A DNA stretch of 64,000 bases from Spirochaetales bacterium (GCA_012523305.1 JAAYIV010000029.1:1-64000), one strand, 5' to 3'. Shown: positions 1 to 64,000, counted from the stretch's first letter. Notes: generated by a model from the sequence alone, not told the origin. Translations and numbers: made by a program.

Positions 1-2
1 AG

Positions 3-536
3 CTCGGTTCGATCCTCATGATATTCCTTGCAATGGGCAGCGTTGCCGGGGAAAAAGCCGACGGTTCGCTGCAATTCCTGGTGGTCAGACCGATAACATA
101 CCGTTTGATTCTCTGCTCGAAAATGCTTGCAATGGTGTTCATGGCAGGTTCAGGCATCGGTATCGCAGTAATCTTCAGCAGTCTCTATGCTTGTTACCTT
201 TTTCCTGGATTCCCTTTGATCCAATTCATGCAATCGAACCTGTTGCTCATGCTGTATCTTGTGGTGATCGGAGTGATGACCATAAGCGTTTCCGCAATGG
301 TCAAAAAACCCGTTGTTGCCGGTCTCTGCTCATTGGGTTTATGGTTGTTGTTCAGCATGTTCGGATCGCTTGGAGGATCTGGTGAATATTCGTTCACCCG
401 GTTGGGGACAGAGATGATTCGTATCACGGAAGGGTTCTCCATGTCATTGAAACCGTTCGTATCTTCACTCGTGATACTGATCGGAGGTAGCGAGGGATCC
501 CTACAAGTGTTCAAACGCTGGGAGCCCTATCAATAA
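3..536 (+). CDS. ABC-2 type transporter permease, 3' part only
   Basis: The reading frame is open to the left edge of the window, so the N-terminus lies outside it; about 178 codons are visible. The visible part begins in the signature region of ABC-2 permeases (GEKADGSLQFLVVRP, then an arginine-rich turn and ILCSKML), which precedes a hydrophobic segment in exporters that move drugs, lipids or polysaccharides. At least four hydrophobic stretches follow (about residues 40-60, 75-98, 103-120 and 148-162), consistent with the membrane domain of an inner-membrane ABC exporter. The ATPase partner would be expected just upstream, outside the window. The substrate cannot be told from this fragment. 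A short inverted repeat (554-559 with 570-575) lies just after the stop but has no T-tract, so it is at best a weak terminator. Confidence 0.8.
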   Translation, partial: LGSILMIFLAMGSVAGEKADGSLQFLVVRPITYRLILCSKMLAMVFMAGSGIGIAVIFSSLYACYLFPGFPLIQFMQSNLLLMLYLVVIGVMTISVSAMVKKPVVAGLCSLGLWLLFSMFGSLGGSGEYSFTRLGTEMIRITEGFSMSLKPFVSSLVILIGGSEGSLQVFKRWEPYQ

Positions 537-685
537 ATCCTTCATTGAAACGCCGCATGGGTTGACATGCATGCGACGCAGACTTTGTACGGAGAGAGTA
601 TAGGGATAAAAAGGAACACATTGAAGAATCTTGATTGGTGTTCAACTTCATGATCGAGCAAAGCTCGCAAAAAGGAGATTCATTT

Positions 686-1120
686 ATGGAGCACGTGGTA
701 TATCTCGATGCAAAGGCGAAGGAATTGGACAAGCTGAGAAACGGCGAGAAATGCATGATTATCAGGGGCGCAACCGGAAGAAAATTTCCCTATGGACGGG
801 TTTTTGTCAGCGAAACCTTGTGGTTCATCGAAAACAGTGGTGATGGAATGGTCCGTGGCAAAGCTGTTGTGAAGAATGTTCTCAATTCGGATAAATTGGA
901 TGATTCGGAGGCCTTGGGGCTTATTTCGGACTATCAATCAAAACTCTGTCTTGCACCCGACCAGATCAAGCGATGGGGCGGCAAACGATATCTCGTGTTG
1001 ATCGAGGTGGAAAAGTATCTGGAAGTTACGCCCTTTCGAATCGATCGGAGCTCCTTTGGCAATATGGACGACTGGTTGCCCGTCGAAGCAATCGGGGACA
1101 TCGTGAAACCGGTTCATTGA
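686..1120 (+). CDS. small ASCH/PUA-like domain protein (hypothetical)
   Basis: A 144-residue soluble protein. I start it at the ATG at 686, which has an AAGGAG Shine-Dalgarno at 672-677, rather than at the upstream in-frame ATG at 635 with no ribosome site. The chain alternates short beta strands and loops and carries GEKCMIIRGATGRKFPYGRVF near the N-terminus and GKRYLVLIEVEKYLEV towards the C-terminus. That layout recalls ASCH/PUA-like RNA-binding domains, but I cannot assign a family with certainty. It has no signal peptide or membrane segment. It stands alone between the ABC permease and the serine hydrolase on the same strand, with 149 bases before it and 237 after it. Its function is unknown; an RNA-binding or nucleotide-sensing role is only a guess from the fold. 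Confidence 0.6.
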   Translation: MEHVVYLDAKAKELDKLRNGEKCMIIRGATGRKFPYGRVFVSETLWFIENSGDGMVRGKAVVKNVLNSDKLDDSEALGLISDYQSKLCLAPDQIKRWGGKRYLVLIEVEKYLEVTPFRIDRSSFGNMDDWLPVEAIGDIVKPVH

Positions 1121-1357
1121 TGCTCCTAGGGGCGAGTGGTGGAACAATCGGATCCCCAACAACCCTCATCACAATCAGTGGTGTGCGGTTCTATCGGAAC
1201 GGTATCTTTCAAATCAAAAAAACACTTCGGCTGAGAGGTGCGTCAGAGGTTTAGACAAGTCTTTGGCAAGGAGTCGGTAATGTTACCTATTCCCGAAGAA
1301 TTGGAAGTTTTGGATTGAATGGGGTAATTCAGAGATTTTGAACGAGGTATCATCAAA

Positions 1358-2845
1358 ATGGAACAAAAAACAAAATCGAAAGGTCAACGTATGTGGTGGC
1401 TTATCATAATCTTCTTCTTGCTGTTAGGCGTGTTGATCGCATTGCTTTCTGGCAGTTTGCAGGTCAAGCCAAAACTCAGCCCGAAGGTTACGCTTGATCA
1501 ATTCAAGGCACATATGGATGAGATGATACCAAACCTGATGGGGATGCATGAAATTCCGGGTTGCAGCATCGCCCTTGTGGTAGGTTCAGAAATAGCATGG
1601 ACTAAGGCCTATGGATATGCGGATAAGGAGGATCGGAGGATATTGACAACGGATACTCCCATGAGCGTCCAGTCCATCACGAAGTCCTTGACCGCATGGG
1701 CTGTGATGAATCTCGTGGAGCATGATGCTTTCGATTTAGATGCCCCTGTGCTGCAGTATCTGGATGATTGGCAATTCCCCGCGACTGATTATCAGGTGGA
1801 GAAAGTTACGGTACGGAATTTGTTAAACCACGGATCCGGCATGCCGTTGGGCGATTTCACGGATATGTATGCTCCGGGAGAACAGATGCCGACTCTTAAG
1901 GAGAAGCTCTCGAAGGAAGCGGTCTTGACACACGAACCGGGATTGAAATTCTCCTATTCGAATGTCGGCTATCATGTGCTGGAGCTTCTGATAGAACAAG
2001 TCAGCGGGAAGCGTTTTTCAGAGTACATGCTCTCAGAGGTGTTTGTTCCCATGGGTCTGAAAGCGTCATTTTTTGATTTCGGTGATGCCCTGCGACCATA
2101 CCCTCCGACCGGGTATGACCTTAACGGTAATCCGGTCCCAGTTTACCTCTATCCAGAAAAGTCTTCCGGGGGCTTGTTCTCGACAGCCGAGGATATCGCC
2201 CAGTTCGCGGTAGCGGGGATGAAGGAACACCAGGTATTGGGTGACGAACACATTCGGATGATGTATGCACCGGAACGCGATGATATCGGGATGTATGGCA
2301 TGGTATTCGATGCGTATGGGTTCGGTCATTATATTGAGACGCTTCCTAACGGAATGCTATCCGTCTCTCACGGGGGGCAGGGATACGGGATCATGACGCA
2401 CTTTCAGGTGGTGCCCAAAACGGGGGATGCCATCGTTGTGCTCACGAACAGCCAACGAAGTTGGCCTCTTATAGCCTTCATACTCTCCGAATGGGCGCGT
2501 TGGAGGGATTTCCCATCTGTGGGCATGGGTAACATCATCCGGGCTCACATTGCGATGAGCACACTCATAGCCCTCATGGTCTCTGTAAGCATATTGATTG
2601 CAGTACGGCTTATTCTCACTTGGAGTGTGCGAAAACCAATGGGGGTAAGGCTATTCAAGTGTTCCACCGCGATAATGCTCATTGGCATACTTGCATGGAG
2701 TGTCAATCAACCGTATTTGTTTGTTGTTTCGGTGTTTCCTGTTTTATCACCGTGGCTTGGATTGGCAGCGTTGTTGCTTTCTGCCTCACTGTTATTGTCA
2801 GGACTCTTACCTGAAATCAGAAGGATGAGAAAGCAGCAAGCATGA
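1358..2845 (+). CDS. membrane-anchored serine hydrolase, beta-lactamase/PBP4* family
   Basis: A 495-residue protein with an N-terminal membrane anchor (about residues 13-32), a class-C beta-lactamase/D-alanyl-D-alanine peptidase-like domain (about 45-375) and three or four hydrophobic helices at the C-terminus (about 395-485). The catalytic SxxK motif is visible as SITK within MSVQSITKSLT, the YxN motif as YSN in FSYSNVGYHVLE, and the third motif as SHGG in place of KTG. This is the architecture of the broad esterase/peptidase family (AmpH, PBP4*, EstB) with a C-terminal membrane domain. The active domain is predicted outside the cytoplasmic membrane. A cell-wall peptide or ester is the likely substrate; real beta-lactamase activity is not implied. 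No operon partner is evident: the next gene starts about 115 bases downstream. Confidence 0.85.
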   Translation: MEQKTKSKGQRMWWLIIIFFLLLGVLIALLSGSLQVKPKLSPKVTLDQFKAHMDEMIPNLMGMHEIPGCSIALVVGSEIAWTKAYGYADKEDRRILTTDTPMSVQSITKSLTAWAVMNLVEHDAFDLDAPVLQYLDDWQFPATDYQVEKVTVRNLLNHGSGMPLGDFTDMYAPGEQMPTLKEKLSKEAVLTHEPGLKFSYSNVGYHVLELLIEQVSGKRFSEYMLSEVFVPMGLKASFFDFGDALRPYPPTGYDLNGNPVPVYLYPEKSSGGLFSTAEDIAQFAVAGMKEHQVLGDEHIRMMYAPERDDIGMYGMVFDAYGFGHYIETLPNGMLSVSHGGQGYGIMTHFQVVPKTGDAIVVLTNSQRSWPLIAFILSEWARWRDFPSVGMGNIIRAHIAMSTLIALMVSVSILIAVRLILTWSVRKPMGVRLFKCSTAIMLIGILAWSVNQPYLFVVSVFPVLSPWLGLAALLLSASLLLSGLLPEIRRMRKQQA

Positions 2846-2959
2846 AATTCTCAGTTTCGGCTGTCAATCTTCTCGATGTTGTTTAACACACATTGCGGAT
2901 TGTCATGCATAAAAAATACGACTGATTCTGATAAACAGAATCGTATTAGGAGGAATATT

Positions 2960-3436
2960 TTGAGAAAAACGATTAGATTGCATCCAATGGTCTCTTTTTC
3001 GCTACGGTTTATTGTGGTACACGGGCTGACGTATCTTGGTTTCGGCATATTCTTCATGTTGGTCAGTAAATATTTTGAGTATTTTTCACATGATCCGGTG
3101 TTCAGTGAGGTGATGAAGCCATCAGATGCATTATCAGTCCGGATGGCACCTGTTGTGCAGGTCGTCCGTGGTGCATTTCTGGCATTGGCGATTTATCCGT
3201 TCAGGGAAATCATCATCAGACGTGCAACGGGTTGGATCCATTTGTTCGTGTTGCTGTTTGTATTTTCCAGTATCGGATCGGTGATCACAGGACCCGGCTC
3301 GATAGAAGGATTCCTCTATACTCGTTTCCCATTCAACCCTGTAATCGGGTACCCGGAGATCGCTCTTCAGATGTTTGTCTTTTCTTGGTTGTTCTGTCGT
3401 TGGCAAGGTAAAAAAACTGCTGAGATTACTGCCTGA
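2960..3436 (+). CDS. small four-helix membrane protein of unknown function
   Basis: I start this gene at a TTG at 2960 because a perfect AGGAGG lies at 2949-2954, giving a 158-residue protein; an earlier in-frame ATG at 2876 would add 28 polar residues with no ribosome site. The protein has four hydrophobic helices (about residues 10-32, 58-80, 88-108 and 125-148) and a short basic C-terminus ending in CRWQGKKTAEITA. I do not recognise a family with a defined activity. A hairpin (GATTCTG 2924-2930, loop ATAAA, CAGAATC 2936-2942) sits directly in front of the Shine-Dalgarno and could influence translation. The gene is on the same strand as the serine hydrolase upstream and may be co-transcribed with it. 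Confidence 0.6.
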   Translation: MRKTIRLHPMVSFSLRFIVVHGLTYLGFGIFFMLVSKYFEYFSHDPVFSEVMKPSDALSVRMAPVVQVVRGAFLALAIYPFREIIIRRATGWIHLFVLLFVFSSIGSVITGPGSIEGFLYTRFPFNPVIGYPEIALQMFVFSWLFCRWQGKKTAEITA

Positions 3437-4127
3437 AAGCTAAGTAATTTGGTATCGAGAGAAAGAGATAGGGTACTACTGTTGAATTGGTTGAAGTAAT
3501 AACGGTATTAAAGCTAACAAACAACACATGAAGTGTGTCTCAAAGACATCAGAGGTCAATTATGTGAGTGTTTTATTATTTGAAATCCACCAATGCAACG
3601 CTTCAAAGCCTTCCCGAACAAATCTTCAGTGTAAGCCTCGGGAGCTTTTTATAAACCATACCAAAGATTTGGAATTATTCTTTTAGGAGCCACGAAAATT
3701 TACAAATGTTGTTCACTTCGTCTGATAAGTTTCTTCTACTTCCAAACACCACAGGACCTGCCAAACGAATGTTCATTGGAATACTACCCGTACGAATTGT
3801 TGTCAAACATGCTCATGAGTGAATCTGTTTGAAGTTTTCTACTATGTTATAACTTTATGGAGATGCAAGGGATGTTAGCGGCTCTCGTGTAAAAAGACTG
3901 CAAATGTGTTCTCTTCGCTTGCCGGTTCACCAGATATCAAAGATACACTCCTGATAGTGTAATAATTTTTTGGGAGGCAAAAGATATTCTCTATACAGTA
4001 GGGATCCAAAGTGGCTCAACTGTGTTTCAATACTTGGTCCGGGTAGCTTCCGAGCGTCAAAATACTCAGTGTGATTCTGACGGAATTTACCACGGATTCG
4101 AAAAATGGAACATCATTTCACTATGGA
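3437..4127. other. 0.7-kb stretch without a recognisable gene
   Basis: No reading frame longer than 60 codons with a plausible start is present on either strand between the small membrane protein and the kdgK promoter. Stop codons are frequent in all frames and I saw no fragment recalling a known protein, tRNA or structured RNA. The only structure noted is the weak hairpin with a T-tract at 3611-3650. This could be decayed coding sequence or an unrecognised RNA locus; nothing visible decides between them. Confidence 0.5.
3611..3650 (+). terminator. possible rho-independent terminator
   Basis: TTCCCGA (3611-3617) can pair with TCGGGAG (3638-3644), one pair being a wobble, with a 20-base loop; a run of five T follows at 3646-3650. 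It lies 175 bases after the nearest plus-strand gene. The stem is short and the loop long, so confidence is low. Confidence 0.3.
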
Positions 4128-4155
4128 TTGACCTTTCATATCCTTATGATATAAT
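4128..4155 (+). promoter_or_regulatory. sigma70-type promoter of kdgK
   Basis: TTGACC at 4128-4133 and a perfect TATAAT at 4150-4155 are separated by 16 bases. Transcription would start near 4162, leaving a leader of about 26 bases that includes the GGAAGG ribosome site at 4175-4180 before the ATG at 4188. Confidence 0.7.
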
Positions 4156-4187
4156 CAGACGGACTAGAACATAAGGAAGGAACGTAT

Positions 4188-5216
4188 ATGGATAAAATAG
4201 TTACATTTGGTGAAATCATGCTTCGTTTGAAGTCATTCGAACACGAACGATTCTTTCAAAGACCTGCACTTGAAGCGACCTTCGGTGGTGGCGAAGCCAA
4301 TGTAGCGGTATCATTGAGCATATTAGGTGAGCAGACTCGTTTCGTTACCGCATTACCTGATAATGCGATTGCTGACGGGGCGATTTCAGAATTACGTAAA
4401 CACGGTGTCGATACGTCTGCTATCGTAAAGACCAAAGATGGCAGGGTAGGAATATATTTTCTGGAGACCGGAGCCAATCAACGAGCTTCAAAAGTCGTAT
4501 ATGACCGAAACATGTCATCGATCAGTCTGGCAAAACCATCCGATTTCGATTGGGCCCAGGTATTCGAAGGGGCGAAATGGTTCCATGTTACCGGTATCAC
4601 CCCGGCTCTCTCACAAACCGCCGCAGACTGCGCGATAGCAGCTGTAAAGAAAGCAAAAGAGATGTCGCTTACTGTTTCCATGGACTTAAATTATCGGAAG
4701 AAGCTTTGGAATTATGGGAAAAAAGCTCCGGAAGTGATGCGAGCCTTGGTGCAGTATGCCGATGTCATAGTCGCCAATGAAGAAGACATCCAAAAATGTC
4801 TCGGAATTGAGGCTGATGTCGATGTTACCAAAGGAGAGCTTTCCGATGTCGTATACCGACAATTGGCTGAGAAGGTAAAATCGATGTTCCCCAACATCCA
4901 GCATGTGGCCATTACATTGCGTGAAAGTATCAGTGCCGATCGCAACGGATGGAGGGCTGTACTTCATGGTGTGAACGGATTCTATGAATCACAGCGTTAT
5001 GCTATCGATGATATTATTGACCGTGTCGGCGGCGGTGATTCATTCTCTGCCGGATTGATTTATGGCTTAAGGCATCTGAATGAGAAACAAGCATTGGATT
5101 TTGCTGTCGCGGCGTCTTGCCTTAAGCATAGTGTCCCGGGAGATTTCAATCTCACTACCAAAGCTGAAATTGAAACGCTTCTCAAGGGTGATGCCTCTGG
5201 AAGGGTCCAACGGTAA
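4188..5216 (+). CDS. kdgK: 2-keto-3-deoxygluconate kinase, PfkB family
   Basis: A 342-residue sugar kinase of the PfkB/ribokinase family, predicted to phosphorylate 2-keto-3-deoxygluconate to KDPG with ATP in the cytoplasm. The N-terminal family signature GGGEANVAVSLSILG lies at about residues 33-47, and the C-terminal signature with the catalytic aspartate is GGGDSFSAG (Asp near residue 283). Length and both motifs fit KdgK-type kinases. The assignment to KDG rather than another sugar acid rests mainly on context: it converges, with a 7-base gap, on an IclR regulator belonging to an operon with uxaC and uxaA, whose product is KDG. The gene has its own strong promoter and ribosome site. KDPG aldolase, the next enzyme, is not in this window. 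Confidence 0.88.
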   Translation: MDKIVTFGEIMLRLKSFEHERFFQRPALEATFGGGEANVAVSLSILGEQTRFVTALPDNAIADGAISELRKHGVDTSAIVKTKDGRVGIYFLETGANQRASKVVYDRNMSSISLAKPSDFDWAQVFEGAKWFHVTGITPALSQTAADCAIAAVKKAKEMSLTVSMDLNYRKKLWNYGKKAPEVMRALVQYADVIVANEEDIQKCLGIEADVDVTKGELSDVVYRQLAEKVKSMFPNIQHVAITLRESISADRNGWRAVLHGVNGFYESQRYAIDDIIDRVGGGDSFSAGLIYGLRHLNEKQALDFAVAASCLKHSVPGDFNLTTKAEIETLLKGDASGRVQR

Positions 5217-5223
5217 ATCGCAG

Positions 5224-6015
5224 CTAATGTAGATGCCCCAGACGTGCCGATATTCCATCACCGGCTTGTTTCAAGTGAATGAGGTAGTGTTCCTTTTCTT
5301 TTTCATCAAACCGGAAAACTGGCCATGAGACGGATAATCCTGCAACGGTGTTCCCCTCATGGTCTTTGACCGGTACTGCGATACAGCGAATTCCTTTTTC
5401 ATGTTCTTCCCGGTCCTCGGCAAATCCCGACTCAATGATGGCATCCAATTCTGTCTCAAGAGAAACACGTTCGCTGATAGTACTGGATGTAAATCTCACC
5501 AATTGCATGCAATCCAACATTGCCTTGCGTCGTGTTTGTGGCAAACCGGCGAGTAGGACTTTGCCGATTGCCGTGCAATACAGTGGGATACGTTTGCCTA
5601 CCCTCGAATACATTCTGATAGTGTAAAGCGATTCAATCTTGATAATGTACATGGCATATTGCTCATCCAAGATTCCCATATGGACGGTTTCTCCGAGAGT
5701 ATCTCTCAATTGTTCAGCGACAGGCTCTGCAATCTTTGATAGTTCCATGTGAGCCAAACCCCGAGACCCTACGCTGAACATCTTCAACGTCAATGAATAT
5801 TGATCATTGAGATCTTTATACACATACCCGAGCTCGACCAGAGTTGAAAGAAATCGGTGAAGCGTTGGCTTGGGCAATTCTGTCTCTACCGCCAGACGTT
5901 CAAGATTGATTTGCTTGTGCCGAGCAAGTTGTTCCAAAATACCAAACGTTCTGGTAACAGAACTCAACTGTTTTGCCGAGCTCTTGCTCTGTGCGAGTCC
6001 GTTTTGCAATGCCAT
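5224..6015 (-). CDS. IclR-family transcriptional regulator (KdgR-like)
   Basis: A 263-residue regulator. The N-terminal winged helix-turn-helix (about residues 18-80, with ERLAVETELPKPTLHRFLSTL as the recognition region) is followed by the IclR effector-binding domain (about 90-260, including the family-typical YCTAIGKVLLAGLP and DREEHEKGIRCIAVPV). Such proteins usually repress sugar-acid genes until a pathway intermediate such as KDG binds. It is the last gene of the minus-strand operon after uxaC (21-base gap), and it converges on kdgK. Control of the hexuronate genes on both sides is therefore the likely role; its operator was not identified. An AAGGA-type ribosome site precedes the ATG. 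Confidence 0.88.
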   Translation of the reverse strand: MALQNGLAQSKSSAKQLSSVTRTFGILEQLARHKQINLERLAVETELPKPTLHRFLSTLVELGYVYKDLNDQYSLTLKMFSVGSRGLAHMELSKIAEPVAEQLRDTLGETVHMGILDEQYAMYIIKIESLYTIRMYSRVGKRIPLYCTAIGKVLLAGLPQTRRKAMLDCMQLVRFTSSTISERVSLETELDAIIESGFAEDREEHEKGIRCIAVPVKDHEGNTVAGLSVSWPVFRFDEKEKEHYLIHLKQAGDGISARLGHLH

Positions 6016-6036
6016 GTATCGATCCTTCGTTGTTTT

Positions 6037-7446
6037 TTAGCCAAAGTAAGCTTGCGCGTTCCTGTAAGAGATATCTTTTACTACCGATCCAAGCAAATCG
6101 ATATCTGCAGGAACCTCTCCGTGTTCAGCCCACTTACCAAACAAATTACACAAGATCCGCCTGAAATATTCATGGCGCGGATAGGATAAGAAACTTCTGG
6201 AATCCGTAAGCATCCCGACAAATCTTGGTAATGAACCTAAATTACCCAAGGTTCTCATTTGTTCTTCCATTCCATCTTTATGATCGCAAAACCACCACCC
6301 TGAACCGAGTTGCATCTTACCTGGAATACCGCCGCCTTGATAACTGCCCATATGAGTGGCTAGCACATAGTAATCATTCGGATTGAGTGAATAGAGGATA
6401 GTCTTTGGCATACTGTGTTGCTTTTCCAATGCACCCAAAAAGAATGCCAAACGATCTGATAACGCTGCGTCATGAGTCGCATCGAACCCTGTATCGGGGC
6501 CGATTTGATCGAACATCGGGGGATTCAAATTACGAATCGAATTAAGATGAAGTTGCATCACGATGCCTTTTTGAGCATATAACTCACCTAAAGCAAGCAT
6601 GACTTTTGTTTGATAGGCATCTGTTTCGAGCGTAGTAAGTGGTTTTCCTTCAAGAGCTTTCGCAAATATCTCGTCAATTTCCTTATCAGAGGCAACTGTG
6701 TACGGTACCATAGGTACCCCATGATCGCTGGCTTTGCACCCGTTTGAGATGAAGTACTGCAAGCGTTTCGCCAATGCCTCAATGACATCGTTGACATTCT
6801 TGATCGTGATGGCAGCAGCACTTCCCAGTGATTTGATATATTCTGGAAATGTCTTGGCCTGGATCATCAAAGCCTTGTCGGGCCTATACGAAGGAAGCAC
6901 CTTCGTTTCGATCGTGCCGATAACCGCGGATCCTTGTGCGATTTGTTTGTGATATGCCAAATCATCTATCGGATCGTCAGTAGTCCCTACCGCCGCAACC
7001 TTGAAACGTGAAAAAATCGAGGGGATGGACATGCTGTCGCTAGCGAGAATCTCATTAGCCTGTTCCCAGATGGAAAAAGCTGATGAAGTATTCAGAACTT
7101 CATGGATACCAAAGTAGCGTTGAAGTTCCAGATGCGACCAATGATACAAAGGATTGCCCAATAGCTGAGGGATTGTTTGTGCCCAAGCCATGAACTTATC
7201 GAAAGGCGAGGCGTTTCCGGTGATCAACTTTTCGTCAATGCCGACGGTCCGCATCGCTCTCCATTTGTAATGGTCTCCTCCCAACCAAATTTCTGTTAGG
7301 TTTGAAAATCGCTTATCTTGCGCAATCTGTGAAGGACTCAAATGACAGTGATAGTCAAATATTGGTTCCTCCTTCGCATAATCATGATACAGCTTGACAG
7401 CAGTCGGATTTTGCAGCAAGAAATTCTCATCCATAAATGTTCTCAT
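6037..7446 (-). CDS. uxaC: uronate isomerase
   Basis: A 469-residue enzyme of the amidohydrolase superfamily, very close to the usual UxaC length. It converts D-glucuronate to D-fructuronate and D-galacturonate to D-tagaturonate, the first step of hexuronate breakdown. The metal-binding HCH motif is at residues 33-35 in DYHCHLSP; further family blocks are GGDHYKWRAMR, the VGTTDDP segment and MQLHLNSIRN. The start ATG overlaps the stop of uxaA by four bases (ATGA), showing translational coupling. The IclR regulator follows. It belongs to the same transcript as uxaA and the Gfo/Idh/MocA oxidoreductase upstream. Confidence 0.95.
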   Translation of the reverse strand: MRTFMDENFLLQNPTAVKLYHDYAKEEPIFDYHCHLSPSQIAQDKRFSNLTEIWLGGDHYKWRAMRTVGIDEKLITGNASPFDKFMAWAQTIPQLLGNPLYHWSHLELQRYFGIHEVLNTSSAFSIWEQANEILASDSMSIPSIFSRFKVAAVGTTDDPIDDLAYHKQIAQGSAVIGTIETKVLPSYRPDKALMIQAKTFPEYIKSLGSAAAITIKNVNDVIEALAKRLQYFISNGCKASDHGVPMVPYTVASDKEIDEIFAKALEGKPLTTLETDAYQTKVMLALGELYAQKGIVMQLHLNSIRNLNPPMFDQIGPDTGFDATHDAALSDRLAFFLGALEKQHSMPKTILYSLNPNDYYVLATHMGSYQGGGIPGKMQLGSGWWFCDHKDGMEEQMRTLGNLGSLPRFVGMLTDSRSFLSYPRHEYFRRILCNLFGKWAEHGEVPADIDLLGSVVKDISYRNAQAYFG

Positions 7447-8972
7447 AATGTTACTCCATCTTTCAAAATTGCTATGTGTTCGAAACCGTTGTGTTCATTA
7501 TTCGTCAAAATGCGTTTTGAAGCTACATCTTTTATCATTTCGATCAGATCCTGTAAGACAGGCTGCGGACCTTCATTCAGCACGGTTCCTGCGTCAAAGT
7601 CTATCCAGTTGGGTTTTTTATCAGCGAGTTGGCTGTTGCTTGAAATCTTGATACAAGGAATCACGGTGCCCAACGGAGTTCCCCGTCCGGTTGTAAAGAG
7701 AACCAGATGTGCATGGCTCGCTGCCATTGCGGTGATGGATATCATGTCGTTTCCTGGACCTTCTAGGATCCCGAGCCCTTTTTTCGTGACACATTTACCG
7801 TAATCGATAATATCAATGATCGTACTGGTTCCTCCCTTACGGATACACCCCAACGATTTTTCTTCAAGTGTCGTGATTCCGCCTTCCTTGTTGCCCGGAG
7901 AAGGGTTTTCATGAATCGGTTGCCCATGAGAAATAAAATGTCGCTTTTGTTTGTTGATCACGGCTTTTAGACGACGGTATACTTCTACATTTGCACATCG
8001 ATCAAACAGTATGGTTTCCGTGCCGAACATTTCCGGAATTTCTGAAAGTATCGCACTGCCTCCATGTGCAACAAGCCAATCGCTGAACAAGCCGACCAAT
8101 ACATTGGCAGTGATTCCTGAAAATCCATCGGAGCCTCCGCATTTAGTTGCTACGACAAGTTGGCCGATATCAATCGATTCGCGTTCGCATGTTTGGGCAT
8201 GTGCGGCCAGTTGAGCGAGAAGGATTCTCCCTTCGGTCAATTCATCTTCAACCGATTGACAGTTCAAGGTTTTCATATGATCGAAAACCGAAGGATCGAT
8301 CCGGGATACAAAGGATTCCAACGAATTGTTTTCACATCCGAGCCCTATTACCAAAACTCCGGCGGCATTGGGATGACTAGCCAATGAAGCGAGCAATCGG
8401 ACGGTTGCTTCATGATCATCACCCAGCTGTGAACAACCATGGACATGGGAGAGTGCTTTACACGAATCAATGCCCTCAAACCTACCATCGCGCACCATCT
8501 CGTTACCCCAATCGGCCAAAGACGATGCTACATGAGCAATACATCCAACAGTTGGAATAATCCAAATATCGTTACGAATTCCCACAGATCCGTTATTCCG
8601 CCGATACCCTTGAAAAGTTTGGGATTCGGATGACCTCAGGTGTGAACTGCGCGGGCTATGATAGTAGTAGGATTGATCTTCTAAGTTACTTGTAAGGTTG
8701 TGAGTGTGTACCAATTCACCTCTTTGAATCGTTTTGACGGCAATACCGATTGAGTGCCCGTATTTAATGACGGTTTCACCTTCCTGTATATCTTTCAAGG
8801 CAAATTTATGTCCTGGAAGAATCGTATCGAGTAGCGTTACAGAACCTTGTGGAACTTCAATCCGGTACGATGGATCCAGTTGGCGTAGTGCAACGGCTAC
8901 CGAATCATCCGGATCGATTATCAAAACATCCGGATGGCAAAGGAACGCCGTTGGATCATCATGACAGCTCAC
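7443..8972 (-). CDS. uxaA: altronate dehydratase
   Basis: A 509-residue enzyme of the altronate/galactarate dehydratase family (E. coli UxaA is 495 residues). It dehydrates D-altronate to 2-keto-3-deoxygluconate using iron. The N-terminal SAF domain (about residues 15-100) is followed by a linker and the large catalytic domain, with GYRRNNGSVGIRNDIWIIPT at its beginning, CSQLGDDH, GLGCENN and ATKCGGSDGFSGITAN supplying the conserved Cys/His region. The start is a GTG at 8972 with an AGGAG Shine-Dalgarno. A strong hairpin (8989-9027) separates it from the oxidoreductase gene. Because the next gene is the non-discriminating uxaC, galacturonate appears to be at least one substrate of the route; no mannonate dehydratase is seen here. 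Confidence 0.93.
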   Translation of the reverse strand: MSCHDDPTAFLCHPDVLIIDPDDSVAVALRQLDPSYRIEVPQGSVTLLDTILPGHKFALKDIQEGETVIKYGHSIGIAVKTIQRGELVHTHNLTSNLEDQSYYYHSPRSSHLRSSESQTFQGYRRNNGSVGIRNDIWIIPTVGCIAHVASSLADWGNEMVRDGRFEGIDSCKALSHVHGCSQLGDDHEATVRLLASLASHPNAAGVLVIGLGCENNSLESFVSRIDPSVFDHMKTLNCQSVEDELTEGRILLAQLAAHAQTCERESIDIGQLVVATKCGGSDGFSGITANVLVGLFSDWLVAHGGSAILSEIPEMFGTETILFDRCANVEVYRRLKAVINKQKRHFISHGQPIHENPSPGNKEGGITTLEEKSLGCIRKGGTSTIIDIIDYGKCVTKKGLGILEGPGNDMISITAMAASHAHLVLFTTGRGTPLGTVIPCIKISSNSQLADKKPNWIDFDAGTVLNEGPQPVLQDLIEMIKDVASKRILTNNEHNGFEHIAILKDGVTL

Positions 8973-8988
8973 TGTTTGCTCCTAGACA

Positions 8989-9027
8989 GGCAGCACCTGT
9001 AAATAAAAGTGACATGCAGGCGCTGCC
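8989..9027 (-). promoter_or_regulatory. intercistronic hairpin between the oxidoreductase gene and uxaA
   Basis: Positions 8989-8999 and 9017-9027 form an 11-base inverted repeat with one mismatch position (G-U capable in one strand) and a 17-base loop. No T-tract follows on the minus strand; instead the uxaA ribosome site comes next. This suits an mRNA processing or 3' stabilising structure that gives unequal expression within the operon rather than a terminator. Confidence 0.5.
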
Positions 9028-9042
9028 AATTCTTCGTTAATA

Positions 9043-10122
9043 TCATTGCTCGATGCGAATTGCTTTTTCTTCTGCTTCAATAGCCAACTCGATTGCTCTG
9101 AACACGCGTTCTTGGGATGCGGATGTTTCGGTCCTGTCAAGGCAATCACGTACGAATTGTCCGAAGAATGGAAATCCGGCGACACCGGCGACACATTCGT
9201 GTTGTTCACCTTCATGATTGACCCAATAGACATGGTCTCCTTCCTTTTCACGGGCAATATCGATGTATTTGCGTAATTCAATATAGCCGTCAGTGCCGAG
9301 AATAATGGTTCTTCCATCACCCCAGGTTCCCAAACCGTCAGGAGTGAACCAATCTACTCTGAAATATCCCGCACACCCGGTTTCGGTAATGATGTTCGCA
9401 TCACCGAAATCTGAAAATCCCGGATAGTGTTTATGGTTGAAATTCGCAGTTCGACTAGCGGTGATACGACCGTCGATCGCATCGCTCCATTTTAAAATCT
9501 GTTCGATTTGGTGACAACCGATATCCACCAAAATACCCCCGTTTCTTTTCTTATCAAAAAACCATTGCGGTCTGGTATCGATCGAAGCTCTGTGTGGTCC
9601 CCATCCCATTACTTGCACGACACGACCGATTGCCTGTTGCTCAATCAATTCGGTTGCCCGTGTTGCTGCTTCGACATGGAGTCGTTCACTGTAATATACT
9701 CCATAAATCCGACCGGTTTCTTTGACGATTCTTCGCGCTTCGGCAACTTGATCCAGTGTAGTGAAAGGTGGTTTGTCGGCAAAGTAATCCTTACCCCTTT
9801 TTAACACTTCGCAACCTAAAGGACCTCGTTCTGACGGTATGATCGCACTGGCGACTAACTGGATTGAAGGATCGTCCAAAATCTCATCGCGATGTTTTTT
9901 CACGACGGCAGTGGGATAAGCCTTGATAAAATTTTGTGCGGCATCTGCATTGGCGTCATACACCGCAACGATTGTTGCCCCTGCTTCTTTAAGCCCGTTG
10001 CACATCCCATAAATATGACCATGGTCGAGACCTATTACCCCGACTTTGAATTCACCGGGTGCACAAACTATATTTGCTTTTCCTTTGGGTGCATACGATT
10101 GTCCGCTGTTTTTTTCCTGCAT
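9043..10122 (-). CDS. Gfo/Idh/MocA family NAD(P)-dependent oxidoreductase
   Basis: A 359-residue dehydrogenase: an N-terminal Rossmann fold (about residues 25-145, beginning FKVGVIGLDHGHIYGM) and a C-terminal alpha/beta substrate domain. The family EKP motif appears as DKP in FADKPPFTTLDQV, and the catalytic histidine is probably that of GGILVDIGCHQIEQILKW. These enzymes oxidise or reduce sugars and sugar acids. It is the first gene of the operon with uxaA and uxaC, with an AGGAGG ribosome site. Because a UxaB-type reductase for tagaturonate is missing here, this enzyme could supply the keto-reduction step, but that is inference; it may equally handle a different, related sugar. A TATAAT box (10150-10155, minus strand) lies upstream, with a poor -35. 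Confidence 0.85.
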   Translation of the reverse strand: MQEKNSGQSYAPKGKANIVCAPGEFKVGVIGLDHGHIYGMCNGLKEAGATIVAVYDANADAAQNFIKAYPTAVVKKHRDEILDDPSIQLVASAIIPSERGPLGCEVLKRGKDYFADKPPFTTLDQVAEARRIVKETGRIYGVYYSERLHVEAATRATELIEQQAIGRVVQVMGWGPHRASIDTRPQWFFDKKRNGGILVDIGCHQIEQILKWSDAIDGRITASRTANFNHKHYPGFSDFGDANIITETGCAGYFRVDWFTPDGLGTWGDGRTIILGTDGYIELRKYIDIAREKEGDHVYWVNHEGEQHECVAGVAGFPFFGQFVRDCLDRTETSASQERVFRAIELAIEAEEKAIRIEQ

Positions 10123-10240
10123 GCAATTTCCTCCTCCTGGACATAGATAATTATACCTACTCGTAACAACAGTAAGAATCGTTAGTCAGTATGCCATGCT
10201 TGAGTAAGTGATACAAGATGATACAGGAATCCCGATAAAA

Positions 10241-10269
10241 TTGAAATTAATCGAGTCATCAAGTATTAT
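10241..10269 (+). promoter_or_regulatory. promoter giving a probably leaderless glycosylase mRNA
   Basis: TTGAAA (10241-10246), a 17-base spacer and TATTAT (10264-10269) lie so close to the ATG at 10276 that transcription would begin at or within a base or two of the start codon. No Shine-Dalgarno sequence exists between the -10 box and the ATG. Confidence 0.6.
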
Positions 10270-10275
10270 AAGAGT

Positions 10276-10794
10276 ATGATAATTAACGGTTTTGCCCCTA
10301 TAGCCGATGTCGATGCGAAAATACTCATTCTCGGGAGTATGCCTGGGGTGGCTTCATTAGAGGCTCATCAATATTACGCGCACAAGAGAAATGCGTTCTG
10401 GCCATTGATGGCTCGCTTGTTGGATGAAGACTTGTCTTTTGATTATCAGGCAAAGGTTGCCATGTTACTCAGGCACTCCATCGCTTTGTGGGATGTGATA
10501 CGGTGTTGTGAACGCAGAGGTTCTTCAGACAGTACTATTCGTAATGCGCTGCCAAATGATTTCACCGCATTTTGGAATACCCATAAAGCGATCGCATTGA
10601 TTTGTTGTAATGGTACTACTGCCTATCACATGGCAAAAAAATTCGATATCACGCAAGGAATGTCAACATACGACAATCGGCCATCGTTAGTAATGGCTCC
10701 GTCGACAAGTTGTGCGAACACCATACCGTTCGATGAAAAATTGGAGTGTTGGCAACGGATACTGGCAAATGTCAGCGGTTTTTTACCGCGATGA
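10276..10794 (+). CDS. DNA-deoxyinosine / hypoxanthine-type DNA glycosylase
   Basis: A 172-residue protein of the uracil-DNA-glycosylase superfamily, most like the hypoxanthine-DNA glycosylase branch (family 6). It is predicted to excise deaminated bases, chiefly hypoxanthine, from DNA to start base-excision repair. Visible signatures are GSMPG (about residues 23-27) with HQYYAHKRNAFWPLM after it, and a late PSTSCAN segment that occupies the position of the DNA-intercalating loop. There is no ribosome site; the -10 box ends six bases before the ATG. Its 3' end overlaps the convergent DUF47 gene by 23 bases. The substrate within the superfamily is inferred from motif resemblance only. Confidence 0.8.
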   Translation: MIINGFAPIADVDAKILILGSMPGVASLEAHQYYAHKRNAFWPLMARLLDEDLSFDYQAKVAMLLRHSIALWDVIRCCERRGSSDSTIRNALPNDFTAFWNTHKAIALICCNGTTAYHMAKKFDITQGMSTYDNRPSLVMAPSTSCANTIPFDEKLECWQRILANVSGFLPR

Positions 10795-11398
10795 GTTCCA
10801 GCGCATCGGCAACATCCTCACATGTGTCGAGGACTAATTCCATGCCATCATAAATGGCTTTCCAGCGGACTACATCGATAGATTGGATATGTTCTTCCTT
10901 GAAAAGGTTCTTCACGCAAGCCCTGTAAAAACGGTCAGCAGCCTCCTCATCATGATTAACTCCTATGAGAAGGTTTGTCAGTTCTTTTGAGGTCTTAAAA
11001 TCTCTGAACTCGATAAAAGCTTTGACCAGTTTTGTGCATGCATCGACCATAAGCGATGACATGGGAAGGATGTCCTGCCTGATTTTACGAATCGATAACA
11101 TATCCATCGTAAGGGCAACGTCTTCAATCGCATCGGTCACGGTGTCAATATTTGATCCGAGGAGCATGAGGTCCTCCCGGTCGATAGGAGTGATGAACGC
11201 CATATTTAGTTCATGTGTTAGGCTATGCAGTAAATTATCCCCTTCATGTTCGATATCATGGATTCTGTCAGCTTTTTGTTCGACATTATTATAATCGCGG
11301 AAAAGTTCATCGAGAGCTTGTGCTGTTCGTAACGAACACTCCATCATGGAAATCAACATTGCGAAGTAATCGGTATCTCTGCTTCTTCCAAATTTCAT
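10772..11398 (-). CDS. DUF47 / PhoU-like phosphate transport accessory protein
   Basis: A 208-residue, all-helical protein starting MKFGRSRDTDYFAML. I chose the ATG at 11398 because a GGAGG lies just upstream and the family begins there; a longer frame would overlap the transporter gene. The chain has the acidic helix motifs of the PhoU/DUF47 family, for example DRIHDIEHEGDNLLHSL and DREDLMLLGSNIDTVTDAIED, which bind metal clusters in relatives. Such proteins are paired with Pit phosphate transporters and are thought to gate or regulate them. It lies directly downstream of the pit gene (26-base gap), probably in the same mRNA. A four-helix bundle regulating phosphate uptake is the best reading. 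Confidence 0.9.
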   Translation of the reverse strand: MKFGRSRDTDYFAMLISMMECSLRTAQALDELFRDYNNVEQKADRIHDIEHEGDNLLHSLTHELNMAFITPIDREDLMLLGSNIDTVTDAIEDVALTMDMLSIRKIRQDILPMSSLMVDACTKLVKAFIEFRDFKTSKELTNLLIGVNHDEEAADRFYRACVKNLFKEEHIQSIDVVRWKAIYDGMELVLDTCEDVADALELIAVKNR

Positions 11399-11424
11399 CG
11401 GGGAATCCTCCAAAATGTACAGAA

Positions 11425-12462
11425 CTAGAATAGGAATAAGAATAATTTTGCCATTGCGAACCCCAACAGCCCGCAACCAGGAAACGTAAGTACCCATGCC
11501 CATACCATCTCACGTGCTATCGCCCAGTCAACGCTAGAGACTCTTCTTGAGGCTGCGACACCCATCACGGCGGTAGTTTTCGTATGCGTGGTCGATACCG
11601 GCAATCCGGTCAACGATGCAATCAGCAAACAGGTACTGGCAGCGAGATCACTGGCAAAACCTTGGTAAGTACGCATTTTTACCATATCGATACCAACGGT
11701 CTTTATGATTCTTTTACCCCCTACCATCGTGCCCAATCCCATAACCAAAGAACATAGCACCATCACCCACAGAGGGATGACAAATGTACCATCGGCAGCT
11801 TTTGAAGCGGATCCGTTGAGGAACAATGCTAACATGAATACTCCCATGAATTTTTGCCCGTCCTGAGCTCCATGGAGAAATGCCATCAAAGCCGCGGCGG
11901 CAACTTGTAATTTATGGAAGACGCGTTCGGCTAAAAACCTATTGCTATAACGGACTATGCGTTCAATGATTCTGACCAACACGACACCGAGAAAGAATCC
12001 CAGGACGGAAGAGACCCCCAAGCCTATGCCCACCTTGATCCACGCTTGAGCATTGACTGCTTCGAATCCGCCAAGTGCAAGGGCTCCGCCGGTAAGACCG
12101 GCGATGAGCGAATGGCTTTCGCTTGTAGGAATCCCGAACCACCAGGCACCAGTTGCCCAGACGACGATGGCGAACATAGCTGCCGTAAGCACAATGATCG
12201 CATTATCGGGAATACTCATGGCATCACTTGTATTGCCCGTGAGGTCTACCATGCCTGAGATGGTGTCTGCTACCTCACTGCTGACGGCCGTCATCAAAAG
12301 GACACCCAAGAAGTTACATGCCACAGCCATTAAGATTGCGGTCCTCGGAGTCAACGCCCTGGTTCCGACTGCGCTACCGATGGCGTTGGGGGCGTCGGTC
12401 CAGCCATTGACAAACACAACACCCAACACGAGCGCGATACTGCTGATAAATGCGATATTCAA
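11425..12462 (-). CDS. pit: inorganic phosphate transporter, Pit family
   Basis: A 345-residue polytopic membrane protein of the PiT/PHO-4 family, which takes up phosphate with protons or sodium. The duplicated family signature is visible: NGWTDAPNAIGSAVGTRAL near the N-terminus (about residues 20-38) and FLHGAQDGQKFMGV in the second half. About ten hydrophobic helices can be counted. The gene is followed by its DUF47 partner. A GGAGG ribosome site precedes the ATG. The family alone does not tell phosphate from sulfate transport, but the DUF47 partner supports phosphate. At 345 residues it is at the short end of the family, without the long cytoplasmic loop of larger members. Confidence 0.92.
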   Translation of the reverse strand: MNIAFISSIALVLGVVFVNGWTDAPNAIGSAVGTRALTPRTAILMAVACNFLGVLLMTAVSSEVADTISGMVDLTGNTSDAMSIPDNAIIVLTAAMFAIVVWATGAWWFGIPTSESHSLIAGLTGGALALGGFEAVNAQAWIKVGIGLGVSSVLGFFLGVVLVRIIERIVRYSNRFLAERVFHKLQVAAAALMAFLHGAQDGQKFMGVFMLALFLNGSASKAADGTFVIPLWVMVLCSLVMGLGTMVGGKRIIKTVGIDMVKMRTYQGFASDLAASTCLLIASLTGLPVSTTHTKTTAVMGVAASRRVSSVDWAIAREMVWAWVLTFPGCGLLGFAMAKLFLFLF

Positions 12463-12668
12463 AAGTTTCCTCCACTCAACCTAGGTGCGACAAAAACCAA
12501 TGATATGTGAAGACCAACCATCCGTCTATATAATTGTGTGGATCGAATGTATATGTGAGATTGTAGTATCGTAAGGTATATGAGTCAATTAATTCGAATC
12601 TTAACAATCAGATTTGATGGCTGGTTTTTTTGATGAATGTAATGGAATTGACTTTTTTTCGTTTTTTT

Positions 12669-12697
12669 TTGACAATCTCCATAATTATGTCTATTCT
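12669..12697 (+). promoter_or_regulatory. promoter of the alpha-oxoamine synthase gene
   Basis: A perfect TTGACA (12669-12674), a 17-base spacer and TATTCT (12692-12697). The -35 box is preceded by two long T-runs (from about 12653), which resemble an UP element. This is the strongest promoter-like sequence on the plus strand in this part of the window; the ribosome site GGAGGT follows at about 12741. Confidence 0.65.
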
Positions 12698-12753
12698 ATT
12701 GCTTGATATTTTTACACCGAATCGCTGCTAATGTCGACTTGGAGGTTCCAATC

Positions 12754-13974
12754 ATGAAAAATCCGAAAAATACACCGATTTTTGATAAATGCTATGCGTT
12801 TAATGAAGCTGAAGAAGCGAGAGCGAACGGATTGTACCCGTTTTTTAAACCAATAAGCCGAAGCGAAGGAACAAAAGTATACATCGATGGACGGGAAATG
12901 CTCATGTTCGGGTCCAATAACTATCTTGGCCTTGCCAATGACCCAAGGCTCATCGAAGCTGCCGAAATAGCATTGGAACGGTATGGTACAAGTTGTTCGG
13001 GATCGCGATTCATGAATGGAACGTTGGATATACATGAAGAGTTCGAGGCCCAACTGGCGCAATTTGTCGGTAAAGAAGCCGCTCTCTGTTTCACCACGGG
13101 ATACCAGACAAACCTCGGATCCCTCTTTGCGATTCTTGGCCGCCAGGAGCATGTACTGGTTGACAAATACGATCATGCATCGATTATGGATGGTATCTTT
13201 TTAGCGGAAGGGTCAAAGAGAGATATCAAACTTCATCGTTTCAAACATAACAGCGTTAACGATTTAGAACGTGAATTGAGTAGGATTGGGCTTGACGAAC
13301 CGAAGATTATCGTGTTGGACGGCGTATTCTCCATGGAGGGCGATATCGCACTGTTGCCAGAGATAAAAGAACTTGCCGATGCATATAAAGCTGCCATCTA
13401 CCTTGACGAAGCACATGCGATCGGGGTCATCGGTTCGACCGGACGAGGAACCTGCGAACATTTCGGCAACCGAAGCGAGTTATGTGATTTGCTTATGTGC
13501 ACATTCTCCAAATCATTTGGATCGATTGGTGGATTTGTCGCCGGGCATGCTAAGGTTATCGATTACATCAAACATTTTGCGCGCCCGCTCATTTTCAGTG
13601 CTTCCATGCCTCCTGCAAATTTGGCCGCAGCGATGCGAGCATTACAAATAATTCAAGAAGAACCCCAGCGTGTTGCAACATTACAACACAATGCCAAAAG
13701 GATGGCCAAAGGATTCGCAGCGGTAGGGTTCAACATTGGCGCGACAGAAACCCCCATTGTCCCACTGGTAATCGGAGATAATGAAAAGACATTCCTGCTC
13801 TGGAAGGATTGTTTTGAAAAAGGTGTTTATGTTAATCCGGTCATCAGCCCGGCAGTTCCCCCTCAGAGAGCCTTGTTAAGAACCTCCTGCATGGCGATCC
13901 ACTCGGATGATGAAATCGATATGGCAATCGAAATTATCGGAACTTCCGCGAGAAAATTGGGGATCATCGACTGA
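12754..13974 (+). CDS. PLP-dependent alpha-oxoamine synthase, serine palmitoyltransferase-like
   Basis: A 406-residue fold-type I PLP enzyme of the alpha-oxoamine synthase group, which condenses an amino acid with an acyl-CoA and releases CO2. The ATG at 12754 follows a GGAGG. The PLP lysine is Lys253 in TFSKSFGSIGG, the cofactor aspartate lies in YLDEAHAIGVIG, and the ring-stacking histidine in DKYDHASIMDG. The N-terminal blocks LMFGSNNYLGLA and GSRFMNGTLDIH are more like bacterial serine palmitoyltransferases than biotin-pathway KAPA synthase or threonine-pathway KBL. The product could be 3-ketodihydrosphingosine or a related lipid base. No biotin, threonine or sphingolipid partner gene is adjacent; pgl and zwf follow after 50 bases. 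The family is sure, the substrate is not. Confidence 0.85.
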   Translation: MKNPKNTPIFDKCYAFNEAEEARANGLYPFFKPISRSEGTKVYIDGREMLMFGSNNYLGLANDPRLIEAAEIALERYGTSCSGSRFMNGTLDIHEEFEAQLAQFVGKEAALCFTTGYQTNLGSLFAILGRQEHVLVDKYDHASIMDGIFLAEGSKRDIKLHRFKHNSVNDLERELSRIGLDEPKIIVLDGVFSMEGDIALLPEIKELADAYKAAIYLDEAHAIGVIGSTGRGTCEHFGNRSELCDLLMCTFSKSFGSIGGFVAGHAKVIDYIKHFARPLIFSASMPPANLAAAMRALQIIQEEPQRVATLQHNAKRMAKGFAAVGFNIGATETPIVPLVIGDNEKTFLLWKDCFEKGVYVNPVISPAVPPQRALLRTSCMAIHSDDEIDMAIEIIGTSARKLGIID

Positions 13975-14024
13975 CAGAATAGTTGCTACTGTGCGGCTTG
14001 CTTTCTTTGGGGTATATTGAACCA

Positions 14025-14690
14025 ATGAGAGAGATAGTCATATCACATGCCGACGAATTGCAGTCTTTGGTTCGCGATACCATCGGTCTGTTGTGTTCGA
14101 AACAACAAGCCGTACGTATTGCCGTTCCCGGAGGAAGGAGTGTCGCTTTTGTTATCAAAGGGCTTCTTGAGCTCTCTGACGATGATTTGAAGAAGGTGCA
14201 ACTATATTTGGTTGATGAACGGCTTTCAGGACAACGAAATGTTGACACGTTGTTGGACGCCGGTCTTGGCGAAGCGTTTCAAAATGATCGGATGGCTCGG
14301 ACGCAATTGTTTGTTCCCGATCCTACTAACGGGTTTGATGAAGGCGATCTGTTTGATCTTGTATACCTCGGTGTCGGTGAGGACGGACATGTCGCTTCGT
14401 TGTTTCCTGACTCGTACTCTGAGTTGTCCCAACCGGTCACAGGTGAAATCGCCTTGATAAGCAATAGTGTGAAACCTCCGCCCGAACGCCATACCGTAAC
14501 ATTTTACGGATTTGAGAAAAGAGCTCGCAATGCAACGATTTATTTATTGTTCCTCGGAGAATCAAAAAGGTACGCTTTATCAAAATTGACAGATCAAAAT
14601 GAATCGGCGATGACTTTTCCGTATCGTTTTTTCATAGATAACCAGTATGATGTATGTGTGGTGACTGATTTGAAGGAGCAGCGAAGATGA
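14025..14690 (+). CDS. pgl: 6-phosphogluconolactonase
   Basis: A 221-residue protein of the DevB/Pgl branch of the glucosamine-6-phosphate isomerase fold. It hydrolyses 6-phosphogluconolactone to 6-phosphogluconate in the oxidative pentose phosphate pathway. Conserved blocks are VPGGRSVAFVIKGL (about residues 37-50), VQLYLVDERL (about 60-70) and LGVGEDGHVASLFPDS (about 112-127), which holds the phosphate-binding and catalytic residues. I start at the ATG at 14025, since an in-frame upstream start at 13983 would add 14 residues not found in the family. Its stop overlaps the zwf start by four bases, so the lactone producer and consumer are translationally coupled. Confidence 0.93.
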   Translation: MREIVISHADELQSLVRDTIGLLCSKQQAVRIAVPGGRSVAFVIKGLLELSDDDLKKVQLYLVDERLSGQRNVDTLLDAGLGEAFQNDRMARTQLFVPDPTNGFDEGDLFDLVYLGVGEDGHVASLFPDSYSELSQPVTGEIALISNSVKPPPERHTVTFYGFEKRARNATIYLLFLGESKRYALSKLTDQNESAMTFPYRFFIDNQYDVCVVTDLKEQRR

Positions 14691-16039
14691 AGATGATTAT
14701 TATCCAATTCGGTGGTACCGGTGATTTGGCATTAAAAAAGCTCTATCCCGCATACGATCATCTGATGGCCAAAGGATTTGATTTCCAAGTATTGGCGTTA
14801 GGGCGACGTTTTAAAGATCGCGATCAATTTGTCAGCACGATGATTGGCGATGACGCTTCGCAATATTTCCTTGACAGGCTCGATTACCTCCATTACGACA
14901 TGGAGGATGATGCAGCCATGCAAGTGCTTGCCGGAACCTTACGGTCGATGGTTTCCGGTAGCGGACAGGTAGAACTGATTTATTACCTTGCACTGCAACC
15001 TTCGTTATACGAGGAGGCCATCCGTCAGATACAGGAGGTGGATGCGACACTGTCATGCGCATGTGAACTTTCGAAGAAGATCGTGGTTGAAAAACCATTT
15101 GGCTTCGATTTTGAAAGTGCGTATCGATATAATAAGATACTTGAGACAGCCTTCACCGATAAGGAGATTTTCAGGATCGATCATTATCTGGGCAAAGAGT
15201 TCATGCAAAACTTGCTCATCATGCGTTTTCACAATGACATCATGCGGAGTATCTGGGATAATAGGTCGATTGAGAGCATCCAGATAATATTTGACGAGAC
15301 TCATGGAGTTGACCAACGTTTAGGATTTTATGAACAGATCGGAGTAGTTCGCGATACGATCCAAAACCATATCATGCAGATCATCACATATCTGACAATG
15401 AACGAACCGGCGACACTTTCACCTGAGGATATTGCGATTGAAAAGGTGAAAGTCCTCCGGGCGATTTCTCCGATTGAACAATTTGCCATGGGTCGTTATG
15501 AATCATTGGGTGCACATAGCGGTCATATAGTCGATACTCCCACCTATGCTGCGTTCACATTATTTGTCAATACGTATTACTTCGCCGGAATCCCGATTCA
15601 TGTCCGGACAGGTAAAATGCAAAAAGAAGCAAAATCACTTATCTATGTCAAATTCAGAAATACTACTGCCCAGGTAATGCACGATACTTCTATTGCCGAG
15701 AACGGGGTGATCATCACTATTCATCCCGAATTGACGATCGATATCAGCATGAATCTGAAAGAACCTAATACTTCATGGAAATCCAAACCCGTGCGTTTCA
15801 GGTTCAATCAGGCTGAAACTTTTGGTGCCAACACGCCAGAAGCGTATGAACAGATTCTCCAAAAGATTTTACAAGGTGACAAAAGTCTTTTCCCGACGAT
15901 GAAGGAAATCTCGGAATCCTGGCGGATTGTGGCACCAATGCTCTCCAACGATCATGCGATGGAAGTCTATCCAGTGCGAACATTGCCCAGATTTGCCCAC
16001 CACATGGCAAAAGAGCACCATTTTAATTGGTTCACATAA
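14687..16039 (+). CDS. zwf: glucose-6-phosphate dehydrogenase
   Basis: A 450-residue enzyme oxidising glucose-6-phosphate to 6-phosphogluconolactone with NADP+ (or NAD+). The nucleotide-binding motif near the N-terminus is GGTGDLALKKLYPA, a variant of the usual GASGDLAKRKL, and the substrate/catalytic signature RIDHYLGKE is at residues 163-171. At 450 residues it is 30-60 shorter than most bacterial Zwf proteins. It overlaps pgl by four bases. A source of NADPH here is notable because the hydrogenase subunit encoded near 40 kb carries an NADPH-type module. The hairpin after the gene has its T-run on the opposite strand, so it serves the convergent DUF438 gene better. Confidence 0.93.
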   Translation: MKMIIIQFGGTGDLALKKLYPAYDHLMAKGFDFQVLALGRRFKDRDQFVSTMIGDDASQYFLDRLDYLHYDMEDDAAMQVLAGTLRSMVSGSGQVELIYYLALQPSLYEEAIRQIQEVDATLSCACELSKKIVVEKPFGFDFESAYRYNKILETAFTDKEIFRIDHYLGKEFMQNLLIMRFHNDIMRSIWDNRSIESIQIIFDETHGVDQRLGFYEQIGVVRDTIQNHIMQIITYLTMNEPATLSPEDIAIEKVKVLRAISPIEQFAMGRYESLGAHSGHIVDTPTYAAFTLFVNTYYFAGIPIHVRTGKMQKEAKSLIYVKFRNTTAQVMHDTSIAENGVIITIHPELTIDISMNLKEPNTSWKSKPVRFRFNQAETFGANTPEAYEQILQKILQGDKSLFPTMKEISESWRIVAPMLSNDHAMEVYPVRTLPRFAHHMAKEHHFNWFT

Positions 16040-16070
16040 AAAAAGGGGAGTGTCAGTTCACGCACTCCCC
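16037..16070 (-). terminator. rho-independent terminator of the DUF438 gene
   Basis: GGGGAGTG (16045-16052) and CACTCCCC (16063-16070) make a perfect 8-bp stem with a 10-base loop. Read on the minus strand it is followed by a run of T (complement of the A-run 16037-16044), 26 bases after the stop of the DUF438 gene. It may also slow plus-strand transcription leaving zwf. Confidence 0.85.
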
Positions 16071-16095
16071 CTAGCCATACATTTATTTGAATGTG

Positions 16096-17343
16096 CTATT
16101 CATCCAACAAACGCTTGTCTCCGCTGATCTTTTGTATCGGAGCGATATTCTGCGTCACTTCCAACGTTCCAAGGTATTCATCCGACGCATTGCGAACGGC
16201 GAAGTATCTGATATGGATGTACATGCCACGCAGGTGGATATAGAATTCGGCCACATCACGTTTACCTGCTTTGAAATCATCAAGGATTTGCTGTACCACG
16301 TGCATGCTTGCCGGCGGATGGCAATTGATTACTTCGCGGCCTATGATGGCAGTGGTTCTCGGGAAAATACGTTCGCTTCCCTGTGAGAAATAGAGCACCT
16401 TGTCATGTTTATCGACAAATGTGATGTCGAACGGCAAGGCATTGAGGACTGCTGTGAGGATTTCAGGAGAGAATGAACCGGTGGGCAGATGAATGTCCAG
16501 TTTTGAGAATGCCTCATACGGTACTGTGGATCTTCCCTCTTGTTCCTGGTTATCCAATTGTTTTTCCGTGTTTTCGTCGAGCAGACAATATCCGAGTTCG
16601 GGCGTTCCCGAACGTATCTGGCGCCAATCTGGAAGGAAGAAGACCTCGCTTACCATCGGAATGAGAATGCTCTCTTCCTTTACGATCATGTCATCGATTT
16701 TTGTTTTCAAAGCATGCAAGTCAGCCACTACCTTTTGTACAGCAGATAAGCGGGGTTTGCCCGATACTTCCAGGGCGGTAACATCATTGCGAAGCTGTTT
16801 CAACTGCGCTCTGATTTCATCATCCACGCCCCACATGACTTTCGGTGGGGCAGTGATCCCATACCGCTCCATGATAGGAAACCATAAGTTTTCTTTCTTT
16901 TGGTAATGACTGTCGATCTGTTGCAGCAATTCGAGGTCTTCGCCAAGAAGCCGAACCGCTGAGGGGTCCCCCGTTTCCAACAGGGTCGCATGCTTGTCGA
17001 TCCGTTGAGAAAAGAGCCGTTCAATTGCTCTGTTCTCTTCTTTCAGCAGCCAGACCGGATGACCTGATTCGCGAGACTTGTCCTTATCGGCATGTATTTC
17101 TTCGATCGACCCTTTGAATACCGCTGCATGTACATCACAGAGGGTTTGGACTTCCTCAACCTTCACTCCGGATGCGATCAACGCTTGTTCAGCATCGGCT
17201 ATTTCCTGTGCGCTGACTCCATCGAATTGTTCTGAAAAAATCTTCTTGACCTCTTCGACACTCTCTCCTGCATGGAGACGAGCAATCATATCCCGCAACG
17301 CTTCTTGTCGCTTGATGGCATTGTTATTGATTTCCGCACTCAT
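16096..17343 (-). CDS. DUF438 protein with hemerythrin-like and PAS domains
   Basis: A 415-residue cytoplasmic protein in three parts: an N-terminal DUF438 region (about residues 10-85), a hemerythrin-like four-helix domain (about 90-235; candidate iron ligands are in HPVWLLKEENRAIE, HYQKKENLWFPI and DLHALKTKIDDMIVKEESI) and a C-terminal PAS domain (about 285-405, FDITFVDKHDKVLYFS onwards). Hemerythrin-like domains bind a di-iron centre that senses oxygen or nitric oxide, and the PAS domain is normally a sensor too. Its start overlaps the stop of the DUF1858 gene by four bases. The pair is common in anaerobes and may protect or repair iron proteins under oxidative or nitrosative stress; this role is inference. 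Confidence 0.88.
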   Translation of the reverse strand: MSAEINNNAIKRQEALRDMIARLHAGESVEEVKKIFSEQFDGVSAQEIADAEQALIASGVKVEEVQTLCDVHAAVFKGSIEEIHADKDKSRESGHPVWLLKEENRAIERLFSQRIDKHATLLETGDPSAVRLLGEDLELLQQIDSHYQKKENLWFPIMERYGITAPPKVMWGVDDEIRAQLKQLRNDVTALEVSGKPRLSAVQKVVADLHALKTKIDDMIVKEESILIPMVSEVFFLPDWRQIRSGTPELGYCLLDENTEKQLDNQEQEGRSTVPYEAFSKLDIHLPTGSFSPEILTAVLNALPFDITFVDKHDKVLYFSQGSERIFPRTTAIIGREVINCHPPASMHVVQQILDDFKAGKRDVAEFYIHLRGMYIHIRYFAVRNASDEYLGTLEVTQNIAPIQKISGDKRLLDE

Positions 17344-17636
17344 CTATGTTCCTCCTCAAGAGTATAACCGTGTTCTACCAGTTTACGTTTGACTGTCTCC
17401 AGATCAATATTACGTAACGCACATCCTTTTGGGATTGTCATAACCCTCCCTACCGTTGACAACATCAACGGTTTGACGATTTCCACAAACCCGATATCAG
17501 CCAATATCGACTCAAGTTCCGGATCGGCAGTACACAACTGGTTGACTGTTTTTGACAAATCGATGCACTTCTTTGTAGCACATCGATCGTCGTTTTCATA
17601 AGAATAACATGTAGATGGTTTTTGTTTTTGTTGCAT
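17340..17636 (-). CDS. DUF1858 domain protein
   Basis: A small cytoplasmic protein of 98 residues from the ATG at 17636 (a TTG two codons earlier is possible). After a polar, cysteine-containing N-terminus (STCYSYENDDRCATKKC) comes a DUF1858 domain with IDLSKTVNQLCTADPELESIL and the typical IGFVEIVKPLMLSTVGRVMTI. DUF1858 is often fused to or encoded beside DUF438/hemerythrin proteins, as here, where the stop overlaps the next start by four bases. No ribosome site is present; a TATATT box ends eight bases before the ATG. The three N-terminal cysteines could bind a metal, but nothing more can be said about function. Confidence 0.85.
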   Translation of the reverse strand: MQQKQKPSTCYSYENDDRCATKKCIDLSKTVNQLCTADPELESILADIGFVEIVKPLMLSTVGRVMTIPKGCALRNIDLETVKRKLVEHGYTLEEEHR

Positions 17637-17644
17637 TTGCAACG

Positions 17645-17673
17645 AATATAGCAGAAAGATTGCAGAAGTGCAA
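17645..17673 (-). promoter_or_regulatory. promoter of the DUF1858-DUF438 pair, near-leaderless
   Basis: On the minus strand TTGCAC (17673-17668), a 17-base spacer and TATATT (17650-17645) precede the ATG at 17636 by eight bases, leaving room for at most a few leader bases. No Shine-Dalgarno sequence is visible. The -35 box is only half-consensus. Confidence 0.45.
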
Positions 17674-17683
17674 GCTATCGGGG

Positions 17684-19588
17684 CTAAAACATCGATTGGA
17701 TTTCTTTCTTGTACAGCTCCTGTATCTTATGGCGCATGACCTCCTGTTTGGCAGAAAGTTCTTGGCCAACCTTGAACGGGTGTTTCAAAATCGTGAACCT
17801 GTTAATCCTTTCATAGCTTTTAAATCCGTTTTTCGCACTTACCTGATCTGCGATTTCAGAATTGATGAGTTCTACCACTTCGGGCATCTCGATCACATCG
17901 AAACGAGCCATATAAGGAATTGCATTCTGCTTCAAATATAATTCGATCTGCTTGGTGTCCACGACGATCAAGGCTCCGAGGTATTTTTTGTCCTGGCCGA
18001 CAACGACAGCATGTTCGATATATTCAGATTCGCGTAATCGTGCCTCTATCGGGACCGGTTCGATATTCTCTCCGCCTGAAAGGACAATGGTATCTTTTGC
18101 CCGGCCTTTGATTGCAAATTCTCCCTTATGGGTCCAGATACCAATATCGCCGGTATTCAACCACCCTTCCTTATCAATGATGGATTCGGTCAGATCAGGC
18201 CGTTTGTAGTATCCTTTCATCACTTGCTTTCCCCTAGCATGGATCACCCCTTTTTTTCCTGGTGCGACAGGATTTCCCGATTCGTCGACAATCTTGATCT
18301 CGGTACCTGGAAGGGGAGCGACCGTTTCAGGCACTTGTCTGTCCAAGCGTCGTAAACCGATTACAGGAGCGGTTTCAGTCAGCCCGTAGCCATCTAACAA
18401 TGTAATGCCTATCGCCTTGAAAAAACGGTCGACACTGGCAGGCATCGATCCGCCACCCGAAACTCCCGCGCGGAAGCTGGTACCGAATTTCTTCTTGATC
18501 GTGTTGAACACCAATACGTTGCCCAGCAATTTGAAGGGCCATAAGACAATCAATGGTATGATTCCAAGCAGGAAATCAAATAAGCGGCTACGTTTTCCGA
18601 ATTGGGGCATCTTATCGGTGACAAGGTTCATTGCATTAGCATGGTGAGATCCGACCCAGACAAAGAAATGAAACAATGCCCTTGCTACCGGACTTTTCAA
18701 TTTTACATTCTGATAGATTCCGGTCTTGACAGCCTCCCAAATTCTTGGCACCGACCCCATCCACGAGGGATTCACTCGCTGAAGGTCTACAAGAAGGATT
18801 TTTCCTATTGGTTTCGAATATGCGATCGTCGACGCTTGCGAAAGTATCACATATTGCAAGATACGTTCGAACGAGTGCCATACAGGCAAGACGGATAACC
18901 AACGTTCTCCCTTTTTGAAATCGATTACCTTTGGCAATTGCTCCAACTGGAATAAAAAATTCTCATGGGTGAGCATGACACCTTTGGGTTCTCCCGTGGT
19001 ACCGCTTGTGAAGATGATCGTTGCTATGTCATCGTTTGTTCCCTTGGCAACCTCACCCTCATAAAAATCGGGGTGCTCGTCATTGAATGCCTTCCCTCTT
19101 GCCATCACATCAGACAGCAGTAACAGTTCGACATCCTTAGCCAGCGAAGATTTTATTTCAGAAAGATCTGAAGCTGGATCCAGCAGTATGAGAATGTCCA
19201 ATGCCGGAAGTTTTTCTTTCAATTCAAGAATCTTACTAGCTTGCTCGATATTTTCTGCGAAACAAACGCTACTTTCGGTGACACCGAGAATGAAAGCGAG
19301 CTCATAAGCCATCGCGTCCCTGCCTCGCGGAACATCTGAAGCTCCGATTGCTAGCGTGGCCAGATCAGCGACAAACCACTCCTTCCGGTTATCGGAAATC
19401 AATCCGACATGATCCCCTCGTTTAACACCTAACACATGTAGGCCTGCCGCGGCATCGCACACTTGCCGGTGTAGTTGCGCATACGACACGGGGTGGAATA
19501 TTCCCTCTTCATCTTTTGCCAATTGAGCGTGAGTCTCGGGATTATTGCTTGCTATATGATGTAGCAGTTGGGCAATTGTTTTATACAT
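17684..19588 (-). CDS. long-chain acyl-CoA synthetase (AMP-forming)
   Basis: A 634-residue adenylate-forming enzyme that activates fatty or other carboxylic acids to acyl-CoA through an acyl-AMP. The phosphate-binding loop is TIIFTSGTTGEPKGVMLTHE; later blocks are LLDGYGLTETAPVI, GWLNTGDIG and GRAKDTIVLSGGENIEP, all typical of FadD/long-chain ligases of the spirochaete and clostridial type. I start at the ATG at 19588, which has AAGGAG eight bases upstream, not at the ATG at 19609. It is transcribed away from the vor operon, sharing with it an AT-rich spacer containing TTGACA/TGTCAA repeats. The DUF1858 gene follows after about 47 bases. Confidence 0.9.
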   Translation of the reverse strand: MYKTIAQLLHHIASNNPETHAQLAKDEEGIFHPVSYAQLHRQVCDAAAGLHVLGVKRGDHVGLISDNRKEWFVADLATLAIGASDVPRGRDAMAYELAFILGVTESSVCFAENIEQASKILELKEKLPALDILILLDPASDLSEIKSSLAKDVELLLLSDVMARGKAFNDEHPDFYEGEVAKGTNDDIATIIFTSGTTGEPKGVMLTHENFLFQLEQLPKVIDFKKGERWLSVLPVWHSFERILQYVILSQASTIAYSKPIGKILLVDLQRVNPSWMGSVPRIWEAVKTGIYQNVKLKSPVARALFHFFVWVGSHHANAMNLVTDKMPQFGKRSRLFDFLLGIIPLIVLWPFKLLGNVLVFNTIKKKFGTSFRAGVSGGGSMPASVDRFFKAIGITLLDGYGLTETAPVIGLRRLDRQVPETVAPLPGTEIKIVDESGNPVAPGKKGVIHARGKQVMKGYYKRPDLTESIIDKEGWLNTGDIGIWTHKGEFAIKGRAKDTIVLSGGENIEPVPIEARLRESEYIEHAVVVGQDKKYLGALIVVDTKQIELYLKQNAIPYMARFDVIEMPEVVELINSEIADQVSAKNGFKSYERINRFTILKHPFKVGQELSAKQEVMRHKIQELYKKEIQSMF

Positions 19589-19642
19589 GTCCAAACTCCT
19601 TGGTAACAAATATGCAGATACATCTATCTATAACAGAAAATA

Positions 19643-19729
19643 TTGACAAAAATACAAAAAATGTCAAGTTGAATTAATAGGGAATATATTAATAAAATAC
19701 ACAAAATTAATAAAATGTCATAATTGACA
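19643..19729. repeat. TTGACA/TGTCAA inverted half-sites in a divergent promoter region
   Basis: TTGACA at 19643-19648 faces TGTCAA at 19662-19667, and TGTCA at 19716-19720 faces TGACA at 19725-19729. They lie in the AT-rich spacer between the acyl-CoA synthetase gene (minus) and the vor operon (plus). They may be regulator half-sites, or -35 boxes of opposing promoters, or both. Confidence 0.4.
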
Positions 19730-19791
19730 GAAAAAGGCATAAGTGTAAATATAAATATATCGGGGATGGTTTCATACCTCAGAAATTAAAA

Positions 19792-19819
19792 ACACTACAT
19801 AAGTGCACTGAAGTAGTGT
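19792..19819. promoter_or_regulatory. 28-bp dyad-symmetric operator candidate in front of the vor operon
   Basis: Arms ACACTAC (19792-19798) and GTAGTGT (19813-19819) flank, at equal three-base distances, the perfect palindrome AGTGCACT (19802-19809, within one base). A TATGAT -10-like box (19819-19824) abuts the right arm, and no good -35 is present, so the dyad sits where an activator or repressor of this promoter would bind. The regulator is unknown. Confidence 0.55.
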
Positions 19820-19870
19820 ATGATGGATGGGGAACATCCATTCGACACCCATCCCCCACGGAGGTTTTTT

Positions 19871-20089
19871 ATGAACCATGTGGAAATTCATCGGGACGAA
19901 TGTAAAGGATGTGCCGTGTGTGTGGCAGCCTGCCCGCACGGATGTCTCGTTATAGGTGATACACTCAATCTCATGGGATACCAGTATGTTGAATTTGTCG
20001 GGAACGATAGATGTACGGCATGCGGTCTGTGCTTTACGGTATGCCCCGAACCCGGCGCCCTTGTCGTGTATGGCATGAAGAAGGTGTGA
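19871..20089 (+). CDS. vorD: 2-oxoacid:ferredoxin oxidoreductase, ferredoxin-like delta subunit
   Basis: A 72-residue 2[4Fe-4S] ferredoxin. The two cluster motifs are CKGCAVCVAACP (about residues 12-23) and CTACGLCFTVCPEP (about 46-59). Start is the ATG at 19871 after GGAGG; a longer upstream frame has no ribosome site. It is the first gene of a five-gene operon and is separated from vorB by only two bases. As in other Vor/Kor complexes, it passes electrons from the thiamine-containing subunit to soluble ferredoxin. Together with the next two genes it forms the full alpha, beta, gamma, delta set in three polypeptides. Confidence 0.9.
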   Translation: MNHVEIHRDECKGCAVCVAACPHGCLVIGDTLNLMGYQYVEFVGNDRCTACGLCFTVCPEPGALVVYGMKKV

Positions 20090-20091
20090 GG

Positions 20092-21150
20092 ATGGGCATA
20101 CGATTGATGAAAGGCAATGATGCTGTGGTATTCGGAGCCCTCATGGGCGGTTGTACCCATTTTTTCGGTTACCCGATCACACCGGCAAGTGAGATCGCGC
20201 AACAGGCAGCGTATTGGTTTCCTTTGGCAGGGAGACATTTTTTGCAAGCGGAATCGGAAGTGAGCGTAATCAATATGCTCTATGGCGCGTCAAGCGCGGG
20301 TGCGAGGGTGATGACAGCTTCTTCCGGACCCGGGATTGCGCTGATGGGAGAAGGATTATCATATATGGCCGGGGCTTGTTTGCCTGCTGTGGTAGTGGAT
20401 ATGCAACGTTCCGGTCCCGGATTGGGAAATATCTGGCCCGAGCAAAGTGATTACAACATGGTGGTCAAAGGCGGGGGACACGGTGATTACCGTACCATTG
20501 TTCTCGCACCCTATTCTGCACAAGAGATGTTTGAAATGACAATGAAATCGTTTGAAATTGCCGATAGGTACAGGATGACCGTGTTCATTCTCAGCGATGC
20601 GTATATCGGTCAGATGATGGAACAGGTGTCAATCGAAGGGATCCCTTCTGAATCCGGTAAAAAAGATTGGGCCGTATACGCTGATGCGCAAAGTCGTTCC
20701 AATCTGATCACATCCATCTATATGAACATTGAGAAGCAGAGCGAACATAATCGGAAACTCCAAAAAACATACGAAAAAGCATCTCGAGAATTACTTGAAT
20801 TCGAACATGTAGCCACAGAAGATGCACAAGTTGTGTTTGTCGCATATGGCATCTGCGCTCGCATTTGCCTTTCGGCCGTGAGATCTCTGCGACGCCTAGG
20901 GCTCAAGGTGGGACTGTTCAGACCAAAGACCCTGTGGCCTTTACCGGAACAGGAAATCAAACAATTCGCTGCCGCAAAGAAAACCTTGGTCGTGGTGGAA
21001 CTTTCAAGTGGCATGTTGGCTTCAGATATTTCGTTATATGCCAACGGTGCCACTGAAGTGCTCCATATCGGTTCCTTTGGGGGGGCGACGCCAACGGTCA
21101 CATCATTGGTCGACCGTATCATAGAACATATCGGAGATCGACATGCCTGA
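20092..21150 (+). CDS. vorB: 2-oxoacid:ferredoxin oxidoreductase, alpha subunit
   Basis: A 352-residue subunit with the pyrimidine-binding domain of thiamine enzymes (MKGNDAVVFGALMGGCTHFFGYPITPASEI at the N-terminus, with the family-typical YPITPASEI) and the transketolase C-terminal domain (about residues 245-350, VVFVAYGICARICLSAVR). Length and blocks match the VorB/KorA class that uses branched-chain 2-oxoacids or 2-oxoglutarate rather than pyruvate. Start is the ATG at 20092, since the longer frame would run back through vorD. The stop overlaps the next gene by eight bases. The presence of ptb and buk downstream favours a branched-chain substrate such as 2-oxoisovalerate. Confidence 0.9.
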   Translation: MGIRLMKGNDAVVFGALMGGCTHFFGYPITPASEIAQQAAYWFPLAGRHFLQAESEVSVINMLYGASSAGARVMTASSGPGIALMGEGLSYMAGACLPAVVVDMQRSGPGLGNIWPEQSDYNMVVKGGGHGDYRTIVLAPYSAQEMFEMTMKSFEIADRYRMTVFILSDAYIGQMMEQVSIEGIPSESGKKDWAVYADAQSRSNLITSIYMNIEKQSEHNRKLQKTYEKASRELLEFEHVATEDAQVVFVAYGICARICLSAVRSLRRLGLKVGLFRPKTLWPLPEQEIKQFAAAKKTLVVVELSSGMLASDISLYANGATEVLHIGSFGGATPTVTSLVDRIIEHIGDRHA

Positions 21151-22564
21151 TGTACAGATACAATATTCCAAGAGTGCTTCGATGTACCAATTGTTTTTTA
21201 GAAAGGAAAATGATCAAAAAACAACCCACTATTGCCCCGGATGCGGCCATGGTACAGCTCAAAAATTAATTGCTTCGGTCATAGATGAACTGGCGATTCA
21301 AGACCGGACCGTGTTCCTCTCGCCGGTTGGGTGTTCGGTTTTTTCATATTATTATTTTGACACGGGAAACATCCAATGTTCACACGGAAGAGCTCCTGCG
21401 GTGGCCACCGGGATAAGGCGAACACTCTCGGATGCGATCATCATCGCGTATCAAGGAGACGGAGATTTGGCTGGCATTGGGATGACCGAAATAGTCCACG
21501 CTGCCAATAGAGGTGAAAACATTACCGTATTTTTCATAAACAATGCGATTTACGGAATGACAGGCGGCCAGATGGCCCCGACGACTCCAATAGGCGTGAA
21601 AACCCTTACGACTCCGGAGGGGCGGAGTAAAAGTCGGGATGGCAATCCGATAGGGATGTGTGAGTTGCTCGCCAGCCTGCAGGCTCCCGCCTATATAGAA
21701 CGCTGTTCTCTATCGACTCCCAAACAAGTGTTGCGCACTCGTTTGGCAATTAAGAAAGCTCTCGATTACCAAGTCCGGAAGAAAGGCTTCTCTTTCGTCG
21801 AAATCCTTTCTCCCTGTCCGACAAATTGGCGGATGAGTCCGCTTGATGCCAGGGCATGGATCGCAGGAGAACTTGAGGGCGATATATTCCCATTGAAATG
21901 TTTCAGGGACGTACCTCAGGAAATCCAACCGGATTCTCTTTCGGTAATACGACCCGATATAGTAACGCTGTTGACGAAAGATAGTATCCTGAAAACCAGT
22001 TATGATGGACCTCCACGAGCTCCAAAGTACATAAAAATTGCGGGATTCGGGGGCCAAGGCGTACTTTCCGCTGGTGAATTAGTGGCTTTTAGCGCTCTTG
22101 AAGAGGGCTTCAACGTCTCGTGGCTACCGTCCTATGGCCCTGAAATGCGTGGGGGAAGCGCTAACGCATCAGTGATTTGTTCTGACGAACCGATCGGTTC
22201 ACCGGTTGTGGATTGTCCCAACGTGTTGATAGCTATGAACAATCCTTCTTTGGAGTTGTTCGAGAATTCGGTGACTAACAACGGGATCATCGTACTTAAT
22301 TCCTCTTTGGTAGAACGCAAACCAAGAAGGACCGATGTGAAAACCTATGCCATACCTGCGACAGATATTGCTAAGAAAGCAGGTTTGGTATCAGCGGCAA
22401 ATGTGGTCATGATTACTGCATTGGCAGCCATTACGGGGTTTTTACATGTTTCTACGGTTAAACACAGTATCGGAAATGTGTTGAGGAAGAAGCTTTATAC
22501 CGATAAAAATCTTGAAATCGTAGAGAATACGCTCTCTTACCTACGTGAAAAGGAAATGATGTGA
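21143..22564 (+). CDS. 2-oxoacid:ferredoxin oxidoreductase, fused beta-gamma subunit
   Basis: A 473-residue fusion. Residues about 20-285 are the thiamine-diphosphate-binding beta subunit: HYCPGCGHGTAQKL, GCSVFSYYYFD, the cofactor motif QGDGDLAGIG at about 104-113 and NNAIYGMTGGQMAPTTP. Residues from about 297 to the end are the gamma subunit, starting IKIAGFGGQGVLSAGELVA and including YGPEMRGGSANASVICSD. In most organisms these are separate genes (vorA and vorC). The complex oxidatively decarboxylates a 2-oxoacid to acyl-CoA while reducing ferredoxin. A linker of about ten residues joins the halves with no sign of a frameshift. The final bases overlap the GTG start of buk. Confidence 0.9.
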   Translation: MPDVQIQYSKSASMYQLFFRKENDQKTTHYCPGCGHGTAQKLIASVIDELAIQDRTVFLSPVGCSVFSYYYFDTGNIQCSHGRAPAVATGIRRTLSDAIIIAYQGDGDLAGIGMTEIVHAANRGENITVFFINNAIYGMTGGQMAPTTPIGVKTLTTPEGRSKSRDGNPIGMCELLASLQAPAYIERCSLSTPKQVLRTRLAIKKALDYQVRKKGFSFVEILSPCPTNWRMSPLDARAWIAGELEGDIFPLKCFRDVPQEIQPDSLSVIRPDIVTLLTKDSILKTSYDGPPRAPKYIKIAGFGGQGVLSAGELVAFSALEEGFNVSWLPSYGPEMRGGSANASVICSDEPIGSPVVDCPNVLIAMNNPSLELFENSVTNNGIIVLNSSLVERKPRRTDVKTYAIPATDIAKKAGLVSAANVVMITALAAITGFLHVSTVKHSIGNVLRKKLYTDKNLEIVENTLSYLREKEMM

Positions 22565-23646
22565 CAAGTGAACATGTGGTTCTTGCGATCAATCCGGGGT
22601 CTTCGACAACCAAACTGGCATTGTATCACCAACTTGAACAGCGAAGCGTACAAACATTCGACCATTCTGTTCAAGAATTATCCAGATTTGGCAGAATAAG
22701 TGAACAATTGGAATACCGATTGTCGTTCGTCAATGAATTTCTCACATCAAACAACAAACACCGCTATGTAATCGAAGCGGTAATGGGGCGCGGAGGCCTT
22801 TTACATCCACTGAAGGGCGGTGTGTATCGGATTTCAGACGATATGAAGCAAGATTTGATGGAAGCAAAGTACGGTGAGCATGCTTGTAACCTCGGAGCCC
22901 TCATGGCGGACAGCATTTCCCGGCAATACAATTGTCCGGCATATATCGCCGACCCGGTAGTGGTGGATGAGATGATCAATGAGGCAAGGATTTCAGGAAT
23001 ACCCGAAATCGAGCGTAAAAGCATCTTTCATGCGCTCAATCATAAATGCGCGGCCAGAACAGTCGCAGAGATGATGGGCAAGCCTTACGAACAGTTGAGA
23101 ATGATAGTGGCTCATCTTGGCAGCGGTATTTCGATAGCAAGTCATCGGTATGGGTATGTCATTGACGTGAATAACGCCCTCGATGGAGAAGGACCGTTTA
23201 CACCCGAACGTTCCGGGGGAGTTCCAGTTGGTGATTTCATGCGATTAGTGCTTAGCGGTAGATATTCGGAACAACAACTCAAAAAAAGAATTACGGGAGA
23301 AGGTGGACTATTTGCTTATTGGAATAGCCGGGATGTACGGTATTTGGAAGAAAAGATTTCCCAAGGAGATCCCACAGCAGAATTTTATCTCAGGGCGATG
23401 GTCTACCAGGTATCAAAGGAAATAGCATCTCACGGTGCGGTTCTTGAAGGTCGCATCGATGCGATTGTACTTACCGGTGGCATGGCGAATTATGATGAAA
23501 TGGTGAAGATGATTGAAAAACGGATATCCTTTCTAGCTCCTGTGTATGTGATCGGTGGCGAACGTGAGATGTACTCGTTGGCAGAGAATGCCTATGCAAT
23601 TCTTGAAGGCAAGAGAAAGGTGATGGATTATGTCAGAATTTCTTAA
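22561..23646 (+). CDS. buk: butyrate kinase (branched-chain acyl kinase)
   Basis: A 361-residue member of the acetate/butyrate kinase family, which makes ATP from butyryl- or isobutyryl-phosphate. The N-terminal phosphate-binding block is LAINPGSSTTKLALY; MGRGGLLHPLKGGVY, VAHLGSGISIASH and IVLTGGMANYDEMV are further family signatures. The start is a GTG at 22561 overlapping the previous stop by four bases (GTGA), and the end overlaps ptb by 17 bases. Following the Vor complex it completes substrate-level phosphorylation: 2-oxoacid to acyl-CoA to acyl-phosphate to acid plus ATP. Confidence 0.94.
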   Translation: MTSEHVVLAINPGSSTTKLALYHQLEQRSVQTFDHSVQELSRFGRISEQLEYRLSFVNEFLTSNNKHRYVIEAVMGRGGLLHPLKGGVYRISDDMKQDLMEAKYGEHACNLGALMADSISRQYNCPAYIADPVVVDEMINEARISGIPEIERKSIFHALNHKCAARTVAEMMGKPYEQLRMIVAHLGSGISIASHRYGYVIDVNNALDGEGPFTPERSGGVPVGDFMRLVLSGRYSEQQLKKRITGEGGLFAYWNSRDVRYLEEKISQGDPTAEFYLRAMVYQVSKEIASHGAVLEGRIDAIVLTGGMANYDEMVKMIEKRISFLAPVYVIGGEREMYSLAENAYAILEGKRKVMDYVRIS

Positions 23647-24493
23647 AAGAATCGCAATAGTTGGTTCTGATCATGTCGAGAGCATACTGAGCATGGGCGA
23701 AATGTGTTCGCAACGCCAAGATGTTGCATTCGTGCTCTACGGAGATTCTCACCGGACACAAGACATCCTGGACACCCATGACATCGATGCTGCATACTGG
23801 ACCATCGTTCACACGAATGATGATATTTGTTCATGTGATTTGGCAAGTACCGACGCGAGTAATGGCTACATTGACGTGCTCATGAAAGGATCGGTTCGGA
23901 CAAGCGATTTCATCAAAGCGATTTTAGATAAAAAAAAGGAGTTGATTCCAGCTGGAGCGTTACTCAGCCATGTAGCGAAAATCGAGCTCCCTTGGTATCA
24001 CAAACCGCTGTATCTTACCGATGCGGCCATCTCGATCAAACCCGATTTGGATAAAAAAGTCAGTATTCTCGAAAATGCGTTGAACCTTGCCCGATCATCT
24101 GGAATCCCAATTCCGAAAGTTGCTTTGATATGCCCAGTGGAAATGGTGAATCCCGGCATCGTCAGCACGACCGATGCCGCCCAAATCGTTTTCTTGCATA
24201 ATTCAACAGGGAGATTGGGAAAGGCAATTGTCGAAGGACCGTTCGCCCTTGATGTTGCATTGTCAAAAAAGGCAGCGTTGGTGAAACACATTCAGGGTGA
24301 TGTCCCAGGGGATGCCGATATTCTGTTGCTTCCCGACCTTGACAGTGCGAACGCTACGTTGAAAGCATTCATTCTCACTCCCGGTGTTCATTACGGAGGT
24401 GTGGTGGTGGGCTCGAAGGTGCCTGTGGTGCTCACATCACGTTCGGATTCTGCAGATAATCGACTTCGGTCTATGATGTTAGCGTTATCATAA
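23630..24493 (+). CDS. ptb: phosphate butyryltransferase
   Basis: A 287-residue enzyme of the phosphate acetyl/butyryltransferase family, exchanging CoA for phosphate on butyryl- or branched acyl-CoA. The C-terminal two thirds contain the family blocks SIKPDLDKKVSILENAL, VALICPVEMVNPG, GPFALDVALSKKAA and LLLPDLDSANATLKAF. It is the last gene of the vor-buk operon and overlaps buk. The order buk-ptb with Vor upstream is typical of branched-chain amino acid fermentation and differs from clostridial butyrate operons, where Vor genes are absent. No terminator hairpin was recognised after the stop. Confidence 0.93.
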   Translation: MSEFLKRIAIVGSDHVESILSMGEMCSQRQDVAFVLYGDSHRTQDILDTHDIDAAYWTIVHTNDDICSCDLASTDASNGYIDVLMKGSVRTSDFIKAILDKKKELIPAGALLSHVAKIELPWYHKPLYLTDAAISIKPDLDKKVSILENALNLARSSGIPIPKVALICPVEMVNPGIVSTTDAAQIVFLHNSTGRLGKAIVEGPFALDVALSKKAALVKHIQGDVPGDADILLLPDLDSANATLKAFILTPGVHYGGVVVGSKVPVVLTSRSDSADNRLRSMMLALS

Positions 24494-24619
24494 CTGACAT
24501 AAAAACTCATTAAAACTCATTACATTAATTTAATTGAGAATTTATGCTGTACGGTGTTATAATAACTTTCAATTATATAAATAATTGATGCATTGATGCA
24601 GGCACCGGAGGAACATATT

Positions 24620-25528
24620 TTGGAAAGGAAGGGACAAGATCCGTTATTGTCAAGTCTGCTCGATATGATTCCTGATCCATTCATCGTAATCAGCGAAGAC
24701 GGGACATATCTCGAAGTGATCGGAGCGGCTGAACGAACGTTGTACGATGAACCGGCTCTGCTGAAAGGACAAAATATCTATGATTTCATGGAGAAGGAGT
24801 TTGCACAATTCTTCATGGATCAGGTCCGCTTCGTCCTATCAAACAAACAGTTGCATTCATTTGAATATCAATTGGAAACCAATACGGTACAGGGAATTCC
24901 AAAAAACGGTCCTGGTGGGAAACAATGGTTTGAAGCCCGGCTTTATCCTCTGCAGGAACCCATTCAGGGCAAGCGTGCGGTTATCGCTCTCATCATCAAC
25001 ATCACTGAACGGAAAAGTTTCCAAAGCCAGCTGCACAAATTGTCCTACCAAGATCCTTTAACCAAGGTGGCCAATCGTCGTTACTTTTTCGAACAGCTAG
25101 AAGACAGGCTGAAAAAGTGCAAGAACACAGAAAGACACATGTCTGTCATCATCATGGATGTGGATCATTTTAAACGAATCAACGATCAGTACGGTCACCT
25201 TGCCGGTGATCATATGTTGAAAATGTTGGCTCAATTGGCTACCGAACATTTCACTTCCGACGAATTGATTGCTCGCTTCGGGGGAGATGAATTCGTGATA
25301 TTGCTCTGTAGCGCTCTCAATGAAACGGTTGAGAAGGCTGAATCCTTTAGGCTTGCGGTGAAGTCCCAACGCATCAAATTTGATAATTATGAGTTGACAA
25401 TGACAGTGAGTATCGGAATCTCAGAATTGACAACGCTTGATAATGACGGGACCAATATCATTACTAGGGCGGATAAAGCGTTGTATCGAGCAAAACAACA
25501 AGGTCGAAATCGCGTACAATGGGGGTAA
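24620..25528 (+). CDS. PAS-GGDEF diguanylate cyclase
   Basis: A protein of about 302 residues with an N-terminal PAS sensor domain (about 15-140, MIPDPFIVISEDGTYLEV) and a GGDEF domain (about 150-302) that contains an intact RFGGDEFVILL active site. It should make cyclic di-GMP. The TTG at 24620 has a GGAGG eight bases upstream and is my preferred start; an ATG at 24593 would add nine residues. There is no membrane segment, so the PAS domain senses a cytoplasmic signal. No RxxD inhibitory site is present five residues before GGDEF, so product inhibition may be absent, unlike the next gene. It stands alone with its own spacer on both sides. Confidence 0.88.
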   Translation: MERKGQDPLLSSLLDMIPDPFIVISEDGTYLEVIGAAERTLYDEPALLKGQNIYDFMEKEFAQFFMDQVRFVLSNKQLHSFEYQLETNTVQGIPKNGPGGKQWFEARLYPLQEPIQGKRAVIALIINITERKSFQSQLHKLSYQDPLTKVANRRYFFEQLEDRLKKCKNTERHMSVIIMDVDHFKRINDQYGHLAGDHMLKMLAQLATEHFTSDELIARFGGDEFVILLCSALNETVEKAESFRLAVKSQRIKFDNYELTMTVSIGISELTTLDNDGTNIITRADKALYRAKQQGRNRVQWG

Positions 25529-25593
25529 TATGTACCATATATGGCATTGTTCATGACATAGGTTCTTGGGTCCGTTCTGATAAGGGAAAATGT

Positions 25594-25623
25594 TTGTTAA
25601 AAGTTATAGTTCCATGATATTAT
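25594..25623 (+). promoter_or_regulatory. possible promoter of the HD-GYP gene
   Basis: TTGTTA (25594-25599), an 18-base spacer and TATTAT (25618-25623), about 40 bases before the ATG at 25667. Moderate match to a housekeeping promoter. Confidence 0.4.
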
Positions 25624-25666
25624 CGTTGTTAGTTATGTTCTAGCATCACAAACGTTGGGATATTCC

Positions 25667-27697
25667 ATGCTAATTGAGATCGTATATAATATTAGTTTGC
25701 TCCTTGCATTGGGTGTCGTATTTGCCGTACTACCGTTCCGTGAAATTGGTAAGACTCAAAAAGATCAGATAACCGCCGGTCTTGTCATAGGTCTGGTCGG
25801 TTTGTTGATCATGACCAGGCCCTTTACCTACGGAGATGGGATTGTCTACGATTCCCGTTCAATATTACTTAGCATTTCCGGGATGTTTTTTGGTATCGTA
25901 CCGACTTCGATCGCTGCTTTGATTATCATTGCCAACAGAATTCTTCTGGGCGGTCCGGGATTATATGCAGGGATAGCGACGGCCATATGCTCATTTGCGA
26001 TAGGGGTGTTGTGGAATCGCTTCAGGTTTGAAAAGGTGCAAGATGTATCATTGTGGAAAGCCGGAATCGAATTTTACCTGATCGGAGTGCTTGTCCACTC
26101 GGTCATGTTGCTGTGCATGTTGTTGTTGCCTTCGCAGATGATAATCACCGTAATCGAAACGATCGCCCCGTCTGTTCTGATTATCAATCCATTCGGGAAT
26201 CTGCTTTTGGCAATGGTCTTGCTCAAACAGCGCATCAGTGACGTCACTGTCAAACGCCTTAAGGCGAATGAAATGCAGTTTGAAACAATGTTTCAGCAGG
26301 CTCCGATAGGAATGTCATTGACTGATTTGGAAAGCGGTCGAATCATTGACATCAACCAAAAATATCTCGACTTATTGGCGACGACCAAAGACGATATTAT
26401 CACTGCGGGATGGAACAAGGTACTGCAATCTGCCGATAAAGAAGGTGATAAAGAATTATTGAAGAAACTGACAAGCGGCGAACATGGTCCTTTGGTGATC
26501 GAGAAACAGCTGGTCAGGGATGATGGGAATCTCATATGGGTTGAAATGTCACTGGCTATCGTGCATACCCAACAAGATGATAAGCAGCATATTCTTTGCA
26601 TGACCACCGACATATCACAAAGAAAAGTAGTGGAAGAGCGTGTCCTGTATGCCCACACTCATGATTCGCTGACCCAATTATACAACAGAAGCCATTTTGA
26701 GCAGTTCGCAAGGAGGGTGGGAAGCACGCGGAATCTTCCTCTCACGGTGGCTTTCGGTGATATCAATGGACTAAGTTTGATCAATGACGCATTCGGCAGA
26801 CGAGAAGGGGACCGGCTTTTACGGCTCTCGGCACGACTGATACAAGCCTCTTTGCGCGAAGGTGATTACGCTGCGAGGGTGGGTGGAGACGAATTTGCCA
26901 TCATCCTGCCGAACACCTCAGCCGAAGAAGCTGAGGAACTTTTAAAGGGAATCAGAAAGTCCATCGCGAAAGAAAAGGTGGCTGATTCGATCCATACATC
27001 GATAACATTCGGATTTGAAACCGTTGATGAGAACGTCGGTGATGTGAATGAGGCCATACGAAGAGCCGAGAATGATCTCGCCAGGAGGAAAATGTTTGAC
27101 AGCCCGAATATCAGGGGGAAAGCCATCGGAGCGATTATCAATACGTTACATGAGAAAAATAAACGCGAGGAATTGCATTCGCATCGGGTAAGTTTGCTCT
27201 GCGAACGCCTTGCGGCTGCGTTGGATTTTGATGAATTGCAAGTTAAAGAGATGCGCACCTTAGGACTCATGCATGACATAGGAAAGATTGCGATTCCAGA
27301 ATCGATTCTAAACAAAGAGGGTAAGTTGGACGAATCCGAATGGATGGAAATGCGCAGGCATCCTGAGATAGGGTATCGTATCCTGGGTTCGGTGAGCGAA
27401 ATGGCAGAATTTGCCGATTATGTACTCGCGCATCACGAGCGTCCGGATGGCAAAGGGTATCCAAAGGGATTGAAAGGAACGCGGATTCCATTGCAATCAA
27501 AAATTATTGCCATTGCCGATGCATATGATGCGATGACCAGCGAACGTCCGTACCGCTCTACATTCAGTGAACAGCAGGCAATCGAGGAATTGCACCGTTG
27601 TGCCGGAACGCAATTCGACCCCTATTTAAGCCAGGTCTTCGTTGAAAAGGTGTTGAAGGGAACATGGCCATCGGAGGAGAAATCCCCGATAGCCTGA
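25667..27697 (+). CDS. membrane PAS-GGDEF-HD-GYP cyclic-di-GMP protein
   Basis: A protein of about 676 residues. Residues about 1-195 form five or six membrane helices of the LytS-type 5TMR sensor family (RPFTYGDGIVYDSRSILLSISG is characteristic). A PAS domain follows (about 205-325), then a GGDEF domain (about 335-490) with an intact RVGGDEFAIIL and an RxxD inhibitory site (REGD) five residues before it, then an HD-GYP phosphodiesterase domain (about 495-670) with LMHDIGKIAIPES and HHERPDGKGYPKGL. Both synthesis and breakdown of c-di-GMP are therefore possible. An in-frame TTG at 25655 is an alternative start; neither has a clear ribosome site. It converges on the small unknown gene at 27708. 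Confidence 0.9.
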   Translation: MLIEIVYNISLLLALGVVFAVLPFREIGKTQKDQITAGLVIGLVGLLIMTRPFTYGDGIVYDSRSILLSISGMFFGIVPTSIAALIIIANRILLGGPGLYAGIATAICSFAIGVLWNRFRFEKVQDVSLWKAGIEFYLIGVLVHSVMLLCMLLLPSQMIITVIETIAPSVLIINPFGNLLLAMVLLKQRISDVTVKRLKANEMQFETMFQQAPIGMSLTDLESGRIIDINQKYLDLLATTKDDIITAGWNKVLQSADKEGDKELLKKLTSGEHGPLVIEKQLVRDDGNLIWVEMSLAIVHTQQDDKQHILCMTTDISQRKVVEERVLYAHTHDSLTQLYNRSHFEQFARRVGSTRNLPLTVAFGDINGLSLINDAFGRREGDRLLRLSARLIQASLREGDYAARVGGDEFAIILPNTSAEEAEELLKGIRKSIAKEKVADSIHTSITFGFETVDENVGDVNEAIRRAENDLARRKMFDSPNIRGKAIGAIINTLHEKNKREELHSHRVSLLCERLAAALDFDELQVKEMRTLGLMHDIGKIAIPESILNKEGKLDESEWMEMRRHPEIGYRILGSVSEMAEFADYVLAHHERPDGKGYPKGLKGTRIPLQSKIIAIADAYDAMTSERPYRSTFSEQQAIEELHRCAGTQFDPYLSQVFVEKVLKGTWPSEEKSPIA

Positions 27698-27707
27698 CGG
27701 TTTTCTA

Positions 27708-28175
27708 TCAAATACTTTTTTCCACCTGCAAAATTTCAACCAATTGATCCGGTTCGAGCCTGAACGGTGAACCGTACCCCTCATAAAAACCATGATCTTT
27801 TATGAAATGGATATGCAGATCGGTATAGACAACACTCTTTTGTAATTGTTTGTTTACCACGGTCGTATTGATTTTTCCATACATTCCCGGACCACCGAAA
27901 GGAGATGGCAACAATCCTCTTACAGATTCGACTTTTACTTCGAAGGTTTCATCCAGGGTGATGAACTGTCCCAGTCCTTCAAGTCCCTTGTCACGTAAGT
28001 ATTCCATTCTCGATGCGATAGCTTCGTGAGTTCGACCGAGTTGACGTACGACAGCATCGTCGGCAGCGATGATATCGACTAGTTTTCTTTGGTCATCACC
28101 CAGAAAACCATCTAGGGTGATGACACCCCGTTTCATTTGGTCTTGGATGTGATCGTATTCAGGTGTCTGTTTCAC
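27708..28175 (-). CDS. unknown 155-residue protein at the end of the nqr operon
   Basis: I start this gene at the GTG at 28175, which has AAGGAG upstream; the longer frame would run into nqrF. The protein is soluble and acidic to neutral, with no signal peptide. An N-terminal helical half (VITLDGFLGDDQRKLVDIIAADDAVVRQLG) is followed by a beta-rich half with GLLPSPFGGPGMYGKINTTVVN and VYTDLHIHFIKDHGFYEGYGSPF. I do not recognise the family. It follows nqrF by 16 bases on the same strand, so it probably belongs to the same transcript and may be an accessory of the pump. The two histidines in LHIHFIKDH could bind metal, though this is speculation. Confidence 0.7.
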   Translation of the reverse strand: MKQTPEYDHIQDQMKRGVITLDGFLGDDQRKLVDIIAADDAVVRQLGRTHEAIASRMEYLRDKGLEGLGQFITLDETFEVKVESVRGLLPSPFGGPGMYGKINTTVVNKQLQKSVVYTDLHIHFIKDHGFYEGYGSPFRLEPDQLVEILQVEKSI

Positions 28176-28191
28176 GCTTGACTCCTTGCGA

Positions 28192-29295
28192 TTAGAATTT
28201 GTCGTAATAGATCCGTTCTTGCGGAACACCCAACTCTTGAAGTACCTTGATACACGCATCGATCATGCCCGGGCTTCCGCACAGGTATGCATCGCTATTC
28301 GATCCGTCTAGGATGTTTCTCTTGACTACTTCAGTAATCAAACCGATTTGACCTTCCCAGTTGTCTTCCGGTGATGGTTCGCTCAACGCCGGAACAAATG
28401 TAAATCCGGCCAACTTTGATTCGAGTTGTTTCATCTCGTCGACTAAGAACAGGTCTCTCTTTGAACGGGCTCCGAAAAAGTAGGTTGCTTTGCGTTGTGA
28501 TCCTTTTTCTGCGAGATCCAAGAGAATGCTCTTGATCGGCGCCATCCCCGAACCTCCTGCAATACAAATGATATCATGATCATTGTCACGCAAATAAAAG
28601 TCCCCGTAAGGGCCATTCACCGTTACCTTGTCGCCTACCTTCAAATAGTTGTGGACATATGTGGTGCAAATGCCATTCGGCACAAGCCTTATTTCGAGTT
28701 CGATGTGCTTGTTGTCACTAGGAGCCGATGCCATGGAATAGGCTCTGTAGACGCTTTCATCGACATCACCGTATTCAGGAACGACAAATTGGATGAACTG
28801 ACCGGCTTTCGCATCGATTTGTGGAGGATCGATAAGCTTAAGCCGGACCTCCTTGATGTCATGGGTAAGGTCTTTGATACTCTCCACGATGGTATCGAAT
28901 TGACGCACCAGGAATAATTCTTCCGGTACGAGAATCGCGATATCGCTCTTTACTTTGTACTGGCAGGAAAGACGAACATTGCTCTTGCGCTCTTCTTCCG
29001 ATATCCAAGGAAGCTCGGTCGGAAGATAAGCTTGGCCCCCTTCGACAACTTGTACCTTGCATAGACCGCATGAGCCGCGCCCCCCGCATGCGCTAGGAAT
29101 AAAGATACCTTCTTGATTGAGTGTTTTTAAAAGAGGTTGTCCTCCCTGTACCTGCAGTTGTTTTGCCCCGTCGTTTATAGAGATTTGTACCTGACCATAG
29201 TTTCCGATCGTTGCATCGGCTATGACCATCAACAAGGCTAAAAAGACAGCGATCAGGCTAATGATTCCGATGCTGATCAATAATGTTACTATCAT
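28192..29295 (-). CDS. nqrF: Na+-translocating NADH dehydrogenase subunit F
   Basis: A 367-residue NADH-oxidising subunit. It has one N-terminal membrane helix (about residues 2-25), a [2Fe-2S] ferredoxin domain with CGGRGSCGLCKVQV (about 69-83) and a later cysteine in LSCQYKV, an FAD domain with YRAYSMAS and an NADH domain with GGSGMAPIKSILLD, ending in the typical YYDKF. It takes electrons from NADH through FAD and the 2Fe-2S centre into the membrane subunits. It is 12 bases downstream of nqrE. In Rnf complexes this role is played by RnfC and RnfB; their absence marks this operon as Nqr-type. At 367 residues it is about 40 shorter than Vibrio NqrF. Confidence 0.92.
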   Translation of the reverse strand: MIVTLLISIGIISLIAVFLALLMVIADATIGNYGQVQISINDGAKQLQVQGGQPLLKTLNQEGIFIPSACGGRGSCGLCKVQVVEGGQAYLPTELPWISEEERKSNVRLSCQYKVKSDIAILVPEELFLVRQFDTIVESIKDLTHDIKEVRLKLIDPPQIDAKAGQFIQFVVPEYGDVDESVYRAYSMASAPSDNKHIELEIRLVPNGICTTYVHNYLKVGDKVTVNGPYGDFYLRDNDHDIICIAGGSGMAPIKSILLDLAEKGSQRKATYFFGARSKRDLFLVDEMKQLESKLAGFTFVPALSEPSPEDNWEGQIGLITEVVKRNILDGSNSDAYLCGSPGMIDACIKVLQELGVPQERIYYDKF

Positions 29296-29307
29296 CTATA
29301 ATCTCCT

Positions 29308-29901
29308 TCAGGACACAGCGATCATGCCTGAGAATCCCATGAATGCCATGGCCATGAAACCGGCAATTACCAACGTAATGCCAGCCCCTTCAAGTCCTGG
29401 CGGGACTTTAGCCGTTCTTAATTTTTGTCGGATTCCGGCCATCGCCACGATAGCGATGAACCAACCCAGTCCGCTTCCCAAACCGAAGAAGATTGAACTG
29501 ACGAAATTGTATTCTCTGATAACCATGAAAAGACTCGCACCAAGAATAGCGCAGTTTACCGTAATCAACGGTAAAAATATTCCCAATGCGTAATAAAGGC
29601 CTTCGCTGTAGCGTTCGATCGCCATTTCGATTAATTGTACGAATGCTGCGATCACGATGATGAACACGATGAAGCGAAGGTATTCCAATCCGAATGGAAC
29701 CAGCAAGAATTTATATACCAGCCAATTCAACGGGGTAGTGACGGTCAAAACGAATGTCACTGCGATGCCGAGTCCGGCTGAAGTCTCCAATTCCTTCGAA
29801 ACAGCCAAAAACGAACACATCCCAAGATAATTGGTCAGTAATATGTTTCCAGTGAAAATTGAGGCAAAGAATATTGCTATCGGGAACAGCGTGTCAGACA
29901 T
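29308..29901 (-). CDS. nqrE: Na+-translocating NADH dehydrogenase subunit E
   Basis: A 197-residue integral membrane protein with six hydrophobic helices. LGMCSFLAVSKELE near residue 30 and FLPLITVNCAILGASLFMVIREYNF in the second half are close to NqrE, closer than to its paralogue RnfA. The two conserved cysteines (in GMCSF and VNCAIL) are those that hold an iron centre between NqrD and NqrE in the Vibrio structure. It overlaps nqrD by eight bases, showing coupled translation and stoichiometric assembly. Confidence 0.92.
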   Translation of the reverse strand: MSDTLFPIAIFFASIFTGNILLTNYLGMCSFLAVSKELETSAGLGIAVTFVLTVTTPLNWLVYKFLLVPFGLEYLRFIVFIIVIAAFVQLIEMAIERYSEGLYYALGIFLPLITVNCAILGASLFMVIREYNFVSSIFFGLGSGLGWFIAIVAMAGIRQKLRTAKVPPGLEGAGITLVIAGFMAMAFMGFSGMIAVS

Positions 29902-30505
29902 GCTTGGCCTCCTTCGTGATTACTTCCTTCACGATCCAGATGAATATTGCCAACATGAAGAATCCTCCCGGTGGCATGATCATGATTGCCCAGTTTGTCC
30001 ACCACGAACCGAGAATTTGGTATCCCCATAAGCTTCCGGTTCCCAATAATTCCCTGACAAAGGCAATTGCCATCAAGACGTACGTATATCCAAGTCCCGA
30101 AGCCAATCCATCGATGAGTGAAAGGCTCGGTTTGTTCTGCAACGCAAAGGCTTCGACTCTTCCCATCACGATACAGTTCGTGATGATCAGTCCCACATAG
30201 GGTCCCAACTGCTTCCACATATCGGGGAAGAACGCTTTGAGCACGATATCGACCACAATGACAAACGTTGCGATCACCATCGTTTCCACCATCATGCGGA
30301 TTCTCGAGGGAATATGATTTCTCAATAATGAGATGGTCCAGCTTGAAAGTGCGGTCGTGAACATGACTCCAAGTGTCATTACCATCGTGTTTTGCAGTTT
30401 GTTGGTAACAGCAAGGGTCGAACAGATTCCTAGAATTTGGACAAATACCGGGTTGTCTTTCCCAAGCGGGGCAAGGAAAGTTTTTTTCAATTGGTTCTTT
30501 GCCAT
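29894..30505 (-). CDS. nqrD: Na+-translocating NADH dehydrogenase subunit D
   Basis: A 203-residue membrane protein with six helices. VFVQILGICSTLAVTNKL, SLLRNHIPSRIRMMVETMVIA and GLIITNCIVMGRVEAFAL match NqrD more closely than RnfE. Conserved cysteines in GICSTL and TNCIV are the partners of those in NqrE. It begins one base after the nqrC stop region and overlaps nqrE. It carries part of the ion path of the pump. Confidence 0.92.
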   Translation of the reverse strand: MAKNQLKKTFLAPLGKDNPVFVQILGICSTLAVTNKLQNTMVMTLGVMFTTALSSWTISLLRNHIPSRIRMMVETMVIATFVIVVDIVLKAFFPDMWKQLGPYVGLIITNCIVMGRVEAFALQNKPSLSLIDGLASGLGYTYVLMAIAFVRELLGTGSLWGYQILGSWWTNWAIMIMPPGGFFMLAIFIWIVKEVITKEAKHV

Positions 30506-30506
30506 C

Positions 30507-31100
30507 TCATTGCCTCCCTATGATCCGCGAAGCTTCGGTCGCTGCGCTGTTTGCAAGGTTCCTGAAATATTCGGATGTCCGGGTGGCTCCTGTGATAGCA
30601 TCGATTTCATCGGCAGCATCGGCAGTCCCTTCCTCAACTAGAACAAACGGAGGAACCTTTCCTTTGAATTGTTCGGTAAACCACGGTTCTTCTATCCGTG
30701 CACCGAGACCCGGTGTCTCGTTCTGGCTGACGATGGCCAGTCCGCTGAACGTCTTCAGATCCTGTTCGAATCCTGCCATGATGGATATCTTCCCCCATAA
30801 TCCCGGTCCTTCCAACAAAATGATATAACGAGTGTCGTTGGCAACCAAAGCTGTAAAATATCCTTGTTGTTCCTCAATATTTTGTAAATAGGCTGTTTCG
30901 ATACCCGACTGAGTAGGTTGATAACTAATCCCGGCCGCATCCAAGATTGCTCTGCGGGTAAAGGAGAGTTCATTTGCCATAGCCCTGTCCTGTGTCGCGA
31001 GATACAGTCCTGAAGTTGCCAGTATGCAGACTACGGTTACGATGAGCATGAACAACAACGGATAGATCCTCTTGCTGAAGAAAGTCTCCTTAGCTTTCAT
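30507..31100 (-). CDS. nqrC: Na+-translocating NADH dehydrogenase subunit C (FMN-binding)
   Basis: A 197-residue protein with one N-terminal membrane helix (about residues 12-32) and an external FMN domain. The flavinylation motif is TGATRTS in DAITGATRTSEYF near the C-terminus; FMN would be attached by ApbE to the second threonine of TGATRT. GPGLWGKISIMAGFEQDL and ETPGLGARIEEPWF are NqrC/RnfG family blocks. It is shorter than Vibrio NqrC (about 257 residues) and nearer to RnfG in length. Its ATG overlaps the nqrB stop by four bases. The needed flavin transferase gene is not in this window. Confidence 0.92.
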   Translation of the reverse strand: MKAKETFFSKRIYPLLFMLIVTVVCILATSGLYLATQDRAMANELSFTRRAILDAAGISYQPTQSGIETAYLQNIEEQQGYFTALVANDTRYIILLEGPGLWGKISIMAGFEQDLKTFSGLAIVSQNETPGLGARIEEPWFTEQFKGKVPPFVLVEEGTADAADEIDAITGATRTSEYFRNLANSAATEASRIIGRQ

Positions 31101-32071
31101 GCCTTACCTCCTAGTACAGCCTTTTGCTTACGCTTCGCCTTTGCATTTTTCAAAAGCGTGTCAATAAGAGGTGCAAACATGTTTGCCAGAAGAATGGCGA
31201 ATGTCACGCCTTCGATCCAAGTTGAGAAGGTCCGGATCAATACTGTGAGAAAGCCGAATAAAGCACCATAAATCCATCTTCCGACATCGGTTGATTGCGA
31301 TGAAGAAACCGGATCGGTGATCATGTAGAAGGCCGCGAACAGAAAACTCCCGCTAAGTAAAGCCCGCAAAGGATCCTCTACGCTTTCAAATCCGCTTGCA
31401 GTCTGAACTTGGACACCGGTGATCCATAACAGTGTCTGGAGCACTACGAATGAAGCGAGCGATGCGACAATGATTTTCCAATTGGCGGCTTTTTTATAGA
31501 CTATGAACAAACCGCCTAGAATGATCAAGATCGCACTTGTTTCTCCGAATGATCCGCTGGTGAATCCGAACAGCAAATTCACCAAAGAATCAGCTTGCGT
31601 GCTCAACGGTGTCGCCGCAGATACGCTATCAGCTTGGGAAATCCAAGCACCGAGTCCTGCCGGAAACCAGTTGACTTGGGTTGCACTGTTAATAAAATTG
31701 GCGGTCATCGGGACTCCGAAGCTGATGTATACGAAAGCCCTGGCAGTGATGGCCGGATTGAAAATATTCTTTCCGAATCCGCCGAATATCATTTTCCCGA
31801 AAATTATGCCGAAGGCTATGCCCACTGCAGCTATCCACAGAGGAATCGTCGGTGGCAACGACAGTGCGAACAGTGTGCAGGTGACAAACAATGATTCGGT
31901 TACTTTCAAATCATATCGTTTTGCCATGAACCATTCGCACAACAGCCCCGTCGCAGAAACGACTGCATAGACCGCAACGAAGCGCCAGCCGAAGAGATAG
32001 ATTGCAGCAAGGCACAACGGCATCAATGCATACAACACATTTCTCATCGCTTGTTGTTTTTGGATTTTCAC
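31097..32071 (-). CDS. nqrB: Na+-translocating NADH dehydrogenase subunit B (RnfD/NqrB family)
   Basis: A 324-residue polytopic membrane protein, first gene of the operon, starting with GTG after AAAGGGGAG. It has eight to ten helices and the family block GGFGKNIFNPAITARAF (about residues 97-113). The covalent-FMN site, normally SGAT, reads SAAT at residues 151-154 in DSVSAATPLST. At 324 residues it is much shorter than Vibrio NqrB (about 410) and close to RnfD. No nqrA precedes it; upstream is the end of dnaE. It probably couples electron transfer to sodium movement and can host quinone or another acceptor. Confidence 0.9.
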   Translation of the reverse strand: MKIQKQQAMRNVLYALMPLCLAAIYLFGWRFVAVYAVVSATGLLCEWFMAKRYDLKVTESLFVTCTLFALSLPPTIPLWIAAVGIAFGIIFGKMIFGGFGKNIFNPAITARAFVYISFGVPMTANFINSATQVNWFPAGLGAWISQADSVSAATPLSTQADSLVNLLFGFTSGSFGETSAILIILGGLFIVYKKAANWKIIVASLASFVVLQTLLWITGVQVQTASGFESVEDPLRALLSGSFLFAAFYMITDPVSSSQSTDVGRWIYGALFGFLTVLIRTFSTWIEGVTFAILLANMFAPLIDTLLKNAKAKRKQKAVLGGKA

Positions 32072-32168
32072 AGTTTCTCCCCTTTATTCCGTACATTGTA
32101 AATCAAGTTCGGAGGAATGTAAAAATGTTATATGGAATCTTTGTACGAATCAAACACTTTTTTTCTAT

Positions 32169-32182
32169 CAGTATCAATACTG
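32169..32182. promoter_or_regulatory. 14-bp palindrome upstream of the nqr operon
   Basis: CAGTATCAATACTG is a palindrome with 6-base arms and a two-base centre, about 100 bases before the nqrB start and 40 bases past the dnaE stop. It may be an operator for the nqr promoter. A TTGATT box (minus strand, about 32153-32148) with a TAACAT 17 bases on lies just downstream of it. Confidence 0.4.
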
Positions 32183-32228
32183 TAAGGTATACATAATGCT
32201 AAAAAGATTATTCCGGTAATCCAACAGG

Positions 32229-35162
32229 TCACAAAGGCGTCACCGAACGTACCTCGATGCTCAATGCTCCCTGTTCGTTTTGGACTGAACCTCTCACGAT
32301 CAGAGGCTTTTGGCCGAAGAGAATGTTGCGGAAGCGTTGATATGTTTGAGGAAAAAGTACGGTTTCATACAAGGCCGTCTCATCCTCGAATGAGACGAAA
32401 TTCATGGCAAGGCCGTCTTTCGTCCAGATTTCCTTTTGAGTTACCGGCCAACCGAGCAGAGTGACAAAACGACCTTCCCAAGCAGGGATGTCACATGCTC
32501 GGATCCGTTTCAGCTTTGCTATCTGGCTTGCCCAGAGAAGCAACGGATGGCTTCTACGGAGAAATCCGAGTGTTGCGAACTCTTCGCGCAATTCGTTTTG
32601 ATTTGGTATGCTAAGGGCAATTGCTTGGGATTCTTTCTGTAACAGTCTGCTCACCGGCAAGGCTGGTTCGGCAAAAAGGGATTGCCTTTGCAAAGCCATT
32701 TTATGCATACCTGCTAGCAATGTCCTTGCCTGCAAGGTCCTGGGCATCTGTTTCACTATTGAATCAAATACTCCGGCAGCCACCAACGACACGACATCCT
32801 CGGTTGAAAAGGCTATCCTGGATATGACATCGTTCAAATCAATAAAATAACCATTGGTTTGTCTTTCGGAAATCAGTGTTGAAACGGCTGTTTTGGTGAG
32901 ATTGCCAATCGCCATGAACCCGATCACAAGCGAAGAGCCTTGCGCGTAATAGCGTCGCATGCTGCGATTGATATCAGGCCCGTCGATTGAAAGACCCATT
33001 CTCCGGGCTTCGCTGATATATGCCTGAGCCCTATAATATCCTCCCTGATTTGAAAGGACGGCTGCCATGAACGCTGCGGGATAGTGAGTTCTCAAGTATG
33101 CGCTTTGGAATGATACCATCGCATAAGAAGCGGAATGAGGCTTACAGAATGAATAACCGTCGAAGGATAGCATCATGGACCAAATTTCCTCTGCCGTATG
33201 GCTTTCCACTTTATTGGCAGCACATCCGTTGAAAAACTGTTCCTTATAGTAATGAAGTTTGGTTCCTCCGGCTTTTTTCGAAATAATCTTACGTAGTGTA
33301 TCGGCATCGGCTTCACTGAAGCCAGCCAAGGCAACGGCAGTTTTCGATACATCTTCCTGATAGCAGAGTATTCCGTATGTTTCAGCGAGGATTGTCGACA
33401 ACCGTGGATGCAGCGGGTTCCAAGAGCCCCCCTTGAGACGACGCACGTATTCGGCAATATACTTGTTGGCTGCCGGCCTGATAATCGATGAGTGGATCAC
33501 GATATGGTCAAAATCTCCTTTGCCCGTCTTTATCTGTAACTGGCGCATTGCCGGAGACTCTATGTAGAAGACCCCCATGCTATCACCCTGTGCCAAGGCT
33601 TCTTGGGTAATCTTGTCTTCGGCGGGACGCCATGTGTGTTCGTCGATGATTATCCCCTGTCGGTGTAGGTTTTGAAGTGTATCGCGAATGACAGCCAATG
33701 ATCGATTTCCCAAAAGATCCAATTTTACAAGTCCCGCAGCTTCGGTCCCTTCTTTTTCCCATCCGAGCAAAGGGAACCCTTGTGCGCTGCGTTCCACAGG
33801 GGCAAAGTCGGCAATCGGCCCCGGTGTGATCACAAGACCGCCGCAATGCATTGAAATACCTCGGGGAAGCCCTTCAATGCGTTTTGCGATGGTCAAGACT
33901 TGTTTCCACAGCGGATCGTCGATCGCATCAATGTTCTGTTGTTCAAAAAGGGTTCGCTCAGCCTGGCTGATCGTCGCATCGGGAATACCGTATGCTTTTG
34001 CAGTCTCCCGTAATGCACAACGGGCTCTGAAACGATTATGGTTTCCCACGCGGGCGCATCGGTCTCTTCCGAATCGTTCGATTACTTTATTCAACAGTTC
34101 ATCCCGTTCATCCCATGCAAAATCCACATCGATGTCGGGAGGGTCCGGCCTCGACACGGTAAGGAATCGTTCGAAGTAGAGATTGTGGGCGATCGGATCG
34201 ACATTGGTTATTCCCAACGAGTATGAAACGATGGATGCCGCGGCAGAGCCCCTGCCACAGGTCCGTGATGCCATCGCGACGATATCGTCCATCACCAAGA
34301 AGTAGGGTGCGAACCCCTTTTGACCGATTATGTCAAGTTCGTAATCGATCCGGTCCATGATCGCATCAGAAATTTCCCCGTACCGTTTTTCTGCTCCGGT
34401 GAGTACACGTTTGCGTAGTTCTTGAAACGCTTGCTTGCCCATATAATCCGGGAAGATAAAACCATCGAATATCGTATCGAATGTGCAAAGCTCTGCAATC
34501 CGTTCGGTCCCCTCAAGTGCTTGCGGCCACGATGAGAACAGTTTGTCCATTTCTTCGGGGGACAGCAGCCGCGCATCTGTTGGGCAACGATCATTCATGT
34601 CCAGCGATCCTACGGTCTTGCCCAGTGCAATCGCCCTGAGAACCGAATGGATTGTCATATCTTCGGGTTCGATGAAAACAGAATCTTCCAAAGCTGCCAA
34701 AGGAAGGCCCAGACGTCGCGCGCAAGGGATGCTTCCCAGAGAACGGGGGGTGACTGCGGCAAAAAGGAAGGGAATCCGGTGTGCCATGGCTTCAAGCAAT
34801 GTCACATCATCGGTTGCTACCACCAAACCTTGTGAATTTTCAATCAATGCATTGACGATGTCGAATTCATGTTCGGTACGTACCGTTGACACGAGTCTGC
34901 ATACCCTGGAGAAACCCTTCCGGTCGCGTACAAAGACAAACAGCGAAGCTGATTGTCGGGTAACGAACTCAACCGAAACAATCGGTCTGATGCCGGAATC
35001 TTTGGCAACTTCCAAAAAATCGTGTACTCCGTAGAGGTTTTCCCGATCACTGATGGCAAGTGACGTAACTTTCCATTCTGAAGCCTTGCGCATGATCTCG
35101 GCTGGAGAGCAAACGCCATACAGCAGTGAATAAAAACTGCGGACTCCCAATAGGCTACGCAT
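32229..35162 (-). CDS. DnaE-type DNA polymerase III alpha subunit, probably translesion (DnaE2/ImuC-like)
   Basis: A 977-residue C-family polymerase, shorter than replicative DnaE (about 1,160). The polymerase core is intact: CGRGSAAASIVSYSLG and PDPPDIDVDFAWDERDELL (about residue 340) with the catalytic aspartates, then the helix-hairpin-helix and OB regions (VTLLGWPVTQKEIW, LIVRGSVQNEQG). The N-terminal PHP domain has lost its first metal site: the usual HLHVHS reads GVRSFYS. The gene overlaps the inactive Y-family polymerase upstream by eight bases. Size and context match DnaE2/ImuC, the error-prone lesion-bypass polymerase, rather than the replicative enzyme. A weak hairpin with a T-run follows the stop on the minus strand. 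Confidence 0.88.
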   Translation of the reverse strand: MRSLLGVRSFYSLLYGVCSPAEIMRKASEWKVTSLAISDRENLYGVHDFLEVAKDSGIRPIVSVEFVTRQSASLFVFVRDRKGFSRVCRLVSTVRTEHEFDIVNALIENSQGLVVATDDVTLLEAMAHRIPFLFAAVTPRSLGSIPCARRLGLPLAALEDSVFIEPEDMTIHSVLRAIALGKTVGSLDMNDRCPTDARLLSPEEMDKLFSSWPQALEGTERIAELCTFDTIFDGFIFPDYMGKQAFQELRKRVLTGAEKRYGEISDAIMDRIDYELDIIGQKGFAPYFLVMDDIVAMASRTCGRGSAAASIVSYSLGITNVDPIAHNLYFERFLTVSRPDPPDIDVDFAWDERDELLNKVIERFGRDRCARVGNHNRFRARCALRETAKAYGIPDATISQAERTLFEQQNIDAIDDPLWKQVLTIAKRIEGLPRGISMHCGGLVITPGPIADFAPVERSAQGFPLLGWEKEGTEAAGLVKLDLLGNRSLAVIRDTLQNLHRQGIIIDEHTWRPAEDKITQEALAQGDSMGVFYIESPAMRQLQIKTGKGDFDHIVIHSSIIRPAANKYIAEYVRRLKGGSWNPLHPRLSTILAETYGILCYQEDVSKTAVALAGFSEADADTLRKIISKKAGGTKLHYYKEQFFNGCAANKVESHTAEEIWSMMLSFDGYSFCKPHSASYAMVSFQSAYLRTHYPAAFMAAVLSNQGGYYRAQAYISEARRMGLSIDGPDINRSMRRYYAQGSSLVIGFMAIGNLTKTAVSTLISERQTNGYFIDLNDVISRIAFSTEDVVSLVAAGVFDSIVKQMPRTLQARTLLAGMHKMALQRQSLFAEPALPVSRLLQKESQAIALSIPNQNELREEFATLGFLRRSHPLLLWASQIAKLKRIRACDIPAWEGRFVTLLGWPVTQKEIWTKDGLAMNFVSFEDETALYETVLFPQTYQRFRNILFGQKPLIVRGSVQNEQGALSIEVRSVTPL

Positions 35163-36327
35163 GGAACAATGAGCATGCCAAGGTAATGGCTTCGGGACCG
35201 AACTGTAACCGACTCCTGTCTACGGCAACCTGCAACCGGCCTATGCGTTCGAGTTTCTCTGGAGTAAATAAGTCTGCCTGGCGGGAAGGAGCGTCGAGAT
35301 CGGCCAATGTTACCGCCAAGCCACGAATTCTAACCCGCCGGGTTGCCGCCCGGCAGAGGACGTTACACGCAGCCTCCACTAATTCGGTGTCGAACTGCAG
35401 CGGTCGAAAACACTTTTCTTGGCAAGCTGTCTGTACCCCGTCCGCATAGAGTATATTGATGCCTACACTCCCGGCTTCCAGTTTCGATTGGCGCATCTCA
35501 AGTCCGACATCCTCGATGGTAGTGGCTAGTGCGGCTTGTATTGCAGTTTGATCGAGTAACGGTTCGGAAAAATCGACCGTACGGCGAATCTTACGTTGTG
35601 ACAGATTGCCGGCAGATACTTTGGAACAATCAATTCCCTTTGCCGAATCGCGCAGTACCAGTCCCTTTTTACCGAACAGCGCGAGTGCTTCATGATCTTG
35701 CAATGCTGCCAGCTCTCCGATTTCCCTTAGTCCGGTCACCGAAAGTATTTTGGCCATGGCGGGCCCGACTCCGGGAAGCAGCAATGCATCCTGAGGTGCT
35801 ATGAAATCGGCTTCCTCACCCGAACGGATACCGACTATTCCGGCGGGTCGTATCGCCCTGGTCGCGATTTTTGCCACCAGTTTGTTTGCGGCTACCGCCA
35901 CGGAGGGAGTCAGTCCGATACGTCTATTGATTTCATTACGGATATGGATGGCACAGTCGATGTGGGGGCCAAAAAGAGAAGAAGTCCCCGCAAGATCAAG
36001 ATACAAATGTCCTCCGCTATCGTTTTGGATTGTCGGTGTGTAAGTTGAGGCTATCTCTTCCATGGATCTGTGGGCAATGGTATACGCTCGGGGATCAGGA
36101 GATAACACTTTTAGGTTCTTTACCATCCTTTGTGCATGTGTAAGCGGTAGACCAGAATAGATACCCTCTTCACGGGCTTTGTTTGATACTGCCAAGACTA
36201 TCGCTCTTGCGGCACCTGCCTTTGCCACGACAAAAGGCACGTCTGCCAGACTTCTGTCCTTGGCAATGGCGATTGCAGCGGCAAAGTCAGTTATGTTCAA
36301 GTGCACGATACTTGATTGTGGCATCAT
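35155..36327 (-). CDS. ImuB-like Y-family DNA polymerase homologue without catalytic acidic residues
   Basis: A 390-residue protein aligning by eye along the whole of DinB. The ATG at 36327 overlaps the DUF72 stop (ATGA). The two-metal catalytic residues are missing: the DinB block H-x-D-x-D reads HLNITD (Asn11, Thr13), and SLDEAYLD reads SGGHLYLD (Gly106 and His107 replacing Asp-Glu). The helix-hairpin-helix region LLPGVGPAMAKILSVTGL and the little-finger part are kept. Loss of activity with retained DNA and partner binding is the hallmark of ImuB, the scaffold that recruits DnaE2 to damage; the next gene is such a DnaE. The C-terminus is shorter than in typical ImuB. Function is inferred. 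Confidence 0.85.
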   Translation of the reverse strand: MMPQSSIVHLNITDFAAAIAIAKDRSLADVPFVVAKAGAARAIVLAVSNKAREEGIYSGLPLTHAQRMVKNLKVLSPDPRAYTIAHRSMEEIASTYTPTIQNDSGGHLYLDLAGTSSLFGPHIDCAIHIRNEINRRIGLTPSVAVAANKLVAKIATRAIRPAGIVGIRSGEEADFIAPQDALLLPGVGPAMAKILSVTGLREIGELAALQDHEALALFGKKGLVLRDSAKGIDCSKVSAGNLSQRKIRRTVDFSEPLLDQTAIQAALATTIEDVGLEMRQSKLEAGSVGINILYADGVQTACQEKCFRPLQFDTELVEAACNVLCRAATRRVRIRGLAVTLADLDAPSRQADLFTPEKLERIGRLQVAVDRSRLQFGPEAITLACSLFHA

Positions 36328-37115
36328 GAATCGCGGTCCTTTCCCAACAACTGCAAAAGAGTCTTTGCATTGGCGACTGCTTGCCCCCTGCGATGGTTGT
36401 TGAAGTATATGAAGATCATGGTCACCTGTTGTGCGATTGCCCTGATTCGTTCCACCCAAGTCTCTAGTTCATGCTTGCTGTACAGGTAATCGTAACGGGC
36501 GGCGGCATCCGATCCCCACCAGGTCTCTTCATTTCTTCCGTGTAAGCGTATGTAAGCGATATCGGCCGTCTTGGCATCGACAACCGGCGGTAATCCCTTC
36601 AATGCCGGCAAGTCAATCGAAGCCAATGCGACATTACGCTCTCTCAGGGCCTGGAATGTGCGGTTGTTGTACCACTGCGCGTTCCGGAACTCAATAGCCA
36701 GCGGAAGTGATCCCATATGACGGAGCACGGCGTCAAGGTATCGCCGCCGATCCGGATCGTAGTGGAACGAGTATGGGAATTGGAGCAATACCGCACCGAG
36801 CTTATCATGCCCGGCGAGGACTTCAACCGCAGACATGAATGCATTAGCCTGTTGTTTCCATGTGTCCGGATCAATCGTATGGGTGAGACTCTCATTGGCT
36901 TTGATGGAGAACATGACCTGTGTGCCCGACTGATCGAGCAATCGAGTCATTTGATCTGCGGTGGGCATGCGGTAATAGCTAAAATTCAGCTCCACGGTAG
37001 AAAACATCTGTGCATAAAGATTGAGATATTCGCCCTGACTCGTTCCCGGCGGATATACGGGACCGACCCATTCCGTGTAACTGTAGCCTGATGTTCCGAT
37101 CAAGATGGTTGCCAT
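36324..37115 (-). CDS. DUF72 family TIM-barrel protein
   Basis: A 263-residue protein of the DUF72 (YecE) family: TILIGTSGYSYTEWVGPVYPPGT at the N-terminus, FSIKANESLTH, LGAVLLQFPYSFH, LAIEFRNAQWYN and the C-terminal IYFNNHRRGQAVANA, all family blocks. The biochemical role of DUF72 is unknown; a TIM-barrel nuclease or nucleic-acid enzyme has been suggested from fold. Here it is the first gene of a coupled operon with the ImuB-like and DnaE genes, in the place usually taken by ImuA. There is no Shine-Dalgarno; the promoter -10 ends six bases before the ATG, so the mRNA is probably leaderless. Confidence 0.9.
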   Translation of the reverse strand: MATILIGTSGYSYTEWVGPVYPPGTSQGEYLNLYAQMFSTVELNFSYYRMPTADQMTRLLDQSGTQVMFSIKANESLTHTIDPDTWKQQANAFMSAVEVLAGHDKLGAVLLQFPYSFHYDPDRRRYLDAVLRHMGSLPLAIEFRNAQWYNNRTFQALRERNVALASIDLPALKGLPPVVDAKTADIAYIRLHGRNEETWWGSDAAARYDYLYSKHELETWVERIRAIAQQVTMIFIYFNNHRRGQAVANAKTLLQLLGKDRDS

Positions 37116-37121
37116 GTGAGC

Positions 37122-37150
37122 ATTATACTATACGTTTGTTTACTAATCAA
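37122..37150 (-). promoter_or_regulatory. promoter of the DUF72-imuB-dnaE operon
   Basis: On the minus strand TTGATT (37150-37145), a 17-base spacer and TATAAT (37127-37122), with the ATG at 37115 only seven bases beyond the -10 box. Transcription should start at the start codon itself. Confidence 0.65.
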
Positions 37151-37159
37151 TACTATTAG
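37143..37159. promoter_or_regulatory. palindrome overlapping the -35 box of the polymerase operon
   Basis: CTAAT (37143-37147) and ATTAG (37155-37159) form an inverted repeat with a 7-base centre that covers the -35 box of the divergent minus-strand promoter. A repressor bound here would block transcription, as LexA does at mutasome operons. The sequence does not match the LexA boxes I know, so the regulator is unknown. Confidence 0.45.
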
Positions 37160-37332
37160 CATATTCGGCAATAGGACTGAAGAGGGAAAAAACGAGGATT
37201 CGGATAGAACGTCACTTTTTGTATGCAAACCACTTTTCGTATAAAACGCATAATAATGTGAATAGTATAATATTAATTAGGGATAATATGGTAAAAATCA
37301 ACTAATATATTACTATTAAGTTTATAAAATTG

Positions 37333-37360
37333 TTGAAAAATGGAAATTAGATGATATTAT
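37333..37360 (+). promoter_or_regulatory. promoter of the hydrogenase operon
   Basis: TTGAAA (37333-37338), 16 bases and TATTAT (37355-37360), giving a leader of about 95 bases before the GTG at 37461. The rest of the 345-base gap (37116-37460) is very AT-rich and holds further TATAAT-like words, for example at 37266-37271, but no gene or clear structured RNA. Confidence 0.5.
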
Positions 37361-37460
37361 GGAACATAACGTTGAACTTCATCGATTTTTGCAATTCATT
37401 TCGCTAATGGCAAGTAATTCAGTGTTCACATACACATGCCCATATATTAGGAGGTGCTCT

Positions 37461-37979
37461 GTGGAAGCAACGAAATCGCCGTATTTCGACACTGTTGCAT
37501 ATGATGCCATCATCGATGCATGTAATGACAGCCCGGGACGGTTGTTGACCGTCCTGGAAGAGGCGCAAAAAATCACACCTCACCAGTACCTGCCTGAACC
37601 GGTATTGCGCCATATTGCCAAACGTCTGGACGTACCGCTGTCTCGAATCTATTCGATCGTCACTTTCTACTCATTCTTCAACTTGAAGCCGCAAGGTGAT
37701 CACACCATCACGGTGTGCAGGGGGACAGCTTGTCATACGCGTGGCTCAAAGATGTTGCTCGATGATGTGCTGCTACGGTTGGGTATAAAGCCGAAAGAAG
37801 GAGAAACAGGGTCTTTCACGAGCGAAGACATGCGCTTCACGGTCAAGACAGTAGCTTGTTTCGGACAGTGTGCGCTTGCTCCCGTGATAGCAATCGATGA
37901 AGTAATTTATAGCAACGTAACAAGCGAAAAGTTGGAAACCCTGCTTAAGAAGCTTGCGTCAAGGAAGGTGAAATCATGA
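37461..37979 (+). CDS. NADH-dependent [FeFe] hydrogenase, NuoE-like subunit
   Basis: A 172-residue thioredoxin-fold [2Fe-2S] subunit (HydC/NuoE/HndA type). The cluster cysteines are Cys86 and Cys91 in VCRGTACHTRG and Cys133 and Cys137 in CFGQCALAP; the N-terminal helical part (HIAKRLDVPLSRIYSIVTFY) is characteristic. I start at a GTG at 37461, preceded by AGGAGG, instead of the ATG 34 codons upstream. Its stop overlaps the next start by four bases. In multisubunit hydrogenases this subunit docks on the FMN-containing NuoF-like subunit and helps pass electrons between NADH and the iron-sulfur chain. Confidence 0.92.
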   Translation: MEATKSPYFDTVAYDAIIDACNDSPGRLLTVLEEAQKITPHQYLPEPVLRHIAKRLDVPLSRIYSIVTFYSFFNLKPQGDHTITVCRGTACHTRGSKMLLDDVLLRLGIKPKEGETGSFTSEDMRFTVKTVACFGQCALAPVIAIDEVIYSNVTSEKLETLLKKLASRKVKS

Positions 37980-40900
37980 ATGCAAGATTTGATGAGCTTA
38001 AAAACATAGGGCAACGTTTGATTCGTCCGCAAACTCCCGCTATTGCTGTTGGAATGGGAACTTGTGGGATCGGAAATGGTGCTGACCAGTTATTTGAGGC
38101 GTTCCGCACAACCATAGCGGAACGTAATTTGGATATACAGTTACGCCAAGTCGGTTGCCTTGGCTATTGTGCGGATGAACCCCTGGTAAACATTTATTTC
38201 CCCGGAAAACCACTGTTGGTGTTACATAAAGTTGTAAAAAGAGATGTAACTGCGATCTTCAAAGGAATAGAGAAGGGCACACTCCCCAAGCGATTGGTGT
38301 TATGCAAGATTTCGAAATGGGATCATTTAAGCACGGTCGTTGAATACGGTGAAGGGTATCCAGATATTCCCGAATGGAATGAAGTACCTTTTTTCAAGCG
38401 TCAGATGAAACTGATCATGCGCGATGCCGGATTGATCGATCCTTCTTCCATTTCCGAATATATCGCTGTCGGCGGGTACGCTGCATTGCTGAAAGCAGTG
38501 CGGACAATGACACCGGAGGCTGTGGTAGAAGAAGTGAAGGATGCGAAGTTGCGCGGCCGTGGAGGAGCGGGATTCTCGACCGGTATCAAGTGGGAACTTC
38601 TCCGGAAGGCTCCGGGAGAGAAGAAATATATCATCTGCAATGCCGATGAAGGAGATCCCGGTGCCTACATGAACCGAAATGAGATCGAAAGCGATCCTCA
38701 TATGCTCATCGAAGGCATGATGATCGGTGCTTATGCGATGGGTGCACAAGAAGGGATCATCTATATACGGGCTGAATATCCTCTGGCGGTCGAACGACTG
38801 ACCAATGCAGTTAAACAGGCAACCGAACTGGGATTGATCGGTTCTGTCATTCCCGGTTCAGATTTCAGTTTTACATTAAGCGTGGTCAAAGGAGCCGGCG
38901 CATTCGTTTGCGGTGAAGAAACCTCGTTAATGTCTTCGATAGAAGGATATGCGGGAAGAGCCAGGCCCAGACCTCCATTTCCTGCCCAGAAAGGATATCT
39001 CGGATGCCCGACCAATATCAACAACGTCGAAACATGGTGTAATGTTCCCGTGGTCATAGGGAAAGGAAGTGCTTGGTATAAGGCTACGGGAACTGAGAAG
39101 AGTCCCGGAACAAAAGTATTTTCGCTTGTTGGAAAAGTAAAGAACACAGGTCTTGTAGAACTACCCCTCGGAGAACCGTTATCGACACTGGTCTATGAAA
39201 TAGGTGGCGGGGCAGCAGGTAAAGAAAAGCGGATAAAAGCTGTTCAATCTGGTGGACCTTCAGGGGGATGTATCCCGGCTGACAAATTCTCCACGCCGGT
39301 TGATTACGAATCGTTGGCAGAAATCGGGGCCATCATGGGTTCCGGCGGTATGGTCGTACTGGATCAAGACAACTGCATGGTAGACACGGCACGTTATTTT
39401 ATTGAGTTCACCAAGAATGAATCATGTGGGAAATGCGTTCCTTGCAGGGAAGGGCTGGCACAGGAACTTGAGTTGCTCGACAAGGTGGTCAATGGCAAAG
39501 CAACCCAAGAGGAATTGACCCTCATGGAGAGTCTGGCAAATTCAATCGGGGATACCGCTTTGTGTGGATTCGGTCAGACAGCCCCCAATCCTGTTCTGAC
39601 AACCTTGAAGTACTTCAGGAATGAGTACGAAGAGCATATTCTTCGCCAGCATTGCTCGGCGGGAGTGTGTGAAGCATTGTTTGATGCGCTCTGCGTAAAC
39701 TCCTGTCCGATGCACATGAATATTCCCGCTTATTTGGAATTACTTAAAGAGAATCGGTTGGAAGAAGCTTTTGAGTCGACAATCAGGGACAATCCGTTGC
39801 CAGGAACGATCGGACGGATATGTCACTTCCATTGCCAGATGCGATGCCGGAGAGAAACGGTGGACACTCCTGTCCATCAGGGAGAAATTCATAGATATCT
39901 CGCCGATACCATATACAAGATGGGAAGCGAACAGAAAATCTATGAGACGCTGATGACAGAGAAAAAACCTGCCACAGGAAAAAAAGTAGCGATTGTTGGT
40001 GCCGGACCTGCGGGTCTTGCCGCAGCTTTCTATCTCGTTCGTTTAGGTCACGATGTTATTGTCTACGATGCCAATCCTAAAGCCGGAGGAGTGTTGCGAT
40101 ACGGTATTCCTGCTTATCGTTTGCCGAGAGAAGTGCTGGACAAGGAATTGGAATTGTACAAAGCTCTCGGTGTTAAGTTTAGGTTCAACAAACGATTGGG
40201 GACAGATATTCACCTCGAATATCTGGAAAAGGAATTCGATGCGGTATTCTTGGCAATTGGCGCGTACGAACACATGGACCTTCCTATTCCCGGAACAGAA
40301 TATAAGGGCGTGATTCAGGGAACAGTCCTTTTGGATACGTTAGAGCGGAAAAGCAGGGTATCGGTCGGAAAGAAAGCGGTGATCATCGGAGGTGGAAATG
40401 TCGCGATCGACGCTGCCCGATCATTATGGAGAGTCGGCACCGACGTTACTGTCGTGTATCGGCGCTCTCGAGATGCGATGCCTGCAAATAAATTGGAAAT
40501 CGAAGAAGCAGTGGCAGAAGGCATCAATTTTGAGTTCTTCACGGCTCCGTTATCGATAAAAGCAGATGCCAAAGGAAAGGTAATCGCGTTGGAAGTCATG
40601 GAAATGACAGGAGGAACATTTGATACCTCTGGACGACGAAAACCGATTGAGACGGGGAAAACCAGAGACATAGCGTGTGATAACGTCATCATAGCCACCG
40701 GAGAACGCGTTGATAGCGGATTGTTGGAGAGGGAAAAGATCGTAACGACAAAATGGGGTACCGTGTGTGTCGAGCCGTATCGATACAAAACAAATCGCGA
40801 ACGCGTGTATGCCGCTGGCGATATGGTAAGCGGACCTTCAACAGCCGCAGAAGCGATGGGGCTGGCTCGTGAAGCAGCATCCTTCATCGATTTCGAACTA

Positions 40901-41122
40901 ATGGGTGTGAAACGATTCGACCAATTATTCAAAACATTTGACTATAGCCACGAACCGCCGACCGAGATAGTGATGACTAAGCAGATTGAGCCAAGGCACT
41001 TGAGTGTTGCATCCCGACGGGGGAATTTCCAGGAGATCAACCGTGGATATATGGGAGACCAAGCGAGATTGGAAGCGACAAGATGCTTGCGATGCGATAT
41101 TAGATTGTCGGCCAGGGGGTGA
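37976..41122 (+). CDS. NuoF-like flavoprotein fused to a GltD/NfnB-like NADPH module
   Basis: A 1,048-residue fusion. Residues about 1-115: thioredoxin-like [2Fe-2S] domain (MGTCGIGNGADQLFEAF, GCLGYCADEPLV). Residues about 125-545: NuoF/HydB core with GRGGAGFSTGIKW (FMN, from 194) and the [4Fe-4S] site SCGKCVPCREG (Cys484, 487, 490, with Cys in ALCGFGQ). From Cys560 a second cysteine-rich block (CSAGVCEALFDALCVNSCP, ICHFHCQMRCRRE) replaces the usual 2[4Fe-4S] tail of HydB and resembles the N-terminus of GltD/NfnB. Residues about 668-1,030: FAD domain (VGAGPAGLAAAFYLVRLG) and NADP-type domain (GGGNVAIDAARSLWRVG, then VYRRSRD), ending with RCLRCD. This predicts electron exchange among NADH, NADPH, ferredoxin and the hydrogenase subunit. 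Confidence 0.92.
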   Translation: MNARFDELKNIGQRLIRPQTPAIAVGMGTCGIGNGADQLFEAFRTTIAERNLDIQLRQVGCLGYCADEPLVNIYFPGKPLLVLHKVVKRDVTAIFKGIEKGTLPKRLVLCKISKWDHLSTVVEYGEGYPDIPEWNEVPFFKRQMKLIMRDAGLIDPSSISEYIAVGGYAALLKAVRTMTPEAVVEEVKDAKLRGRGGAGFSTGIKWELLRKAPGEKKYIICNADEGDPGAYMNRNEIESDPHMLIEGMMIGAYAMGAQEGIIYIRAEYPLAVERLTNAVKQATELGLIGSVIPGSDFSFTLSVVKGAGAFVCGEETSLMSSIEGYAGRARPRPPFPAQKGYLGCPTNINNVETWCNVPVVIGKGSAWYKATGTEKSPGTKVFSLVGKVKNTGLVELPLGEPLSTLVYEIGGGAAGKEKRIKAVQSGGPSGGCIPADKFSTPVDYESLAEIGAIMGSGGMVVLDQDNCMVDTARYFIEFTKNESCGKCVPCREGLAQELELLDKVVNGKATQEELTLMESLANSIGDTALCGFGQTAPNPVLTTLKYFRNEYEEHILRQHCSAGVCEALFDALCVNSCPMHMNIPAYLELLKENRLEEAFESTIRDNPLPGTIGRICHFHCQMRCRRETVDTPVHQGEIHRYLADTIYKMGSEQKIYETLMTEKKPATGKKVAIVGAGPAGLAAAFYLVRLGHDVIVYDANPKAGGVLRYGIPAYRLPREVLDKELELYKALGVKFRFNKRLGTDIHLEYLEKEFDAVFLAIGAYEHMDLPIPGTEYKGVIQGTVLLDTLERKSRVSVGKKAVIIGGGNVAIDAARSLWRVGTDVTVVYRRSRDAMPANKLEIEEAVAEGINFEFFTAPLSIKADAKGKVIALEVMEMTGGTFDTSGRRKPIETGKTRDIACDNVIIATGERVDSGLLEREKIVTTKWGTVCVEPYRYKTNRERVYAAGDMVSGPSTAAEAMGLAREAASFIDFELMGVKRFDQLFKTFDYSHEPPTEIVMTKQIEPRHLSVASRRGNFQEINRGYMGDQARLEATRCLRCDIRLSARG

Positions 41123-41126
41123 CCAA

Positions 41127-42902
41127 ATGGCAGAAGGATATGTTAATGTAACGATTGATTCCCGACAAATTTCAGTACAGAAAGGGACAACGATTCTCAA
41201 TGCTTGCAGGGCTGCGGGAGTGAATGTTCCCACACTGTGCCATTTGGACGATGTATCAACAAATGCATCGTGTGGCATTTGTGTTGTCGAGGTGAAAGGG
41301 GCTAAACGGCTATTACGTTCATGCACCTATAGCGTATGGCCTGATATGGAGGTCTATACCAACACGGAAAGAGTGAGGAAAGCAAGAAAAACAAATTTGG
41401 AATTACTGCTGGCAAACCATCCGTTAGATTGTTTGAATTGCGATCGAAACCAAAATTGTGAATTGCAGAGTCTCGCATATGAACTGGGGGTAAGGCAGAC
41501 ACGTTTCCCGAGAACGAAGACAGCTGAAATTCCTTTGGATATTTCTTCACCTGCACTCATTCGCGATCCAAACAAATGTATTCTCTGTGGACGTTGTGTC
41601 GCTGTCTGCGCTGAAGTCCAGACCGTACATGCCATCGATTTCACGGGACGGGGACTTTCAAGTAAAGTCACCACATTTCTCGACAAAGGATTGGGAAACG
41701 TAGCTTGTACGAACTGTGGGCAGTGTGCGCTTGTCTGCCCAACAGGAGCTATCATTGAGAAATCAGACGTGGAAGCAGTTTGGAAAGACATCGCAAATCC
41801 GGATTTGATAACGATTGTCCAGACAGCTCCTGCAATTCGGGTTGGAATCGGCGAAGCCATGGGCATGGATTATGGTGCGCTGGTAACTGGCCAAATGGTA
41901 GCCGGACTCAGACGTTTGGGATTTTCAAAAGTGTTTGATACCCAATTCGCAGCTGATTTGACGATTATCGAGGAAGGCCATGAATTCATCAAACGTTTGT
42001 CAACCGGTGGAACATTACCGATGATAACCTCATGTTCCCCGGGATGGATAAAATTCATCGAACACTTCTATCCTGAACAACTTGATCATCTCTCAACCTG
42101 TAAATCTCCCCAACAGATGTTCGGAGCAGTGGCAAAGACATTCTACGCGGAGAAACTGAATATTGACCCTAGGAAACTCAGGGTTGTTTCGATCATGCCG
42201 TGTACCGCGAAGAAATATGAGGCGGGCCGCAGTGAGATGGATGGGGCTTTTAAGTACTGGAAAGAGAAGCTTGATCTTTGTGATGAAGAACGTTTCGCTG
42301 ATGTTGATTATGCCTTGACGACTCGTGAGTTGGCCAGGATGTTCAAGGAAGTCGGAATCAATTTTGCACAATTACCCGAAGAACCATTCGATAATCCGCT
42401 AGGAACCTCAACCGGAGCCGCAGTAATATTCGGTGCAACCGGCGGAGTGATGGAAGCTGCTCTGAGAACAGTCTATGAAGTGCTCACCGGAACGAGTTTG
42501 GAACAAGTTGATTTTAAAGATGTAAGAGGAATGGAAGGTATAAAAGAAGCGGAAGTGACTATTAACGGTACACCGGTGAAAGTCGCAGTGGCTCACACTC
42601 TGTCCAACGCTCGCAAGGTATTGGAAGAAATAAAGAATGGGAAATCGCCGTATGCATTCATTGAAGTCATGACTTGTCCCGGCGGATGTCTTGGCGGAGG
42701 AGGGCAACCTATTCCGACAACATGGGAAATCAGAAAGAAACGCGCTGAATCAATCTATCAGGAAGATATCAACCTTGGAATCCGCAAATCCCATGAAAAC
42801 CCCGAGATAAAGGCTTTGTATGATGAATTCCTCGGCCAGCCATTGGGATTGAAATCACATCATCTGCTGCATACCCGCTACACGCCTAGGGGCATCATCT
42901 AA
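41127..42902 (+). CDS. hydA: [FeFe] hydrogenase catalytic subunit (HydA, group A)
   Basis: A 591-residue catalytic subunit starting at the ATG at 41127 (AGGGGG upstream, four bases after the previous stop). Order of domains: [2Fe-2S] ferredoxin (CHLDDVSTNASCGICVVE), NuoG-like His-Cys cluster (HPLDCLNCDRNQNCELQ), two [4Fe-4S] clusters (CILCGRCVAVC, CTNCGQCALVCPTGA), then the H-cluster domain. The H-cluster motifs are L1 TSCSPGW (301-307), L2 MPCTAKKYE (from 357) and L3 EVMTCPGGCLGGGGQP (from 513). L1 differs from the clostridial TSCCPGW by one serine. The C-terminus (KSHENPEIKALYDEFLGQPLG) is the usual small-subunit-like tail. It makes or oxidises H2. Maturases HydEFG are not in this window. 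Confidence 0.95.
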   Translation: MAEGYVNVTIDSRQISVQKGTTILNACRAAGVNVPTLCHLDDVSTNASCGICVVEVKGAKRLLRSCTYSVWPDMEVYTNTERVRKARKTNLELLLANHPLDCLNCDRNQNCELQSLAYELGVRQTRFPRTKTAEIPLDISSPALIRDPNKCILCGRCVAVCAEVQTVHAIDFTGRGLSSKVTTFLDKGLGNVACTNCGQCALVCPTGAIIEKSDVEAVWKDIANPDLITIVQTAPAIRVGIGEAMGMDYGALVTGQMVAGLRRLGFSKVFDTQFAADLTIIEEGHEFIKRLSTGGTLPMITSCSPGWIKFIEHFYPEQLDHLSTCKSPQQMFGAVAKTFYAEKLNIDPRKLRVVSIMPCTAKKYEAGRSEMDGAFKYWKEKLDLCDEERFADVDYALTTRELARMFKEVGINFAQLPEEPFDNPLGTSTGAAVIFGATGGVMEAALRTVYEVLTGTSLEQVDFKDVRGMEGIKEAEVTINGTPVKVAVAHTLSNARKVLEEIKNGKSPYAFIEVMTCPGGCLGGGGQPIPTTWEIRKKRAESIYQEDINLGIRKSHENPEIKALYDEFLGQPLGLKSHHLLHTRYTPRGII

Positions 42903-42925
42903 CATAGGATTGTCAATTTTACCAA

Positions 42926-42955
42926 GCGGCACTCAAGAGCAATCTTGAGTGCCGC
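42926..42955. terminator. strong hairpin between convergent hydA and efflux operon
   Basis: A perfect 13-bp stem (42926-42938 with 42943-42955) and a four-base loop GCAA, 24 bases after the hydA stop and 82 bases after the end of the convergent outer-membrane efflux gene. The following bases are only moderately T-rich on either strand, but the stem is strong and probably ends both transcripts. Confidence 0.7.
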
Positions 42956-43036
42956 ATCAGTTATTTCCATGAATAATGATATGGAGGGCACATATACTAC
43001 GAATGTCATCGATTATCTGCCGATTGAAAGAACCGC

Positions 43037-44428
43037 CTAATCTACAAGGGCTTTAATAGTATGATAGCAGATCGCTGCTTCAAGAAGACTTCTTTCGTAT
43101 GCTACCTGAGCTGTCAGGACATCGATGATTGACGTGAGGACGTTTGTCTCTTCGCCATAACCCGAGTCAAAGATCTGTTGCTCAATTTGTTGTGCTTCTG
43201 TAAGCATCACAATCCTTGAAGCATGCCAATCAGCGGTGGTCAACGCAAGGCCGAGTGCTGAATACTGCTCTTCGATTGTCCGGACGATATGCTGCTTGGC
43301 TTTCGATGCTTCGATAGAAGCGGTAGATTGATTGGATTGACTACGTGCGATATCGTTCAAGATTTTTCCACCGTCCCATACTGTGCTCTTGATACCAATC
43401 GAGACATTGAATGAGTAATCATTTTGTCTGTACCAGTCTTTTTCAATAAAAGGGAAGCGAGATCCACCGTACCCAATTGACGTAACCAATGCGATATCGG
43501 GCTTCCAGTACAGTGAGGATTTTGATAATCGGACTCCCAGCTTTGCAGCTTGTTCCATGATCGACAAAGCTGCGATCGCCGGTCGGTATGCTGCGGTGGA
43601 TTGCTGGGTCAGCGCTGCTATGTCTTGTTCTAATAATTGACGATAAGATTCTCGGTTTGCCCGGTGCTGAATTTCACTACCATCAAGGGTGTCAAGACCG
43701 GTCAGGGTCCTCAGCTGTATAAGAATCTTCTGACGCTCGTGCTCCACTTGTGCGAGGGCAACATCTAGTTCGGCAATTTCAACATTCGCCTTATATACGT
43801 CGATTTCCAAAACGAATCCATTTTCAAATGCCTGAGTGGTCAGCTCAATTAATCTTGTGGCTGCTACCCGCTGTTTGTTCAGATAGGTGCTCATGTTGGT
43901 CAGGTAATACCAACCATCCAAAGAAGCAGTCAACTCATGCGTCAATCGCTGTCTACGTTCACTGATTTCAAGTGTCTTGGCCTTGGCAAGATTGTTATAA
44001 AGATCGATAGACGTATTAATTTTTCCCCATGTGAATAATGGTTGGGTGATGGTCACATCGAACTGATACTGAGTCGATTCCATACCTTCGTAGAGACTCA
44101 CATAATCACCTGTCATCGTAGGGCGCATACCTGATGGCCAATCAAACATACCCATCAATTCATCTGGATCAAGGACAATAGGCCCTACCGGAGGATTGGC
44201 CATGTACGTGGCAGATATTCCGACATCGATCGTCGGCCAACGATTCGCTTTGGCATCCTTCACATCGAGCAGGCTTCTGTTAAGTTCCTCCTGCAATCCT
44301 CTCAGTTCTGTATTGTTGGCAAACATCGCCTTCTCAAGATCATCAAAGGTATAGCTGCCATCGGCATGAAGTGGCAACACCATGAAACAGAATAAGATCA
44401 TACTGATGAATAGACTGATTCTTTTCAT
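43037..44428 (-). CDS. TolC-family outer-membrane efflux protein
   Basis: A 463-residue protein with a cleavable signal peptide (MKRISLFISMILFCFMVLPLHA, cleavage near residue 22) and the duplicated long-helix repeat of TolC/OEP channels (about residues 30-240 and 265-455). Helical, glutamine- and alanine-rich stretches such as KVAATRLIELTTQAFENGF-type sequence fit the periplasmic barrel. It is the last gene of the RND operon and its start overlaps the lipoprotein stop by four bases. With the adaptor and the pump it forms a tripartite exporter spanning both membranes, which implies a diderm cell envelope. Confidence 0.88.
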   Translation of the reverse strand: MKRISLFISMILFCFMVLPLHADGSYTFDDLEKAMFANNTELRGLQEELNRSLLDVKDAKANRWPTIDVGISATYMANPPVGPIVLDPDELMGMFDWPSGMRPTMTGDYVSLYEGMESTQYQFDVTITQPLFTWGKINTSIDLYNNLAKAKTLEISERRQRLTHELTASLDGWYYLTNMSTYLNKQRVAATRLIELTTQAFENGFVLEIDVYKANVEIAELDVALAQVEHERQKILIQLRTLTGLDTLDGSEIQHRANRESYRQLLEQDIAALTQQSTAAYRPAIAALSIMEQAAKLGVRLSKSSLYWKPDIALVTSIGYGGSRFPFIEKDWYRQNDYSFNVSIGIKSTVWDGGKILNDIARSQSNQSTASIEASKAKQHIVRTIEEQYSALGLALTTADWHASRIVMLTEAQQIEQQIFDSGYGEETNVLTSIIDVLTAQVAYERSLLEAAICYHTIKALVD

Positions 44429-45639
44429 AAATCTCCAGCCACAATCTGATGTACATTACCCGAATGTAATACTTCGGTCACCTGCGTCAAATTTGATGCG
44501 ATATCTATAGCGAGATAACAGTCATTTTCATCAATAACATTATTACCCTTGCCGCTGATAACCTTAGACGAATCAAAAGTCGCATCTATGATGATCAGTA
44601 TTTGCTTCGTATCGTATGTTCCTGCGTACGTGTTATTGGTCCACGTCATTCCTTCTCCAAGGCCACTGAACAACCCATGGTTGATCACCGATCCATCGGT
44701 AGATACAGCTTGGAAGGTCGTGGTTGTCTCAGCTGACGGGTCGTCAAACTTCCTGATCTTTCCGTTGGTATCCCTATAAGCAAGCCAAATCTTTAGATAA
44801 TCTTCTAGAGCATCCTGGGTAAAATCAAGTTTCCCGCCTATTGAAGGATATGACAATCGTGTCGATTTCATGTATACGGTGATAGTGGTTGTTTGCCCTG
44901 CGACGGTAAGCGTCGGCAGCGGATTCAAAGCGGTTCCAACAATGGTCCCGTCTTCATCACATTGGATCCAGTCCGATCCGTGCAATGATGCTTCGATAGT
45001 TACACTCGGCGATGTAAAGGTTTTCGGATATGTTACCTCTACATTGCCAGTTCCTGTGACGGTAGCCTGCTTCTCGTCAGGATCGGTGTCATCTTCTTGC
45101 TGCGGTATGGTGATATGCAAGTCCATCGGAGTGTTGATTACCTGGTCGCTACCCACATCCACAATACTGATAACCAAGGTGGTCGTCTGGTTGACCGTGG
45201 TGAATCGTTCGTTGACCATTGACTCGTTGGTACTGTCACTGGTAATCCAGATAGGTTTGCTGTTTTTATGCAAGCCATAGTCTTCATGGTAAAATAGCAG
45301 AAACACTTCCCGATAGTCACCGCTCTTCCCGAACTGGGGTGTCAAAGTTTCCCATGCTATTTTATTTATGGTAAATGAGCCGTCTTGCGCACTAGTTGCC
45401 CTTGCCACATATGATGAAGATGTGTTTGGGCTTCCGGTCCACGATGCATAATCAGCATCGCGTACTTTTTCATTGGTATAAGCATAGATTTCCATACCAG
45501 TGATCCCGTTGTCGGTTTGGCTATCCCAAACCGAACCACTCAATCCGGCTTTGAACACCGACGAGCAGCTTGAAAAAAGTAGAAGCCCTATTGCAAAAAT
45601 AATGAGATTCACATGATATGTAAATGTTTTAACTTTCAT
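44425..45639 (-). CDS. predicted lipoprotein encoded inside the RND efflux operon
   Basis: A 404-residue protein. I prefer the ATG at 45639, six bases after GGAGG, over the ATG at 45645 that directly abuts it. The N-terminal hydrophobic segment ends LLLFSSCSS, a permissive spirochaete-type lipobox, so the mature protein is probably lipid-anchored. The remainder is threonine/serine-rich and beta-strand-like, with a carboxypeptidase-regulatory or Ig-like start (LSGSVWDSQTDNGITGMEIYAY, then ATSAQDGSFTINKI) and further sandwich-like domains. It overlaps the end of the pump gene by about 11 bases and the start of the TolC gene by four. I know no standard RND component like it; it may be a surface or periplasmic accessory. 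Confidence 0.8.
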   Translation of the reverse strand: MKVKTFTYHVNLIIFAIGLLLFSSCSSVFKAGLSGSVWDSQTDNGITGMEIYAYTNEKVRDADYASWTGSPNTSSSYVARATSAQDGSFTINKIAWETLTPQFGKSGDYREVFLLFYHEDYGLHKNSKPIWITSDSTNESMVNERFTTVNQTTTLVISIVDVGSDQVINTPMDLHITIPQQEDDTDPDEKQATVTGTGNVEVTYPKTFTSPSVTIEASLHGSDWIQCDEDGTIVGTALNPLPTLTVAGQTTTITVYMKSTRLSYPSIGGKLDFTQDALEDYLKIWLAYRDTNGKIRKFDDPSAETTTTFQAVSTDGSVINHGLFSGLGEGMTWTNNTYAGTYDTKQILIIIDATFDSSKVISGKGNNVIDENDCYLAIDIASNLTQVTEVLHSGNVHQIVAGDL

Positions 45640-48600
45640 TTTCATCCTCCAACTCCAGCTCGTTTGATCTTGAACGAAGTGAGGTTCTCATAATTTTTCT
45701 TCGTTCAGTGATGTAGTACAAAACCGGAACGATCAGCAATGTAATCATTGTTGATGTAATAAGTCCGCCTGCGATCGCTTGTCCCAACGGTGCATAGATT
45801 TCTGCCCCTTGACCGGTAGAAATAGCCAATGGGATGATACCGAAAATCGTTGTCAGCGTGGTCATCAATATCGGTCGGATTCTTGACGATGCACCTTCCA
45901 CAACGCAATGGGCAAGTACATCGATTTCATTCCTCGCATTATAGATGATCGCTTTCTTGCCGTTTCGTTTTCTCAGTAAATTTATATAATCAATCAGAAT
46001 GATGGCATTGTTCACTACGATGCCTCCTAGGGCGATCACTCCGGTAACAGCAAGAAGAGAAACAGTCGAACCGAACAGCAGCAATCCTAGAACGACTCCG
46101 ATAAAACAGAAAGGAACCGAGACCATGACGATCAATGGTTGCCTGAAACGTTCAAACTGCATCACCATAACTGCATAGACTAAAAAAAGACTGATTGAAA
46201 GTGCGGATGCTAGCGGTTGAAGGGAATCACCGATCAGTTCAATAATGCCTCCTTTCTTTGATGAAATACCTTGCGGAAATTGATAGTCTTCAAGATAGGC
46301 ATTCATCCGTGAATTGATGCCGGAGGCATCCTCACTGACCAATGTTGCAGAAATCGTGATTGTTTTAGCCCGTTGAGAATGGTTGATCTGAGAAACTGTG
46401 CGCTCGGTTCTTACATTTGAAATATCGGTTAACGCCACGTTGTCTCCTGTCAGTGTGGGTAAGGAAACTAACGCCAGACGCTGTAAAGTAAGGGGCTCGT
46501 CGTTGATATTTGATTCCAAGCGGATGTCATAACGTTTTTGGTCACTGTGCGTGAATTGTCCTACATCAGTACCATAAAAGAGCACGCTTGTGGTAAGTGC
46601 CGCTTCATAACTGGACACGCCGACCGATCCCATCAGATCATGGACAGCATCGACTACCAGTGTGTTCGAATCGAAAGAAGTGTCGATCTCAACTGAAATC
46701 ACATCCGGATCATTTGCTAGAACCTGTTCGATCTTTTTTGCCTCTTCATACAAGAGCGGCAGATCTTCCCCGATAAGGGTAAGACCATACCCGCCACCGC
46801 CTGAGACAAAGCCGAGTAATTTATCGTATCCGCCGTTAGTCACCTTTACCTTGGTCCCGGGTAATGAAGCACTGAGAAGTCGCTGTACATCAAGGATGAT
46901 TTCATGGACGCTTCTTGAACGTTCTTTTGGATCGATCAACAGGATTCTTGCATTGGCTTGTTCCGGTGTGCTGAATCCGAATCCCGAATTTTTCCCTGAT
47001 GTGATCATCATCGTTTCAATTTCAGGAACGGCCTTTCTTATCAATCGCTCAGCTAACATTGCTTTTTCACGGCTTACCTCTAAAGTTGTCCCACGGGCAA
47101 ATTGCATATCGACATAAAAATCACCGTTGTCGGTCGATGGGATGAAAGTAAATCCCAAAAAGCTGGCGATGAAAACAGTTAACAGTAATACGGTTACCGA
47201 TGTGATGAGCACGAAACGAGGAGTGTTCAAACTCCATGCGATAACTCTTCGATATCCACGTTCCACCATAACCATGGGTTTTTCTGAAAAATTCTTTCTT
47301 TTTTTGCTAATTTTTAGGGGGTTTAGCAAAACTCGAAGCAAAAAAGGAATTACTATCAAGGCAACTATCAATGAAGCTGTCAAAGCCAAAATCAATGTGG
47401 CTGCAACATCTTTAATGATTAACCCCACTATGCCCGGTAAGAATGTTATCGGAATGAATACGACGATCGTGGTCAATGTTGATGCGAGGATTGAAGATCC
47501 GATTTCATCTGCACCTTTGATAATCGAACTCTCTACATCCATTTGACCACTTTTGTAGTGGCGGTAGACTTGCTCGAGCATGACAATCGATCCATCCACT
47601 ACCATTCCCAAAGCTATTACGATACCTGAAAGACTCAACAGGTTGATGCTGATTCCCACAAGCTTCATCCCTATCAAAGCGAACAGGATACTCATAGGAA
47701 TCGAAAATGAAATGATCAGTGTCGCACGGGTATCGGCAAGGAATAAGAAGATAACGATGATTGCCATCAGGACTCCAATGAGACCTGAGGTCACCACCGT
47801 GGTAAGCGATGAACCTACATTCCTGCTATCATCCGACAGAATGGTACATGTCAGTGCTCCGTTCGATTCTTCTTCAATCGAAGTCACGATGCTCTTGATT
47901 TGGCTAGCGATGTTAAGCGTATTACCATCAGAACGCTTTGTAACCGAGACTACCAAAAGTTGTTTGCCGTCTGAATCGACGTAATACTCCTCTTCTGCAT
48001 ACCCCAATGATATATCTGCCACATCCGAAAGGCGAATGATCGTTCCTTGATCGTCAGAGCCCACAGGTAAGAATTCCAAATCTTGTGCAGATTCGTATGA
48101 GCCATCGAATCGAACATCGGTGCGATTACCTCTGTAAATTGTTTCTCCAGCAGGCAGTCGGGTATTGGAAGCCATGATTGCTTGTTGGACCTGGAGCACA
48201 GGTATGGATTTGGATTGCAATTCTTCGATTTTCATTTTGACAATCATTTGTAACCGCTTGCCACCCTCGATTTCTACATTCGCTACCCCCGGAATTTGGG
48301 TTAATCGCGGAATCACCGATGTTTCCAAATAATCTGTGATACGGCCGGTATCGCTGCCCCCTTCAACCGAGAACATGAAAATCGGGAGCATCGTGGCACC
48401 TCCGACAATCGCTGTCGGTTCTCCTTGTAATCCTGAAGGAAGGCTAGTGGAGATCTGACGAATCCGGTCGCGGATTTCAGGTAATTTGGCATAAGGATCG
48501 ATCCCGTCGCGAAACGTCACGGTAATCCAACTGAAAGAATCGCTGCTTACTGAATCGATTGACTTGAAGTCGGGTAATGTGACTAAATTTTCCTCTAGAA

Positions 48601-48796
48601 TTGAAGTTACATCATCTTCTACATCAAGAGCTCCTGCACCGGGGTATATCGAGATTACTTCGACTGAGGGCAGCGAGAGATCTCCCATGAATTCAATATT
48701 CATTCCGATGAAACTGTAGATGCCAAATACTGTCAGAGAGATTACCAACATGCCGATTACCGCCGGATGACGAGCGGCAAAATGAGAAATCCGCAT
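45629..48796 (-). CDS. RND-family efflux pump, inner-membrane subunit
   Basis: A 1,055-residue proton-driven exporter of the AcrB/HAE1 class. The usual twelve helices and two large periplasmic loops are evident, with N-terminal FAARHPAVIGMLVISLTVFG and PSVEVISIYPGAGALDVEDDV, and helix 4 carrying GIVIALGMVVDGSIVMLEQVYRH, where the aspartate belongs to the proton relay. The second half has TGVIALGGIVVNNAIILIDYIN. It probably exports hydrophobic drugs, lipids or metabolites. It lies three bases after the adaptor gene. The specific substrate cannot be read from sequence. Confidence 0.93.
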   Translation of the reverse strand: MRISHFAARHPAVIGMLVISLTVFGIYSFIGMNIEFMGDLSLPSVEVISIYPGAGALDVEDDVTSILEENLVTLPDFKSIDSVSSDSFSWITVTFRDGIDPYAKLPEIRDRIRQISTSLPSGLQGEPTAIVGGATMLPIFMFSVEGGSDTGRITDYLETSVIPRLTQIPGVANVEIEGGKRLQMIVKMKIEELQSKSIPVLQVQQAIMASNTRLPAGETIYRGNRTDVRFDGSYESAQDLEFLPVGSDDQGTIIRLSDVADISLGYAEEEYYVDSDGKQLLVVSVTKRSDGNTLNIASQIKSIVTSIEEESNGALTCTILSDDSRNVGSSLTTVVTSGLIGVLMAIIVIFLFLADTRATLIISFSIPMSILFALIGMKLVGISINLLSLSGIVIALGMVVDGSIVMLEQVYRHYKSGQMDVESSIIKGADEIGSSILASTLTTIVVFIPITFLPGIVGLIIKDVAATLILALTASLIVALIVIPFLLRVLLNPLKISKKRKNFSEKPMVMVERGYRRVIAWSLNTPRFVLITSVTVLLLTVFIASFLGFTFIPSTDNGDFYVDMQFARGTTLEVSREKAMLAERLIRKAVPEIETMMITSGKNSGFGFSTPEQANARILLIDPKERSRSVHEIILDVQRLLSASLPGTKVKVTNGGYDKLLGFVSGGGGYGLTLIGEDLPLLYEEAKKIEQVLANDPDVISVEIDTSFDSNTLVVDAVHDLMGSVGVSSYEAALTTSVLFYGTDVGQFTHSDQKRYDIRLESNINDEPLTLQRLALVSLPTLTGDNVALTDISNVRTERTVSQINHSQRAKTITISATLVSEDASGINSRMNAYLEDYQFPQGISSKKGGIIELIGDSLQPLASALSISLFLVYAVMVMQFERFRQPLIVMVSVPFCFIGVVLGLLLFGSTVSLLAVTGVIALGGIVVNNAIILIDYINLLRKRNGKKAIIYNARNEIDVLAHCVVEGASSRIRPILMTTLTTIFGIIPLAISTGQGAEIYAPLGQAIAGGLITSTMITLLIVPVLYYITERRKIMRTSLRSRSNELELEDENES

Positions 48797-48799
48797 TCC

Positions 48800-49879
48800 T
48801 CACTCCCTCCGAACATCGACTACGGTAACCGATTGTCCGTCAAACACAGTATGGTGTCCATCTACAATGAATTGATAGGAAGCCAATTCTTCGGGGACAA
48901 TGAAAAATTGATCGTTTTCTGCTATTGGTACCAAAGCTTGCCATTTTGCGGATTGAGTGTCCGGTTCATAAATGTACACGTTTTGGTCGATGGTCCTGTC
49001 CGATTGCCTGAGAAGCGGTACATCTAGATACGATTCATAGACGAGTTGTACGCTCACATGCATGCCAGGACTAAATAGACCGTACCCCTCGGTCAGACGG
49101 CAACGGATCGCAAATGTCTTGGATTGTGGCTGGATATATGAACTGATATGTACTATGGCCGCAAGGGCTTCTACGGATTCGCCGTATGCTGATGTACGTG
49201 ATACTTTAACCTGCAAATTCTCCTTATTCGATCGTATGATATCATAATACCGCTCAGATATGTTGAGATCGATGATCAATGAATTCAAGTCCGCCATGAT
49301 CGCGACAGGTTGCTGATTAGAAGCCACGTTGCCCTTTGCCAGTGGAATACTGATTACGGTGCCTGTGATAGGAGCTGCCACATCGGCATGCCCAAGTTGT
49401 AATTGTGCTAATTCAAGTTGCGATCTCGCTGCATCGCGTTGTGCTTTTGCCTGCTCAAAACTCTGTAGGGTTGCGGCTTTGGCCGCATACAGCCGATCGA
49501 TTCGTTCGAAAGTGGCCTGGGAAACCACATATGCTGCTTGAGCTTGGGCAACCTGTTGACGATACGGTTCCGAATCGATAGTGGCAATAACCGTGTTTTC
49601 TTCTATCACATCACCTTCTGCAACATGGTAGGTTTCGATGGTGCCGGCAACGAAAGGAATGACTGCGATAAGGGATTCAGCTTGGATCGTACCAGATACC
49701 ATCAGGCTTTTTTCCAGGTTCCCGCTTATTGGCGATGCGATAACAACCGGTGGCAAAGGAGCGTTATACACGGTCTTTTCCCTGGTTCCCAAGAGTAAGA
49801 ACGCAGCAAATCCGATTAACCCTACCAGTATGATGAGAAAAATATAACGCAGTACTGTAAAAAGAGGGCGCCTTGACAA
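48800..49879 (-). CDS. RND efflux periplasmic adaptor (membrane fusion protein)
   Basis: A 359-residue adaptor starting with TTG at 49879 after AGGAG. One N-terminal membrane anchor (about residues 10-30) is followed by the barrel-sandwich (lipoyl) halves (VIASPISGNLEKSLMVSGTIQ and LGHADVAAPITGTVISIPLAKG), an alpha-helical hairpin between them (about 100-165, rich in Ala/Gln/Arg) and beta-barrel and membrane-proximal domains. It links the RND pump to the TolC channel. First gene of the four-gene efflux operon; no regulator gene is adjacent. Confidence 0.92.
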   Translation of the reverse strand: MSRRPLFTVLRYIFLIILVGLIGFAAFLLLGTREKTVYNAPLPPVVIASPISGNLEKSLMVSGTIQAESLIAVIPFVAGTIETYHVAEGDVIEENTVIATIDSEPYRQQVAQAQAAYVVSQATFERIDRLYAAKAATLQSFEQAKAQRDAARSQLELAQLQLGHADVAAPITGTVISIPLAKGNVASNQQPVAIMADLNSLIIDLNISERYYDIIRSNKENLQVKVSRTSAYGESVEALAAIVHISSYIQPQSKTFAIRCRLTEGYGLFSPGMHVSVQLVYESYLDVPLLRQSDRTIDQNVYIYEPDTQSAKWQALVPIAENDQFFIVPEELASYQFIVDGHHTVFDGQSVTVVDVRRE

Positions 49880-49936
49880 CTTGAGTTACTCCTATCTTGG
49901 CATAAATGTATCCGATATAATTGAAAAATTAAACCT

Positions 49937-51676
49937 TCAGTTTCTAGTATCTTGAGTTAACCGATACTCTGTTTCTTCAAGGTCCAGCGCTAAAGTCCCT
50001 CCCGGATTGAGGATGTTGTTCGGGTCGAAAAATGTTTTGAGATGTTTGAAGATATCCAGCGATTCCTTCCCGATATTTGCCTGCAACCAAGGTGCGAACG
50101 ATTTACCGATTCCGTGATGGTGACTTATCGCAGCACCTGAAAGATGGATATTGTCCAAGATTCCTTTCTGGAATTCCTTATACTCCTCGAGGGCTTCCAT
50201 TTTTGCGATGAAAATAAAATAGAGATTGCATCCTTGCGGGTAAAAATGGGACATGTGGGTCATGACGATCGTCTCTGGTCGATTGTGGCAATACGTGCGT
50301 ACTCGATCATATACGTGCTCAAGCTGTGACCATGTGGTCGCACACTCCAATGTATCGATCACTATATTATGATCTTGCAAATCTTCCCTGAGGTAAGGAT
50401 CGGTGAATCTGCCATGTTCCCATGCCTTTGCCACATAGCCTGAGGTCCACATCGCTTTGTTTCGCAAGCATATCGATCGAATATTGCGTGCAATCAACGA
50501 TGCATACGATGATTTGCCTTCTGCGGTTCCAAGTAGCAAGCAGCGTTTTCCTCTTTTGAACCCTGCCATTTCGAGCAATGTATCCAAGAATGTCCCACCG
50601 ACACCGTACAGGGTCAGTGCGATATCGGTTTCTTCCGGATCGGATAATCTGAAAACACTGGGCAGGCCGCACTCGTTCTGCATGATATCCTTGACCGCTT
50701 GTTTTGCGTGTTCCCAATCTTTGAAGATGTAGGAGAACCGTCGTGTGGTGGAAGGAGTAAAAACGTGAACTTTCAGTGTCGCGCTATAAAGGATCCCGTA
50801 AGAACCTTCGCTTCCGATCATGATCTGGTCGATATCGGGCCCGGTTGCTTTTCTTGGAAATCCTTTCGTCTTCAGATCCATAGTACGTGGGCAAACGTAA
50901 TCTTGATCAAATACCATATCTTCGATCTTCCCGTAATAGGTCGAGTTTTGTCCCGCCCCACGGGTTACGATCCACCCCCCTACGACCGAATACTCAAAGC
51001 TTTGAGGAAAATGTCCTAAAGTATAACGTCTTTTCGCATTGAATTTGTCAGGAGCGTTTTGTAATAGATGCTCCAAAGTCGGGCCATCCATTCCTGCTTC
51101 GACGGTAATGGTCATGTCTTGTTCATTAAAAGCGATCACTTTATTCAGGTACACACGCATGTCGACGGTAACTCCATGCCTGATCGCTTCCACTCCGCGA
51201 GTTACCGTCGAACCTCCGCCATATACATACAGTGCGATAGAATTTGATTCACAATAATTAATAATGGCTCGCAATTGATCACGATTCTCAGGCCAAAGCA
51301 CAATATCGGGAACATGTTCGATAATCTTTTTTCGAAGTCGGAGCAAGTCTCCCATCGTTTTGCCATAGGCAACCCTGAGCCTGTTATAACTATCTGTATG
51401 CGCATTGTATGTCCCGACCACCTCTGTCAATGCATCGATGTGATGCTGCTCAAGTGTTGACGGAATGTATTCGGGGACTTCTTCAAGCCCCATCTCGCCC
51501 TTAGTCGTGAAGTATGAATCATCTAAACGGAATTTTTCCTTCATCAAACGGTACAACCGTTTGTTCGGATGTTTGTGTTTTGTCGGGTTACCCCATTTGA
51601 ATATCGAACGGTACGAACGTTCGGGAAGAGCGTCTTCAAACCAATCGGGAACGAATTCGTCTTTTTTTCTTGCCAT
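49937..51676 (-). CDS. FAD-binding oxidase, alkyl-DHAP synthase (AGPS)-like
   Basis: A 579-residue flavoprotein of the vanillyl-alcohol-oxidase/PCMH fold. The FAD-binding domain (about residues 115-300) includes ALYVYGGGSTVTRGVEA and MIGSEGSYGILYSATLKV; the C-terminal cap contains SHHHGIGKSFAPWL, the HHHG(I/V)GK block of alkyldihydroxyacetonephosphate synthase. AGPS exchanges the acyl chain of acyl-DHAP for a fatty alcohol, making the ether bond of plasmalogens. It is the last gene of a five-gene operon with a GlpA-like dehydrogenase (which would supply DHAP) and an FGGY kinase. Related members oxidise other hydroxyacids, so the ether-lipid role is likely but not proven. Confidence 0.82.
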   Translation of the reverse strand: MARKKDEFVPDWFEDALPERSYRSIFKWGNPTKHKHPNKRLYRLMKEKFRLDDSYFTTKGEMGLEEVPEYIPSTLEQHHIDALTEVVGTYNAHTDSYNRLRVAYGKTMGDLLRLRKKIIEHVPDIVLWPENRDQLRAIINYCESNSIALYVYGGGSTVTRGVEAIRHGVTVDMRVYLNKVIAFNEQDMTITVEAGMDGPTLEHLLQNAPDKFNAKRRYTLGHFPQSFEYSVVGGWIVTRGAGQNSTYYGKIEDMVFDQDYVCPRTMDLKTKGFPRKATGPDIDQIMIGSEGSYGILYSATLKVHVFTPSTTRRFSYIFKDWEHAKQAVKDIMQNECGLPSVFRLSDPEETDIALTLYGVGGTFLDTLLEMAGFKRGKRCLLLGTAEGKSSYASLIARNIRSICLRNKAMWTSGYVAKAWEHGRFTDPYLREDLQDHNIVIDTLECATTWSQLEHVYDRVRTYCHNRPETIVMTHMSHFYPQGCNLYFIFIAKMEALEEYKEFQKGILDNIHLSGAAISHHHGIGKSFAPWLQANIGKESLDIFKHLKTFFDPNNILNPGGTLALDLEETEYRLTQDTRN

Positions 51677-51689
51677 CGTATATTGTCTC

Positions 51690-53264
51690 CTACCTATCGG
51701 CTCCGGGTCGTTCGGGATATCCTGTAATTTTCCTTATTTCTTCATACAGGGGAGCTAATGATCGATACATTCGTTTGTATACGTTTTGATACAAACGTTC
51801 ATACAAATCGGCATTGGATGGAATTGGAGTAAACGTATCCATCGAACCGCTCATGCCCCGAACTGCTTCGCCAATCGACGGATACCATCCTACTGCCGTC
51901 GCGGCGCACATAGCAGCTCCCAGCCCGCTCGCTTCAAACGTGCTGCCACGTTCGATCGGGATTCGCATGACATCCGCCGATATTTGGCAAATCATGTCGC
52001 TTTGACTTGCTCCGCCAGAAACCCTGAGGGTCTTCACGGGAACTTTCGTTGCTTTGATAATCATTTCAAGTCCTTCGCGAAGACCGTACGCCAATCCTTC
52101 TATGATCGACCGGTAGACGTGTGCCCGTTCATGGACATCCGCGAACCCTATGATCGCTCCTTTTGCCGAAGGCTGTTTCAATCCTGCCGTCCAATACGGT
52201 TGCATCATAAGCCCGAAAGATCCGCATGGAGTTTGTTCCAATAACGAATCAAGCATGCGTTCGGCTGAAATGCCTTTTTGTTCGGCTTCTGTTACTTCTT
52301 TGTAGGCGAACTGGTTTTTAAACCAAGAAATCATCCAATATCCCCTGAATATTTCAACTTCAGGATTAAAATGTCCTGAAAGGACCGCAGGATAGGCTGG
52401 CATGAATCTTAGTGGCTCTACATATCGTCTGGTGGTGGTTTGGACTGTTGCTGTCGTTCCGAATGACAACGATGCGACCGATTCGTCGATAACCCCGCTT
52501 CCTAAGGTTTCACAACCTTTGTCACTACCGGCGGCGACCACAGGAAGTCCTTCAGGCAGTCCGGTTTGTTTTGCAGCTTCTTTGGTAATTTTTCCCATAA
52601 TTGTTCCTGGAGCTACCAAATGAGGAAGTTTTTCAGGTTCTACGGGGAACATCATCGTATTTAAATGCCCTTGATGAGCCCATTGTTGCTTTTTATAATC
52701 AAAAGGGATATGTCCGATCTGTGACGCAACCGAATCGACGTGATTATGTGTCAGTTTGTAGTTTAGATATCCCGATACTTGAGAAAATTGCGCAGTATCA
52801 TGCCACGTTTCCGGTTGATACTTGCGAATCCAATTGCAGGCAGCTGCTTCCTGGGTGTGCAAGATTGCTTCTTCCATTCCGATCGCTTTGTAGGTAAGGT
52901 TCATCAGGGCTTTCGGGATATAAGGACATGGGGCCTTGCGTGCGTCCATCCAGAGGATTGCCGGACGTAACGGGTTCCCCCCAGCGTCAAGGCAAATCAT
53001 TGAATCTCTTTGGGTGGTGACAGCAACCGCAGAAACCTGTTTCCACAGATCCGGGTGTTTTTCATGCAATCGATTGCATCCTTGTACCAAAGCACCCCAC
53101 CATACTAAGGGATCCTGTTCGGCCCACCCGGGATATTCACTCACATACGGGATATATTCGATCTTTTCTTTGGCTTCCAAGGTTCCTTGTTTCGAAAATA
53201 AAAGGGCGCGGAGGCTTTGAGTGCCGCAATCAAGGGCAAGGACCAATTCGTTATCAGCTTTCAT
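51690..53264 (-). CDS. FGGY-family carbohydrate kinase
   Basis: A 524-residue kinase with the actin-like ATPase fold: LALDCGTQSLRALLFSKQG at the N-terminus, GWAEQDPLVWW (substrate-site region; glycerol kinases have GWVEHDP), MDARK, GSDKGCETLGSGV and the C-terminal GGASQSDMICQISADVM. Members phosphorylate glycerol, xylulose, gluconate or similar polyols. It sits between the DUF1667 gene (11-base overlap) and the AGPS-like gene. Glycerol is attractive as substrate given the GlpA-like neighbour, but the motifs do not fix it, and a sugar kinase role is equally possible. Confidence 0.85.
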   Translation of the reverse strand: MKADNELVLALDCGTQSLRALLFSKQGTLEAKEKIEYIPYVSEYPGWAEQDPLVWWGALVQGCNRLHEKHPDLWKQVSAVAVTTQRDSMICLDAGGNPLRPAILWMDARKAPCPYIPKALMNLTYKAIGMEEAILHTQEAAACNWIRKYQPETWHDTAQFSQVSGYLNYKLTHNHVDSVASQIGHIPFDYKKQQWAHQGHLNTMMFPVEPEKLPHLVAPGTIMGKITKEAAKQTGLPEGLPVVAAGSDKGCETLGSGVIDESVASLSFGTTATVQTTTRRYVEPLRFMPAYPAVLSGHFNPEVEIFRGYWMISWFKNQFAYKEVTEAEQKGISAERMLDSLLEQTPCGSFGLMMQPYWTAGLKQPSAKGAIIGFADVHERAHVYRSIIEGLAYGLREGLEMIIKATKVPVKTLRVSGGASQSDMICQISADVMRIPIERGSTFEASGLGAAMCAATAVGWYPSIGEAVRGMSGSMDTFTPIPSNADLYERLYQNVYKRMYRSLAPLYEEIRKITGYPERPGADR

Positions 53265-53640
53265 GATTCCTCCAATTATGTGGTGTGACTGAATCCGTAG
53301 CTATGACATCAACATCCAAGTCGAGTAGATTTTCAACAATGACCTCACCGATACGTACCGGGAGGGCAATGCGTACGGCCCGAATTTTACGCATTGCCTC
53401 CTTGATGGTGTTAACTGGGATTTCACGAGTGGTTTTCACTGGAATCCTTATGTGGTGATCGTGCGATGCCGAGACTGTCGTGGTGAGCATCTGTACGGGA
53501 AACTCGACAACTTGCCTAGCATAATCATTTCCCCTAGAGCATTGGTAGCCATCAATTGTTAGTTCTCCATCAATTTGAGAGATGCTGATACGGCATCCTT
53601 TGGGGCAGATTATACAGGTGATGCAACGCTCTTTAATCAT
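53254..53640 (-). CDS. DUF1667 iron-sulfur-type protein of a GlpA-like dehydrogenase
   Basis: A 128-residue protein starting at the ATG at 53640, within the end of the upstream gene (8-base overlap). The N-terminus has four cysteines in CITCIICPKGCRISI, followed by Cys in YQCSRGNDYA, a likely cluster site. The rest (IPVKTTREIPVNTIKEAMRKI) matches DUF1667. These proteins are encoded beside the GlpA-like and FAD/NAD-type subunits of anaerobic glycerol-3-phosphate dehydrogenases, apparently standing in for GlpC. The exact electron route is unknown. Confidence 0.88.
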   Translation of the reverse strand: MIKERCITCIICPKGCRISISQIDGELTIDGYQCSRGNDYARQVVEFPVQMLTTTVSASHDHHIRIPVKTTREIPVNTIKEAMRKIRAVRIALPVRIGEVIVENLLDLDVDVIATDSVTPHNWRNHES

Positions 53641-54928
53641 GGCTTGCCTCCACCAGAACCAATTCGATCGAAATATCCGCAGATGGCTGTTTAATGCTTG
53701 AAAAAATTGTTTCATTGATTGCGAAGCGTTCCATTTGGGGTGGGTACAACTCGTCAAATGTAAGGCAATCCAACTGTTGCCCTTCACTGTTGATACGAAG
53801 TTGTGTTGTGCGTTCAATGGTGTGCCTGACTCTGAAATAACAGGAAGCACTGCGTTGTGGGGAACTTGTATCAATCATTTGTGGGACAACATAGGCCAGG
53901 TTTCCTGCTCGGGAAACCGGCACAAGTGTTCGGTCGGCACACCCGTCAAGAGCCCACGCCGCCGCATGCTTACCGGCGATGCTTCCCGATTCCGATACAT
54001 AGTCGACAAGGTCACTGACATGCACACAATTGCCACATGCAAAGACCCCATCCACCATGGTGTGCATAACGTGGTCCACAACAGGTCCCTTGGTCACGGG
54101 ATCTATCGGCACATCCAAACTGTGAGCCAGTTCGTTTTCAGGAATCAAGCCGACAGAAAGGATTAAGGTATCGCACGGAATGTATTGCTCCGTACTCATT
54201 ATCGGCATGTTTTTAACATCGACAGCTGCCACATGCACTGCTTTTACCCGTTGTGATCCAACGACCGATGTTACGGTTGACTGTACATACAGGGGAATAT
54301 CGAAGTCTTCAAGACATTGTTGGATATTTCGTTTCAGGCCGGAACTTTCATGCCGTATTTCATGTACACCCTCGACCTGTACTCCTTCTATGCTCAATCT
54401 TCTTGCCATGATCAGTCCTATATCCCCCGAGCCTAGAATGACCGCTCTGTTGCCTGGTATGAGACCATCGATGTTGATCAACCGCTGGGCAAGTCCGGCA
54501 GTGAAAATACCGGCGGGACGGTCACCGTGGATAAACACTTGGCGGTCTGTCCGTTCACGACATCCGGTTGCCAACACCAATGCCCGTGCGCTGATTCTTT
54601 CAATTCCAGACGGACTGATACAGTTGAGTAAAAAATGATGCTCACCGTGTTCAACGGAAGCGACAAAACAGTTGGTTCTTATCGGGACAAGAGCAGCAAT
54701 GACTTGTTGTATTTCCCGATATGCATATTCGGGGCCGGTAAGGGTTTCGTTATAACGTAGATTACCGAACCCGTCGTGGATACATTGTTTGAGAATTCCG
54801 CCCGGACGTTCCTGACGCTCGAGTACGACAGTGTTCGCTCCTTGTTTGGCTGAGGCAAAAGCCGCTGCCAGGCCAGCAGGACCGGAACCGAGCACGACGA
54901 CATCAACATATTCGATTGGTTTCATCAT
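53633..54928 (-). CDS. FAD/NAD-dependent oxidoreductase subunit (GlpB-like role)
   Basis: A 431-residue flavoprotein of the two-dinucleotide-binding type. The FAD motif is VVLGSGPAGLAAAFASAKQG, the second nucleotide motif is AVILGSGDIGLIMARRLS and the late FAD site is GVFACGNCVHVSDLVDYV. It overlaps the GlpA-like gene by 26 bases and DUF1667 by eight. The Cys in GILKQCIHDGFG is in the family position. Such subunits pass electrons from glycerol-3-phosphate oxidation to NAD(P) or another carrier in anaerobes. Confidence 0.88.
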   Translation of the reverse strand: MMKPIEYVDVVVLGSGPAGLAAAFASAKQGANTVVLERQERPGGILKQCIHDGFGNLRYNETLTGPEYAYREIQQVIAALVPIRTNCFVASVEHGEHHFLLNCISPSGIERISARALVLATGCRERTDRQVFIHGDRPAGIFTAGLAQRLINIDGLIPGNRAVILGSGDIGLIMARRLSIEGVQVEGVHEIRHESSGLKRNIQQCLEDFDIPLYVQSTVTSVVGSQRVKAVHVAAVDVKNMPIMSTEQYIPCDTLILSVGLIPENELAHSLDVPIDPVTKGPVVDHVMHTMVDGVFACGNCVHVSDLVDYVSESGSIAGKHAAAWALDGCADRTLVPVSRAGNLAYVVPQMIDTSSPQRSASCYFRVRHTIERTTQLRINSEGQQLDCLTFDELYPPQMERFAINETIFSSIKQPSADISIELVLVEASHD

Positions 54929-56627
54929 GGCTCATGTTTCCTTTGCAGATTTGAGAATCCGGTCCCTTTTTTACCACATCACAGGCATCTATGTGTAATT
55001 CTCGTGCAATTATGTCAATACAGCGTGCTGTGCAGAATCCACCATGGCATCTCCCCATTTGAACTCTCGTACGGCGTTTCACGGCATCTAGGCTCGTAGC
55101 CGGTAGGGTCGAGTGCAGCGCATTGACAACTTCTTTTTCAGATACTTGTTCGCATCGGCAAATAATCTTGCCATATGATGGATCGAGGCGTATCAATTCG
55201 TCACGAGCTTCCAATGAAAGCCTTCTGGTGATGATATCGGCAGTTCTTTTCGGTATCCAATTAGCTTTTGGTTGTATCTCCATGAACGTCTTTGCCTTTG
55301 CGATAACCATTTCAGCGACATCAGCGGCTATAGCCGGTGCTGATGCCAATCCCGGGGATTGGATACCGGCCACATGGATGAGGTTACTTATGTTGTCACT
55401 CGGACCGACGATAAAGTCTTCTTCGTAAGTACACGGACGGACACCACAAAAGTAAGTGATAATCTGATCCATTGAGAGTTTGCTGTTCAATGTAAAATGT
55501 TTTTTCAGCTTTATCATATCACTTGGTGATGTGGTGTATTGCTCTCGTCCGGGATGCTCTTCCGCTGTCGGACCTATCAGGACATTACCTTCTTCAGTGA
55601 GGACGATGCCTCCTCCTTTTGTTTTCTCCCGAACTTGGAGAATGCTAGGCATGCTCATGATATGCTGTTGCCAACGGGAACTTTCCATGTCGAGTATGCA
55701 CTCGGTGCCTCTTCGGTGATGAAGGCTGAAAAACCGATCATGAGCCATTTCAGCTATTATGTCAGCCCAATTCCCGCTAGCATTGATGACAATCGAAGCA
55801 GTACAAATTCCCCTGTTGGTGTGAAGTCTGCGAATCGTGTTATGTTCAATTTCAAATCCGGTAAGGCAGGTTGAGGTCATCAACTTCGCTCCGTTGAGCA
55901 TGGCACTTTCCGCAAGGGCTACCGTGGCTTTGTAGGGAGAAATCACCGCTGCACTCGGAAGAAAGAATCCTCCGTGTTGCTTGCTGGTTACATAAGGCTC
56001 TTCAGCAATCACACGTTCGCGGCTCCAGAATTCCCATCCGTCCACTTCGTTCCGTTTTGCTCTGTCAGCCATGAGCGGATAGAGAGCTTTCATCGCCGGA
56101 TTTGAAAAAAGCAGCAATGATCCAGGTCGTTTAAAACCGATTCCCAAATCCGATGCGAGCGGCTCCCATAAACGATTTCCCCTTACATTATAGAGAGCTT
56201 TCAATGTACCTGGTTTTGCTGCGAATCCATCATGGATCATCCCGTCATTCCGGCTTGATGTGTGGACTCCCACATCTTCTTCCTTTTCAATCAGTATGAT
56301 CTTCATGTTCCATTTTGATAGTTCCCGTGCGATTGATGTTCCGATGACTCCTCCACCAATGATAGCCACATCGAAATGCAATCGTTCCAATACGTTGTCA
56401 ACATATGAAGAACAGGCTATTGTTTCTTCTTGGACATCGGGTACTGTGATATCGTTTATAACTGCTTTGTAACCAAAGCGTGCGGCAGTCCAGCCTGCTT
56501 CGACTTTCATCTGGTATGTGTCAAGAGATCCTTCAAGACGAATAGAAGATCCCGGAGTCGAAATTTCCAAAGCCGACCCGTACTTCTTGGTCATCACGGA
56601 TTGTATTTTTTCAAGAGAAGTTGCCAT
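54903..56627 (-). CDS. glycerol-3-phosphate dehydrogenase-like FAD protein (GlpA-like)
   Basis: A 574-residue flavoprotein, first gene of the operon. An N-terminal extension of about 80 residues precedes the DAO-type FAD domain (VAIIGGGVIGTSIARELSKW, then SSRNDGMIHDGFAAKPG). A C-terminal BFD-like [2Fe-2S] region is visible as IICRCEQVSEKEVVNAL (from about residue 490) and RMGRCHGGFC-type residues VQMGRCHGGFCTARC. This is the GlpA plan: oxidation of sn-glycerol-3-phosphate to dihydroxyacetone phosphate. It is coupled with the FAD/NAD subunit and DUF1667, so the three form one enzyme. The N-terminal extension is unexplained. The substrate is inferred from family and from the AGPS-like and kinase genes downstream. 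Confidence 0.87.
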   Translation of the reverse strand: MATSLEKIQSVMTKKYGSALEISTPGSSIRLEGSLDTYQMKVEAGWTAARFGYKAVINDITVPDVQEETIACSSYVDNVLERLHFDVAIIGGGVIGTSIARELSKWNMKIILIEKEEDVGVHTSSRNDGMIHDGFAAKPGTLKALYNVRGNRLWEPLASDLGIGFKRPGSLLLFSNPAMKALYPLMADRAKRNEVDGWEFWSRERVIAEEPYVTSKQHGGFFLPSAAVISPYKATVALAESAMLNGAKLMTSTCLTGFEIEHNTIRRLHTNRGICTASIVINASGNWADIIAEMAHDRFFSLHHRRGTECILDMESSRWQQHIMSMPSILQVREKTKGGGIVLTEEGNVLIGPTAEEHPGREQYTTSPSDMIKLKKHFTLNSKLSMDQIITYFCGVRPCTYEEDFIVGPSDNISNLIHVAGIQSPGLASAPAIAADVAEMVIAKAKTFMEIQPKANWIPKRTADIITRRLSLEARDELIRLDPSYGKIICRCEQVSEKEVVNALHSTLPATSLDAVKRRTRVQMGRCHGGFCTARCIDIIARELHIDACDVVKKGPDSQICKGNMSHDETNRIC

Positions 56628-56716
56628 ACCATATTACCATCAGGATAAAGTGTAGGGTGGCAATCGTACCAAGTCAATCAAATTGCAAAATTGCACATAC
56701 TTCACTTGCGTAAAAA

Positions 56717-57601
56717 TTATTGGTTCATACCATCGGTATGTAACAGCTGGTTGGTGAAATGAAGCATTGGCAGGGGTATGTTCAACAGGTCATCGTCATG
56801 TTTAAGGTTCAACATTGAATAGCGCAAGGCGATCGGCGGATGGTATTGTTGACGGTATAGGGCTAACGAATGTGATTTGACGTTAGTAGATGTTTTTACT
56901 TCAATCGGGAGAAGCTTACCATGAAAATCGGCGATGAAATCGACTTCTGCGGTATTACCATCCTTCCAGTAGAATATCGGGACATTGAGGAACAATAGTT
57001 CTCGCAATACGTATGATTCTGTCACGGTCCCCCTGAATCGGCTGAGCTGGGGAACATCTTCCAGCACAGCTTCCGGACCGAGACGAGCCATTCTCCTGAA
57101 CAATCCGGTATCGAGCGGATAGATCTTGAATTGGCTTTGCAGGATAAAGTTCTCGTAATGTTCGTTGGGGGAATCAAGCCGATGAACTTTCGTTGCGCTA
57201 CCGGTGTGCACGAGATGATTGAGCAATTGTTCAACCAGCCATGCAGGAACCGGACGTCTCGGTCGCAATCGGCGGAATCTTGAATTCTCTCTTGCCAGTT
57301 GGCTCGCAGTTTCATTCCAGAGCGCCTTTGCATCGGGATACGACACATCGAGTTCGCCGTACATCGACTCCAGCGTCGCATCAAGAAACGCATCTACTTT
57401 TCGATAATTCTTAGTCTTAAGCCAGATGTTTACTGCTTCAGGCAATCCTCCGACTACAAGGTAATCCCGCAGCGCACACTGCAACTGAAGCAGCACATCT
57501 GATCGGAGACACTCGATGACATCATGGTTGCCCACATATTCGACAAGCCGGGACATGCCGCTTGCATCGAGAAATCCAATAAATCCGACAAGCTTCCGCA
57601 C
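56717..57601 (-). pseudogene. 5'-truncated DUF4143 protein (AAA_14 ATPase lost)
   Basis: The 294-codon frame begins with a GTG that shares its G with the aconitase stop codon. It contains the latter part of a DUF4143 protein (YLVVGGLPEAVNIWL, then GLFRRMARLG, ESYVLRELLFLNVPIFYWKDGNTAEVDFIADF with the nuclease-like motif, and LLPIEVKTSTNVKSHSL). Full members are about 400 residues and begin with an AAA_14 domain with a GxxxxGKT loop; that whole domain is missing. No ribosome site is seen. It is most likely a remnant left by a deletion that joined it to the aconitase gene, although a short translated product through stop-start coupling is possible. Confidence 0.65.
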
Positions 57602-60228
57602 TAGCTTTGACTCAGCTTGCTGCGTAGTACGAAGGGAAGGATTCCACCATTGAGGTAGTAGGCGATTTCAGTTTCAGAATCCAATCTGGCGATTGCACTG
57701 AATTCAATCACCGACCGATCTTGTTTCACTGCCTGTATCACAAGCCGTTGTTGGATTGTCCACTGTTGTGGCAATGCTATGGTGAATTGTTCATGGCCGT
57801 CCAATTTCAGTGATTGGTAACTCTCTCCTTCGGCGAACACCAACGGAAGAATCCCCATGCCCACGAGATTGCTTCTATGAATTCGCTCGAACGATTGGGC
57901 GATCACCGCCCGTACCCCAAGCAGTTTCGGACCTTTCGCAGCCCAATCTCTCGAAGAACCGGTACCATATTCCTTCCCAGCCAGGATTATCGTGGCGGTG
58001 TTTTCCTTCATATAAGCCATTGCAGCATCATAGACGTGAAGTAATGTTCCTTCAGGAAGCTTTCGAGTGAATCCCCCCACCTGCGGCGCTGACAACTGTT
58101 GGCGTATACGGATATTCGCAAAGGTACCCCTTGCCATTACTTCGTGGTTTCCCCGTCGCGAACCGTAGGAATTAAAGTCTTCCTTCTTGATGCCCTTTGA
58201 AGCAAGATAGACACCGGCAGGATATGTGGCGTCGATCGATCCGGCAGGGCTAATGTGGTCTGTGGTAACCGAATCGGCCATGACCAGCAATGCCCTGGCC
58301 TTGCTTATCGGTGAAACATCCTCTAGTTTGGAGGTAATTCCTTCAACAAATGGTGGCCGTGCGATATAGGTGGAGTTCTTGTCCCATTGATAGGTGTTCC
58401 CTTGTGGTATTTCCAATGATTTCCACAATTCATCACCTGTAAAGATATCAGCATAGCGAGAACTAAAGGCCTTGGCTGACACGTGCTTGTTCATCAATTC
58501 TATTATTTCTCTGTCATCGGGCCAGATATCTGCAAGATACACCGGTTTCCCATCGGCATCCTCTCCCAGAGGGTCCGTTGAAAAATCGATATGCATGGTA
58601 CCTGCCAAGGCATAGGCAACCACCAGTGGCGGGCTCATAAGAAATGAAGCTGCCACGCGTTGGTGGATGCGTCCTTCAAAGTTTCTGTTGCCTGAAAGGG
58701 CGGCTGACAAGAGGAGATTGTTTTGCGCATGTGCTTTTTCCACTTCAGGGTGCAAAGGCCCTGAATTCCCTATACAGGTGGTGCATCCGAAAGCGGCGAT
58801 ATTGAAACCGAGTTGTTCAAGTGATCCCAACAATTCGGATTCGCTGAGATAATCTTCGACGACTTTTGATCCGGGAGCAAAGGATGTCTTCACCCATGGA
58901 GCTACTTTCAAGGACTTATTACAGGCATTCCTGGCAAGTAATGCCGCACTGATGAGCACTGCGGGATTGGACGTATTGGTGCAACTGGTTATTGCCGCTA
59001 TGGCAACCGCACCATCTTTGATGGTTTTTTTCACGCCGTTGATCTGGACGTCCGCACAGCGATTGGTATCGATCAAATGCCCTATCGTGGCTTTGGCAGC
59101 ACTGAGCGTGATTCTGTCCTGGGGTCTCGAAGGACCTGCGATAGAAGGCTCTACTGTCGACAGATCCAGCGAAAGTACGTCGTTGTAATGAGGTTCGCAC
59201 GTCGGATCGTAGAACAGCATGTTTGCTTTTGTGAAGGCTTCGGTCAGTTCTGCTTGACCCTTACGCCCCGTGAGCTCCAAGTATTCGATGGTTCGTTCGT
59301 CAATGGGGAAAAATCCCATTGTAGCACCGTACTCCGGACTCATGTTCGCCACGGTTGCCCTGTCGGCGACGGTAAGATTTGGCAGAGCCGGTCCAAAGAA
59401 TTCAACAAAGCATCCCACCACTCCTTTCTTGCGAAGCATTTCAGTCACGGTAAGCACCACATCGGTTGCGGTGCAACCGGCAGCCAATGTACCAGAAAGC
59501 TTGAACCCGACGACCTTCGGAATAATCATCCAATATGGTTGTCCGAGCATCGCAGCTTCAGCTTCGATGCCACCGACTCCCCATCCCATCACACCGAGAC
59601 CATTGATCATGGTGGTATGACTGTCGGTCCCTACGACGCTGTCACAATAGATCGTACCGTTATTTTCAACTGTTACCGGTGCGAGGTGCTCGAGATTTAC
59701 CTGATGGCAAATACCTGAACTCGGCGGAACGATTCTCAGATTGTCGAACGCTCCCTGCGCCCACTTCAAGAGCTTGTAGCGTTCGGTATTGCGTTGGTAT
59801 TCCAAACGTACATTTTCTTCGATTGCTTTTGAAGTACCGTACGCATCGATCTGTACCGAATGGTCGATGACCAAATCAACGGGAATGACGGGATTGATTG
59901 CATTGGGATCGGCTTTGGCTTCAACCATCGCATCACGCAACGCACAGAGATCGGCAACGGCAGGAACCCCTGTGAAATCCTGCATCAGCACTCGTGCGGG
60001 GTAAAATGGGATTTCAATCGCAGAGTCCGTATTTGCGTGCTCCATGAACGCTTCGACAGTACTCCATGGTGTTTTACCTTCACCGCATGAGCGCAGAATA
60101 TTTTCCAGCATGACCCGTAGTGAATAGGGAAGGGCTTTCACTTTCTGTGGATCTATCGAAGTGATATCCCAATAGTTATAAGATCTGCGGTGGGTAACTA
60201 CAGTTGCCAATCGTTTTGCAATGTCCAT
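57601..60228 (-). CDS. acnA: aconitate hydratase
   Basis: An 875-residue enzyme of the AcnA/IRP1 class interconverting citrate and isocitrate with a [4Fe-4S] cluster. Cluster cysteines are visible in ITSCTNTSNPAV and FGCTTCIGNSGPL; VVGTDSHTTMINGLG and YGTGSSRDWAAKG are catalytic blocks, with the swivel domain at the C-terminus. It is close to the usual 890 residues. No other citric-acid-cycle gene is nearby. It is a single gene with a short gap to the SDR gene upstream. In a fermenter it would serve glutamate synthesis. Confidence 0.95.
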   Translation of the reverse strand: MDIAKRLATVVTHRRSYNYWDITSIDPQKVKALPYSLRVMLENILRSCGEGKTPWSTVEAFMEHANTDSAIEIPFYPARVLMQDFTGVPAVADLCALRDAMVEAKADPNAINPVIPVDLVIDHSVQIDAYGTSKAIEENVRLEYQRNTERYKLLKWAQGAFDNLRIVPPSSGICHQVNLEHLAPVTVENNGTIYCDSVVGTDSHTTMINGLGVMGWGVGGIEAEAAMLGQPYWMIIPKVVGFKLSGTLAAGCTATDVVLTVTEMLRKKGVVGCFVEFFGPALPNLTVADRATVANMSPEYGATMGFFPIDERTIEYLELTGRKGQAELTEAFTKANMLFYDPTCEPHYNDVLSLDLSTVEPSIAGPSRPQDRITLSAAKATIGHLIDTNRCADVQINGVKKTIKDGAVAIAAITSCTNTSNPAVLISAALLARNACNKSLKVAPWVKTSFAPGSKVVEDYLSESELLGSLEQLGFNIAAFGCTTCIGNSGPLHPEVEKAHAQNNLLLSAALSGNRNFEGRIHQRVAASFLMSPPLVVAYALAGTMHIDFSTDPLGEDADGKPVYLADIWPDDREIIELMNKHVSAKAFSSRYADIFTGDELWKSLEIPQGNTYQWDKNSTYIARPPFVEGITSKLEDVSPISKARALLVMADSVTTDHISPAGSIDATYPAGVYLASKGIKKEDFNSYGSRRGNHEVMARGTFANIRIRQQLSAPQVGGFTRKLPEGTLLHVYDAAMAYMKENTATIILAGKEYGTGSSRDWAAKGPKLLGVRAVIAQSFERIHRSNLVGMGILPLVFAEGESYQSLKLDGHEQFTIALPQQWTIQQRLVIQAVKQDRSVIEFSAIARLDSETEIAYYLNGGILPFVLRSKLSQS

Positions 60229-60336
60229 TTCAACCTCCGGTTAGGTAAAAGCATACATAAACCAAGGCCAATCAATCAAGATACCGCAATTCGTCATAGT
60301 CGCACTATGATCGCCAGTTGTTTTAGAAAGAAAGAT

Positions 60337-61152
60337 TCAGTTGCCGACCAAGAACTTTTTTGCTGAGAGTTTACAAACCAATGCGTCGCTGGTCCGCGGA
60401 AAGTGGCGGTAGAGGAAACTAGCCGTCTTGCCCAATGCGGTCAGCGTCATTTCCTTTTTTCGCCTGCGAACGCATACTAGCACCTGTCGTGCCACTTCAT
60501 TTCGTGTCTGGTGGTTCTTTGCCCGTTTTAACGGGATGAGTTTTCCGTTATTGTCGTAGATTACCTTACCGCTGTCAAAGTCAGTGAATCCAACATGGAG
60601 TATGCCGACATGAACATCATCTTGATACAATTCTGCCCTCAATGACTCGCTAAGGTTTTTCAGAGCCAGCTTCGCAGCCCCGTACGGACCGACTTCCGGC
60701 AATCCGTGCAGTGCTGTCAAACTTGAGATGAAGACGATGCTTCCACGACTTTTTTTCAAAGGGCCGATAGCATAATGGGTCAGAGCCACAGGGCCAAGGT
60801 AATTGACTTTCATCATCTCCTCGATGATGTTGCACGATGAGGCTTCGATTGAACCACGCATCGACATGCCCGCATTGTTCACCAATACGTCAAGACGGCC
60901 TTTCTGTGTGATAACGGTGGCAATGAGTTGTGAACACGATTGATAATCACGGATGTCGCATTCCAGGGCCTCAATCGAATAGTGATCTTTGAGAAATTCC
61001 TCTTTGGTGGCTTCAAGCGTTGTCTTGTCCCGTCCGCAAATATAGACAAAACACCCTAGTTTGCAAAATTCACGGGCGGTTTCTTTACCGATACCCTTAT
61101 TTCCGCCTGTCACAAGCACCACCGAATCCTGACCCAAAGAGGTTCTTTTCAT
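60337..61152 (-). CDS. short-chain dehydrogenase/reductase, DHRS7/ketosphinganine-reductase-like
   Basis: A 271-residue SDR. The cofactor motif is VTGGNKGIGKETAREF (TGxxxGxG), the structural motif NNAG is in LVNNAGMSMRG, and the catalytic residues are Ser in FISSLTAL and YxxxK in YGAAKLALK. The AGMSMRGSIE stretch and the basic C-terminal helix (LGKTASFLYRHFPRTSDAL) recall DHRS7B acyl/alkyl-DHAP reductases and 3-ketodihydrosphingosine reductases. Either reaction would fit lipid genes in this window (the AGPS-like gene or the serine-palmitoyltransferase-like gene), but neither is adjacent. A GGAGG precedes the ATG. The general reductase call is secure. Confidence 0.85.
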   Translation of the reverse strand: MKRTSLGQDSVVLVTGGNKGIGKETAREFCKLGCFVYICGRDKTTLEATKEEFLKDHYSIEALECDIRDYQSCSQLIATVITQKGRLDVLVNNAGMSMRGSIEASSCNIIEEMMKVNYLGPVALTHYAIGPLKKSRGSIVFISSLTALHGLPEVGPYGAAKLALKNLSESLRAELYQDDVHVGILHVGFTDFDSGKVIYDNNGKLIPLKRAKNHQTRNEVARQVLVCVRRRKKEMTLTALGKTASFLYRHFPRTSDALVCKLSAKKFLVGN

Positions 61153-61197
61153 GCTCTGCCTCCATCAACCACACATTTCGTTTCTTTTCTTCTGTGC

Positions 61198-62970
61198 TTA
61201 CGGTAATTCAACGAACACCGGACCGGATTCCCATTCGGGCAGGTCAACTCCCAGCTGGCCACTTCCATGGTAACCGGTGGTAATCACCTGATTGTCATTG
61301 GTGAGCACCATGTTGTGGTACCAACCGCAGCAGACGTTCTTGACATTCTCCATCACAGGGTATGGCCATACGTTTGGTTGATAGGCAAATCCATCCGCTT
61401 GTCCGAAACGGTTGTCTCCCATCACCCATAACCTGTCGGAGCCGTCAATATAAGCACTGTGGTTGCGTCCCGCACTTACGGTGACAACATCGTCAGCTAC
61501 TTTGATGAAAGAATGTGAATCTGTCTGATTGCCGTTTCCCAATTGGCCTTCCTCATTGGCTCCTGTTGCCCATAACTGTCCGTCTTTGTCTATATACAGG
61601 CTATGAAAGGCTCCGGCAGCAATGGATACTACGTGTTCAGCTACTTTAACGAATGTAGTCTTCGCATCAAGGGTGTTGTCTCCCAATTGGCCGTATGCAT
61701 TATTGCCCGTTGCCCACAGAACTCCGTCGGTATCCAGAGCAAGCGAATGATATCCACCGCAGGCAACCTCTTTCATATTGCTTGCCACAGGGACAAACCC
61801 GGCGTTGTCGGTGGCGGTTTTGTTTCCTAATTGGCCATTGCGATTGGCTCCTGTCGCCCACAGCCTTCCATCCTTAGTGATGGCCATTGAATGGTACCAG
61901 CCGGCTGACATCGTCATGACATCATCGAGTAAATTCACCGGGTAGGGGATGCTCGTGAAATCGCTGATGCCGAGTTGACCGTATTCGTTGGCACCCCATC
62001 CCCACAAAGATCCATCTGAGCGCATAGCTAATGAATAACGTGCGTTGGCATCGATTGCGGTAAAAGGTTGCGATATTTCCTTAAATATCGAAGTCTTCTC
62101 AGTATCGTACAAACCAAGTTGGCCATCTTCGTTGCTTCCCGCACCCATGATACGGTAATTATCCAACAGTACCAACGAGTGGTACCCACCCGTGGCGATA
62201 TCTATTACCAGAGTTTGTTTTCTAGCTTTCGGCGGAATCGGGATCACCTTTGGCCACAATTCAGCATAGAATTCAGAAACCGGTTCTTCAATCGGTAAAG
62301 ATACTACTTTTTTGCCACTGTCTAGGTCTGTCAATGCAATTTCATTGATGACGATATTGCCTTTGTTGCCATCAGCATCGAAATCGATTGACCATGACCC
62401 TGAAATATCAAACTCTCCTGAAGGCAAGACATTGCCTTTAAGCATCTCAATTGTACCGTCTTGAGCAAATATCCACGTGTTCAAACCATACAAAGGCCCG
62501 TCAACAGTGATCGAGTAGAAACCAGGGTACAGCACATCAGGATGGCTATCGTACGAATAGCTGAGGTAATTTGGTGGAATCTCACGGTTACGTTCAAGTC
62601 GGAGCACTGAAAATTCACGGATAATTGCCATGGTATAGTCGCCCTGACTTCCTTCTGATGGCAACCTTACGATATTGTCCATCAACTTGGCAGGTGAATC
62701 ACCATACACTTGTGCGAGTGCCTGTGATAGATGGATAGTTTGTTGTGCCGATCTAAGCAGCGCAGCCTTTTCCGAAAGATAGAACGGCAATCCTTGAGCA
62801 GATGTTTTTTCAAGGATGGTACCAACGGAAGTCGTCGCATCGACAAGGCGTTCAAGAAAAGTCGTATCGGTCGTGATCACGTTTGAATCTTGTCCGATTG
62901 CATGGATGTTGAAGCTGCATGCTAGCAGCATCATCACTATAACTCCTGCGGTTCGCCTTGTTTTTCTCAT
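61198..62970 (-). CDS. secreted RCC1-repeat protein
   Basis: A 590-residue protein with a signal peptide (MRKTRRTAGVIVMMLLACSF and cleavage after about residue 26, IHA). I start at the ATG at 62970 because the signal begins there; the longer frame has 14 extra residues. Residues about 30-250 are an unassigned region with a beta-sandwich-like part (GEFDISGSWSIDFDADG). From about residue 265 on there are seven RCC1 repeats, each with a W/G-x-GxNxxGQLG core (for example WGWGANEYGQLG, WATGANRNGQLG, WATGNNAYGQLG). Seven copies would close a seven-bladed propeller. Such exported propellers usually bind protein or carbohydrate at the surface; the ligand here is unknown. Confidence 0.88.
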   Translation of the reverse strand: MRKTRRTAGVIVMMLLACSFNIHAIGQDSNVITTDTTFLERLVDATTSVGTILEKTSAQGLPFYLSEKAALLRSAQQTIHLSQALAQVYGDSPAKLMDNIVRLPSEGSQGDYTMAIIREFSVLRLERNREIPPNYLSYSYDSHPDVLYPGFYSITVDGPLYGLNTWIFAQDGTIEMLKGNVLPSGEFDISGSWSIDFDADGNKGNIVINEIALTDLDSGKKVVSLPIEEPVSEFYAELWPKVIPIPPKARKQTLVIDIATGGYHSLVLLDNYRIMGAGSNEDGQLGLYDTEKTSIFKEISQPFTAIDANARYSLAMRSDGSLWGWGANEYGQLGISDFTSIPYPVNLLDDVMTMSAGWYHSMAITKDGRLWATGANRNGQLGNKTATDNAGFVPVASNMKEVACGGYHSLALDTDGVLWATGNNAYGQLGDNTLDAKTTFVKVAEHVVSIAAGAFHSLYIDKDGQLWATGANEEGQLGNGNQTDSHSFIKVADDVVTVSAGRNHSAYIDGSDRLWVMGDNRFGQADGFAYQPNVWPYPVMENVKNVCCGWYHNMVLTNDNQVITTGYHGSGQLGVDLPEWESGPVFVELP

Positions 62971-63031
62971 ACCTGAACATTCCCTGAAATGTGCGTGTGA
63001 TGTGAAAATCATAAATCGTTAGAGAAGATGA

Positions 63032-63085
63032 CACAAGTGATAAAGGCGGTAAAACGGTTTCGATCTCACTTGTGAGGCTTTTTTT
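63032..63085 (+). terminator. terminator-like hairpin in the leader of the SGNH hydrolase gene
   Basis: CACAAGTGA (63032-63040) pairs with TCACTTGTG (63066-63074), a perfect 9-bp stem, followed by AGGC and seven T (63079-63085). It is oriented for plus-strand transcription and lies 34 bases before the SGNH start codon, although no plus-strand gene precedes it. It may be an attenuator. Confidence 0.6.
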
Positions 63086-63118
63086 ATCGTGATACCATGC
63101 CTGAAAAGGAGTTTCCGG

Positions 63119-63781
63119 ATGGATACAACAAGCCGAACCAAAACGATTCTCTGCTATGGTGATTCAAATACATGGGGGTTTAACCCGTATGACATACAAA
63201 ATCGGTATCAATATGAACAACGCTGGACATCAATTCTTGCCAAAGGCCTTGGTCCTGGCTATCAGGTGATTCCAGAAGGCTTGAACGGAAGGACAACGGT
63301 TTTTGACGATCCGACGGTCCCGGGACGTAACGGCGCACAGTATTTGTATCCCTGTCTTCAATCGCACAAACCTTTGGATTTGGTTCTGGTCATGTTGGGT
63401 ACGAACGATAGCAGTTATCGTTATGGCGTATTGGCTCCGGTGATTGCCTTGGGAATGAAACGATTGGTGAAAATCATATTACACAGTGAGGCGGGCGTAA
63501 ACAACACATCTCCCATGGTAGGAATCATCGCGCCTGTTCCGGTGAATTCAGACTTTGACGAAGCTATGGTGAATCGATCAAGACATCTCATATCAAAAGA
63601 ACTGTCGGTAACATATAAGGCGATCGCTGAAGAATTACAGGTTCAATTCTTTGATTCGAGTGCATATATCAGCGAATGCAAGATGCCCGATGGTATCCAT
63701 TTACATCCAGATGACCACAAAATACTTGGCGAACAATTGACTGTTTGGGTGACTTCCATGTTTTCCAGTCCGAAGCGGTAG
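63119..63781 (+). CDS. SGNH/GDSL-family esterase or lipase
   Basis: A 220-residue hydrolase starting at the ATG at 63119 (AAGGAG upstream). The catalytic serine block is ILCYGDSNTWGFNP (GDSx variant of GDSL), the GxND block is VMLGTNDSSYRYG, and the Ser-Asp-His triad ends with DGIHLHPDDHKILG. There is no signal peptide, so the protein is cytoplasmic, like the arylesterase/acetylxylan-esterase-like members. The substrate is unknown; acetylated sugars would match the aldose epimerase gene that follows 50 bases downstream. Confidence 0.88.
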   Translation: MDTTSRTKTILCYGDSNTWGFNPYDIQNRYQYEQRWTSILAKGLGPGYQVIPEGLNGRTTVFDDPTVPGRNGAQYLYPCLQSHKPLDLVLVMLGTNDSSYRYGVLAPVIALGMKRLVKIILHSEAGVNNTSPMVGIIAPVPVNSDFDEAMVNRSRHLISKELSVTYKAIAEELQVQFFDSSAYISECKMPDGIHLHPDDHKILGEQLTVWVTSMFSSPKR

Positions 63782-63831
63782 GTTACTTGCCCGTGTGGAA
63801 ACTATTTTGATTGTCGTTTATAATCAACACC

Positions 63832-64000
63832 ATGGTAGTACTCAATAACAATCAAATATCGGTTAAAGTGGATGAGTTGGGAGCTGAATTAGCATCAGTG
63901 GTATTGAATGAAACTGGAAACCAGTATCTGTGGCAAGGCGATGAACAGTATTGGGCAAATCGTTCTCCGTTGCTCTTTCCGATTGTCGGAAGGTTAAACG
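63832..64000 (+). CDS. aldose 1-epimerase-like protein, 5' part only
   Basis: The first 56 codons are inside the window: MVVLNNNQISVKVDELGAEL, then NQYLWQGDEQYWANRSPLLFP and IVGRLN. These are the opening blocks of the LacX/GalM-like aldose-1-epimerase family, which interconverts alpha and beta anomers of hexoses. The gene continues past the right edge. A TATAAT box at 63819-63824 lies seven bases before the ATG without a Shine-Dalgarno, so a leaderless start is possible; no good -35 box is present, and transcription could also come from the SGNH gene. Confidence 0.85.
   Translation, partial: MVVLNNNQISVKVDELGAELASVVLNETGNQYLWQGDEQYWANRSPLLFPIVGRLN

Follow-up and report, generated by a model that had tools for sequence, protein, structure and literature searches.

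A conserved DUF72 gene heads the operon of a probable SOS-induced, ImuA-less mutasome in a Spirochaetales bacterium

What is encoded by an operon in which a DUF72 gene precedes an inactive Y-family polymerase and a DnaE homologue, and does the DUF72 protein stand in for ImuA, whose place in the gene order it occupies? This question is raised by three coupled genes on the minus strand of a 64,000-nucleotide stretch of DNA from a Spirochaetales bacterium (GCA_012523305.1 JAAYIV010000029.1:1-64000), which was analysed as a whole and is called the window below. The genes run from 37115 to 32229 and, like all features located in the following, lie on the minus strand. The first (37115-36324) encodes a DUF72 protein of 263 aa (Pfam PF01904, E 3.7e-64, 217 bits against a cut-off of 25.3, full domain), the second (36327-35155) an inactive Y-family polymerase of 390 aa, here termed iPolY (IMS/IMS_C, E 7.7e-29), and the third (35162-32229) a DNA polymerase III alpha homologue of 977 aa, assigned to the DnaE2B type by Pfam matches (DNA_pol3_alpha, finger, PHP and HHH_6; E 7.9e-64 and weaker) and a tree. 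The iPolY ATG overlaps the DUF72 stop codon as ATGA and the DnaE start overlaps the iPolY stop by 8 bases, reproducing the coordinates and overlaps given in a preliminary description of this DNA. The arrangement is not due to chance, because the DUF72 gene lies directly upstream of iPolY on the same strand at 58 loci, distributed over the window's phylum (by inference Spirochaetota) and Desulfobacterota, and in 33 of them iPolY and DnaE again overlap, by 8 or 11 bases. No fusion among the three genes was seen in the operon loci compared, and defence-system models gave zero matches for DUF72, iPolY or DnaE.

Alignment with solved DinB structures places N11, T13, G106 and H107 of iPolY on the catalytic acidic positions of DinB, with N11-I12-T13 replacing D-x-D in the first motif (36289..36297) and G106-H107 replacing D-E in the second (36007..36012). 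Nearly all iPolY relatives read HxNx(T/I/A)DF and (G/D)GH.YLD at these motifs, so that loss of the acids is a feature of the family, while the genome's own DinB, encoded on another contig, retains HVDMDAF and SIDEAFLD. A predicted model of iPolY (pLDDT 77) displays a Y-family-like order of elements followed by a helical, low-confidence tail. The tail carries QADLF (residues 350-354; 35266..35280), a beta-clamp-binding-like pentapeptide kept as (Q/E)xDLF or similar across the iPolY family, and then LQ.AVD..R..FG, which is also conserved across relatives. The absence of catalytic acids stated in the preliminary description is borne out, and a candidate for the clamp-binding motif that it proposed to look for is present.

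Profile comparison and conservation identify a RecA-NT-like motif at residues 364-386 of iPolY (RLQVAVDRSRLQFGPEAITLACS; 35170..35238). When RecA was scanned with a weight matrix of the iPolY tails, the best site fell at residues 22-44 but scored weakly, and a comparison of profiles, controlled within RecA, was needed: the tail profile matched RecA at approximately residues 22-44 with an E of 2.5e-5, versus 0.009 or worse for control windows elsewhere in RecA (hhalign). In the RecA encoded by this genome, residues 22-44 form the corresponding motif. DUF4113, the Pfam family that holds the RecA-NT motif, matches only 3 of 17 iPolY members, and weakly (best E 0.12). The protein ends approximately 4-10 residues past the motif, and an ImuB-C domain is absent. 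No phage or viral carriage of iPolY was found.

The polymerase acids of DnaE are retained (D343, D345 and D482, in the motifs PDIDVDF and KLD), the catalytic DID with D343 and D345 being located at 34128..34136. The HxH of its PHP domain is lost and reads GVR, whereas the genome's replicative DnaE (1183 aa, on another contig) retains it; both the loss and the intact PDIDVDF agree with what had been noted before. Loss of the PHP metal site was rejected as a special feature of this operon, since it is usual in DnaE2 (PMC3919608) and was also seen in the DnaE2-type proteins compared alongside; it supports an error-prone type of DnaE, yet comes as no surprise. In a tree of 23 rows with few references, the window's DnaE is sister to the Bacteroidetes DnaE2B proteins of Emticicia and Persicobacter (100/99 support), separate from DnaE1 and from the DnaE2A proteins linked to ImuA and ImuB.

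In the window's own genome, the ImuA model NF033429 matched RecA only, at 47.9 bits and below its cut-off of 150, and each of 20 genomes tested gave one strong RecA-family match; NF033429 is an imperfect detector of ImuA, in that control genomes also matched only below the cut-off. The proposal of a variant mutasome, in which ImuA is undetected in the genome and a dead Y-family subunit accompanies an error-prone-type DnaE, is supported. RecA itself probably takes the role of ImuA as the partner of iPolY, because iPolY carries the C-terminal RecA-NT-like motif. In their main text, Timinskas and Venclovas (2019) show that a motif resembling the RecA N-terminal oligomerisation motif lies at the C-terminal end of ImuB, of UmuC and of many Y-family proteins, and they describe operons in which inactive PolY and DnaE2 occur without ImuA, RecA being the presumed partner (PMC6511836). 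The main text of a 2026 survey names this combination DnaE2B-iPolY-RecA and includes in it the widespread gbDinB2 group (PMC12926913). As far as these main texts describe it, the likeness extends to an inactive Y-family protein with a RecA-NT motif, a DnaE2B, no ImuA, no ImuB-C and a lexA gene that is often part of the operon; the difference is that DUF72 is added here, in a sub-clade, as the first gene. By the features examined (RecA-NT motif and DnaE2B grouping), the window's operon would belong to this type, and its gbDinB2-like placement follows the described features, not the sequence of G. bemidjiensis DinB2. Neither main text mentions DUF72 together with DnaE2; their supplementary tables may list DUF72. 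The ImuA-ImuB-DnaE2 systems of Caulobacter, Mycobacterium and Pseudomonas likewise combine a dead Y-family adaptor with a second DnaE in a damage-regulated operon. Membership among them was rejected, however, with ImuA undetected, ImuB-C absent and the DnaE outside the DnaE2A clade.

The association of DUF72 with iPolY and DnaE across genomes, which the preliminary description singled out for checking, is strongly conserved. In the window's family, iPolY is present in 33 of 139 genomes at E < 1e-58, and 29 of 30 loci examined have DUF72 directly upstream and DnaE downstream, the sole exception having a truncated iPolY. Across 393 genomes of the phylum, iPolY matches (E 5e-178 to 1.7e-80) are cleanly apart from those of DinB (E > 1e-73), and DUF72 is upstream of iPolY at all 24 further loci examined, which represent at least seven families. 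Among 395 genomes of Desulfobacterota, the phylum of a Desulfococcus relative, DUF72 occurs at 8 of 13 loci with the same iPolY type, most of these eight having lexA in front; in addition to these loci, a Desulfosarcina ovata plasmid is annotated with lexA-DUF72-iPolY-DnaE. The other five of the 13 loci are without DUF72, as is a further group of the HxHIPAF type in the same 395 genomes, which has lexA-iPolY-DnaE. Mapped on the iPolY tree, presence of DUF72 requires 3 changes versus 20.3 with shuffled labels, and its history can be read as one gain and two losses. Because two lineages of the clade would have lost DUF72 and retain iPolY-DnaE, the protein is, on this reading of the tree, dispensable to the mutasome core. 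That the operon DUF72 had merely moved elsewhere in the genomes lacking it from the operon was considered and rejected; the DUF72s still present in those genomes are different paralogues at a greater distance, sharing 26-29% identity with the operon type of Desulfobacterota. In one genome (G315), DUF72-iPolY occurs with no DnaE match within about 9 kb.

The DUF72 family is very widespread and has solved structures but, to our knowledge, no known function; the control genomes of E. coli, B. subtilis, Thermotoga and archaea contain it as well. The window's DUF72 matches TM1631 (PDB 1vpq) over its full length (161 bits, E 3.6e-46). The TM1631 residues proposed to contact DNA or phosphate, Tyr48, Lys72, His79, Arg145 and Arg191 (PMC3828134), correspond to Y48, K72, H79, R144 and R190, whose conservation across the operon family is at least 90%, so that the phosphate-pocket residues are retained; the conserved pocket comprises K72, H79, R144, R190, H192 and N239-H241. 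A fold search with a low-confidence, single-sequence model (pLDDT 60), taken only as support beside sequence homology, returned DUF72 structures, sugar epimerases and UV damage endonuclease (2j6v, TM 0.49, E 1e-3). The protein is a TIM barrel, and these comparisons suggest a likeness to UV endonuclease, with the residues of the pocket conserved. The solved DUF72 members have a pocket without metal, lacking the catalytic metals of endonuclease IV and UVDE, and the endonuclease-like role of TM1631 is a prediction from docking and simulation (PMC3828134). DUF72 and SRAP are also enriched beside polB2 mutasome genes (PMC11791011), a setting similar to the present one in that DUF72 accompanies the genes of a translesion polymerase complex and different in that a B-family polymerase occurs with iRadA and PPB2, with no C- or Y-family subunit. 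The DUF72 protein is most likely an accessory that binds or processes lesion DNA.

The promoter of the operon, as read from the sequence, is TTGATT-N17-TATAAT (37122..37150), and its -10 hexamer ends 7 bases before the DUF72 ATG. Enclosed between the two hexamers is a palindrome, TAGTAAAC-AAAC-GTATAGTA (37126..37145), which is conserved in orthologous promoters; at the operon promoters the 20-bp consensus reads TACTATAC-N4-GTATAGTA, and the spacing of 10 bases between operator and ATG is conserved. This spacing and the proximity of the -10 hexamer to the ATG suggest that the operon mRNA may be leaderless. A palindrome search allowing 3 mismatches performed no better than a reversed control, and a weight matrix built from 43 promoters (28 distinct sites) was used instead. 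The 28 sites score 19-31.5 bits, versus at most 6.1 in 252 unrelated 300-bp windows, and the window's operator, itself in the training set, scores 23.7 bits versus 6.6 for the window's next best site. The operator was also found outside the window's family at the promoters of dinB (five genomes, 8.7-16.4 bits) and recA (three genomes, 11.7-20.0 bits) and at lexA (two genomes, 13.4 bits, with a second overlapping site). One operator shared by recA, lexA and dinB is the hallmark of a LexA box. Since the same operator precedes these genes in related families, the palindrome is probably a LexA box; the argument for LexA as its binder is drawn from those other families, and LexA was detected above cut-off in 18 of 18 genomes. 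Within the family of the window itself, the palindrome was missing from those promoters of recA, lexA and dinB that were examined, and good sites occur only at the DUF72 operon and a few other loci. From this scarcity of good sites, the regulon of the operator seems to have shrunk in that family.

Taken together, we consider it likely that the operon encodes a translesion mutasome that lacks ImuA, belongs to the DnaE2B-iPolY-RecA type and is induced in the SOS response, DUF72 being its conserved accessory protein. LexA would sit on the palindrome within the promoter, and upon DNA damage the three genes would be made together. iPolY, presumably unable to synthesise DNA, would serve as an adaptor, with QADLF reaching the beta clamp and the RecA-NT tail reaching RecA, and would recruit DnaE, the sole subunit predicted to have a working active site and one without the PHP proofreading site. 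DnaE may then copy across lesions or fill gaps there, and DUF72 could bind or process damaged DNA beside the stalled end, with no part as a RecA or ImuA substitute. Complex formation, error-prone synthesis, binding of LexA and the whole role of DUF72 are what we infer from the sequences.

Several other explanations have to be weighed against this one, two of which concern ImuA. In the preliminary description, DUF72 was placed in the position of ImuA. As a statement about gene order this stands, and together with the failure to detect ImuA in the genome it would favour DUF72 as a replacement adaptor bound by iPolY; the role itself is very improbable, because the DUF72 TIM barrel is unrelated to RecA or ImuA and operons of the same clade exist without DUF72. 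Moreover, iPolY retains a RecA-type binding tail, and the members without DUF72 (L005-L007) have the same tail. Even harder to sustain is a true ImuA-ImuB-DnaE2 mutasome with its imuA gene elsewhere: the composition is overall like imuB-dnaE2, but the ImuA model finds RecA alone and below cut-off, iPolY ends directly past the RecA-NT motif with no room for ImuB-C, and the DnaE falls outside the DnaE2A clade.

The other two explanations concern what DUF72 does. It might only share the regulation of the operon and serve a function of its own, leaving iPolY-DnaE-RecA as the working unit, as sister operons without DUF72 and the 2026 survey, whose main text describes a like complex with DUF72 unnamed, would suggest. 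This is a minority possibility that we doubt, given that at 58 loci DUF72 immediately precedes iPolY, the genes being coupled and their order fixed, that few losses are seen, and that DUF72 is also enriched beside the unrelated polB2 mutasome genes (PMC11791011). We regard it as unlikely that the operon serves repair synthesis, with DUF72 nicking or marking lesions in the manner of a UV endonuclease, after which DnaE and iPolY would fill the patch. UV damage endonuclease is among the fold neighbours of DUF72 (PMC11791011), and DUF72 heads the operon and accompanies iPolY almost universally across the window's phylum; however, DUF72 structures are without the catalytic metals of endonuclease IV and UVDE (PMC3828134), this DnaE lacks the PHP site and groups with error-prone types, and the relatives work without DUF72.

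For the preferred reading of an ImuA-less translesion mutasome, what is new is the conserved DUF72 component and the 20-bp palindromic operator, ImuA-less DnaE2B-iPolY-RecA mutasomes having already been described in 2019 and 2026. Our literature search found no description of the palindromic operator, nor of DUF72 with DnaE2 or ImuB. DUF72 would add a third component to ImuA-less mutasomes, and its fixed operon with a dead adaptor, an error-prone-type polymerase and a probable SOS operator allows a specific part in the handling of lesions to be put to the test. More tentatively, and at somewhat less than even chances, DUF72 could belong to a C/Y-family mutasome as a dedicated component made upon damage, either a subunit or an enzyme that processes lesions, and would have been recruited once in this clade and independently beside PolB2 mutasomes; if true, this would be the first function for the DUF72 family. 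The operator also provides a proposed LexA box for a phylum with few known LexA boxes, and it differs from the SOS boxes of Leptospira, which read TTTGN5CAAA (PMC3789691).

The surroundings of the operon, as judged from translations, are unrelated to it: an Rnf-like gene set lies downstream, and divergent NADH-dehydrogenase/hydrogenase-like genes lie upstream.

The module formed by a DUF72 gene directly upstream of the gene for the catalytically inactive Y-family polymerase (iPolY) is present in two copies per genome in two of the compared genomes, G434 (loci L135 and L136) and G350 (loci L131 and L053). In G434, one copy carries the operator, the 20-bp palindrome that is a probable LexA box, and the other copy is without it. 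The same genome has a further operator site elsewhere (L137, site at 1633; 22.7 bits), separated by 3 bases from a downstream open reading frame whose product presumably resembles a radical-SAM DNA repair protein linked to uracil-DNA glycosylase. Operator-like sites are also seen in G093, where a RecQ-like helicase frame follows immediately (L082, site at 1501; 12.6 bits), and in the Spirochaetales bacterium's own genome, where dnaA-like and gyrB-like frames flank the site (L091, contig C149; 14.7 bits). Contig C93 of this genome carries another DUF72 gene, a divergent one, which converges tail to tail on its neighbour (L194:1062-2334); the translation of that neighbour reads as a Vsr-like endonuclease of very short patch repair.

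A family belonging to the same class has intact DinB/Pol IV inside a single open frame of ~2,000 aa, as in L217:1158-7175 (G338), L216:819-6968 (G417) and about 20 more genomes. Its C-terminal portion (~1,600 aa) resembles a protein that is secreted or sits in the outer membrane, and a segment similar to a signal peptide stands at the start of this portion. The long frame may represent either a conserved fusion of the polymerase with a surface protein or a reading frame that stays open for some different reason.
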